DNA of 35,333 nucleotides from a virus. Below the pieces are notes generated by a model. That model was not told the origin of the DNA. It did not search any database and saw only the letters and a list, made by a program, of their open reading frames with translations. Each line of letters starts with the position of its first letter. The stretch's first letter is position 1. Location of the stretch: IMG/VR virus record IMGVR_UViG_3300033146_004589, positions 1 through 35,333 of that record; one strand, 5' to 3'. Positions 1 to 35,333 of this stretch are shown piece after piece. A program made the position numbers and the translations under genes.

Positions 1-1
1 T

Positions 2-127
2 ACAGTAAATAAAAAACAAATATATCTTGGGATTTATTCAGATATAGAAGATGCAGTTAATGCAAGAGTACATTATATAAAGCAAAATGATTTAATAGGA
101 TATAGAATGAATAATGATAGATTATAA
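2..127 (+). CDS. C-terminal end of an HNH/AP2-type homing endonuclease (partial)
   Basis: An open frame enters from the left edge and stops at 125-127, giving 41 residues. The stretch KKQIYLGIYSDIEDAVNAR fits the DNA-binding AP2-like motif found at the C-terminus of phage HNH endonucleases, where a short beta-hairpin is followed by an 'EEAxxAR' helix. The nuclease domain would lie outside the window. It may be free-standing or belong to an intron whose 5' part is off the edge; I see no clear group I core after it. Recognition rests on a short segment only. Confidence 0.55.
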   Translation, partial: TVNKKQIYLGIYSDIEDAVNARVHYIKQNDLIGYRMNNDRL

Positions 128-130
128 GAT

Positions 131-256
131 ATGATACAAGAACTAACAGGAAACGAAACAGTTGAAGATTTCACTAATGATTTGCGAGAGAGGTTACTAA
201 CAGATACCCCTACGGTAGCGATGAGGTTAAGAGGTGGGCAGCAATATACGGAATAG
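131..256 (+). CDS. Small hypothetical ORF (41 aa)
   Basis: ATG at 131 follows the endonuclease stop by 3 bases and the frame runs to TAG at 254-256. The product is charged and has no motif I recognise. It could instead be the 3' exon of a gene interrupted by the upstream endonuclease element, with the ATG internal. Its codons look less AT-biased than those around it. Low confidence that it is an independent gene. Confidence 0.3.
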   Translation: MIQELTGNETVEDFTNDLRERLLTDTPTVAMRLRGGQQYTE

Positions 257-268
257 AGAATTAATTAT

Positions 269-276
269 TATATTTG
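269..276 (+). promoter_or_regulatory. Possible Bacteroidota-type -7 box (TATATTTG)
   Basis: TATATTTG matches the Bacteroidota -7 consensus TAnnTTTG and lies 25 bases before the ATG of the first lysis-cassette gene. No convincing -33 TTTG box is visible about 19 bases upstream, and such words occur by chance in AT-rich DNA. The same octamer precedes the lone plus-strand gene at 15340. Confidence 0.25.
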
Positions 277-301
277 GTAATATTTTAAAACACACAATAA
301 A

Positions 302-739
302 ATGAGTAAAGAATTGGAAGAAATAAACAGAAGGTTAGGTGAGCTATTAGCGAATAGTGAACATACTAAGAAAAGTATATCCTCTATAGAGGATAGATTA
401 AATGATCATATTGATAAAGATGGTAGAGTATATTCGCACATTGATAAAAAAGTAAAACATGCTGAAAATAGGCTTAAATTACTGATCGATAGTAATGATT
501 TAGAAGTTAATAAAAAATGCTCTTCTGTAGAAATGAATTGTGCTCCTAGATTTCTTGAGAAACAAATGAACGCCATTTGGTCTTTAGTAGCATTAATACT
601 TATCGGAAGTGTTAGTTATTTCGCAATTCATGTAGCTGGCGATTTAGCTAGAAATAAAAAATTAAATACTCCTCAAGATGCTGTAATGCCATTAAAAAGA
701 GGAGATTCTCCTGATGATACAAATTTAACATTAGAATAA
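302..739 (+). CDS. Coiled-coil protein with one membrane segment, lysis-cassette position
   Basis: 145 residues. Residues 1-60 are charged and heptad-like, suggesting a coiled coil. A single hydrophobic segment (about 91-112, WSLVALILIGSVSYFAIHVA) follows, then a polar tail. This arrangement resembles phage haemolysin XhlA-type or holin-accessory proteins, and the next genes are a small two-TM protein and an endolysin. The topology is seen; the role in lysis is inferred from neighbours. No catalytic motif. ATG at 302 is chosen because it lies 26 bases after a possible -7 box and begins the full coiled coil. Confidence 0.65.
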   Translation: MSKELEEINRRLGELLANSEHTKKSISSIEDRLNDHIDKDGRVYSHIDKKVKHAENRLKLLIDSNDLEVNKKCSSVEMNCAPRFLEKQMNAIWSLVALILIGSVSYFAIHVAGDLARNKKLNTPQDAVMPLKRGDSPDDTNLTLE

Positions 740-740
740 T

Positions 741-947
741 ATGAAAAAGAAATTAGCAAATTGGATCACTCATTTAATAGGAATGGGAATGATGCTATTG
801 GGAGCATATATGATTTACATGGAACGTCCTGTAACGTATGCATTTTTAATGTTTGGGTTAGGTACATTAGCATTTGCTTCATTTAATAAGTTAGGAGATA
901 TGTTTCTTGGAGGAATTGGGTTTTTGTTAAAAAGTAAAAGTAAATAG
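741..947 (+). CDS. Small two-TM membrane protein, holin candidate
   Basis: 68 residues with two hydrophobic segments (about 9-27 and 31-50) separated by a short RPVTY turn, and a lysine-rich C-terminus (KSKSK). Size, two-TM hairpin topology and position directly before the amidase fit a class II-type holin. It starts 1 base after the previous stop, and the next gene starts 2 bases after its own stop, so the cassette is translationally coupled. Holins share little sequence, so the call is contextual. Confidence 0.6.
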   Translation: MKKKLANWITHLIGMGMMLLGAYMIYMERPVTYAFLMFGLGTLAFASFNKLGDMFLGGIGFLLKSKSK

Positions 948-949
948 TT

Positions 950-1567
950 ATGAAAGGTAAATTAGTAATGTATGATTCAGAGTATATTTGGGCTTTAGAT
1001 GCTGGTCACGGATATGATACGCCAGGCAAAAGAAGTCCAGTATGGAGTGATGGCTCTCAACTTTTAGAGTGGGAGTATGTAAGAAAGATAAGAAATGCTC
1101 TTATTCAATTACTTGATTTATATAAAATTAGTTATTATATTGTAAATCCTGAAGATGAAGATGTATCTTTGACTGAGAGATCAAATAGAATAAATAATGT
1201 TAGAACAAAATCTGGCATTGAAGTTATAACTATAAGTATTCACGGAAATGCTGCTGGTGTAGAATCCGCATCAGGATACGAAGTTTATACTTCTCCAGAG
1301 CAAACTCGTTCTGATATTTTTGCCGAAGTATTTTTTAAGCATGCTGAACAATCAAGCGAATTCAAGATGCGTAGAGATACTACAGATGGTGATAATGATA
1401 AGGAAGCGAGATTTGCTATACTAGTAAATACAAGCGGTCCTGCTATATTAACAGAAACAGGATTTTATACTAATGAGCACGAATGTAAAAAAATGTTAGA
1501 TCCTGCATTTATTAATAAAATTGCTGTAATGCATTTTACAGCTATTGTTGAATGTGAAAACGAATAA
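950..1567 (+). CDS. N-acetylmuramoyl-L-alanine amidase (Amidase_3 endolysin)
   Basis: 205 residues. It would cleave the amide bond between N-acetylmuramic acid and L-alanine of peptidoglycan. Amidase_3 features are visible: LDAGHG with zinc ligand H20, an acidic ligand near E40/E42 (LLEWE), a second His ligand H98 in ISIHGN, and the catalytic Glu E169 in ILTETGF. There is no signal peptide and no separate wall-binding domain, so release probably depends on the adjacent holin candidate. A second in-frame ATG at residue 7 could be the true start. Confidence 0.9.
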   Translation: MKGKLVMYDSEYIWALDAGHGYDTPGKRSPVWSDGSQLLEWEYVRKIRNALIQLLDLYKISYYIVNPEDEDVSLTERSNRINNVRTKSGIEVITISIHGNAAGVESASGYEVYTSPEQTRSDIFAEVFFKHAEQSSEFKMRRDTTDGDNDKEARFAILVNTSGPAILTETGFYTNEHECKKMLDPAFINKIAVMHFTAIVECENE

Positions 1568-1569
1568 CT

Positions 1570-2343
1570 ATGAGTTGGGATGGTATTAAAATTGACTTTG
1601 GAAAAATAAACGGCTGGAAATTTATAACAATTATTTTAGCTGCTGTATTAATGATGTTTATGTGGACTGGTTATGGTCACGTAAAGCAATTAGAAGATCA
1701 AGCAATTATAATATCTGACTATCAAAAAGACAGTGTTACTTTTACTAGAACAATAAATGAGCTTGGACAAGAAGTAGCTACTCAAACCTCTATGGTTACT
1801 ATCAAGACTAAACAAGTGCAGAAGCTATTACTTGACAGTTCTAATTTAGCATCTATTAATCATCAAATTAAAATTCAATCTCAAACTAAAATTAGAAATA
1901 TTGTAGCAGGATATGATAAGCAATTAGCTAATTCTGGATATAATGAAGGAATAGATTTTGATATTATACAACCGGATCCTTATGAAGATTTTATAACAGA
2001 TGATTCTACAGGGCATGAATACGTTGCTTTAGGAACAAAGTTTTCAGTAAATACACAGTGGTATAATCTTGAAGGTGAAATTTTAAAAGAAGGTGTAAAT
2101 ATAAACAGTATAGGTATAGTTAATGATGATGAATATAATTTAGGATATGAAAAATGGAAACTTAAAAATATGTTTAAGAAAAGACCATTAGTTCTTGAGG
2201 TTACTCATAAGAATCCTTATACATCAACAGCAAAATTAAAAAATATACATTTGGAAGATCCTAAAAAGTGGTATCAAACAACTGCTTTTAAAGTTGGGAT
2301 AGGAGCTGTAATTGGAGCAACAGCAGTAATGATAGCAAATTAA
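1570..2343 (+). CDS. Spanin-like membrane protein with N- and C-terminal hydrophobic segments
   Basis: 257 residues. An N-terminal TM (about 18-36) is followed by a helical, Gln-rich region (about 37-110) that could form a coiled coil, then a soluble domain with alternating strands, and a Gly/Ala-rich hydrophobic C-terminus (about 240-257, VGIGAVIGATAVMIAN). It follows the amidase with 2 bases between, in the place where spanins are often found. An inner-membrane spanin role is inferred from position and topology only. No lipobox is visible, so a partner o-spanin is not identified here. Confidence 0.55.
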   Translation: MSWDGIKIDFGKINGWKFITIILAAVLMMFMWTGYGHVKQLEDQAIIISDYQKDSVTFTRTINELGQEVATQTSMVTIKTKQVQKLLLDSSNLASINHQIKIQSQTKIRNIVAGYDKQLANSGYNEGIDFDIIQPDPYEDFITDDSTGHEYVALGTKFSVNTQWYNLEGEILKEGVNINSIGIVNDDEYNLGYEKWKLKNMFKKRPLVLEVTHKNPYTSTAKLKNIHLEDPKKWYQTTAFKVGIGAVIGATAVMIAN

Positions 2344-2365
2344 TAATCATAAATAAATTTAACCA

Positions 2366-2752
2366 ATGAGTAAAATTACAATTAGTAAAGCATCGTTAAT
2401 GGATATTTCGATGGCTTTAAATTATATAGCTGGTCTTGACACAAAGGCTTGGTATATTATTAGCAAAAACATCAAATCATTAGATAATGATGTAAGAAAC
2501 GTCTTGGAAGAAAAGCAGGAAATCATAAAGAAATATGCTAAAAGAGATGAGAATGACAAAATAGTTTACATTAATCGAGAACAGCAAATAGTTGATTTTG
2601 GAGATAACGCTGAAGATGCGGATGAAGAATGGGGAAATATCCAAGAAGATTCAATAGAGGCAGAAGTGAGTTTGTTTTCTCACAATGTTTTAGAAGGAAT
2701 GCATTTAATACCTTCCAAGATATATCCTCTTATTGATTATATCATAGTTTAG
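2366..2752 (+). CDS. Hypothetical protein, last gene of the plus-strand lysis cluster
   Basis: 128 residues, largely helical and acidic (an Asp/Glu cluster near 80-95). No family recognised. It is the last plus-strand gene before the bidirectional terminator, 22 bases after the spanin-like gene, so probably part of the same transcript. Confidence 0.6.
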   Translation: MSKITISKASLMDISMALNYIAGLDTKAWYIISKNIKSLDNDVRNVLEEKQEIIKKYAKRDENDKIVYINREQQIVDFGDNAEDADEEWGNIQEDSIEAEVSLFSHNVLEGMHLIPSKIYPLIDYIIV

Positions 2753-2772
2753 ATAAACCCCTAGTTAGATAA

Positions 2773-2808
2773 AAAAAAGCACCTTTCATTTACGATTGGT
2801 GCTTTTTT
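2773..2808. terminator. Bidirectional intrinsic terminator between convergent genes
   Basis: An 11-bp inverted repeat pairs AAAAAAGCACC (2773-2783) with GGTGCTTTTTT (2798-2808) around a 14-base loop. Read from either strand the GC core is followed by a T tract, so it can stop both the rightward lysis transcript and the leftward transcript ending at 2810. A short direct repeat, TAGTTAGAT, flanks it at 2762-2770 and 2811-2819. Confidence 0.85.
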
Positions 2809-2809
2809 A

Positions 2810-3037
2810 TTAGTTAGATTTTATGAATCTGAATTGCTTCATATATTCATTTTTTGTCCAGAATTCCATTCTTGTATTTTTTACAAGTGCCTTTAATCCT
2901 TTATCGGTTCCTGTAATAGTCTTATTTACCCTATCAATTTTAAATATTTCTTGAATATCCTTGAAGATATAATAATTAGAATTTTTAAAAACGTGAAGGT
3001 AATAATTCTGATTACTGTCTAATTGAGATTCCGTCAT
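2810..3037 (-). CDS. Hypothetical protein (75 aa)
   Basis: 75 residues, rich in Tyr, Phe, Asn and Lys, with no recognised motif. It is the last gene of the leftward cluster and ends at the bidirectional terminator. Its start touches the stop of the frameshifted gene at 3037, consistent with coupled translation in an intact ancestor. Confidence 0.5.
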   Translation of the reverse strand: MTESQLDSNQNYYLHVFKNSNYYIFKDIQEIFKIDRVNKTITGTDKGLKALVKNTRMEFWTKNEYMKQFRFIKSN

Positions 3038-3509
3038 TAGTATAATTTAGTTAGCGTATCTGTTCGAGAATCGTAAATTGGAGTTTGAATAATTTCAATA
3101 ATATTATTAATGCTAGCTCTGGCATCAGTTAATTTAGTATTTGTAGTATCTACAAATGACGATAAACTATCAACAGCATGTTTAAGATGTTTGCTTATTT
3201 CAAGCGTCTGATCTTGTAGTAACATTACTTTACTTTCGAGTTCAAGCACCCTTACGCTTAATGCGGAATTTACATCATGAATATCTTTGATAGCTTTAGA
3301 TTCAATTTGTTCAATAGAAGTTTCTTCAAAGAAAAATTGAATATCAACAATAGTTCCTGTAGCGCCTAGCCACTCGTTTAAAGATGGATGAAATGTCGCT
3401 GTAGAAGTATCAGGTATGCCAGCTCCTAATCTACCATATAGATAGTTGGTTCAATGCAATCTGGCTTATATTTAGGGAATTCTTTTTTAACTAAGATTGT
3501 TTCTGTCAT
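3037..3509 (-). pseudogene. Hypothetical gene broken by a single-base frameshift
   Basis: An ATG at 3507-3509 opens MTETILVKKEFPKYKPDCIEP, which then reaches a stop about seven codons later. A second frame, with no start of its own, continues from the same place as NYLYGRLGAGIPDTSTATFH and runs uninterrupted to 3037, ending in a coiled-coil-like region. The span is 473 bases; one added base near 3450 makes 474, or 157 residues plus stop. The shift falls in GAACCAACTAT. Possible causes are a real one-base deletion, an assembly error, or recoding; no classic slippery heptamer is present at the site. Function unknown. Confidence 0.65.
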
Positions 3510-3510
3510 A

Positions 3511-3900
3511 TTATTTTATTTCAGCTAATTCTTTACGTAATTTAACAATATCAATATCTGTAAGTTCTATTAATTTACCTTGAACATAAGCAAATCTTTT
3601 AGTTATTACATCTAATTGCTTTATAGCTTTTAATGCTATCTGAACGTCATCTTCAATGGATTTGATGTGAGAATTCTTAACATCTTCCACTGTGGCAGAT
3701 TCCATAAAATCTTCAACTTCTCCATAAAGCGCGCTATCATTTAACTCTTTCCATATTTTTTCATCAGGAAAATATCTTCTTGGAACAAAACTATCCAATC
3801 CTTTTTTTCTCGTTAAAAACACAGTAGGCTTAGTTAATTCTTCACCATTATTAGTTGGAGTGTATAATGGATATGCTTTTGATACATTTATAGTATTCAT
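3511..3900 (-). CDS. Hypothetical protein (129 aa)
   Basis: 129 residues. The N-terminal half is basic and Thr/Pro-rich; the C-terminal half (about 75-129) is a long helix with hydrophobic heptads, likely a coiled coil. Its stop lies just before the start of the frameshifted gene, suggesting one operon. No family recognised. Confidence 0.55.
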   Translation of the reverse strand: MNTINVSKAYPLYTPTNNGEELTKPTVFLTRKKGLDSFVPRRYFPDEKIWKELNDSALYGEVEDFMESATVEDVKNSHIKSIEDDVQIALKAIKQLDVITKRFAYVQGKLIELTDIDIVKLRKELAEIK

Positions 3901-3914
3901 AAGATTTATTGTTT

Positions 3915-4538
3915 TTATGGTCCAAAATAGAAAGTTCCATCATTCATATCAACCTCGTCTCCATTAGCAATATTAAAACATAATGTTGCTAGATTGGAAG
4001 TGACTTGTTTATGCATGTCTACTTTCTTAATAAAATATTTACTTGTTTGCATGTAAGTATAATCTTCTCCATTCTTTTCATATACTTCTACATACTTCTC
4101 GGTAGCGTAAAGAACATCCTCCCATGTGTATTCTGGATACTCCAGGAAGAACCATTTGAATCTTTCGAATAGTTCTTTAGGGTTAGTTTTAAAATAGACT
4201 GTAGATCCTTTTTTCTTACCTTTAGGAAACATATCGTTGAATCTAACAATATGATGCTCCCATTCTTCAAATGGAACCTTTGGTTTCGATTTAGATTTTG
4301 TCATCTTGAACATTATGTCACTACATTCTTTTATGAGATGTTTACCTTTCTCTGTAAGTTTGTATTCATATGTTCCTTTTTTTGCTTTTTCAAGATATCC
4401 TGTAATCTCAAGACGGTGTTGTTCGTGTCTAAAATTTACAAAATTCGGATATCCATACTTGCTAAAAGTAGCATTAAGCACAAGTAGTCCATTGGGAGTT
4501 ACTTGATTTGTAAACAAATGATCATATAATTTTCTCAT
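3915..4538 (-). CDS. Winged-helix-like DNA-binding protein (putative)
   Basis: 207 residues. Residues 1-75 read like a winged helix: a helix (MRKLYDHLFT), a helix with NGLLVLNATF, then HRLEITGYLEKAKKGTYEYKLTEKGKHLI, where the 'L.i.GYLek...YkLTekG' pattern is typical of transcription-factor-like winged helices. The C-terminal part has many aromatic residues (WFFLEYPEYTWEDV). It may be a regulator or a replication-associated DNA-binding protein. Fold call is by pattern only. Confidence 0.5.
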   Translation of the reverse strand: MRKLYDHLFTNQVTPNGLLVLNATFSKYGYPNFVNFRHEQHRLEITGYLEKAKKGTYEYKLTEKGKHLIKECSDIMFKMTKSKSKPKVPFEEWEHHIVRFNDMFPKGKKKGSTVYFKTNPKELFERFKWFFLEYPEYTWEDVLYATEKYVEVYEKNGEDYTYMQTSKYFIKKVDMHKQVTSNLATLCFNIANGDEVDMNDGTFYFGP

Positions 4539-4599
4539 TGTTATGATTTGTTAATTAAAATTATTACTTTAGCATCTCCAGTCTTACTTATGTTTTTAG

Positions 4600-4634
4600 G
4601 GTAAATTACCCTCCTCGCTTTATTGCAAGGAGGG
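4600..4634 (-). terminator. Two mutually exclusive hairpins in the gap downstream of the DUF932-like gene
   Basis: The palindrome GGGTAAATTACCC (4600-4612) overlaps a second hairpin formed by CCCTCCT (4610-4616) and AGGAGGG (4628-4634). They share CCC at 4610-4612, so only one can form. Both are much more GC-rich than the surroundings. For leftward transcription no good T tract follows, so this may be a processing, attenuation or weak termination element rather than a standard terminator. Confidence 0.45.
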
Positions 4635-4643
4635 TTCCTTAAT

Positions 4644-5726
4644 TTACATAGCATCTTTAGATGTTCCAAAATCAGAAATTGTATCTTTTGGCATAGTTAA
4701 ATCTTCTACCTTTAAATCTTCATTAGCTAATTTGCTTTCTGATTCATCAGCATATACACAACCGTCAATTTCAGCATGAAGTTCATCAAGAGATTCATTT
4801 GTTGAAATTATCTCATCCTCAACTAAGTCTGTAAATTCTACATCTTTTAATTCTTTGCTAGGATCAGACGGATCGCATATTGTTTTTTCGAAAATAATAT
4901 CTTCTGGAGATTTTCCTTCAGATTTTTCGAAAAGACCTCCTGACTCTTCTAAATCAGAAGCGTCAGCTTTACTATCAAAAATAGGAGGAAATACCAATAA
5001 CTCATCAAATGTTTTATGTAAAGCAATTTGATCATCCATCCATGTAGCAGGTCTTGATTCTTTAAGAGATAACGATAATAGATTATAAAAATCAAAAGCT
5101 GTAATATTTACAAATGTCCCACGTTCTTTCTCGAATGATTTAATATAATCTTTCATCGCTACTTGAATCACATTCATTTGAAGCGTATTTAACACTTCTA
5201 AATCAAAGAATAATTTTCCTGTTATAATATGCCTGTCAGAAGGAGATAAAACAACTGATTTAAGAAAATTTTTATGAGAAATTAAAGTACTCCAATAATC
5301 ATCAGAATCTTTAAGCACCTCAGAAATATTTCCATGAGCTAAAATATTAGCTTTCCCTTTATGAACTCTTTTGTATTTACTGAAATTATCATTACTAATG
5401 ATAAGACCAGCATCTGTCGAATTAAATCGAGCGCCTAAATTGAATCTAAATGCATATTGTTTATTGTAGGAGTTTACAAAATTACAAGTTAGCGATATGT
5501 CATCGTCAGCTTTATAATTTAATTTAAACATGCCTAATGCAACTTTACCATCATTAGATGACTTATACTGTTCATCTGTGATTTTGTAACCAGCGAGCTT
5601 TATTTCGTTTCTTATTTGACTTATTATATCCATATGCGCTATTGGAGTATAAGTTTTTGTTTTCTCTGGTAACGAAGCTGTCATAATTTCACTGAATGCT
5701 TCCATTCCATTTTTTGATCTTTTCAT
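4644..5726 (-). CDS. DUF932-like phage protein with acidic C-terminal tail
   Basis: 360 residues. The first ~250 residues recall the DUF932 family of phage/plasmid proteins of unknown function: PIAHMDIISQIRNEIKLAGY near the N-terminus, then a strand-rich core with FRFNLGARFNSTDAGLIIS, then helical segments. Residues about 255-360 are acidic and low-complexity. It lies 11 bases downstream of the polymerase gene. DUF932 proteins often sit beside replication genes, which suggests but does not show a DNA-related role. Family call is tentative. Confidence 0.55.
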   Translation of the reverse strand: MKRSKNGMEAFSEIMTASLPEKTKTYTPIAHMDIISQIRNEIKLAGYKITDEQYKSSNDGKVALGMFKLNYKADDDISLTCNFVNSYNKQYAFRFNLGARFNSTDAGLIISNDNFSKYKRVHKGKANILAHGNISEVLKDSDDYWSTLISHKNFLKSVVLSPSDRHIITGKLFFDLEVLNTLQMNVIQVAMKDYIKSFEKERGTFVNITAFDFYNLLSLSLKESRPATWMDDQIALHKTFDELLVFPPIFDSKADASDLEESGGLFEKSEGKSPEDIIFEKTICDPSDPSKELKDVEFTDLVEDEIISTNESLDELHAEIDGCVYADESESKLANEDLKVEDLTMPKDTISDFGTSKDAM

Positions 5727-5737
5727 CTTTTTTCTAT

Positions 5738-7693
5738 TTAAAATAAACTTAACTGTGGACTTGGAATATTTCCAGCCTCAATAGCTCTAATTTCACTATA
5801 AATTTTTCTAAGGTAAAATCTTATATCGATACCGTATTCTTCCCAATCTTTCTCGATGTACTTATTCATTATAGTTTGATATACATTATCATTCTCTAAT
5901 TGAATAGGCTTCTTGCTTTTTATATTTCTTTTTACTATCCTAGTTCCTTTTACAGAAATGAAAAATCTTAACAGTCCTGTAATCTTTACAGTTTTAAACT
6001 CACCTGTGCTATGGTCAAGATAAGACTCTTCAAAAAACCAATCTTTTTTCAGTTTGGCTCCAGCACAATAATCGTAAATATTCTTATTTGTTTCTAAATA
6101 ATCTTCAGGTTTTACACCATTGATAAAATACTCATTAATTGCTTTTGCAATAACTAAATATGATTTATTCTTATGTACAGTTCTGATATTGTATTTTTCG
6201 AAATCTTGCCATCCGAATCTACCTTTATCTTTTATTGTACCATCTTCATATTGAGCTATATAAGTATTTGTATCAGCGATAATCATCTGTTTGTAGGTTT
6301 CGAATTCTAAAGTTAATTTAGTTTTCTCTTCCCATTTTTTGCATATACGATAATATTCATCAAGATCAGACCTTCTAATCCTAAATGTCATACCATCAGT
6401 ATTTGTTTGTAGTAATTCAGCATCTTCAATAGATAACACTATGTCTTCAATAAGCATAGTTAATGATAACTGCCCATTAATAGTTGTTTGCATCGTGTAT
6501 CTTCTGTCGAATAACCAAGAGTGAGCGCTATTACTTTTACCATAACTCGCGTTTCCAGCTTCCTTGAAACTGTCTATAATAGTAACATCTTGTTCAGATT
6601 TAGGCTTTTCTTTTTCTGAATTTCTAACACTAACTATTTTTTCTTTTAAAACTTTTGTGAATTGAGGTCCTAAATGAGATGGATACATTCCGTTTTCAAC
6701 TTCAATATTAGGATACATGCCTTTTGCATCTGCATCAATAACTATCCATTGGTCATCAGATTTATAAATACCCTTTTCGATACATTGATGGATTCCGCCT
6801 AAACCATAAGTGAACACATAACCTTCAAATTTAACGACTTCAGAAAAATCTCCTTTAGTATTATAAATAGTGAGAAATTTTAAATTTTCATGAAAGTTTT
6901 TAAATGTATCAGATTTGAATCCGATATAATCAAATAATATTTCTCCAACATCTATTGACTGAACATTAGTTCTTGATTTTCTTACTGTTCTTATATTTAT
7001 ACCGGTATCTTCACAATAAAATTTCAATAGTAATTCACTTCCGATTTTAGCGTCTGAATAATTGAAACAATTAAGATTATATTTATTTTTTAAACTTGAT
7101 CTTAAATTAAACCTATCTTTTGATAATTTGAACGCTTTTTTAATTGATACTACATTTTTTATGTAATGAGAAATTATATCGTTTAATTTATTATTATTTT
7201 CAACTGGTTTTTCAAATGGGTGTAATAATTCATTCATATCACCATCTGTAGAGTACTGAAACCACTCCAAGGAACAACGCCTTTTGGCATTGTCCCAGTG
7301 GTTAATTTTATAAACATCTGCTACCGGAATAGAAAGTTCCCATTCAGGATAATCAGCATAGTTGCCTTCTTCGTAATTTGATACAATATATAAACGTCTA
7401 TAATATATAGAACTAGAAATAGTATTCGTTCGTTCCTTACTTAATTTATGCCTGTTCCTAATTATGTATTCAATAATCTGAGTATTGTATTTTAGATTAT
7501 TGAAACCAAAATGCCAATCCTTGTTTTTGACATTATTTCGTAGAAAGTTAATGAGTTTAGAAAAATCATTAACATCTCTATTTATGACAAAAGTATGCCT
7601 TTCTTCAGACTGATAATTTTCAAATATAAAAACTGTACAGTTTGAAAAAATACCAATATCATATACCCAAAATGCCTTTTTTACAATAGCCAT
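5738..7693 (-). CDS. Family-B DNA polymerase with degenerate exonuclease motifs
   Basis: 651 residues, short for family B. Polymerase motifs are clear: motif A D322-AKGMYPNI, motif B KEAGNASYG (N381 to G385), motif C TNTDG with D433, the metal-binding Asp. The N-terminus keeps the exonuclease layout but motif Exo I reads YDIG (D12-I-G14, normally DxE) and Exo II reads GFNNLKYN (N70 where Asp is usual). Proofreading is therefore probably lost or weakened. It sits at the distal end of the replication cluster with DUF932-like downstream. It should replicate the phage genome with the DnaB-type helicase and primase upstream. Starts with ATGGCTATTG at 7693. Confidence 0.9.
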   Translation of the reverse strand: MAIVKKAFWVYDIGIFSNCTVFIFENYQSEERHTFVINRDVNDFSKLINFLRNNVKNKDWHFGFNNLKYNTQIIEYIIRNRHKLSKERTNTISSSIYYRRLYIVSNYEEGNYADYPEWELSIPVADVYKINHWDNAKRRCSLEWFQYSTDGDMNELLHPFEKPVENNNKLNDIISHYIKNVVSIKKAFKLSKDRFNLRSSLKNKYNLNCFNYSDAKIGSELLLKFYCEDTGINIRTVRKSRTNVQSIDVGEILFDYIGFKSDTFKNFHENLKFLTIYNTKGDFSEVVKFEGYVFTYGLGGIHQCIEKGIYKSDDQWIVIDADAKGMYPNIEVENGMYPSHLGPQFTKVLKEKIVSVRNSEKEKPKSEQDVTIIDSFKEAGNASYGKSNSAHSWLFDRRYTMQTTINGQLSLTMLIEDIVLSIEDAELLQTNTDGMTFRIRRSDLDEYYRICKKWEEKTKLTLEFETYKQMIIADTNTYIAQYEDGTIKDKGRFGWQDFEKYNIRTVHKNKSYLVIAKAINEYFINGVKPEDYLETNKNIYDYCAGAKLKKDWFFEESYLDHSTGEFKTVKITGLLRFFISVKGTRIVKRNIKSKKPIQLENDNVYQTIMNKYIEKDWEEYGIDIRFYLRKIYSEIRAIEAGNIPSPQLSLF

Positions 7694-7713
7694 ATGCTTA
7701 CAATTTTAAATGA

Positions 7714-8181
7714 TTACTTCTTTACAGAAGGTTTCATGTCTACTTTTTTAGAAGCTTTCTTTTTTGATTTTTTAGTAGCTTCAGGTTTTCCAACAATAGG
7801 AGTATAAAGAAGATTTTTCAATTCGTTATGAGTAGGATTAATCGAGATAGATTTGATAAAATCTTCAATATCTTCTTTACGATCAATATAATACTCGTAA
7901 TAATTTTCAATATCTTTTCTTTCCTCGACTCTAATGATTTGGTCGCCGCCTTCTACTTTAACCTTCTTGGTAACAATCATTCCTTTATTATCTAATTTAG
8001 GAATCATTGTTGGCTTTGTGATTTTATCTTTCGATATCACAGCAAGAAGTTTTGCTTCAGGATCATAAAGAGCCTCATTGAATGGGCAATCTTTACTAAT
8101 TGGTAATAATCTGAAAGTTCTTTTACCTCTCCAGTCGGCAGAGAACACCATCATTGTTGGTTCAATTTGCTTTGTAGCCAT
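7714..8181 (-). CDS. Hypothetical protein with lysine-rich tail (155 aa)
   Basis: 155 residues. A beta-rich N-terminal part (MMVFSADWRGKRTFRLLPIS) is followed by charged segments, and the last ~25 residues are lysine-rich (KKSKKKASKKVDMKPSVKK), suggesting nucleic-acid contact. It lies between the polymerase and the 185-residue gene, in the same transcript. Family not recognised; a small DNA-binding or polymerase-associated role is only a guess from context. Confidence 0.55.
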   Translation of the reverse strand: MATKQIEPTMMVFSADWRGKRTFRLLPISKDCPFNEALYDPEAKLLAVISKDKITKPTMIPKLDNKGMIVTKKVKVEGGDQIIRVEERKDIENYYEYYIDRKEDIEDFIKSISINPTHNELKNLLYTPIVGKPEATKKSKKKASKKVDMKPSVKK

Positions 8182-8185
8182 AATT

Positions 8186-8743
8186 TCAATCTTTAATTTG
8201 TTTTATAATAATTTCTTCAGGACAGTTTTCTTTAATACTGTCAAATTTGTTACATAATTCGCCACCTCTTTTCAGATGTTCGACATTTTCGTTTAATAAA
8301 TCTGCGTACAGTTTGAAATACTTATGCGGAAATAGATATGATTCAACATATACCCATTCAGGCGTGTGGATTCCAAAATATGTACTGATTGCTTTTTTAG
8401 ATGAAGAAGAGAATTTAGAATATTTACCAATTAAAAAGTTATCAAAATCATCTTTATATTCTGGTAAATCTAAATTAAAAACATAAGCTATAAAACCATC
8501 ATTTAGAAATATACTTGTTTCTAACATGGTATGAGGCATAAGTTTTTTAATCTCGAATCTTTTCCATTCCTCAGTGTCTTCGATCTTGTAAACACAAATT
8601 AATTTTCGTTCAGAATAATCGATACGTTCACCCATTGACACAAATGTATCAATAGGTTTCGGATCTCTATTCTTATCAAATTTTAATAGTGGATACAGGA
8701 AAGTTTTAGATTTTTGGAAATACTTTCTATACAACTCCTCCAT
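8186..8743 (-). CDS. Hypothetical protein (185 aa) in replication cluster
   Basis: 185 residues, mixed alpha/beta, rich in aromatic residues, without recognised motifs. Its start codon abuts the stop of the PD-(D/E)XK nuclease gene, and it ends 5 bases before the next gene, so all are co-transcribed. Function unknown. Confidence 0.6.
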   Translation of the reverse strand: MEELYRKYFQKSKTFLYPLLKFDKNRDPKPIDTFVSMGERIDYSERKLICVYKIEDTEEWKRFEIKKLMPHTMLETSIFLNDGFIAYVFNLDLPEYKDDFDNFLIGKYSKFSSSSKKAISTYFGIHTPEWVYVESYLFPHKYFKLYADLLNENVEHLKRGGELCNKFDSIKENCPEEIIIKQIKD

Positions 8744-9793
8744 TTACAATACTAATTCGTGATTTTCATTAATCAAGAAATTGTAAGGAAGAGAAAAGTC
8801 TTTTTTGTCAAAGTGAAATTTAGCTTCTTGAATTACATTATTAAGCTCAAGTTTCCATTTAGCCATAGTTTCATCTGATATTTTAACAATTCCAGTCTGA
8901 CCATAAGTATCAACGATTATAAATCGATAAACAATTTTCCAATCTTTATACTCTGGTAATAAACCATAATTATCAATTACCATATTATGATACATGGCAG
9001 CTTGAATCCAATACTTATAAAATTCAATAGTTTCTGCAATAGTAGAAATAGATTTCTGACTTCTTTTTAAGTCATTGATTCTAATTTCTTTTTTAGATGG
9101 ATCAAATACAAGATTATCAATAATACCTCTTAAATTAAAAGGAAGTTCTTCTTTTATTTGAACAAGCACAACTTCATTAATTTTACTAATTCCATTCATG
9201 GAATCAGCGAAAAATCCCATAATCTCCATTACTTGAGGATTACTTTTTACTTTTTCTACTGCTTCTTTAATGAAATCATAAGTATCAACTGAAATTATTG
9301 TCTTGCCTTCAGCCTCTTTAAGATAACTCCAGTAATCATTATTGTCTTCAGTAAGAATTTTCTTTAATCTTCCTTCGTCTGTTTTTAACGATTGATACAG
9401 ATTAATTTCAGATAAATAAGAAAGGATATCGGTATCGTAATCACCTAATTTTGTTCTTGCAGTTTCAGTATCTTCTTCCATATCCATTTTATACAACTCG
9501 AACACGTTGTAAATTAGTTTTTTCTGACTATCACTAGGCATTTTTGTACTCGCCATAATATATTCATCATCGAATCGCTCTGGCGTAAGCAGTAAACAAT
9601 GTAATAAACTACCCTCGATCATTCCGTCAGTTTGAGTATCCTCTCTCTGATTTAGAATATAATGCCTATAAAAAGCATCCGGGCTATATAATAGTTTGTT
9701 TATCCCTGAATAGGATAATAAGAATGGTGTAGAAAAGAATTTATCTTCTTTTTTCATTCTGTCTCCATAATTTAGAGCTTCAAATTTCTTCAT
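8744..9793 (-). CDS. PD-(D/E)XK nuclease, RecB/Cas4-like (DUF3799-type)
   Basis: 349 residues. The N-terminus has the pattern of phage RecB-like nucleases (SYSGINKLLYSPDAFYRHYI, then EGSLLHCLLLTPERF with H65). The catalytic core is LRGIID with D226, then INDLKRS giving D241-x-K243, and the helix QAAMYH (Q264...Y268). This order H...D...DxK...QxxxY is that of RecB-family exonucleases. No cysteines for a Cas4 iron-sulfur cluster are evident. Likely role: DNA end resection in phage recombination or replication, together with the Sak4-like ATPase. It overlaps the GIY-YIG gene by 14 bases. Confidence 0.82.
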   Translation of the reverse strand: MKKFEALNYGDRMKKEDKFFSTPFLLSYSGINKLLYSPDAFYRHYILNQREDTQTDGMIEGSLLHCLLLTPERFDDEYIMASTKMPSDSQKKLIYNVFELYKMDMEEDTETARTKLGDYDTDILSYLSEINLYQSLKTDEGRLKKILTEDNNDYWSYLKEAEGKTIISVDTYDFIKEAVEKVKSNPQVMEIMGFFADSMNGISKINEVVLVQIKEELPFNLRGIIDNLVFDPSKKEIRINDLKRSQKSISTIAETIEFYKYWIQAAMYHNMVIDNYGLLPEYKDWKIVYRFIIVDTYGQTGIVKISDETMAKWKLELNNVIQEAKFHFDKKDFSLPYNFLINENHELVL

Positions 9794-10247
9794 TCTCTCT
9801 CGATTTTACTGGTTTATTTTCCATGTCTTTTCTAAAATATCTACTAGCAATGTTTCCATTATAAGTATCATTAGCAAGTACATCATATTTCATTTGCCAT
9901 TTAAGCTCTATAAAAGTGAGATACTTTTTGTTGCTGGCAAATTCTATGATAATTCTTTCGAAATTATCAACACCATATTTTTTGATGTCTTTTTTTAGGT
10001 CTTCTGATGAACCGTAATATTTTTTCCAGTTAGTCTCAGTAACTGTATGCTTGAATGTTTTTCTAGTTTTTGTAAGGGCTTTCTCTCGTTTACCAATACG
10101 TTTTTTTCTAAAACTTAAAACATTCTTTTTGCCAACGTAGAACTTTTTAGTTTTGTTGTTTACAATAACATACGCGAATCCCATAGTGCCTTTAGGCATA
10201 TCCTCTAAGTTCACGATTTCTTTGCTCTCGAATCTCCAATTCTTCAT
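9780..10247 (-). CDS. Free-standing GIY-YIG family nuclease
   Basis: 155 residues. The N-terminal GIY-YIG module appears as GFAYVIVNNKTKKFYVGKK, followed by many basic residues and then WKKYYGSSEDLKKDIKKYG and IELKWQMKYDV, whose Glu fits the metal-binding Glu of the family. The organisation matches Seg-like free-standing phage nucleases rather than intron-encoded ones: no intron elements surround it and it overlaps both neighbours, its 5' end running 56 bases into the primase gene. Mobility or recombination-related cleavage are both possible. Confidence 0.75.
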   Translation of the reverse strand: MKNWRFESKEIVNLEDMPKGTMGFAYVIVNNKTKKFYVGKKNVLSFRKKRIGKREKALTKTRKTFKHTVTETNWKKYYGSSEDLKKDIKKYGVDNFERIIIEFASNKKYLTFIELKWQMKYDVLANDTYNGNIASRYFRKDMENKPVKSRENEEI

Positions 10248-11259
10248 GGTCTATATAATTTAATAATTCATATTTATCCATAGATTTATGAATGAAAGGA
10301 ATAATAATAACTTTAGACTCATTAACGCCTCTAGCCTTCATTATATCACTAATATCTTTCTCATATGGAATATAACAGATTGCTAAGTTATAAAGATCTT
10401 TGTATTTCTGCATAGCTTTTATGCCTGCTTTATCATTATCGAATAAAACTAACACATGTGTATGAATACTTTTGATTCTTTTTATTACTCGAGAATCAAT
10501 CATTGTATTTTCGCTATTTGGAGCGATAATATCAGCTTTGATATTCATACTTCTTAATGTCATTATATCTTTCAATGACGAGGCGATAATCATAACATCT
10601 TCATAATACGCCTGTTCACTTCCTTGAATATAGGAAGTATCAAAAGTCATGAATTTGTTTTTCTTATCTTTAGGCTTGTAAATTTTATAAAGAATTCCAT
10701 CATTCTTAAAGTATCCATACATATAATCCCTATTGTAAATATCAAAAGACTGTAATATTTCACCATCTCCTGTAATTTTTACCATAGTGTATGATAATAT
10801 AGGTCTTACATTATACTCTATTAAAATTTTACTACTAATATTAAAAGACGACCAAAATTTAGCGTCTCTTGTATTCCAATTTCTTGTTTTTATATTCTTA
10901 ACAATCCATTTAGAAGATTTGATACTTAATGGTTTGTCTGGAGTACCTCCACTTTTCTTAAATTCAATATAATCTTTCTTGATTTTGTTGTATGCATTAG
11001 AGTAATTCAACCCGAGCATTCCAGCAACAAGAGCAATCATATCACCACTTTTATCAGCAGAAAAATCTTTAAAATAATACTTTTGCTTATCTGCAAAATA
11101 AGAAATGATTAAAGATGGATCTTTATCAGCATGATTAAATATGCTTTTAATTTTAAATCTTTGACCTATTGCTTTTTCAGGTAGATTCATATAATTGTCA
11201 AGTATCCATTCAGATGGGATATCATCATTATTGTGTACATAATTAGAACTTGAAAACAT
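10192..11259 (-). CDS. TOPRIM DNA primase (DnaG-like)
   Basis: 355 residues from ATG at 11259; an extension to 11295 is open but lacks support. Residues 35-80 resemble the N-terminal template-binding part of DnaG (DPSLIISYFAD, YYFKDFSADKSGDMIALV) yet contain no zinc-binding cysteines. The TOPRIM part shows DVMIIASSLKDIMTLRSMN, where the usual first Glu is Ser (S228), and the DxD motif LFDNDKAG (D274, D276). It would synthesise primers for lagging-strand replication beside the DnaB-type helicase. The missing zinc ligands and the Ser in place of Glu are departures from bacterial DnaG. Confidence 0.8.
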   Translation of the reverse strand: MFSSSNYVHNNDDIPSEWILDNYMNLPEKAIGQRFKIKSIFNHADKDPSLIISYFADKQKYYFKDFSADKSGDMIALVAGMLGLNYSNAYNKIKKDYIEFKKSGGTPDKPLSIKSSKWIVKNIKTRNWNTRDAKFWSSFNISSKILIEYNVRPILSYTMVKITGDGEILQSFDIYNRDYMYGYFKNDGILYKIYKPKDKKNKFMTFDTSYIQGSEQAYYEDVMIIASSLKDIMTLRSMNIKADIIAPNSENTMIDSRVIKRIKSIHTHVLVLFDNDKAGIKAMQKYKDLYNLAICYIPYEKDISDIMKARGVNESKVIIIPFIHKSMDKYELLNYIDHEELEIREQRNRELRGYA

Positions 11260-11315
11260 AATATGAAAGATTAAAAGAGGGCATCGGTTTGACACCCTCT
11301 AATTTAATATAGTAA

Positions 11316-12032
11316 TTAATCCAATGTAGGAGCGCCTAAATCGGCTGCGGTAGGACCTTCGTCAGCCTGACCACCAAAACCCTGAACATCTGTAGATTCT
11401 TTTGGCTTGTCAGCTTTGATGATATGAGTTTCTTCATCAAATCTGATAAGGTCTTTTACTGGCTCGCCTTTATCGTCAAGCGCAATAGTATAAGGGAATT
11501 TCTTACCGTTTTTCTTTGGGAAGAATAAATTGTAATTAGGAGAGTCGTAACCATCCTTATAATATTCTCTTCCTGCAACACAATATGTAGCCCATAATTC
11601 AGGATTTGTTAAGAAAGCTTTAACTTTTTCAACATACTCCTCAATAGTATCTGCTTGTATTTTGGCAGTTTGGATTTGTTCAAATACTCCTAATTGAGTA
11701 GCTAAACCATTTATCCAATTAAATATCTGACCATCTCTATCGATAGTCTTTCCTTTCCATTCAAATTCTGAAAAAGGATATCTACTTGCGCCAACTGTAG
11801 CAATCATACCATTGTATGTTCCTGCATCTGGATTTTCTTTATCGATCGCGATTCCTTCAAAATCATCACCTAAATGAGGACCTTCTAAAAGGATATTCAC
11901 AAATAAAGAACCTGGCTTAAAGTCTGGCTCAACCATTGTGATATCGATAATTCTACAATAATGCTCTCCTGGAGATAAGATTTTACTTCCTCCGCCAGTA
12001 TTGTGTTCGTACTCGCCTGCGTTAAAATTCAT
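11316..12032 (-). CDS. Probable single-stranded DNA-binding protein
   Basis: 238 residues. A beta-rich core (SPGEHYCRIIDITMVEPDF, LFVNILLEGPHLGDDFEGIAI) looks like an OB-type barrel, followed by a helical part and a long acidic, Gly/Ala-rich flexible tail ending in GAPTLD. Core, disordered tail and position directly beside the Sak4-like ATPase fit the SSB of this phage type. There is no textbook SSB signature, so the assignment is by fold pattern and neighbourhood. Confidence 0.6.
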   Translation of the reverse strand: MNFNAGEYEHNTGGGSKILSPGEHYCRIIDITMVEPDFKPGSLFVNILLEGPHLGDDFEGIAIDKENPDAGTYNGMIATVGASRYPFSEFEWKGKTIDRDGQIFNWINGLATQLGVFEQIQTAKIQADTIEEYVEKVKAFLTNPELWATYCVAGREYYKDGYDSPNYNLFFPKKNGKKFPYTIALDDKGEPVKDLIRFDEETHIIKADKPKESTDVQGFGGQADEGPTAADLGAPTLD

Positions 12033-12053
12033 TTTTTTAAATTTAAAAGATTA

Positions 12054-12854
12054 TTATTTAATATATACTTTGTCCCAACTTGTTACAAATGAACCATCAT
12101 CTAAGATTTCAGAAATAACAATTTCTTCATTCTTTAAATGGCTACATCTTGCACCACAAGCTACATCATCTTTAGTTCTAAAACTCAAGATATTTTTGTT
12201 TCCTTTTCTAAACATATATCCGATAGCGTCACTGCTTGAAGCAGTAATTCTTGAAATCTTACCTGTTAAATCTAAGTCGGAAGTGCTTACTTCAACTCCA
12301 TTTTTCTCTAAATTGGTGTTTTTAACGTGTCCAATAAGAATAATATGCGGAGCTAATGATTTAACATAATTAATAACTTTTTCGAAAGCTAAACGCAACC
12401 AGTAATAACCACCACCATTTGCAAGACCTAATATGTTTCCATATTTTTTCTTTCCTTCGGTAAACCAGTTTTTACCCATTGGAGATTTAGAAAATAATTC
12501 TTCAGCATAAGGAATACAAATATCCTCCAGCTTAGTAATAGTATCTAAAGCTATATATTTATAAGGCTTTCCTGCCTTAATAATAGCCTCTCCAATTTTA
12601 CGAATTCCAGCTATAGAATTAGCTTGAACTTTTAAGGCATCAACATAATCTGAACCCTCTTCTAAGTCAATAATAAGACAATCTGGTAGAGTAGCCAGTA
12701 ATGATGTTTTACCTACTTTAGGCTTACTAAAAATAATTAAATTTTTAGGATTTTTTACTGTTGCTTTAATTGGAGTAAATGGTAATATCAACTCGTCTTT
12801 ACCGGCAACAGCAGCTTTCTCTTCTTCAAGTTTCCCCTTCTTTGTTTCTGCCAT
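12054..12854 (-). CDS. Sak4-like RecA-fold ATPase (single-strand annealing/recombination)
   Basis: 266 residues. Walker A is FSKPKVGKTS (K49, T50), followed by LPDCLIIDLEEGSDY, and Walker B is YKYIALDTITKLED (D104). A glycine-rich segment (LGLANGGGYYWLRLAF) and HIILIGHVKN complete the core; this is the AAA_24/Sak4 pattern of phage recombinases. It would anneal or exchange strands together with the SSB-like protein 21 bases downstream and the RecB-like nuclease. The start codon lies in the context AAATTATGGC. Confidence 0.85.
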   Translation of the reverse strand: MAETKKGKLEEEKAAVAGKDELILPFTPIKATVKNPKNLIIFSKPKVGKTSLLATLPDCLIIDLEEGSDYVDALKVQANSIAGIRKIGEAIIKAGKPYKYIALDTITKLEDICIPYAEELFSKSPMGKNWFTEGKKKYGNILGLANGGGYYWLRLAFEKVINYVKSLAPHIILIGHVKNTNLEKNGVEVSTSDLDLTGKISRITASSSDAIGYMFRKGNKNILSFRTKDDVACGARCSHLKNEEIVISEILDDGSFVTSWDKVYIK

Positions 12855-12857
12855 AAT

Positions 12858-13478
12858 TTACTTTTTACTAATTAATTTATTTAACCATTTCTTACCTGAA
12901 TATGGCTTGTTTTGTACAATACAATAAAAATCACGTATTGTCATTTTCGAAAAATGATCATCTTCAAGATCTTCGAATAAATCAGAATATTCTTCTTCCA
13001 GTTCTGGAGATTTCTTTTCTGATATTTTTGCTTCCTTTTTAATAATCTCAGCTTTGGATTTTGTTACGCTAGTTTCATTAATAAGCTCAAGCTCATCAAT
13101 TCTAATAGCCCAACTAGGATGTGACATGTTATCGCTTTTTTTGTATCTATCAGGATCCATCTCCCATTCCGGATTATTTTTTAATTTGTACAATCTACGA
13201 TGCATCGGATCGAAAAAATTATGATCCCAATTGCATAATTCTATATAAATATCTTTATTAGAATTTAATTCGCTTTTAAAGAACCTAATTGCCGGTGGTT
13301 TATCACCGTCCTTATCAAGTTCAAATTCCTTTGAGCCATAACAAAGTTTAGTTTTAAACTCTATTGATGGTAATTTTAATGATTCAAATAAATCTTTCCA
13401 AAAAGGAAAAAATTCTTCAGCTAAATCATTAAAACTTCTTTTTTTATTATCCGCAGACGCGGAATCAAAATTAGCCAT
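12858..13478 (-). CDS. Hypothetical protein between DnaB and Sak4 genes
   Basis: 206 residues. The first ~130 residues are beta-rich with aromatic residues; residues about 130-165 are charged and Lys/Glu-rich; the end is basic (GKKWLNKLISKK). No motif recognised. Its position between the helicase and the recombinase suggests a replication accessory such as a loader or SSB partner, but nothing in the sequence shows it. Confidence 0.6.
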   Translation of the reverse strand: MANFDSASADNKKRSFNDLAEEFFPFWKDLFESLKLPSIEFKTKLCYGSKEFELDKDGDKPPAIRFFKSELNSNKDIYIELCNWDHNFFDPMHRRLYKLKNNPEWEMDPDRYKKSDNMSHPSWAIRIDELELINETSVTKSKAEIIKKEAKISEKKSPELEEEYSDLFEDLEDDHFSKMTIRDFYCIVQNKPYSGKKWLNKLISKK

Positions 13479-13487
13479 ATATTTATT

Positions 13488-14540
13488 TTAAGATGATGAA
13501 AATTTCATTTTTCCTCCTGGAGCAGGCACTTCTTTTATGCTCATTGTTGGATAATCAGCCATATACCATTGAATATCTAATGTTCCGAATCTATTTTTCA
13601 AGATATGCATAGCTAATAAGAATTTATCAGTAGGTCCAATTTCATATTTTAAGGGACCATATACGCTGAGGTTGTATTTAGCAGGTCTATTATATGCAAT
13701 AACCACATCAGCAGCTTGCATTAACCAGTCACTGCCATAAATATCAGCATCAGTAGGATAATTAGATAACATACCAGGTCGTTGCCTTTCCGAATCATCA
13801 ATGCTTCTGTTTAATTGAGAAAGTATTATGAAAGTAAAAGGATAAGCATTTTTTAATTCTGTTAATGTAGTAGATAAATTCTGTAATGTTTCTTGTTTAG
13901 ATCTTTCAGAAGCGTCTTGTTTTACAAGAAGCGTATGATCCAAAGTTATAAATACAGGCTTTCTACCTTGAGCAATAAAAAAATCAATTGCTGTTTTCTT
14001 AATTTGCTTTACTGTTAATGCTTTATCTATCACGTATTCTTTTCTGTGACCTTGTTCTTTTGAATATTTTCTTAATTTATCTAAATCTTCAGATGTAAGT
14101 CTTGGCATCCCATCATCTTCAGCAGATTGAATATATCTTACATCAAGATTAGTTCCTGCAGATAATTCTCGAATACCTAAATTTTCAGCTAACATTTCAA
14201 ATTGAAAATGTAACACACTAAAATCTTGATCTTTATTTAATTCTTGAACTTCTTTTGCAATAGTGTTAGCGATTAAAGTTTTACCAACTCCAGGTCTTGT
14301 TGAAATAATATATAACGCTTGCCATTCTATACCATTTAAACCGATTTTATTAAAGCCTTTCCATGATGTTTTTAATGACTTTATTCTGCCAGCTCTTCTA
14401 TCAATAATTCGTTTGTAACTATTCTCGATCACATCGGAATATTTCTTCCAAAGTGTCTTTGTAGTTTTGGTAGGTTTTTTATCTCCAGGAGCTCCAGTCT
14501 CTTTAGAATCAACCTTTGTAGAATCAAATTTATATTCCAT
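13488..14540 (-). CDS. Replicative DnaB-type helicase, RecA-fold C-terminal domain only
   Basis: 350 residues from ATG at 14540; the open frame extends ten codons further to a TTG, which is less likely. Walker A is STRPGVGKT (K87, T88), Walker B is FITLDHTLLV, then FIILSQLNRS, YGSDWLMQAADVVIAYNRP and a late LKNRFG that may hold the arginine finger. Only ~70 residues precede the motor, so the DnaB N-terminal primase-interaction domain is missing. It should unwind the phage fork at the hexamer level with the primase at 10192-11259. Confidence 0.88.
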   Translation of the reverse strand: MEYKFDSTKVDSKETGAPGDKKPTKTTKTLWKKYSDVIENSYKRIIDRRAGRIKSLKTSWKGFNKIGLNGIEWQALYIISTRPGVGKTLIANTIAKEVQELNKDQDFSVLHFQFEMLAENLGIRELSAGTNLDVRYIQSAEDDGMPRLTSEDLDKLRKYSKEQGHRKEYVIDKALTVKQIKKTAIDFFIAQGRKPVFITLDHTLLVKQDASERSKQETLQNLSTTLTELKNAYPFTFIILSQLNRSIDDSERQRPGMLSNYPTDADIYGSDWLMQAADVVIAYNRPAKYNLSVYGPLKYEIGPTDKFLLAMHILKNRFGTLDIQWYMADYPTMSIKEVPAPGGKMKFSSS

Positions 14541-14579
14541 ATTTTTAAAAAAAGGGTTAGTAATATACAAAAATAAATC

Positions 14580-15293
14580 TTACCATATTATAGGTTCTTG
14601 ATTATTTTTTAAGATTAATTCATTGATCTTATTAAACACATCTTTATTATCCCATTTATAACCTGTGCTACCGGGGTAATCTAATAATATTATATGCTGA
14701 TCATCGGTTATTAAATCGGTATAAAATTTAGCGTTTTCGCCAAATATTACAAAAACTAAATTTTTCTTATAACTACTAATCATATCTATAAAAAACACAA
14801 CGAAATCATTCCACGCTTGAAGGCTTTGATGTCTTCCTGGATTATCAATATGTGCAGTTAGAGAAGAGTTCAGTAGTAAAACTCCTTGCTCTGCCCATAC
14901 TTTTAAATCGTTATTGAAATCAGAAAGTGTTTTTCTATTATTATACACAGTATTCATAACAGCACTATGTAAAACTTTAAGAGGTAGTTCTTTCTTAATT
15001 TCGTTAGAATGACTAAAAGCTAATCCATCAGCTACACCAATTTTATTATATGGCTCATCGGCTAGAAATACCACCTTCAAGTCATTATATGGGCAATAAT
15101 AAAAAGGATTCATTATATTCTTAATTTTTGGAGTGAATCTATTTCCATCCTCCATTTCTCCAATTAATGCTTTGATTACATTTCTGAATTCTGTAGAATT
15201 GACATATCTTCTCAATATAGGATCCCATCCTTTTTTACCGAGTTCTTCATTGAAGATTTTAGATATTTCATTTATGTCTTTAATTATAGCCAT
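14580..15293 (-). CDS. Uracil-DNA glycosylase-fold protein with altered active site
   Basis: 237 residues, normal length for family 1 UDG. The fold signature is plain: VVFLADEPYNKIGVADGLAFS aligns without gaps to the GQDPYH...GLAFS motif, WAEQGVLLLNSSLTA keeps N142 of the LLLN motif, and VFVIFGENAKF is the next strand. But the catalytic Asp of GQDPYH is E80, its His is N83, and HPSPLS is replaced by Y206-PGST, losing the catalytic His and the usual Leu-loop. It may be a weak or altered glycosylase, or a structural DNA-binding relative. It is the first gene of the leftward replication run, 46 bases from a divergent gene. Confidence 0.8.
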   Translation of the reverse strand: MAIIKDINEISKIFNEELGKKGWDPILRRYVNSTEFRNVIKALIGEMEDGNRFTPKIKNIMNPFYYCPYNDLKVVFLADEPYNKIGVADGLAFSHSNEIKKELPLKVLHSAVMNTVYNNRKTLSDFNNDLKVWAEQGVLLLNSSLTAHIDNPGRHQSLQAWNDFVVFFIDMISSYKKNLVFVIFGENAKFYTDLITDDQHIILLDYPGSTGYKWDNKDVFNKINELILKNNQEPIIW

Positions 15294-15301
15294 AATTTAT
15301 T

Positions 15302-15309
15302 TATATTTG
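15302..15309 (+). promoter_or_regulatory. Possible Bacteroidota-type -7 box (TATATTTG) in divergent gap
   Basis: TATATTTG matches TAnnTTTG and lies 30 bases before the ATG of the only plus-strand gene in this region, inside the 46-base gap between divergent genes. A good -33 box is not visible. The identical octamer precedes the plus-strand lysis cassette at 269-276, which adds some weight. Confidence 0.3.
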
Positions 15310-15339
15310 TGATTATTAATCATTTAAAATTTAACCAAT

Positions 15340-15759
15340 ATGTCAGATGAAAAGCATGATATTATCTTACCTGATGCTATAGTATCAGTAAGAATTAGTA
15401 CTGGATTTTACCAAAAACTTCAATCGGTTTTAAACGCTGTTACTAAGAATAAAACAAAAGATGAAATTAATAAAGCTTATGCTCAAATTAAAGCTAAAAA
15501 AATAACAGAAGAATGGGTTCAGCAATTAGAAACTATGTTTATCTTACTTAAAGAGTTTCAAGAAGAAGCTAAAAAAGCAGGATTTGTTAGAAGCATGACT
15601 GAGCAGGAAGTTAAAGATTACATCAAGGAAAAATTTCCTGAAGATGCTAAAAAAATTGAAGAGGTTGATAAAAAAATCGCTGAAAAAAAAGAAATTAGAG
15701 ATAGATTAGATCTTGACAAAGTAGATACTGAAAGTATCGATAATATAGATGATGTTTAA
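15340..15759 (+). CDS. Lone plus-strand helical hypothetical protein
   Basis: 139 residues, mostly helical, highly charged, Lys/Glu-rich, with a long coiled-coil-like C-terminus ending in acidic residues (NIDDV). The N-terminus LPDAIVSVRISTGFYQKLQSVLNAV is the least charged part. It is transcribed against all its neighbours, divergent from the UDG-like gene and convergent with the next gene, whose stop codon overlaps its own. The separate orientation suggests its own promoter and timing. Function unknown. Confidence 0.7.
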   Translation: MSDEKHDIILPDAIVSVRISTGFYQKLQSVLNAVTKNKTKDEINKAYAQIKAKKITEEWVQQLETMFILLKEFQEEAKKAGFVRSMTEQEVKDYIKEKFPEDAKKIEEVDKKIAEKKEIRDRLDLDKVDTESIDNIDDV

Positions 15760-16148
15760 TAAACATCAGATCCTATATCTCTACCAATACTTATACAAGC
15801 TTCAATGGCTGTTGCTAATTCACTTTTAGAGCAGTCTTTGAAGCTTTTTACTTCTATCTCATCTTTAAGACTTGCTGAAACTAAACCAGCTCTTTTCTTT
15901 ACATGGTATTTCATATCAGCTACTGTATCACCATTATCTTTAGCTAATTGCTTAATTAGCACATGAACTTTAGCTAACTGCCCGAGAGATTTCTCTCTTG
16001 GATCAAGCTCAACAGAATAAAAACAATTTACTACTTGACCATCTTCAAGACTATTTAAAAACTGCTTATATCTTGGAGCGTCTTCTGGATTAAACTTAAA
16101 ACCACCTTCTTTTCGGAAAGTGGCTTTTACTTCTATGTTTTGAATCAT
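15756..16148 (-). CDS. NinB-like recombination protein (tentative)
   Basis: 130 residues. The segment ELDPREKSLGQLAKVHVLIKQLA followed by MKYHVKKRAGL and then KDCSKSELATAIEACISI resembles the order seen in NinB-type phage proteins: a basic, Gln-containing helix, a hydrophobic 'K..LK' helix and a final Ser-led helix. The match is weak. Its ATG overlaps the stop of the SF2 helicase gene (TAATG/ATGA-type coupling), so the two are probably made together. Confidence 0.4.
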   Translation of the reverse strand: MIQNIEVKATFRKEGGFKFNPEDAPRYKQFLNSLEDGQVVNCFYSVELDPREKSLGQLAKVHVLIKQLAKDNGDTVADMKYHVKKRAGLVSASLKDEIEVKSFKDCSKSELATAIEACISIGRDIGSDVY

Positions 16149-17263
16149 AATTCTAACGGATTAACATAAGTTATTTTATCTTCATCAAAATCAGATAAAG
16201 CGTCTCTAACCCATTTTTCATCTATTGTATCTTCATACATAAGAACATGAATTGTAGCTTTTTCATCTGGTTTTAATCTTAAAGTCCTTCCAAGGCGTTG
16301 TCTTAGTTTCTTTTCATTACCATAAGCATGTATAATAATAGAATTTTTAAGATTAGGAATATTAGCTCCTTCACTTAGTTGCTCTACACATGATAACCGA
16401 TCAGTATTACCTCCTTTGAAAGAAGTGATATTCATCTCGTTTACATCTTTATGATTCTTACTATGGTAAGAGAATTTACACATCCTATCAGCTTGAGCTG
16501 TAGTATTACAAAAAATAATACATTTCTCATCGATAAGAGTAAGTAAATTCTTAGCGTATGTCTCTTTAGAGCGATAAGATTTCATAATTGTCATTCTTCC
16601 TATTCTAGCAAACTGTGTTTGCTTAGGAGTATTCGCTTCATCTAATCTTTTACAAGCATAAGCATAACTAGATTTTTCGGAAGTTAAGAAGTTGAATTTC
16701 TTAGTTGTTACTCGATGATTTTTTCTAGTATCAAGCTTTAGTCTGTGAACAATAATAGAATAATCGTTAAGGATTCCATCATCAACAGCATCATCAGTAA
16801 AATATTCGTATTTCACTGGGCAATATTTAGCAACAAGTAATCCTTTAACTGAATTTTTCCATTTAGGCGGAGTTCCTGTTAGTCCTAATATTGGACCTTT
16901 ATAAGCTGAAAGAAAAGGCTCATGAGTTTCGAGTAAATTATGACATTCATCAAGATAAACACCATCGAAGTCTTCTGGATTTTGCTTATTAATACTACGA
17001 TATGTTGTATATGTAATATCAACAGCAACAAAATCTTTATAAAAACCATGTTTGTCAATTTCCTCCTCCCATGTATCGAAAATAGATACTTTAGGAGCCA
17101 CAACAAGAAATCTTCTTCCTCCTTTTTCTCTAATTTTATCCATATGGGAAAGACCAATAAACGTCTTACCAACTCCCATACTTACCGCGCAAGTAGATCT
17201 TTTATATTTAGCTATTTCAGTTAAACATTCATCTATTATTTCTTCTCTTTTTGAATTATCCAT
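16145..17263 (-). CDS. SF2 DNA/RNA helicase (DEAD/DEAH superfamily, DECH box)
   Basis: 372 residues, compact. Motif I is VSMGVGKT (K33, T34), motif Ia lies in RFLVVAPKVSIFDTW, motif II is YLDECHN (D105 to H108), motif III is LGLTGTPP, and motifs V/VI are SEGANIPNLKNSIII and RQRLGRTLRLKPDE. Both RecA lobes are present, so it is an intact minimal motor without accessory domains. It resembles the SNF2/UvsW-like helicases of phage replication modules; a role in fork remodelling or recombination is likely but not shown. Confidence 0.87.
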   Translation of the reverse strand: MDNSKREEIIDECLTEIAKYKRSTCAVSMGVGKTFIGLSHMDKIREKGGRRFLVVAPKVSIFDTWEEEIDKHGFYKDFVAVDITYTTYRSINKQNPEDFDGVYLDECHNLLETHEPFLSAYKGPILGLTGTPPKWKNSVKGLLVAKYCPVKYEYFTDDAVDDGILNDYSIIVHRLKLDTRKNHRVTTKKFNFLTSEKSSYAYACKRLDEANTPKQTQFARIGRMTIMKSYRSKETYAKNLLTLIDEKCIIFCNTTAQADRMCKFSYHSKNHKDVNEMNITSFKGGNTDRLSCVEQLSEGANIPNLKNSIIIHAYGNEKKLRQRLGRTLRLKPDEKATIHVLMYEDTIDEKWVRDALSDFDEDKITYVNPLEL

Positions 17264-17264
17264 A

Positions 17265-17603
17265 TTATAATGTTTTGGTTATTGGATTGCCTTTGTCATC
17301 GCATGGAAATAATCCAGGAATAACATCTGGATTAAAATGTGATACTTTATTGCAATGAGAGCATAAATATGTATAAACAGTTAATCCTACACCCATATCT
17401 TTACTTTCAACAAAAGATTGACTGTGCGACAACTCGTTACCACAATCGCAGAATACTTGAGAATTCCATTTACCATCAATTTCGATGATTTTTTCTCCAA
17501 TTTTAAAATTTTTAAGGTCTTTCCATTCTCCTTTTGAAGATTTGAAAAAAGTTCTTTTAGAGAATAAATCTCTGTACCATTTTTTTTGTAAAAAGTAATT
17601 CAT
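17265..17603 (-). CDS. Zinc-ribbon protein (112 aa)
   Basis: 112 residues. A CxC pair (C52, C54 in FCDCGNELSHS) and a CxxC pair (C81, C84 in YLCSHCNKVSHF) about 27 residues apart form a likely zinc ribbon. Its gene lies 1 base from the SF2 helicase start, so the two are co-expressed. DNA binding or protein docking are both possible; I do not recognise the exact family. Confidence 0.65.
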   Translation of the reverse strand: MNYFLQKKWYRDLFSKRTFFKSSKGEWKDLKNFKIGEKIIEIDGKWNSQVFCDCGNELSHSQSFVESKDMGVGLTVYTYLCSHCNKVSHFNPDVIPGLFPCDDKGNPITKTL

Positions 17604-17608
17604 AATTT

Positions 17609-18004
17609 CTATTTTAAATATCCTAATTTTTTAGATTCTTTTGGGTTTGCATGAATGTTATTATGGCAAGTTCTACATGTAGCCATCCATGTTTTAACAT
17701 CAAGATAATATTTTTCTCTATCGGCTCCATTGTATGTATGATGAACATCAGTAGCATTACCTTGGCATTTCTTTCCGTGTATCATACAGAAAGGATTAGC
17801 TAGTAAATATACTCTTCTAAGCTCACTATAAACAACATCTTTAGCGACTCGTTTAGTGGATTTTTGTTTGATTGTGTATTTTTTCTTTGGTTTTGGTGGT
17901 TTTTCTTGATTACAACAATATTTGCAATATTTTTCACCGTCTATGTTTTTCCAGATGTATGTAATATCACCACATCCAGCACATAATTTTTTTTTAACTT
18001 TCAT
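17609..18004 (-). CDS. HNH nuclease-like protein with N-terminal zinc finger
   Basis: 131 residues. The N-terminus has two CxxC pairs (C8/C11 and C27/C30). After a lysine-rich linker, the C-terminal half shows an HNH-like arrangement: CMIHGKKC (C73, C80), DVHHTYNG (H88, H89), then CRTCHNNIHAN (C110, C113, H118). This matches small phage HNH proteins, where His-His is the first catalytic strand and N..H the last. Neighbours are replication genes, not an intron. Could be a recombination nuclease of the NinG type or a packaging-related HNH. Confidence 0.65.
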   Translation of the reverse strand: MKVKKKLCAGCGDITYIWKNIDGEKYCKYCCNQEKPPKPKKKYTIKQKSTKRVAKDVVYSELRRVYLLANPFCMIHGKKCQGNATDVHHTYNGADREKYYLDVKTWMATCRTCHNNIHANPKESKKLGYLK

Positions 18005-18288
18005 TCTTCTTCAATAAAATCTTGATCATTAATTTTTTCATCATCTGAAATATCCTGTAAAGATTGAAATCTATCTTCGTCTTCATCGAATTCAGTATCA
18101 TCACATATATTATCTGGATTTATATTTCTTCTCGATTCTCCATTTTTAAGAATACTTGAATTAAAAGGATTGTTTGTTGTGAAACCAGCGTTCATGGCTA
18201 TAAGGCTTTGTTCATCTTCATCAGTCATACTCAAGAAGAATTCAATTGAAATTTCAATACTTTTTCCATTTTTGAGTTGGTAAATCAC
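18001..18288 (-). CDS. Small acidic phage protein, GTG start
   Basis: 95 residues, ending in a very acidic tail (DFIEEE). The N-terminus MIYQLKNGKSIEISIEFFLS and the following TDEDEQSLIAMNAG look like a short protein I have seen near helicase genes of Bacteroidota phages, though I cannot name a family. The only start that keeps this N-terminus is GTG at 18286-18288. Its stop overlaps the ATG of the HNH-like gene. It begins just left of the terminator at 18361-18393, so it may open a new transcript. Confidence 0.6.
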   Translation of the reverse strand: MIYQLKNGKSIEISIEFFLSMTDEDEQSLIAMNAGFTTNNPFNSSILKNGESRRNINPDNICDDTEFDEDEDRFQSLQDISDDEKINDQDFIEEE

Positions 18289-18360
18289 AGGTCTTACGCT
18301 TTAGAATTTAAAAGTTAAAAATACAATATTTATTTTAAATCTCGCAATTTTTACTTTAAA

Positions 18361-18393
18361 AGCAAGTGTACACTATAAAAATGTACACTTGCT
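18361..18393 (-). terminator. Strong intrinsic terminator after the VWA gene
   Basis: A perfect 12-bp inverted repeat, AGCAAGTGTACA (18361-18372) and TGTACACTTGCT (18382-18393), encloses a 9-base loop. On the minus strand it is followed by TTTTAAAG, giving a U tract. It ends the MoxR-HD-VWA transcript, separating it from the replication operon. Confidence 0.8.
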
Positions 18394-18406
18394 AAGCTAA
18401 TAGTAA

Positions 18407-20614
18407 TTAAAGAGTAATGGTTTCTTTAATCATTTTGTCTATTTTAGTAGACATGTAATTCGCTAATGTTCTAGGTAATTCTGAAATATTTGTCATTTTA
18501 ACAAAATAATCAAACATTTCTGCCGAAGGAACACTTTCCTCAATAGCAATTTGAATTATCTGAAAACCTAAAGCTTGAGCTTGAGTAACTCTTTCTCTGG
18601 TATCTCTAATTCCTGAAGATCCTCCATATCCACTAGCAGAAGGCTGTCCGTCAGATAGTACAAACAGGATGCCGGGATCCTGATTGAATTTTCTAATACG
18701 TTTTGCTGTAGCAAGAATAGCTAATCCATCACGATTCTGAGAACGAGCTGTAATAGAGCCAAGCGCATGAATATCATTTTGAAATCCACGCTCTTTGTAA
18801 ACTCTAATTACAGTTTCGTTACTATCGAAAATATGTTCATCCCCAGTATGTCCATAGATGAATAATTCAACATCATTCATTTTTCTGAAGATTTCATTGA
18901 TAAATATAGCGGCTTCTCTCGCTTTATCTATTGGCGTACCATTCATAGAACCTGATTCATCAACAAGAACTCCTACTAATACTTTATTAGTAGAAACAGT
19001 CGATATTCTCTCGTAAACTGTTTCAACACCTTGAATAGCTTCAGCAATTTTAGTCCCATCTAATCGACCAGACTTCATGCCTTTCATGGCGTAATCATAG
19101 TGTTTAGATTTACGTTCAAACATAGACCTGATAACTTGAGCTTTAGTAAAATCAATACGATCTCTGGTTTTCTCATATCTCAATTTATTAGTTTCTGATT
19201 TCTTAAAGAAAACAGGAGAATAACTAACTCCAACCGTAGGTACGTATTCATGCTCAATATCGGTAGGATCTTTATCTTCTACCATTTCCTCCTTGAAATC
19301 CTCAACATCTTCTTCTGTAACGCCTTCCATGTCTTCAGCATCATCAATATCTTCAAGCATTTCTTTAGCGAAATCATCAAGATCTTCTTTCGGAAGAGGT
19401 TTGTCTTTGTAATCGAAACCTTTATCTCCAGAAGGCTCTCCATCTTCAGGCGTATCATCACCGGAATCTTCAGGACTGCCAGAGTCGTAAGATTCAGGCT
19501 TTTCTTCCTCATCTTCTTTCTCATCATCACCTCCAGATTCAGATTTATCCTTATCTTCTTCTTCAGAAGAATCAGATTCATCTTCAGATTTCTCATCTTC
19601 CTTCTCCTCTTTCCTCTCTTCCTCCTCTTTTTCATCATCAGATCCGCCGCCAGATCCAGTTCCTTCTTCAGATTCATCATCTCCAACTTTAGATTTAGCA
19701 ACACCATCACCAAAACCTTTATCGTCTTCGTCTTCAGCGTCATCTCCTCCTGAACCTGATGATGGTGGCGGAGGTGGCTCTTCTTCTACAGGTACATATT
19801 TGTAAACTATATTAGAAAAACTTTTAGCCATAGAATCACATCCTGCTTTCGAACTAGGTATTCCATCGAATTTTTTAAGAGCTTTTTCCATCTTTTTGAT
19901 TGGCTCCTTAAATTCCTCAAGCTCCTCTTCTGTAATATGATCTGGATAACGAATCATTCTGGTTATTAAATCCATTAACCTCTTTTGAGGGTGTTCGCTA
20001 GGATCTAACGGTTCGTAATTCTTATCGTAAGTATAATCTTTAAATTTCTGAACAAATTTAGAGTAACCAGGGAATCGAGATGCGATTTTATCATTAATAC
20101 GTTCTGTATTAATAACTTCGCTAAGTAATGATTTTACCCCTTTCTTCTTTCTAGACCTACCTCTTCTTTCGTCCATCATATCCCTATACTCTCCTGCTGA
20201 TTGCATAGATATTTTTCCAGCATTTTGGATACAAGCACCATAGAAAGCATCAAGCTTATCCATTTCCTTGATATCTGCCCATGTTCCTGTTTCCTCATCC
20301 TTTAGAATACCTAATGGTAATGTAATGATGTTGGAAGTTTGAGAAACAGCCCCTTTTCCCATTTTGTCAGAAAGTTTTTTGCTCGCTACCCTTGTATGTT
20401 TATTAACATCCATCACAGAAAACATAGTACCAACCATTTTGGCTGATTCTTTCATTGACGCATTTTCGCCAATCATGAAAGAAGAAAGATGCTTTCTGCC
20501 TTTATCCCAACTGAAAGCTTTGTTAGTATTATCTCTTTTGATATAACTATCTTCTGCTCTTCTTCCGAACCAGTCTTTAGCGTATTGCCCTGGTTTTAAT
20601 CGTTTCTTTGCCAT
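18407..20614 (-). CDS. CobT-like VWA-domain protein with long acidic linker
   Basis: 735 residues in three parts. Residues 1-270 are basic and helical. Residues about 275-460 are a low-complexity acidic stretch rich in Glu, Asp, Ser and Pro, as in CobT. The C-terminal VWA domain (about 535-735) has an intact MIDAS: DESGS (D552, S554, S556), a middle NRDGLA segment, and LSDGQP (D655). CobT pairs with the AAA+ ATPase CobS in cobaltochelatase, and MoxR ATPases pair with VWA proteins generally. The same operon encodes a MoxR-like ATPase, so the two likely form a chaperone or remodelling complex. No cobalamin genes are present, so a cobaltochelatase role is unlikely. Confidence 0.85.
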   Translation of the reverse strand: MAKKRLKPGQYAKDWFGRRAEDSYIKRDNTNKAFSWDKGRKHLSSFMIGENASMKESAKMVGTMFSVMDVNKHTRVASKKLSDKMGKGAVSQTSNIITLPLGILKDEETGTWADIKEMDKLDAFYGACIQNAGKISMQSAGEYRDMMDERRGRSRKKKGVKSLLSEVINTERINDKIASRFPGYSKFVQKFKDYTYDKNYEPLDPSEHPQKRLMDLITRMIRYPDHITEEELEEFKEPIKKMEKALKKFDGIPSSKAGCDSMAKSFSNIVYKYVPVEEEPPPPPSSGSGGDDAEDEDDKGFGDGVAKSKVGDDESEEGTGSGGGSDDEKEEEERKEEKEDEKSEDESDSSEEEDKDKSESGGDDEKEDEEEKPESYDSGSPEDSGDDTPEDGEPSGDKGFDYKDKPLPKEDLDDFAKEMLEDIDDAEDMEGVTEEDVEDFKEEMVEDKDPTDIEHEYVPTVGVSYSPVFFKKSETNKLRYEKTRDRIDFTKAQVIRSMFERKSKHYDYAMKGMKSGRLDGTKIAEAIQGVETVYERISTVSTNKVLVGVLVDESGSMNGTPIDKAREAAIFINEIFRKMNDVELFIYGHTGDEHIFDSNETVIRVYKERGFQNDIHALGSITARSQNRDGLAILATAKRIRKFNQDPGILFVLSDGQPSASGYGGSSGIRDTRERVTQAQALGFQIIQIAIEESVPSAEMFDYFVKMTNISELPRTLANYMSTKIDKMIKETITL

Positions 20615-20616
20615 AA

Positions 20617-21093
20617 TTATTTATTTAGATAATTAATAATTTGAACTGTATTTTGCATTTTATCAGCCATATATTTCCCTAAAGCTGTACTCATAAGATT
20701 AGAATGAGGAATAATCCCAACTCTTAAAAGATCTAATCTATCAGCATCTAAACAAGCTCCAATAGTAGGGTTTTCTGAAATAACATCTTGATCATGTAAT
20801 ATACATGCAGATACCAATATTCCCATCTGCTCTTGAGTTAATCCTAATTCAAGATTAACTATAAAATCAGCAGCTCTTGAACCATGCCCTTTATCAGCGC
20901 CATCATCTTCTCGTTTACAATCATGCAATAACGCAAATGCTGTAACAACATCTTTGTCTACATGTTCGTCTTGATTTGCGAGTATCATGGCGTTATCTAA
21001 GACTCTCAACCAATGCACTGTCCCATGATGAGACATTGCATTTAGCTGAAATTCTTTTACGCTTATTAAAATTAATTCTTCTTTGGAAATCAT
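20617..21093 (-). CDS. HD-domain phosphohydrolase-like protein
   Basis: 158 residues. The HD pattern is complete: H23/H27 in SHHGTVHWLR, H57-D58 in LLHDCK, H70 in KGHGSRA, H100 in ILHDQD and a late Asp in CLDADRLD (D116/D118). This is the metal-binding layout of HD hydrolases acting on nucleotides or phosphoesters. Its ATG overlaps the stop of the ATPase (TAATG), and the VWA gene starts 2 bases downstream, so all three are translationally coupled. Substrate unknown. Confidence 0.8.
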   Translation of the reverse strand: MISKEELILISVKEFQLNAMSHHGTVHWLRVLDNAMILANQDEHVDKDVVTAFALLHDCKREDDGADKGHGSRAADFIVNLELGLTQEQMGILVSACILHDQDVISENPTIGACLDADRLDLLRVGIIPHSNLMSTALGKYMADKMQNTVQIINYLNK

Positions 21094-21587
21094 TAATAAG
21101 CGCTTATAATTGATAGAACTTTACTTCTTTCAGAAACACCTATTCCATCTTGGAATAATGGCATTATTGTAGAAGTCATAGCTTTATTTAGATCAAAACC
21201 ATCGTAGATTAAACTTGAAACCTGTAAACAGTGCCTGATAGAGATCGCATTACTCAATTCTTGAGATTTATGCTGCTCTCTAATTTTATTAGCTACCCGA
21301 ACTACTGATCTGGCTTTATCTTCATCCACTTTGGTTCTGTTTACTAAAACTCGAACCTCATCATCTTCAGGAAGATAATCTAATTCAATTGGAAAGAATC
21401 TGTCTAATAAAGCTCTGTCTATCTGTTGAGTACCAGAATACTCTGATCCAATATTAGCAGTAGCGATAAAGGCAGTTTCTTCATGAACTGGGATTTGACG
21501 AGCAACATCCTCTGAAGCAACATCAATAGGTAAATATCTTCTCCTATCTAAACATGGGAAAAGAATATTATTACTAGCAAGGGAGGA
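21093..21587 (-). CDS. MoxR-like AAA+ ATPase, exon 3 (residues 262-425)
   Basis: The third exon begins directly after the terminal G of intron 2 and continues the frame from R261 as SSLASNNILFPCLD. It carries sensor 1 (FIATANIGSEY, N305), the arginine-finger segment QQIDRALLDRFF (R324) and a sensor 2-like SIRHCLQ. The pattern GTQQIDRALLDRF is close to that of CobS/MoxR ATPases. An open frame with a TTG start exists from 21590, but it is an artefact of the intron end (ATTG). The exon is useless without splicing since Walker A and B lie upstream. Confidence 0.85.
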   Translation of the reverse strand, partial: SSLASNNILFPCLDRRRYLPIDVASEDVARQIPVHEETAFIATANIGSEYSGTQQIDRALLDRFFPIELDYLPEDDEVRVLVNRTKVDEDKARSVVRVANKIREQHKSQELSNAISIRHCLQVSSLIYDGFDLNKAMTSTIMPLFQDGIGVSERSKVLSIISAY

Positions 21588-21627
21588 CAATTTATTATTT
21601 ACATAGGTTCTTTATCCTATGCTTTCT
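21588..21627 (-). repeat. 40-nt intron 3' end shared by both introns (copy 1)
   Basis: This segment and 23041-23080 agree at 39 of 40 positions (one C/T difference). It forms the terminal hairpin and the 3' splice boundary of each intron; the exons diverge directly at its edge, which is how I set the splice sites. Confidence 0.9.
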
Positions 21628-21852
21628 GCAATTTATATTAGATTATTTTTGCAGATTAGACTATATCATTAATAACCTTTAAGTATTGATATACATAAGT
21701 TATTATTGTGCGCTCGTGGTAATTTACCGTCTTCAACATCACTTGTTAAGACTCCATTTACTAGTCGTTGAACCTTGATTATATTTCTATAATCCTTGGC
21801 TGCTGATTGACCTTCTCAGGCTTTTCCAGCAATTCACACAATTTTAAAACCG

Positions 21853-22776
21853 CTACTCCCTATATTTGTAAAATGAGCCTTTATAGCTCTCCTTTTTATT
21901 ATTTAATACTTTATATACCGTTCCTGGAGAAATATGTTTAGATTTACATAAATCAGTAATAGAGTCCCATTCGAGTTCTATACCTTCATTTGTGATTTCT
22001 AAAATTCCTCTTTTCTTTGGTTTTAATGGTATTAATAAATCATTCTTATCAATAGCAAATCGATATCTATTTTTTAATAGATGTCCTTTTTTTTTGCATA
22101 TTGATGAAATACTAGAACATAAACTGTCAAATTTATCACCTTCTTTATAAAGACTCCTTGCTGCATTAGCTATATTTTCGTATTCAGAAAAAATATCAGT
22201 TTGAGTATCGAGCATATAAACCGAAACCCATTTCCACTTACTTCTTTTAAGATTGTAAGTTTTCATTATTTTATCTTCATAACTCCATAAATAACCTCCA
22301 GCAGACAATAATTTACCATTACAATTTTGAATAATACTACTCGCCATTATTTTAGTTTGTCTTTGAGCTTCTTTTGTAGAAGGGTAATTGTTTATCTTAT
22401 GACCATTTAAGTCATATTGAAAAACTTTTTTACTTTGACTATCAGAATTAAATTGAGTTGTAGGATCCTGCTTAAAATTAGCAATAGGCCCAAGTAAATC
22501 AATCCATTTTTTTTCAAGTTTTAATAAATCTTTATATTCGGTATTGATATCAATTGTTTCTAATATAGAAAACCAACATTTATCTTTACCATACTTATTA
22601 AAAGTTCGTTGTAATCTGATATTTACGTGTTTATTTTTAATTAATGAATTTTTATGTTCAGATAGTCTTGTTTTTACATCAACAGAACTTCCAACATAAT
22701 TAATTTCATTAATTTTAATATAATATATTCCAGAAGCCCTGGTTATATATTTAGTATTTTTGAATAAAGGAAACAT
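21853..22776 (-). CDS. GIY-YIG homing endonuclease of intron 2
   Basis: 307 residues from ATG at 22776; nine more codons to a TTG are open but unlikely. The GIY-YIG domain is near the N-terminus: SGIYYIKINEINYVGSS followed by VKTRLSEH with the conserved Arg, then a helix with FNKYGKDKCWFSILE. The middle has a NUMOD1-type DNA-binding segment (VFQYDLNGHKINNYPSTKEA) and further helix-turn-helix-like repeats. It would cut intron-less alleles of the ATPase gene. Its stop codon TAG shares its G with the internal guide sequence of the intron, so the gene occupies the P1 loop. Confidence 0.85.
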   Translation of the reverse strand: MFPLFKNTKYITRASGIYYIKINEINYVGSSVDVKTRLSEHKNSLIKNKHVNIRLQRTFNKYGKDKCWFSILETIDINTEYKDLLKLEKKWIDLLGPIANFKQDPTTQFNSDSQSKKVFQYDLNGHKINNYPSTKEAQRQTKIMASSIIQNCNGKLLSAGGYLWSYEDKIMKTYNLKRSKWKWVSVYMLDTQTDIFSEYENIANAARSLYKEGDKFDSLCSSISSICKKKGHLLKNRYRFAIDKNDLLIPLKPKKRGILEITNEGIELEWDSITDLCKSKHISPGTVYKVLNNKKESYKGSFYKYRE

Positions 22777-22837
22777 AGCTGTATAGTTTGTATAAAAATA
22801 CAACTATTAGTTCAATTTAACAAACATTTTTTATTTA

Positions 22838-23040
22838 ACGGTTAATTTCATCAAGAAGAACAATTCCTCCTCCTTTGATACTGCTAACAAATGGAGCGTA
22901 TTCAAATACAGAAGCTCCTTCTTTAATTCTATGCACACCAAGTAATGATGATTGAGCGTCGAAAATAGTTCCCATATCCTGAATAGAAAGTTCTCTTTCC
23001 ATTGTTTTAGAAACAAGTTCTACTAACTCAGTTTTTCCTG
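22838..23040 (-). CDS. MoxR-like AAA+ ATPase, exon 2 (residues 194-261)
   Basis: 203 bases lying between the two introns. It begins with CA, completing a split codon, then GKTELVELVSKTM (the GKT of Walker A, K196), and ends with GGGIVLLDEINR, the Walker B motif (D257, E258). It has no start codon of its own and, in the genomic reading, runs into a stop right after the exon. It is coding only in spliced RNA. Confidence 0.85.
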
Positions 23041-23080
23041 CAATTTATTATTTACATAGGCTCTTTATCCTATGCTTTCT
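23041..23080 (-). repeat. 40-nt intron 3' end shared by both introns (copy 2)
   Basis: Second copy of the segment at 21588-21627, 39 of 40 positions identical. The flanking core sequences of the two introns are related but far more diverged, so this end is either under strong constraint or recently exchanged. Confidence 0.9.
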
Positions 23081-23353
23081 ATAACTTTCATTATAGTTTA
23101 GACTATATCTTCATCTCATCTTTTAAAATGAGAGCAGGACACTCGTGGATATATTATATTCTATATTTCTATAGTTTCAATATCTAGTCGTTGAACCTTC
23201 ATGTGTTTTTACTTCACATGCTTGGCTGCGGATCACCCATTGGCGAATCTTCAGAGTTCTTACTATATCAAACACGTTACTGTTTGCCCTTATCCATATC
23301 ACTATGATAAGTTAGTATCTGAAGCTTTAGGGACTCCCCGCAATTCATCCTGT

Positions 23354-24169
23354 TTAAAGTGAGCTAGGTATAAATCTATAATCACCTATAATTACGTTTG
23401 TTTTTTTAAATTTTTTATGAAAATAACTTCTACTAAAATTTAAAAAGTCACAAACTTCTTGTACACCACAAAATTGTTTGATTTTTTGTGTTTTTACATT
23501 TTCAATATTAAATATTATTCTTCGTTTCTTGATTTCTTTAGGATATACAGCTTTTTTACGGCTATATTTCTTGATAATTCTATCAGAATCAGAATATTTA
23601 ATTTGATAATTTTTAATACTTTTTCTATCTCCATGAGCAGCTCTTGTAACACTTCTTACTGAAGCTTTTATTTTTTTAGCAAACTCTGTGGCTGATTTAT
23701 AATTATTTATAAAATTACCATCTAAATCATAAACTTCAACTTGTTTATTAGATGCGGATTCGTGTGTTTTATGATATTCTGTAACTATTTTACTAAGCTT
23801 TCTTTTAGTTTCAATAGATACTTTTTTATTTAAACCACCATCTCCTTTATCATCTGAATTAACAAGATTAAATTTATTTTTATATTTGAAAATTAAAGAA
23901 CGCTCTAAATTATGAGACTCTTTCCATCCTTTTACGGTAGCAATTTTCCTTATCATCGGTTCTCTTCCTTGTTTAAGGATTGAGTTTATCCAATTTATTC
24001 TATAAGGTTGTTTTTTACCAGGATAATAAACATTAAAATATCGAGCTTTTGTAATATGCTCAATTAATCTATGCTTTATCTCTTTTTTAGACGTTCTTCC
24101 TATGTATCTTATTTTACAATCTTTAGGATCGTATAATACATAGATATGTACAATTTTATTAGTATCCAT
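23354..24169 (-). CDS. GIY-YIG homing endonuclease of intron 1
   Basis: 271 residues. The GIY-YIG domain opens the protein: HIYVLYDPKDCKIRYIGRT then IKHRLIEHITKA with the conserved Arg. A NUMOD3-like stretch (VSIETKRKLSKIVTEYH) and a NUMOD1-type helix-turn-helix (VEVYDLDGNFINNYKSATEF, then VRSVTRAAHGD) follow, which bind the target DNA. It differs clearly from the endonuclease in intron 2, although the introns end alike. It begins 64 bases inside the intron and its last codons (SSL, stop) overlap the candidate guide sequence. Confidence 0.85.
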   Translation of the reverse strand: MDTNKIVHIYVLYDPKDCKIRYIGRTSKKEIKHRLIEHITKARYFNVYYPGKKQPYRINWINSILKQGREPMIRKIATVKGWKESHNLERSLIFKYKNKFNLVNSDDKGDGGLNKKVSIETKRKLSKIVTEYHKTHESASNKQVEVYDLDGNFINNYKSATEFAKKIKASVRSVTRAAHGDRKSIKNYQIKYSDSDRIIKKYSRKKAVYPKEIKKRRIIFNIENVKTQKIKQFCGVQEVCDFLNFSRSYFHKKFKKTNVIIGDYRFIPSSL

Positions 24170-24233
24170 AGTAATATAATTTATTACTAAAATACACTTA
24201 TTATAGGACTATCACAAATTTATTTTTAAGCAA

Positions 24234-24813
24234 TCCCACTAGGTCCTGTGATTAATGAATTTTCTCCTCTCAAGATGTTTCGAATAAGTAAAAACCATAC
24301 ATCAGGTTCGATATGAAATCCACAATCTTCCAATGAAGGTGCTGGATATTTCATAAGGATACTTCTTTTTAATGAAGACGCATCACTTAAATCAACTTCT
24401 TTAACTGTAGTTAATTCTTCCCAATCATAAGTATATCCATAAGTAGCAAATTGATCTGCTATTTTCTGAATATAATCTTGTTTATATACAGAAGGGTTTT
24501 CCAACATATAAACAATAGTATATTGACATATTTCTTGAAGTTTATCTTCATCAATACTTGTTAATGGGAATACCGACTCATTATAAAATAAAGGAATTAA
24601 ATCACCTGCTCTTACATTGAATGTATCAGGTTCTGGTTGATCGTGATCTATAGCAATAAAAATACTTTCTACTGGACTTTTTGCACATTCTGAAATAGGA
24701 CCAGTAACGCTTATATCTTCTAAATCGTATCCGGTGTCAGTTATCACGGCTTGATATGCTAAAGGTTTTAATTTATAAACAGCCTCTTCTATCTTTGTTT
24801 GTATTAAAAACAT
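24234..24813 (-). CDS. MoxR-like AAA+ ATPase, exon 1 (residues 1-193 plus one base)
   Basis: ATG at 24813. The exon encodes an acidic N-terminal domain of about 180 residues, unusually long for MoxR, then ENSLITGPSG, the first half of Walker A. Read through into the intron it would add only Ile-Ala before a stop at 24226. With exons 2 and 3 the coding length is 580+203+495 = 1278 bases, exactly 426 codons. The closest functional analogues are CobS and MoxR ATPases that act with VWA proteins; the partner VWA gene lies downstream in the same operon. Confidence 0.85.
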
Positions 24814-24845
24814 ATTTTTAATTTTTAAAAATTGAACATAAAAAA

Positions 24846-24868
24846 ACTCTTATTATCATAATAAGAGT
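24846..24868 (-). terminator. Intrinsic terminator upstream of the ATPase gene
   Basis: A perfect 10-bp stem ACTCTTATTA/TAATAAGAGT with a 3-base loop (TCA). On the minus strand it is followed by TTTTTT. It ends the leftward transcript of the gene at 24894-25448 and separates the accessory cluster from the MoxR-HD-VWA operon, whose promoter should lie between here and 24813. Confidence 0.8.
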
Positions 24869-24893
24869 AAATTGACAATATAAAATAATGTGT

Positions 24894-25448
24894 TTATTTA
24901 GATTTAGATAAATCGTCCATATCGAATCCTGACTTATCATCGTCATTATTTTCTGGATTATCATCTATACCTCCAAATAAAATTTCAGCATCGAATTTGC
25001 CACCTTTTAATTTAGATATTTTATCTATGATTTCTTTTCTAAGATTATCTAAAGCGTCTTTATCTTTATTTTTGATAGCTTCGCCAATCCTTTCGTTGTA
25101 CTCCATAATAACTTTTCTGATTACTTCATCAGATTTAAGTTTACTAAGAGCTTTAGACGAAATAGAATTAGCTAATTCCTCTTCTCTATCGAGGAGTTTC
25201 ATATATCCAGATTCAATTTGTTCATCTGCTCTAGCTATCATTAATTTGATAGCTTTTAAAAGACCTAAGCCAATATATGCTCCTGTTCGAACACTTTGAA
25301 TTATGGCTCCAGGAGAACCATCATCCATAACGTCTACTCCAAAAAGAACATGATCATAAACACCAAATTCTTTTTCTAGCTCTTCTTTAATTATTCCTAT
25401 AGAATTAATCAAGCTTTTCTTTTCTTTTTTATCTGATTTTTCAGCCAT
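24894..25448 (-). CDS. Helical hypothetical protein (184 aa)
   Basis: 184 residues. A lysine-rich start is followed by a beta-like segment (YDHVLFGVDVMDDGSPGAII) and then long charged helices (about 60-150) probably forming a coiled coil; the end is Asp-rich. It is the last gene before the terminator at 24846-24868. No family recognised. Confidence 0.6.
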   Translation of the reverse strand: MAEKSDKKEKKSLINSIGIIKEELEKEFGVYDHVLFGVDVMDDGSPGAIIQSVRTGAYIGLGLLKAIKLMIARADEQIESGYMKLLDREEELANSISSKALSKLKSDEVIRKVIMEYNERIGEAIKNKDKDALDNLRKEIIDKISKLKGGKFDAEILFGGIDDNPENNDDDKSGFDMDDLSKSK

Positions 25449-25450
25449 TA

Positions 25451-25753
25451 CTAAATATTTAATTTTTTCTTTAATTCAGGTTCTTCACCATTTATAAGAC
25501 TAACAATAGGTCCTAATTTATCTACAATAGATCTTAGAGTATTGTAATAATCACTATCCATGATAGTTTTAATGTCGTTAGAAGACAATTCGATTATTTC
25601 AATTTTCGGTCCATTAGAGGTTGTTATATTTTTATGTAACTCGCTCTTTTCTAAATTTTTATTAAGATTATCAAAATAAATATCTACCCTATTATAAATT
25701 AAGAGTAGTTCTTTATTGCTTAAACCTTTAAAATCTAATTTTTTATTAGCCAT
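25451..25753 (-). CDS. Hypothetical protein (100 aa)
   Basis: 100 residues, helical, charged, no motif recognised. It starts in the context ATAATTATGGC and lies 2 bases from each neighbour, so it belongs to one operon with them. Confidence 0.55.
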   Translation of the reverse strand: MANKKLDFKGLSNKELLLIYNRVDIYFDNLNKNLEKSELHKNITTSNGPKIEIIELSSNDIKTIMDSDYYNTLRSIVDKLGPIVSLINGEEPELKKKLNI

Positions 25754-25755
25754 AA

Positions 25756-26310
25756 TTATAAATTTAAACTTTCTGGCGTTAAATTAAAAAAGTTTTTAGG
25801 CAGAAGTTTTCTTCTAATAAAATCAGAAACAACATCTATAGTAGAAATATTTAACTTTCTAAGGGTTAAATTTTTTGGTAAATCTAAATACCAATCGTAA
25901 TCATGCTTTCCGATATCTGTTCTTTTCATCATGGCTGTCAATAGCTTTGTCTCGGCTCCATAATACATTTTAGATTTCAATACATGAATAGCTCTTTTAG
26001 CAGATTTATAATCATCTACAATTTTTGCGATAGACGGCGGAGATAAAGACGCGATTTCTTCTGGATTGTATTCTTTTAATCCATACATCAACCTCCTATA
26101 CATTTGTCTTTGTATTAGATTCAAATGTAATCTTTCTCTTACTTCATTGTTATTATCAATAGAAGTATTGTAATTTTTTGCTTTTACCTGATATGTGTCA
26201 TCATATCTTTTAAAAGAATTCTGTGGGATTCCATTACCATTGCCGTGATAAAATAATCCTTTCTTTGTGGCTGTAATAACAGCGTTGTAATCATTCTCCA
26301 TTTGAAGCAT
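25756..26310 (-). CDS. Hypothetical protein (184 aa)
   Basis: 184 residues, basic, mostly helical, with an N-terminal Gly/Asn-rich loop (HGNGNGIPQNSFKRY) and a C-terminal helical region rich in Lys and Tyr. Two ATGs (26310 and 26301) are possible starts. No family recognised; the basic charge would allow nucleic-acid binding, but nothing else supports it. Confidence 0.55.
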   Translation of the reverse strand: MLQMENDYNAVITATKKGLFYHGNGNGIPQNSFKRYDDTYQVKAKNYNTSIDNNNEVRERLHLNLIQRQMYRRLMYGLKEYNPEEIASLSPPSIAKIVDDYKSAKRAIHVLKSKMYYGAETKLLTAMMKRTDIGKHDYDWYLDLPKNLTLRKLNISTIDVVSDFIRRKLLPKNFFNLTPESLNL

Positions 26311-26325
26311 TTTAGTGAAATTAAA

Positions 26326-26532
26326 TTATTTCTTTTTTAATAATACGTGATCAAGATTTATAAATCTCGATAAAATAGGCATAATAAGTATTGGAAGTAC
26401 AGCAAAAGGTGAAAATATTAAAATAATCAAATCCCTGACTGTAAGACCAATTTTAGCATCATATCTTAGATGCATAATATAGAAGCCTCCCAAATAAAGA
26501 GAGGCTACTATAGTTAATAAAAATATTTGCAT
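26326..26532 (-). CDS. Small two-TM membrane protein
   Basis: 68 residues from ATG at 26532, 1 base after the stop of the ADP-ribosyltransferase-like gene; a TTG six codons earlier is a weaker start. Two hydrophobic segments (about 2-20 and 34-56, LIILIFSPFAVLPILIMPIL) separated by a short charged loop. Probably inner membrane. Function unknown; its tight link to the upstream gene suggests joint expression. Confidence 0.55.
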   Translation of the reverse strand: MQIFLLTIVASLYLGGFYIMHLRYDAKIGLTVRDLIILIFSPFAVLPILIMPILSRFINLDHVLLKKK

Positions 26533-26533
26533 A

Positions 26534-27307
26534 TTAGATATGTTTTCCAAGTATAACTTCTTTTTGATTCCAGAATTTTACAAATTTTGCAAATACTGGA
26601 TCATTCATTTTTTCAGCCCATGAATAATGAAACCAAACAAATTCAGTATCATCCATGTTGTAAGCAATAACATGACCAATATAATCTCTTGGAAATACTA
26701 TTCCGTAAGTTGATTTTATATCAGCAAATGATAATGCTACATTAGGATCTTCGGTAAAAGATACATGACTATAATCCCAAATCTTATGTTTTTCAATATC
26801 ATAATTTGGAGCCACTAGAACACCTCTGAATAAAGGTTCTTTTTTGAAAGAGAATTCTTTTCTGAAGTTAATAGCGTAAATTTTTAGAAGATCGTTAAAT
26901 ACTTCAAAGACTTTATCTGACTTAATTCTATCTCCTGCGATATACATAGATACCCATGCTTTGTAGATGTCTTCCTGTTTGCCAGAGTTCACATATGAAT
27001 TAATCATTTTGCTAACATCTTCTATGGTCATCATATTAATTATATTTTTCCACATTGGATGTTTATGATTATCTATTTTAGATTGTTTTGTAACATCAAC
27101 AAAATTAACACTGTTGAAATAAACATCTAATCCTTCTAATAAAACAGAAGTTTTAAATCCTCCAACAGTAGTTCGTTTTACAATGTATTCAACATCTATT
27201 TCGAGAAAATTTTCTACATTAGCTTTATCATAAACCTCTCCGTTACCAGCAGTTTTTTTTGTTACCTTAACTTTATGCCCAGGTAATGCGTAGATATTCA
27301 TACTCAT
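26534..27307 (-). CDS. Putative ADP-ribosyltransferase (R-S-E class) with N-terminal SH3-like domain
   Basis: 257 residues from ATG at 27307. Residues 1-72 are a beta-rich module (ALPGHKVKVTK, then FNSVNFVDV) of SH3-like appearance. The C-terminal half carries the R-S-E signature in order: R161 in PLFRGV, S183 in VSFTEDPNVALSF, and Q248-x-E250 in FWNQKEVIL. QxE rather than ExE is found in transferases that do not modify Arg, such as C3-type enzymes. Phages T4 (Alt, ModA, ModB) use such enzymes to modify host RNA polymerase and ribosomal proteins. Homology is inferred from motif spacing only. Confidence 0.65.
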   Translation of the reverse strand: MSMNIYALPGHKVKVTKKTAGNGEVYDKANVENFLEIDVEYIVKRTTVGGFKTSVLLEGLDVYFNSVNFVDVTKQSKIDNHKHPMWKNIINMMTIEDVSKMINSYVNSGKQEDIYKAWVSMYIAGDRIKSDKVFEVFNDLLKIYAINFRKEFSFKKEPLFRGVLVAPNYDIEKHKIWDYSHVSFTEDPNVALSFADIKSTYGIVFPRDYIGHVIAYNMDDTEFVWFHYSWAEKMNDPVFAKFVKFWNQKEVILGKHI

Positions 27308-27308
27308 A

Positions 27309-27566
27309 TTATTCTTCTTTAAGTGATTCTTCGTAAATCGCATATTCTTCAAGCGCTTCACTCATGCCTTTTTCAGACATATTAAATGTACCGATTGCGT
27401 CTTCATCATAATCATTATTGATTATGTAAGTTTCGATAGCGTGGTGTGTTTGATTTATATTACCTCTAAAAACATAATTGTTATGAGTAACTATTGAGCA
27501 TCCAGCCTTCAAGATAGAAAGCATTGTTGGCGTTTTACTGTTAAAAGTTGTTTTATTTTTTGCCAT
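27309..27566 (-). CDS. Hypothetical protein (85 aa)
   Basis: 85 residues, acidic at the C-terminus (EEYAIYEESLKEE). No motif recognised. Its start overlaps the end of the zinc-ribbon gene by 14 bases, and it ends 1 base before the ADP-ribosyltransferase-like gene. Confidence 0.5.
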   Translation of the reverse strand: MAKNKTTFNSKTPTMLSILKAGCSIVTHNNYVFRGNINQTHHAIETYIINNDYDEDAIGTFNMSEKGMSEALEEYAIYEESLKEE

Positions 27567-27927
27567 AACCTAAAGATTTTTGATAATCTGTTAATGGTAA
27601 TCCAAATTGTTCCCATACGGGATCAGGAATAAATCCTACCCTTGCCTTTAATACCTCCTCTACAAGAGGGATATCTTTAAGCGTTTCCTTTTTTAGAACA
27701 ACCCATCCTCCAGTTCTGAATGGATTACTTCCGGACTCTCCTTCTTTGACAGATATAAGAATAACTCCTTCTTTCATGTATTTTTTACATTCGTCACAAG
27801 GTTCTTTATCTATAACTGCTCCATCTATTTTTGATAGATCTTTAAAGTTTTTACTTATCATAAGCTCTTTTATACCTCCGCACAGGAAGCATTTTGTTCG
27901 AGCAACTATCTGTTTTTCTTTAGCCAT
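27553..27927 (-). CDS. Zinc-ribbon phage protein (124 aa)
   Basis: 124 residues. Two CxxC pairs (C13/C16 in TKCFLCGG and C44/C47 in EPCDECKKYM) form a probable four-Cys zinc site. A beta-rich middle (GVILISVKEGESG...GGWVVLKKETL) and a short C-terminal segment follow. The combination recalls small conserved phage proteins of unknown role. Start in AAATTATGGC context. Confidence 0.6.
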   Translation of the reverse strand: MAKEKQIVARTKCFLCGGIKELMISKNFKDLSKIDGAVIDKEPCDECKKYMKEGVILISVKEGESGSNPFRTGGWVVLKKETLKDIPLVEEVLKARVGFIPDPVWEQFGLPLTDYQKSLGYGKK

Positions 27928-27930
27928 AAT

Positions 27931-28203
27931 TTATTTTGTAAAATAATGTTTAACAATATTTTCAGTTTGTTCGGGAAAAAATCCTAAAGCTTCTGATTTA
28001 CTTAGTTTCATTCCAAAATCCATTGTTTTAAGAACATCAGTATATTCATCAATACCTTCAACGCAATTGATATATCCTATAATTTGCTTGGTAGGAAACC
28101 TAACTTTAAGAACTACACATATCGTAGAATTTCCATTCTTGAAAATATGCATAATTCTTCCCTTATCGTTAAGCAACTCTAATTTATTAGTGCTCATTAT
28201 CAT
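27931..28203 (-). CDS. Hypothetical protein (90 aa)
   Basis: 90 residues, alternating strands (GNSTICVVLKVRFPTKQIIGYI) and a C-terminal helix. Its ATG overlaps the stop of the lipoprotein gene (ATGA); a second ATG two codons later is possible. No family recognised. Confidence 0.5.
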   Translation of the reverse strand: MIMSTNKLELLNDKGRIMHIFKNGNSTICVVLKVRFPTKQIIGYINCVEGIDEYTDVLKTMDFGMKLSKSEALGFFPEQTENIVKHYFTK

Positions 28204-28664
28204 AATTCAATATTTTTTAGTTTCCAACAATAATTAGGATCTTCTGCATAAATCTCATCTAAGAAATCATAATAATCATCAGATTCAGAAATCAAGAAAT
28301 CGTAATATTCTTGAAATAGAACCATATCATAAATGCAATCTCTCCAATTACTATAAATAGCATGACCTCTATTGATTCCTATTGCTGTAGTATTTCTAAT
28401 ATAAGGCATTTTCATACCGAATAAATTATTATTCTCATAGAATATGTTACTGGTAAAATAACCCGTTTCGTGAATAGCCTGTCTTAAAACAATATCAGGA
28501 TATTTAACTTTTGAAGAATATAAAACAGTTTTTAAATTTTCATAAGAAAAATCAAGAATAACCTCATCAACAAATGACACTTCTACCGTAATAAGTTTTG
28601 TATTTTGTTGTTTACATGATGTTGATATTATAACAAGCATCATAATTAAAATATACTTTTTCAT
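28200..28664 (-). CDS. Lipoprotein with glucosaminidase (FlgJ-like) domain
   Basis: 154 residues. The N-terminus is a lipoprotein signal (MKKYILIMMLVIISTSC, lipid-modified C17 likely). The mature part has the glucosaminidase signature RQAIHETGYFTSN with catalytic E66, followed by ENNNLFGMKMP and a Tyr-rich tail (YSNWRDCIYDMVLFQEYYDF) typical of this fold. It should cleave between N-acetylglucosamine and N-acetylmuramic acid while anchored to a membrane. It is far from the lysis cassette and inside the early-type accessory cluster, which suggests a role other than timed lysis, such as wall remodelling or superinfection exclusion. Confidence 0.8.
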   Translation of the reverse strand: MKKYILIMMLVIISTSCKQQNTKLITVEVSFVDEVILDFSYENLKTVLYSSKVKYPDIVLRQAIHETGYFTSNIFYENNNLFGMKMPYIRNTTAIGINRGHAIYSNWRDCIYDMVLFQEYYDFLISESDDYYDFLDEIYAEDPNYCWKLKNIEL

Positions 28665-29062
28665 ATGAATTTTTTTAAAAGTGTTAATATCATTATTATT
28701 TTATCGTAATAGATTTTATCTCTGGTGTCAATGTAATTTTCAATAGCATTAACTCCATGGATAATAGTAGTATGTGTTTTTATTCCAAATCGCTCACCAA
28801 TTTCTGAAATATTATTATATCTTCCGCTTTTATAAATTATATAGAAGAAAATTTGTCTTCCAACAACCGTGTCTTGCTTTCGATTATGTTCAGAAATAGA
28901 TACATGCATGATGTCTTCGATTATTTTTTGAATATGATCAAGATCCCTGCTTTTATATCTTCTTAATTTGTTTGGAAGATTAAAATAATTACCAATATCA
29001 ATATATAAATCTAATATATCATCATCGCTAAAATATTTAAGTAAAGGTTCAAGATTAATCAT
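28661..29062 (-). CDS. DnaA domain IV-like DNA-binding protein
   Basis: 133 residues. The C-terminal part follows the DnaA domain IV pattern: VVGRQIFFYIIYK (like VVxARQIAMYLxR), NNISEIGERFG, and the signature IKTHTTIIHGVNAIENYI, equal to GRDHTTVIHAxxKI. That motif recognises DnaA boxes. The preceding 55 residues do not form an AAA+ domain, so this is a stand-alone domain IV with a short helical N-terminus. Possible jobs: origin recognition, blocking host DnaA, or a regulator. The first and last bases overlap both neighbours. Confidence 0.8.
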   Translation of the reverse strand: MINLEPLLKYFSDDDILDLYIDIGNYFNLPNKLRRYKSRDLDHIQKIIEDIMHVSISEHNRKQDTVVGRQIFFYIIYKSGRYNNISEIGERFGIKTHTTIIHGVNAIENYIDTRDKIYYDKIIMILTLLKKFI

Positions 29063-29376
29063 TACATTAAAAGTTCACATTCATGAGCGACTGCCCATTG
29101 ACTTAATGGTATTTCTCTTTTTGATTTAGAAATTACACCTTCTTTTACAAGAAGTTCAAGTATTCCTTGGTTCTCGCTGTAATCTTTAATAAACACAGTA
29201 TTTGGAGTTTCCATAGGAGTATAATCGATATTTAAAGTAGCTAAAGCCACACCAATACCATCTTCTACACTTATAAGCGAAATAGAATGCAGAGCTCTAT
29301 TGTGCTCATATTCTCCGATATGAATAGCACACTCCCAGTCAAGGAATTTCACTGTTTTATCTTTAATTATTCTCAT
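29062..29376 (-). CDS. DUF4313-like small protein (104 aa)
   Basis: 104 residues from ATG at 29376; the open frame extends further but overlaps the upstream gene heavily, so this ATG, inside the last codons of the upstream gene, is preferred. The sequence WECAIHIGEYEHNRALHSIS, ISVEDGIGVALATLNIDY is a strand-rich pattern similar to DUF4313 proteins found in Bacteroidota mobile elements. Function unknown. Tentative. Confidence 0.55.
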   Translation of the reverse strand: MRIIKDKTVKFLDWECAIHIGEYEHNRALHSISLISVEDGIGVALATLNIDYTPMETPNTVFIKDYSENQGILELLVKEGVISKSKREIPLSQWAVAHECELLM

Positions 29377-29626
29377 CTCCAATATCTGTAAGTTCAATTT
29401 CTGACATATCATCAACCTCATCACAATCTCCAAGATCTTTTTTATCTTCAAGTAAGCGAACAGGGATATATCCACATTCGTTAAGGATTTCTTGAGATGA
29501 TATTTTAAATTTTCCGTTAGATTTAAGTGATTCAATAGCGCGTCTTCCGATAGCTTTAATATCATCACTGTCTGAATAATACCATTCTAAGAATGCCGCA
29601 TTAGTCATTTTATATTTCTTTGCCAT
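29363..29626 (-). CDS. Hypothetical protein (87 aa)
   Basis: 87 residues. A basic N-terminal half (MAKKYKMTNAAFLEWYY, AIGRRAIESLKSNGKF) and an acidic C-terminal half. Start in the recurrent TTATGGC context. It overlaps the start of the next gene by 14 bases. No family recognised. Confidence 0.55.
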   Translation of the reverse strand: MAKKYKMTNAAFLEWYYSDSDDIKAIGRRAIESLKSNGKFKISSQEILNECGYIPVRLLEDKKDLGDCDEVDDMSEIELTDIGDENN

Positions 29627-29639
29627 AATAAATGTTATT

Positions 29640-29981
29640 TTATTGTAAATAATCTTTAATTAATTCAATTTTCTCTTCTGGAGATTTTCTGAAATTGCCG
29701 ACTATAGACTTTAAAGTTTTAAGTCTCTTTCTTCCAATAATATCACGTTCTCTCTGAGATATATTTTTAAGCTTTTCAGCGTATTTTTCTTTTTCTAATT
29801 CAAACAACTCTTTATCTTTCGATAGATTAGTATAAACTAAATTACCGTATTGAGTATTATTATGAAATCCAAATCTTGTTTTATAAAATCTGTCTCCATT
29901 ATCATTTACGTAAATGTTTTTTGTTCCTTTAACAGGACTTAGATTATTAATTTTTTGTATAATATCAAATGCTGTTTTCAT
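29640..29981 (-). CDS. Hypothetical protein (113 aa)
   Basis: 113 residues. A short beta-like segment (GTKNIYVNDNGDRFYKTRFGF) precedes basic helices (about 60-113) rich in Lys, Arg and Glu. No motif recognised. It follows a terminator, so it may be the first gene of a transcript. Confidence 0.5.
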   Translation of the reverse strand: MKTAFDIIQKINNLSPVKGTKNIYVNDNGDRFYKTRFGFHNNTQYGNLVYTNLSKDKELFELEKEKYAEKLKNISQRERDIIGRKRLKTLKSIVGNFRKSPEEKIELIKDYLQ

Positions 29982-30006
29982 CTCAGTATTGTTTTAAATA
30001 ATAAAA

Positions 30007-30028
30007 CCTCTTGAAATTAATCAAGAGG
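30007..30028 (-). terminator. Intrinsic terminator in accessory cluster
   Basis: 8-bp stem CCTCTTGA/TCAAGAGG around a 6-base loop (AATTAA). On the minus strand it is followed by TTTTATTATTT. It would end the transcript that includes the gene at 30083. A weaker stem AAAGCA/TGCTTT lies at 30061-30080. Confidence 0.7.
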
Positions 30029-30082
30029 CATAAATTCAATTCCCACAAAAAATCCGCATCAAAGCAAGTTAGTCTGCTTTAA

Positions 30083-30241
30083 TTATTTTTTTAAGGAGTA
30101 TTTTCCCATTTCAGCTACTGTTTTATCAGCATCTGTAGTTAAGGCATCAATTAAGAATTTCTTTAGAATTTTAAAATCGCCTGTTTTTTTTGCTTTAGCC
30201 ACGGTTTTCGTAACTATTTTAATGACCTCATCTCTTGACAT
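30083..30241 (-). CDS. Small basic hypothetical protein (52 aa)
   Basis: 52 residues from ATG at 30241, rich in Lys and helical (DEVIKIVTKTVAKAKKTGDF). The start lies inside the end of the previous gene, in an A7 run (AAAAAAATG), 14 bases overlapping. It could be made independently or as a -1 frameshift extension of the upstream protein. Confidence 0.45.
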   Translation of the reverse strand: MSRDEVIKIVTKTVAKAKKTGDFKILKKFLIDALTTDADKTVAEMGKYSLKK

Positions 30242-30650
30242 TTTTTTGAGTTTTAGGTGGTGAATAAGTTCTATTACCATTAGATGCAGTTTTCATAATT
30301 TGAGAAGCTGTCATCGGTGGCGGATATCGTTTTGTTTCTGTTTTAACAATTATTTTTTCTTGTTTCGGTTTTGATCCAGGAGTAGTAATTGTTACCGGTT
30401 TTAGATTTTTAAGTTCTTCTTTAAGATTAACTTTTTTACCATCATCTATTTTTTTTGCAATAGATAATGCTAAGCTAACAGTAATAGGAGATGGAGTCAT
30501 GATGAATTCTTTCGAAAAAACCATATCGTTAATAACACATGTAATACACTGTGATAAATACATGGTATGTTCAAATTTTTCTTTGAATCTTTTTTGATAC
30601 GCTTTTGATTTATCTAATAATTCATCAAGCTCTTTTCCTATTTTCTCCAT
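30228..30650 (-). CDS. Hypothetical protein (140 aa) with Pro/Lys-rich tail
   Basis: 140 residues. The first ~80 are helical; the rest is a flexible Pro/Thr/Lys-rich tail (RYPPPMTASQ, TYSPPKTQKNVKR). The end contains CAA AAA AAT, an A-rich slip-prone site, and the -1 frame there leads into the next gene. No family recognised. Confidence 0.5.
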   Translation of the reverse strand: MEKIGKELDELLDKSKAYQKRFKEKFEHTMYLSQCITCVINDMVFSKEFIMTPSPITVSLALSIAKKIDDGKKVNLKEELKNLKPVTITTPGSKPKQEKIIVKTETKRYPPPMTASQIMKTASNGNRTYSPPKTQKNVKR

Positions 30651-30662
30651 TTTGTAAAAATA

Positions 30663-30962
30663 CTATAAATATCCTCCAAGAGACTCTTTTTCGAATTCTT
30701 TATTATAAACGAAACCTGCTTCATCCATAAGTTTAGCGTATTCTTCTCTAGTTTTTCCGCATTCTTCGAAAGTGAAATACCCTTCCATTTCTTCAAAAGT
30801 TTCAAGTCCAGCTTTTTTAAGGTCGTCCTGATCAACATTATGACCACCAATGTTGTCATCATCCCAGTTTCCTTTAATATTTCCTAATTGCGCGCCGGAA
30901 CATTCTCCAGAGCCATCTTTTGCGATAGCTAGTCCGTAATTCAAGTCTTTAGCTCTATACAT
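30663..30962 (-). CDS. Hypothetical protein (99 aa)
   Basis: 99 residues from ATG at 30962, beginning MYRAKDLNYGLAIAKDGSG; an extension to 30986 overlaps the upstream gene and is unlikely. It is acidic, with a Gly/Asp-rich middle and a C-terminal helical part containing one cysteine in ECGKTREEY. No family recognised. Confidence 0.5.
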   Translation of the reverse strand: MYRAKDLNYGLAIAKDGSGECSGAQLGNIKGNWDDDNIGGHNVDQDDLKKAGLETFEEMEGYFTFEECGKTREEYAKLMDEAGFVYNKEFEKESLGGYL

Positions 30963-30964
30963 AA

Positions 30965-31216
30965 TTATTCTTCTAATTGTTTCCAAATCGCATCATCAAT
31001 AGCTTCCGCGTATTTATGTTCGATATGTTTGACATTATACTTTTTCTCATCTTCAGCATTAACAATATAAGCACTGTTAATCTCAAGTTCATCGATACTA
31101 CCATCGTGCCATGCATCAGGATGACCAGTAAATTTAGCTGGGCATCCTGGTGATACTGTAAAATCAACTTCTAAAGTTAATTCAGAATCATCTTCTAAGG
31201 TTATCGTTACTTCCAT
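30965..31216 (-). CDS. Small beta-rich acidic protein (83 aa)
   Basis: 83 residues. The N-terminus MEVTITLEDDSELTLEVDFTV and the following PGCPAKFTGHPDAWHDG look like a compact beta protein seen in several phages, but I cannot name it. Its start touches the stop of the next upstream gene (31216). Function unknown. Confidence 0.55.
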   Translation of the reverse strand: MEVTITLEDDSELTLEVDFTVSPGCPAKFTGHPDAWHDGSIDELEINSAYIVNAEDEKKYNVKHIEHKYAEAIDDAIWKQLEE

Positions 31217-31515
31217 TAGTTTAGGTCTGCGAGTTTTTCTTCTATAATAGATGCTACTACAACATCTTTAAGATTTTTAGATACCGTCTCAAGTATAATG
31301 CTTGAGTCATATATTGCTTTTATACTAACTTGAGAATAAATTTTCTCAAGACCTTTGATTGCTTTATCTAATTCTGATATTGCAGGCAAAAGATCGTTAG
31401 CTTTAAAAGGAATATTTAACATGTTGTTTTCGATTATCCTGAATTCGAATACATCGTCTGGAGTGAGACTATCATCTACACCCCAGTTAGTACAGCTTCC
31501 TGATAAATTATCCAT
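31216..31515 (-). CDS. Hypothetical protein (99 aa)
   Basis: 99 residues from ATG at 31515 (MDNLSGSC); an ATG at 31533 adds six residues. The C-terminal two thirds are helical with hydrophobic heptads. Its start overlaps the end of the upstream membrane-protein gene. No family recognised. Confidence 0.5.
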   Translation of the reverse strand: MDNLSGSCTNWGVDDSLTPDDVFEFRIIENNMLNIPFKANDLLPAISELDKAIKGLEKIYSQVSIKAIYDSSIILETVSKNLKDVVVASIIEEKLADLN

Positions 31516-31885
31516 CTTTATTAGATTTACCATTCATGATATCTTCAACGGATAAAGTTCCATTAAATACATCTTCAATACAGTCTAAATAACCATTATC
31601 ATATTCTTCTTGGCATCCATCTTTAACATAAGCTTGTACATGCTCTACATATGGATTGTATTGAATATTAGATTTTTTATTATCAAGTTTTGCTTGATTA
31701 ATAATAACGAAAAGATTTAATACGAAAGCTATAAGAATAAGAAATCTTATATATACAGTAATATTAATCTTTTTAGTAGCCTCTGAAGTATTAGAAACCA
31801 TTGTAATAACAGTTTTTGATACTATCGATAATATGAGCACAACTCCTAGAATTATGAACAATACTAAAAATACGAATATAAACAT
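31508..31885 (-). CDS. Membrane protein, two TM segments (125 aa)
   Basis: 125 residues. TM 1 is at about 2-25 (FIFVFLVLFIILGVVLILSI) and TM 2 at about 45-63 (IRFLILIAFVLNLFVIINQ). The remainder is an acidic soluble domain with two cysteines (C91 and C101 approximately). Adjacent to another membrane protein gene upstream, with 3 bases between. Function unknown. Confidence 0.55.
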   Translation of the reverse strand: MFIFVFLVLFIILGVVLILSIVSKTVITMVSNTSEATKKINITVYIRFLILIAFVLNLFVIINQAKLDNKKSNIQYNPYVEHVQAYVKDGCQEEYDNGYLDCIEDVFNGTLSVEDIMNGKSNKDG

Positions 31886-31888
31886 AAT

Positions 31889-32362
31889 TTATTTTTTATA
31901 TCTGTTAGTTTTAAAATAACCTAAATACGATATGACTTCTGATTTCATAGTGCCATTATCCAAGAATCGTTTTGCATTTTTAATTTTATGAAGCGCAGGA
32001 ACAGTAAGGTTTCTTTTTCTTTTATCGAGTATATCATCTTGTTTCTCAAATGGAGATTCATTTTCATAAGTAAATACATCTTCTCCTTTTGAATTGACAT
32101 AAGTATATTTAACTCGATACCAGTAAAATGTTTTATTAGAATCCCAAATTTGATCTATATAATATCCAACCAAAGGAAGAAACATTAGTACAAGTCCAAA
32201 CTGATTAAAAACTTTATATATTATATCGTTAATAAGTTCATTCTTGCTTTCAGATACTAAATTCCAACCAAAGTAAGAATTGTAAATTACATAATAAATT
32301 GCTGATAAAATCAACAACCATATTCCTATCATCGCAGCTTTGCGATATCTTAAATTTTTCAT
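31889..32362 (-). CDS. Membrane protein, two TM segments (157 aa)
   Basis: 157 residues. TM 1 at about 12-30 (IGIWLLILSAIYYVIYNSYF) and TM 2 at about 50-68 (IYKVFNQFGLVLMFLPLVGY), then a basic soluble C-terminal domain of about 85 residues. Its pairing with the next membrane protein suggests a joint envelope function. No family recognised. Confidence 0.55.
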   Translation of the reverse strand: MKNLRYRKAAMIGIWLLILSAIYYVIYNSYFGWNLVSESKNELINDIIYKVFNQFGLVLMFLPLVGYYIDQIWDSNKTFYWYRVKYTYVNSKGEDVFTYENESPFEKQDDILDKRKRNLTVPALHKIKNAKRFLDNGTMKSEVISYLGYFKTNRYKK

Positions 32363-32364
32363 GA

Positions 32365-32772
32365 TTAATGTTTTATATGAATAAAATTGTTAGCTATATC
32401 AAATTCACCAGCGTTAAGTTGCTGTTGAAATTTAATTAATGATAATACATTGCCTTTAGCTTCTGCATTGTTAATGAATAATTTATCATCAAATTGTTCA
32501 TTATTAGGAATAAGAAATCCTCCATTATCCATATCGTCAGAATGAAGGAAATATACTTTAGGCTCTTCGAATACATTAGTTACGATAGTGTCAAACTCAT
32601 CGTAAAAATCGTTGTAAACATCCTGAACATCATCTTTGTAGATTAAGGCAGCGTCTTCGTTATCGCTTTCTTTCATCCACATGTTGTCTTCTTTCAATTG
32701 CATTGATGTTCTCGTTGCAATATGAGCACATTCGCTAGACACTTCTATTTGATTACCTCTATGGTCTTGCAT
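32365..32772 (-). CDS. Acidic hypothetical protein (135 aa)
   Basis: 135 residues from ATG at 32772; the frame is open to 32811 but overlaps the upstream gene. It is strongly acidic in the middle (DDVQDVYNDFYDEFDTIV). Such acidic small phage proteins can act as host-protein decoys, but nothing specific is visible. Confidence 0.5.
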   Translation of the reverse strand: MQDHRGNQIEVSSECAHIATRTSMQLKEDNMWMKESDNEDAALIYKDDVQDVYNDFYDEFDTIVTNVFEEPKVYFLHSDDMDNGGFLIPNNEQFDDKLFINNAEAKGNVLSLIKFQQQLNAGEFDIANNFIHIKH

Positions 32773-32773
32773 A

Positions 32774-33448
32774 TTAGTCTTTTTTAATAATTTCAAAATA
32801 AATAAATTCACCAGATTTTTGGTCGTGAGATGAGAACTTCAATCCCTCTTCAGTATAGCTCACACCTGCATATTTTACAACATCATCCAGTTCAAAATTA
32901 AACTGCGTTCCATTTACATGTATTGATAAATCTATAATAGCATCTTTAAGATGATCATAATGACCAAATATAATAGCCTCATTAATTTGAGGGACTACCT
33001 TAATAATAGTGTATTTGTTAGGCATTACTAATGTTTGTATTCTACCAGCAGAATCATCTTTCTCTACAGGAATTACAACATCAAACGGTCCAACTAACAC
33101 TTTTTTATCTAGATCATCAGGAAAATAAACATCCTCATATTCTTCAATAGTTATTTCAACTTCTTTTAAAGAATTACAAACCGTTGTATCAATGTCAGAA
33201 TAACCTTCCCCATTGTATGTGCTAACAACAACGCTAAGATTATCTTCAAGGTCTATTTCTACAAGTTCTCCTTCAGTATCTATAATACTATTACAAATAG
33301 TGAGAATACCTTTTAAATGAGGAGTTCCTGGAGCTTCAGGCATAAGTGTTATGAGCTTACTTAATGTTTCCGATTGCTTTCTAAGCAAATCAAAATCAAT
33401 ACCATCATAAAGCTCCTCTAGCTTTTTAATTTTATCTGAATTAATCAT
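32774..33448 (-). CDS. Acidic beta-rich hypothetical protein (224 aa)
   Basis: 224 residues. A short N-terminal helix is followed by a beta-rich, acidic body (LVEIDLEDNLSVVVSTYNG, VGPFDVVIPVEKDD). It starts inside the end of the upstream gene (8-base overlap). No motif or family recognised. Confidence 0.55.
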   Translation of the reverse strand: MINSDKIKKLEELYDGIDFDLLRKQSETLSKLITLMPEAPGTPHLKGILTICNSIIDTEGELVEIDLEDNLSVVVSTYNGEGYSDIDTTVCNSLKEVEITIEEYEDVYFPDDLDKKVLVGPFDVVIPVEKDDSAGRIQTLVMPNKYTIIKVVPQINEAIIFGHYDHLKDAIIDLSIHVNGTQFNFELDDVVKYAGVSYTEEGLKFSSHDQKSGEFIYFEIIKKD

Positions 33449-33758
33449 CTGGAAATAATTTCATTGTCATGTTATCGATCAAAGTAGCTTTAGAATATAA
33501 AGTTAAATCTCTGAATTGTATTGGTTGTATTTTTGAGAACGTCTCATCAACACCATGTAATAGACCGTCTGAGTCTATGTTTAGAATATGTATATCTTCA
33601 CAATTACCTGTATAAGGCTGAGTGTAAGATGATACAGCGTTAGAATCTAGGTTCATCACATCGTCTAGCGACTGAATATGAAGACCATCTTTAGGCTTGA
33701 TTACCATAAAATGTGTATCAAGCTCAATTTCGAAATTTCTATATTTTTGTGCAAACAT
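33441..33758 (-). CDS. Hypothetical protein (105 aa)
   Basis: 105 residues, beta-rich and acidic. It overlaps the following gene by 8 bases and lies 3 bases from the preceding one, in a run of similar small acidic proteins (33441-34535). No family recognised. Confidence 0.5.
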   Translation of the reverse strand: MFAQKYRNFEIELDTHFMVIKPKDGLHIQSLDDVMNLDSNAVSSYTQPYTGNCEDIHILNIDSDGLLHGVDETFSKIQPIQFRDLTLYSKATLIDNMTMKLFPDD

Positions 33759-33761
33759 AAT

Positions 33762-33962
33762 TTATAAGAATTCAATTTTTAATCCTGTTTTTTCATCAAC
33801 AACCATCCATTGACTGTTATTTTCGGTTACACTTGTTCCGTTGGCTTCATTAAAATCTTTAAAAAAATCAGAAGCGTCATCGTATATTGCAGAATCGTAA
33901 TCAGCAACATAAACTTTTGCTGATTCAAATTCCAGAATAATAATTTTATTTTTATTTAACAT
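33762..33962 (-). CDS. Hypothetical protein (66 aa)
   Basis: 66 residues from ATG at 33962, 4 bases after the previous stop; the longer frame to 34001 overlaps that gene. Beta-rich start (KIIILEFESAKVYVADYDSA) then acidic helix. No family recognised. Confidence 0.45.
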   Translation of the reverse strand: MLNKNKIIILEFESAKVYVADYDSAIYDDASDFFKDFNEANGTSVTENNSQWMVVDEKTGLKIEFL

Positions 33963-33966
33963 AGAA

Positions 33967-34269
33967 TTAAACTTTATGGTGAATAATTTTTCTAATAACA
34001 TTAATACACTGTAATAATGTGTGAGGGTTTACATTGTTTGAAATATCAGTTCTTCCAAGTATATGCATTTTAGCATTATCAATATCAGTAATGTTTTTTA
34101 CATCGTGATAGTTTAGCTTTATAGGATACTCGAAATTATTAGCTGGTGCAAAAGCGAAAGTATCTCCTAATTGTAACACTACATAATCGTATCTTGTAGC
34201 GTTACCAGGTTCATGTATTACATGAAATACATCATGTGATGTGTTTAATAATTGCGTAATTTTAAGCAT
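33967..34269 (-). CDS. Hypothetical protein (100 aa)
   Basis: 100 residues, His-rich (at least nine His, ending KIIHHKV), with strands in the middle (YDYVVLQLGDTFAFA). No recognised motif. It follows the G-rich gap at 34270-34331. Confidence 0.5.
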   Translation of the reverse strand: MLKITQLLNTSHDVFHVIHEPGNATRYDYVVLQLGDTFAFAPANNFEYPIKLNYHDVKNITDIDNAKMHILGRTDISNNVNPHTLLQCINVIRKIIHHKV

Positions 34270-34301
34270 AAATTTAATCTTTAGTTAATAAGTAAAATAT
34301 G

Positions 34302-34315
34302 TGGGGGTTTGGGGG
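34302..34315. other. G-rich element GGGGGTTTGGGGG in intergenic gap
   Basis: Two G5 tracts separated by TTT in an otherwise AT-rich gap between 34269 and 34332. Such runs are rare in this sequence. On the minus strand it reads as C tracts. Two tracts cannot form an intramolecular quadruplex by themselves. Role unknown. Confidence 0.5.
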
Positions 34316-34331
34316 ATTATCAACTTAGAAC

Positions 34332-34535
34332 TTAATTCATGGTCCGATTATCCCACATCCATATTCTTTTAGAGTCTATCGAAGACTCTTCAATTACCTT
34401 TTCTGCCTCAGCATGAGTAAGTCCTTCTCCTAAATATATGCATTCTTCACCTTCGTGATAAAATACATCATAACTTTCTTCGCAGTCTCGCATATCAGCG
34501 ATTTTCCTGCCATCTTTATCGATTGTGTACTCCAT
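34332..34535 (-). CDS. Small acidic hypothetical protein (67 aa)
   Basis: 67 residues. Strand-like start (MEYTIDKDGRKIADMRDCEE) and an acidic helix (THAEAEKVIEESS). Likely the first gene of the rightmost leftward transcript; the 87-base gap before the divergent gene at 34623 must hold the promoters for both, though I find no good consensus box. Confidence 0.5.
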   Translation of the reverse strand: MEYTIDKDGRKIADMRDCEESYDVFYHEGEECIYLGEGLTHAEAEKVIEESSIDSKRIWMWDNRTMN

Positions 34536-34622
34536 AATATTTTATTTATATGATAATTATCATTAATAAATTATATTTTTAATTATAATTTAGTGTCATG
34601 AAAACAATTAAAAATTCATGTA

Positions 34623-34946
34623 ATGGAAAAGGATGTAGTATTCGTGTTATTACTCTCCCTAATGACAGCAGGGCTAAGCCTGTTCTTTCAAAAGTGTATG
34701 GAGCAAGGAATGATATTCAGAAGATACTACCTATTCCTTGTTTACTTTTGGGTAAAGTGGCGTAAGCGTAAAGATAGATGGAAACGTAAAGTTCTACCTC
34801 CTTTAGGATTATGCATATGGTGTAATTCTGCATGGATCGCTGTGTCTGTTTACATATACTCATTCGGCATAGACATAATGATATTGCTATTTATAGGATT
34901 AACATACTTATTCGTACATGTTTTAAAAAATTTAATCAAAAATTAA
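34623..34946 (+). CDS. Membrane protein with CxxC motif (107 aa)
   Basis: 107 residues. TM 1 at about 5-22 (VFVLLLSLMTAGLSLFF), a basic amphipathic middle (VKWRKRKDRWKRK), then PLGLCIWCNSAWIAVSVYIY and a final TM (about 84-102). The LCIWCNSAW motif, a CxxC at a membrane edge followed by Trp, recalls DUF1360-like small membrane proteins. It is the only plus-strand gene at this end, divergent from the accessory cluster; its stop overlaps that of the following minus gene. Confidence 0.6.
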   Translation: MEKDVVFVLLLSLMTAGLSLFFQKCMEQGMIFRRYYLFLVYFWVKWRKRKDRWKRKVLPPLGLCIWCNSAWIAVSVYIYSFGIDIMILLFIGLTYLFVHVLKNLIKN

Positions 34947-35128
34947 TCTTCTTCATGATTTTTAATATCTTCAATTTTACCACCTTCAATTACCATTTCG
35001 GTGACTTTCATTCGGTGTTTTTTAGCATTCGCTTTTAGTGCTGGAAGGCAAGATATATAAGTGTCTTCGCTAGTGAATGTAGCTACTAATTCTGCATGAG
35101 AATTAGACTCGTAATATACTTTTACCAT
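34943..35128 (-). CDS. Hypothetical protein (61 aa)
   Basis: 61 residues from ATG at 35128 (MVKVYYESNSHAELV); an extension to 35173 is open but lacks support. Strands at both ends with a Lys-rich helix (ALKANAKKHRMKV) between and an acidic tail. Convergent with the membrane protein gene, sharing stop-codon bases. No family recognised. Confidence 0.5.
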   Translation of the reverse strand: MVKVYYESNSHAELVATFTSEDTYISCLPALKANAKKHRMKVTEMVIEGGKIEDIKNHEED

Positions 35129-35153
35129 AGTGTTTATTTTAAGATTAATAATT

Positions 35154-35210
35154 GATGCATTAAAACGCATCATAACATTTCGCTATATCGCATTGCTGCG
35201 CAACGCGCAA
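35154..35210. repeat. GC-rich pair of short inverted repeats
   Basis: GATGC (35154-35158) pairs with GCATC (35167-35171). Next to it TTGC-T-GC (35193-35199) pairs with GCGCAA (35205-35210) with one bulged T around GCAAC. The segment CATTGCTGCGCAACGCGCAA is much richer in GC than the surroundings. It lies between two small minus-strand ORFs and has no T tract, so it is not a standard terminator. It could be a protein-binding or processing site. Confidence 0.45.
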
Positions 35211-35231
35211 TAGCTCTATGTTATATTGCAT

Positions 35232-35327
35232 TTAATCTATTATAAATAAAGTAAATGCAATTCCTGTAATAGTATATATTACAATAACTTTTCTATAATT
35301 TTCAGCAATATTTGTAAATAGTCGCAT
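35232..35327 (-). CDS. Tiny membrane ORF (31 aa)
   Basis: ATG at 35325-35327 opens 31 codons: a basic start (MRLFTNIAENYRK) followed by a hydrophobic segment of 17 residues (VIVIYTITGIAFTLFII). The positive-inside start plus one TM would make a plausible micro-membrane protein. Short ORFs of this kind can arise by chance in AT-rich DNA. Confidence 0.3.
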   Translation of the reverse strand: MRLFTNIAENYRKVIVIYTITGIAFTLFIID

Positions 35328-35333
35328 AAATCC

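Follow-up and report, generated by a model that had tools for sequence, protein, structure and literature searches.

Two group I introns, each with a homing-endonuclease-type gene, at the nucleotide-binding motifs of a phage AAA+ ATPase gene

In this study, we describe an ATPase gene that is divided by two group I introns at the codons of its two nucleotide-binding motifs. The gene lies on the minus strand of a 35,333-base virus record, which was analysed over its full length and is referred to here as the window (Table 1). Each intron carries a homing-endonuclease-type gene, and we consider it highly probable that both introns are mobile elements that excise and restore the ATPase, splicing being what we infer from the intron anatomy described below.

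Table 1. Coordinates of the ATPase locus and its intron features in the window.
Feature	Position	Strand	Remarks
ATPase exon 1	24234..24813	-	ends within Walker A, after GPSG and the initial A of the following codon
ATPase exon 2	22838..23040	-	end of Walker A to Walker B (LLDEINR)
ATPase exon 3	21093..21587	-	runs to stop codon
Intron 1, group I, 1193 nt	23041..24233	-	within Walker A codons; RF00028 75.4 bits; same site in L037
Ribozyme core, intron 1	23079..23399	-	Rfam RF00028 75.4 bits, E 1.3e-17
P10 strand UAUACCUA and internal guide GCUCACU, intron 1	23358..23372	-	overlaps last HEG1 codons
HEG1, intron ORF of 271 aa	23354..24169	-	NUMOD1 and diverged GIY-YIG-like N terminus; in P1 loop
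HEG1 promoter TTTG-N20-TATTTTAG, Bacteroidota-type, predicted	24187..24218	-	23/1000 shuffles as good
HEG1 hairpin, predicted	24162..24195	-	-7 box region with start codon region; z -0.85 (weak)
Intron 2, group I, 1250 nt	21588..22837	-	directly after Walker B; RF00028 66.7 bits; same site in L045, L046
Ribozyme core, intron 2	21649..21880	-	Rfam RF00028 66.7 bits, E 5.3e-15
P10 strand AGGGAGUA and internal guide GCGGUU, intron 2	21848..21861	-
HEG2, intron ORF of 307 aa	21853..22776	-	GIY-YIG and NUMOD1; in P1 loop
HEG2 promoter TTTG-N20-TATTTTTA, Bacteroidota-type, predicted	22793..22824	-	20/1000 shuffles as good
HEG2 hairpin, predicted	22775..22807	-	-7 box with start codon; z -1.7
VWA/CobT-like protein	18407..20614	-	phrog_17276 CobT, E 1.7e-8; two genes downstream of ATPase

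Joined at the intron borders, the three exons form a frame of 1278 nt, encoding 425 amino acids and a stop codon, in which the motifs GPSGTGKT (Walker A), LLDEINRSSLASNN and LLDEINR (Walker B) are regained. The initial annotation had proposed this join with both motifs restored, and its coordinates prove right to the base; the span 21588-24233 that it gave for the introns agrees with the limits in Table 1. The joined product matches AAA_5 (PF07728, 68.3 bits), CbbQ_C (PF08406, 38.7 bits) and PHROG 249, and the profile of its family matches midasin, NorQ, CbbQ and CobS in the PDB. With AAA_5, CbbQ_C and both Walker motifs present, the joined product is a ring-forming AAA+ ATPase of the CbbQ/NorQ/CobS type within the MoxR clade. 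The VWA/CobT-like protein, whose Pfam matches to VWA and CobT_C fall slightly under the cut-off, is its likely partner, so that the locus resembles the AAA+/VWA pairing of this clade. Relatives of the ATPase are found in Bacteroides phages and mostly in Bacteroidales MAGs, an origin that fits a Bacteroidota host for the window phage, as we infer.

The intron cores, already recognized in the initial annotation as two group I elements on the minus strand, both score above the gathering score of RF00028 (50), a model of the conserved P3-P9 core. Both introns terminate in AAATTG and thus carry the terminal G of group I introns. Inteins also favour ATP-binding motifs, and two of them in a single ATPase are known from MCM (PMC10643990). 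Inteins or other protein-level insertions nevertheless have a negligible probability here: the reading frame meets a stop after two codons of intron 1 and immediately on entering intron 2, and group I cores were found instead, so this reading is refuted by the stop codons together with the ribozyme cores. The final 39 nt of both introns (23041-23079 and 21588-21626, minus strand) are identical at 38 of 39 positions, while the cores share 64% overall. We regard this as a sign of recent conversion between the two introns. An exact match to the common 3' end was sought in other viral contigs and none was found.

The pairing of each internal guide with its exons supports both splice sites. In intron 2, the exon sequence AACCGU pairs with the guide GCGGUU at all six positions of P1, with a U.G pair at the splice site, and UCCUCCCU pairs at 7 of 8 positions with the P10 strand AGGGAGUA. 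In intron 1, AGUGGG pairs with CUCACU and P1 positions -2 to -7 are fully paired, yet the last exon base is an A that faces the guide G (A.G), so that the U.G pair at the 5' splice site is absent; P10 is weak, and at +1 a C stands opposite an A. The A in place of U, which was missed in the initial annotation, is found in intron 1 alone, all six other introns examined having U at -1. A U.G pair at the 5' splice site is near-universal in group I introns, although it is not an absolute criterion. Among 40 loci, the guide of intron 1 nevertheless finds its best P1 fit in its own exon (6/7), and compared with the guide of the intron in L037 (P1 7/7, P10 7/8) there is a compensatory G-C/C-G difference at -6; taken together, these two observations indicate that the site assignment is sound. 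Alternative joins of intron 1 with U at -1 were rejected, as they break the frame, alter the length of Walker A or leave an intron that does not end in G.

The A at -1 could reduce splicing, be tolerated or reflect an assembly error, and together with the weak P10 it means that intron 1 may splice poorly. A stronger version of this idea is that splicing of intron 1 is impaired in this phage, a T-to-A change (Ser to Thr codon) having broken the U.G pair, with the consequence that little full-length ATPase is made or that rescue by the host or phage is needed. The A.G and C.A oppositions, set against the U of the six other introns, speak for it, but we consider it rather unlikely: exons 2 and 3 remain open, with good conservation (66% to L033 over residues 165-425), HEG1 is intact, P1 is otherwise fully paired, and a single base could be an assembly error. 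Moreover, Thr is normal at that residue in other homologues; of the rows of the family, 21 have T at -1, 16 have A and 3 have G, so the Thr codon is unremarkable for the protein. It is far less likely still that the gene is broken, with dead introns and three segments that are pseudogene fragments or separately translated pieces. The unusual A would fit such decay; however, the three open segments join in frame at exactly the positions predicted by the guides, with the catalytic motifs preserved, guides and exons show covariation, and a fragment lacking Walker A or Walker B would be unable to function by itself.

Two functional introns remain our preferred reading, and homologues of the gene place them as the initial annotation did, within Walker A and directly after Walker B. 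In L003 and L004 the full 425-residue frame is uninterrupted (53 and 51% identity, respectively, over residues 1-425). Together with 34 more loci they make up the 36 of 40 family rows that are contiguous across both intron sites, in a comparison that includes some near-copies. Other relatives are occupied. In L037, an insert of 1128 nt with a 90.9-bit group I core lies in Walker A, precisely at the junction of residues 193 and 194, and its ORF is 53% identical to HEG1. Right after Walker B, L045 has an insert of 1055 nt (group I, 84.2 bits) whose ORF shares 52% identity with HEG2, and in the same place L046 has an intron of 341 nt without ORF (79.5 bits), an allele shared by L047 and L048. The same intron site is thus filled in some relatives and empty in others, as in homing introns. 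In the ATPase tree, occupied loci stand beside uninterrupted sisters (L037 with L003/L004, L045 with L036/L038, L046 with L032/L034), which, for the few occupied rows, is the pattern to be expected of homing and loss. Since introns of other phages occupy these positions to the nucleotide, the Walker A and Walker B sites appear to be recurring homing sites and not a quirk of one genome, in line with the earlier suggestion that mobile introns target conserved codons. Among the alleles seen, that of the window is the only one with both sites filled.

Judged by their sequences, both intron ORFs resemble DNA-cutting homing enzymes. HEG2 combines a GIY-YIG domain (PF01541, 31.4 bits with a cut-off of 22.6) with a NUMOD domain (PF07453, 32.1 bits). 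HEG1 matches NUMOD1 (34.9 bits) and has no Pfam match to GIY-YIG at E 10; by eye, its N terminus shows IY...YIG, an Arg and a Glu, which the ORF of L037 retains. Profile comparison ties HEG1 to HEG2 through the NUMOD1 part. A search for relatives with HEG1 only gave none, with L037 added it returned only the contig of L037 itself, and a PDB search did not place HEG1. Both ORFs fill the P1 loop: HEG1 ends in codons that make up the P10/guide sequence, and the HEG2 stop codon provides the first guide base. Elsewhere in the window (9780-10247, minus strand) there is a free-standing SegE-like GIY-YIG endonuclease (PF19835, 87.9 bits).

Both ORFs are preceded, at 17-18 nt from their starts, by sites that score 9/10 (one mismatch) against the pattern TTTG-N20-TAnnTTTG. 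Nine sites on the minus strand reach this score, and only these two are at most 150 nt away from a listed start. A 10/10 copy, again spaced by 20 nt, is present in L037; the promoter-like site of L045 is no better than chance. A hairpin is predicted that has the -7 box in its 5' arm and a 3' arm extending to or abutting the start codon; the start would then be masked on a long pre-mRNA but not on an internal transcript. As the hairpins exceed shuffles only modestly in stability (z -0.85, -1.7 and -2.15), we put forward promoter/hairpin control of HEG1 and HEG2, as in T4 I-TevI, as a hypothesis. A copy of the homing site in the promoter, as in the I-TevI operator, was not significant for the window introns. 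Only L053 was notable: in the promoter spacer of its ORF (3920-3933), 13 of 14 nt equal the reverse complement of the Walker B-site exon (8/1000 shuffles as good), recalling the I-TevI operator, which copies its own homing site.

Relatives of HEG2 also occur in a different AAA gene. In L009 and L053 (L052 is apparently the same allele as L053) they lie inside group I introns at 3022-3259 (71.9 bits) and 4626-4924 (78.8 bits), respectively. Both introns were missed in multi-locus Rfam scans and found singly, so absence in batch scans is not evidence. With splice points that rest on the reading frame and guide pairing by eye, the introns of L009 and L053 stand two and one codons, respectively, after a DDWNR Walker B motif. 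In L009, the AAA gene adjoins a DUF2201 VWA protein; introns of the HEG2 lineage are thus placed zero to two codons past Walker B in two different AAA/VWA gene pairs. We tentatively raise the possibility, doubtful as it is, that an intron-endonuclease lineage tracks the protein motif and jumps between distantly related ATPases by recognizing Walker B codons. The placement could also be coincidence.

In the mechanism that we propose, the internal guide of each ribozyme would form P1 with the last bases of the upstream exon and P10 with the first bases of the downstream exon, and the ribozyme would excise itself, restoring the CbbQ/NorQ/CobS-type ATPase. In co-infecting phages with an intron-free allele, each endonuclease would cleave this allele at the Walker A or Walker B codons, after which recombination would copy the intron in, as homologues and distribution suggest. 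Transcription of the endonuclease genes probably starts at Bacteroidota-type promoters of their own within the introns, and a hairpin formed only on the long pre-mRNA probably hides the ORF start codon. This would keep ribosomes off the guide sequence, so that splicing is not blocked, as in T4 td/I-TevI.

The T4 system is similar in that a GIY-YIG endonuclease ORF lies in a group I intron and overlaps ribozyme elements at its 3' end, and in having an intron-internal promoter beside a hairpin that covers the ORF start (PMC2988022; PMC3073962), the latter features being no more than predicted in the window. Loss of the I-TevI hairpin harms td splicing (PMC2988022). In contrast to td, where the overlap concerns P6a/P7, the window ORFs lie in the P1 loop and overlap the guide/P10; also, the promoter is Bacteroidota-like and the host gene encodes an AAA+ ATPase. 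Phage genes with two or more group I introns are known from Staphylococcus phage Twort (PMC3073962) and from the rNDP reductase and terminase of Bastillevirinae (PMC11878797). Here, unlike in those phages, the introns interrupt an AAA+ gene at its two nucleotide-binding motifs, each site being singly occupied elsewhere. Exon skipping occurs in such genes of Twort (PMC3073962) and Bastillevirinae (PMC11878797), and the near-identical intron 3' ends could favour skipping of exon 2 in the window; as this exon measures 203 nt, its loss would shift the reading frame. In haloarchaeal MCM, which is also an ATPase, neighbouring conserved sites are likewise occupied by two mobile elements (PMC10643990); these are inteins, which act by protein splicing, and the window elements would act by RNA splicing. 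Partial literature searches returned no related report for MoxR with a group I intron, and nothing usable on natural splice sites other than U.G.

Both multi-intron phage genes and homing sites in conserved motifs are thus of a known kind, to which the arrangement at two motifs and the recurrence of it add good new examples. The arrangement given in the initial annotation is confirmed, but its description there as a striking case is a little strong in view of the multi-intron genes already known. It also took the introns to imply that the ATPase is important to the phage; their position hints weakly at this, because the persistence of conserved codons as homing targets is no test of essentiality. 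For annotation, gene callers will list such an intron-split ATPase as separate fragments. The family offers a natural series of alleles for two homing sites of one ATPase, with the sites empty, one of them filled, both filled, or filled by an intron that lacks an ORF, and this series makes the homing cycle and the interference between neighbouring introns testable. In addition, a natural A.G splice-site pair becomes available for ribozyme biochemistry, and T4-style promoter/hairpin control of intron ORFs is suggested to exist with Bacteroidota-type promoters too.
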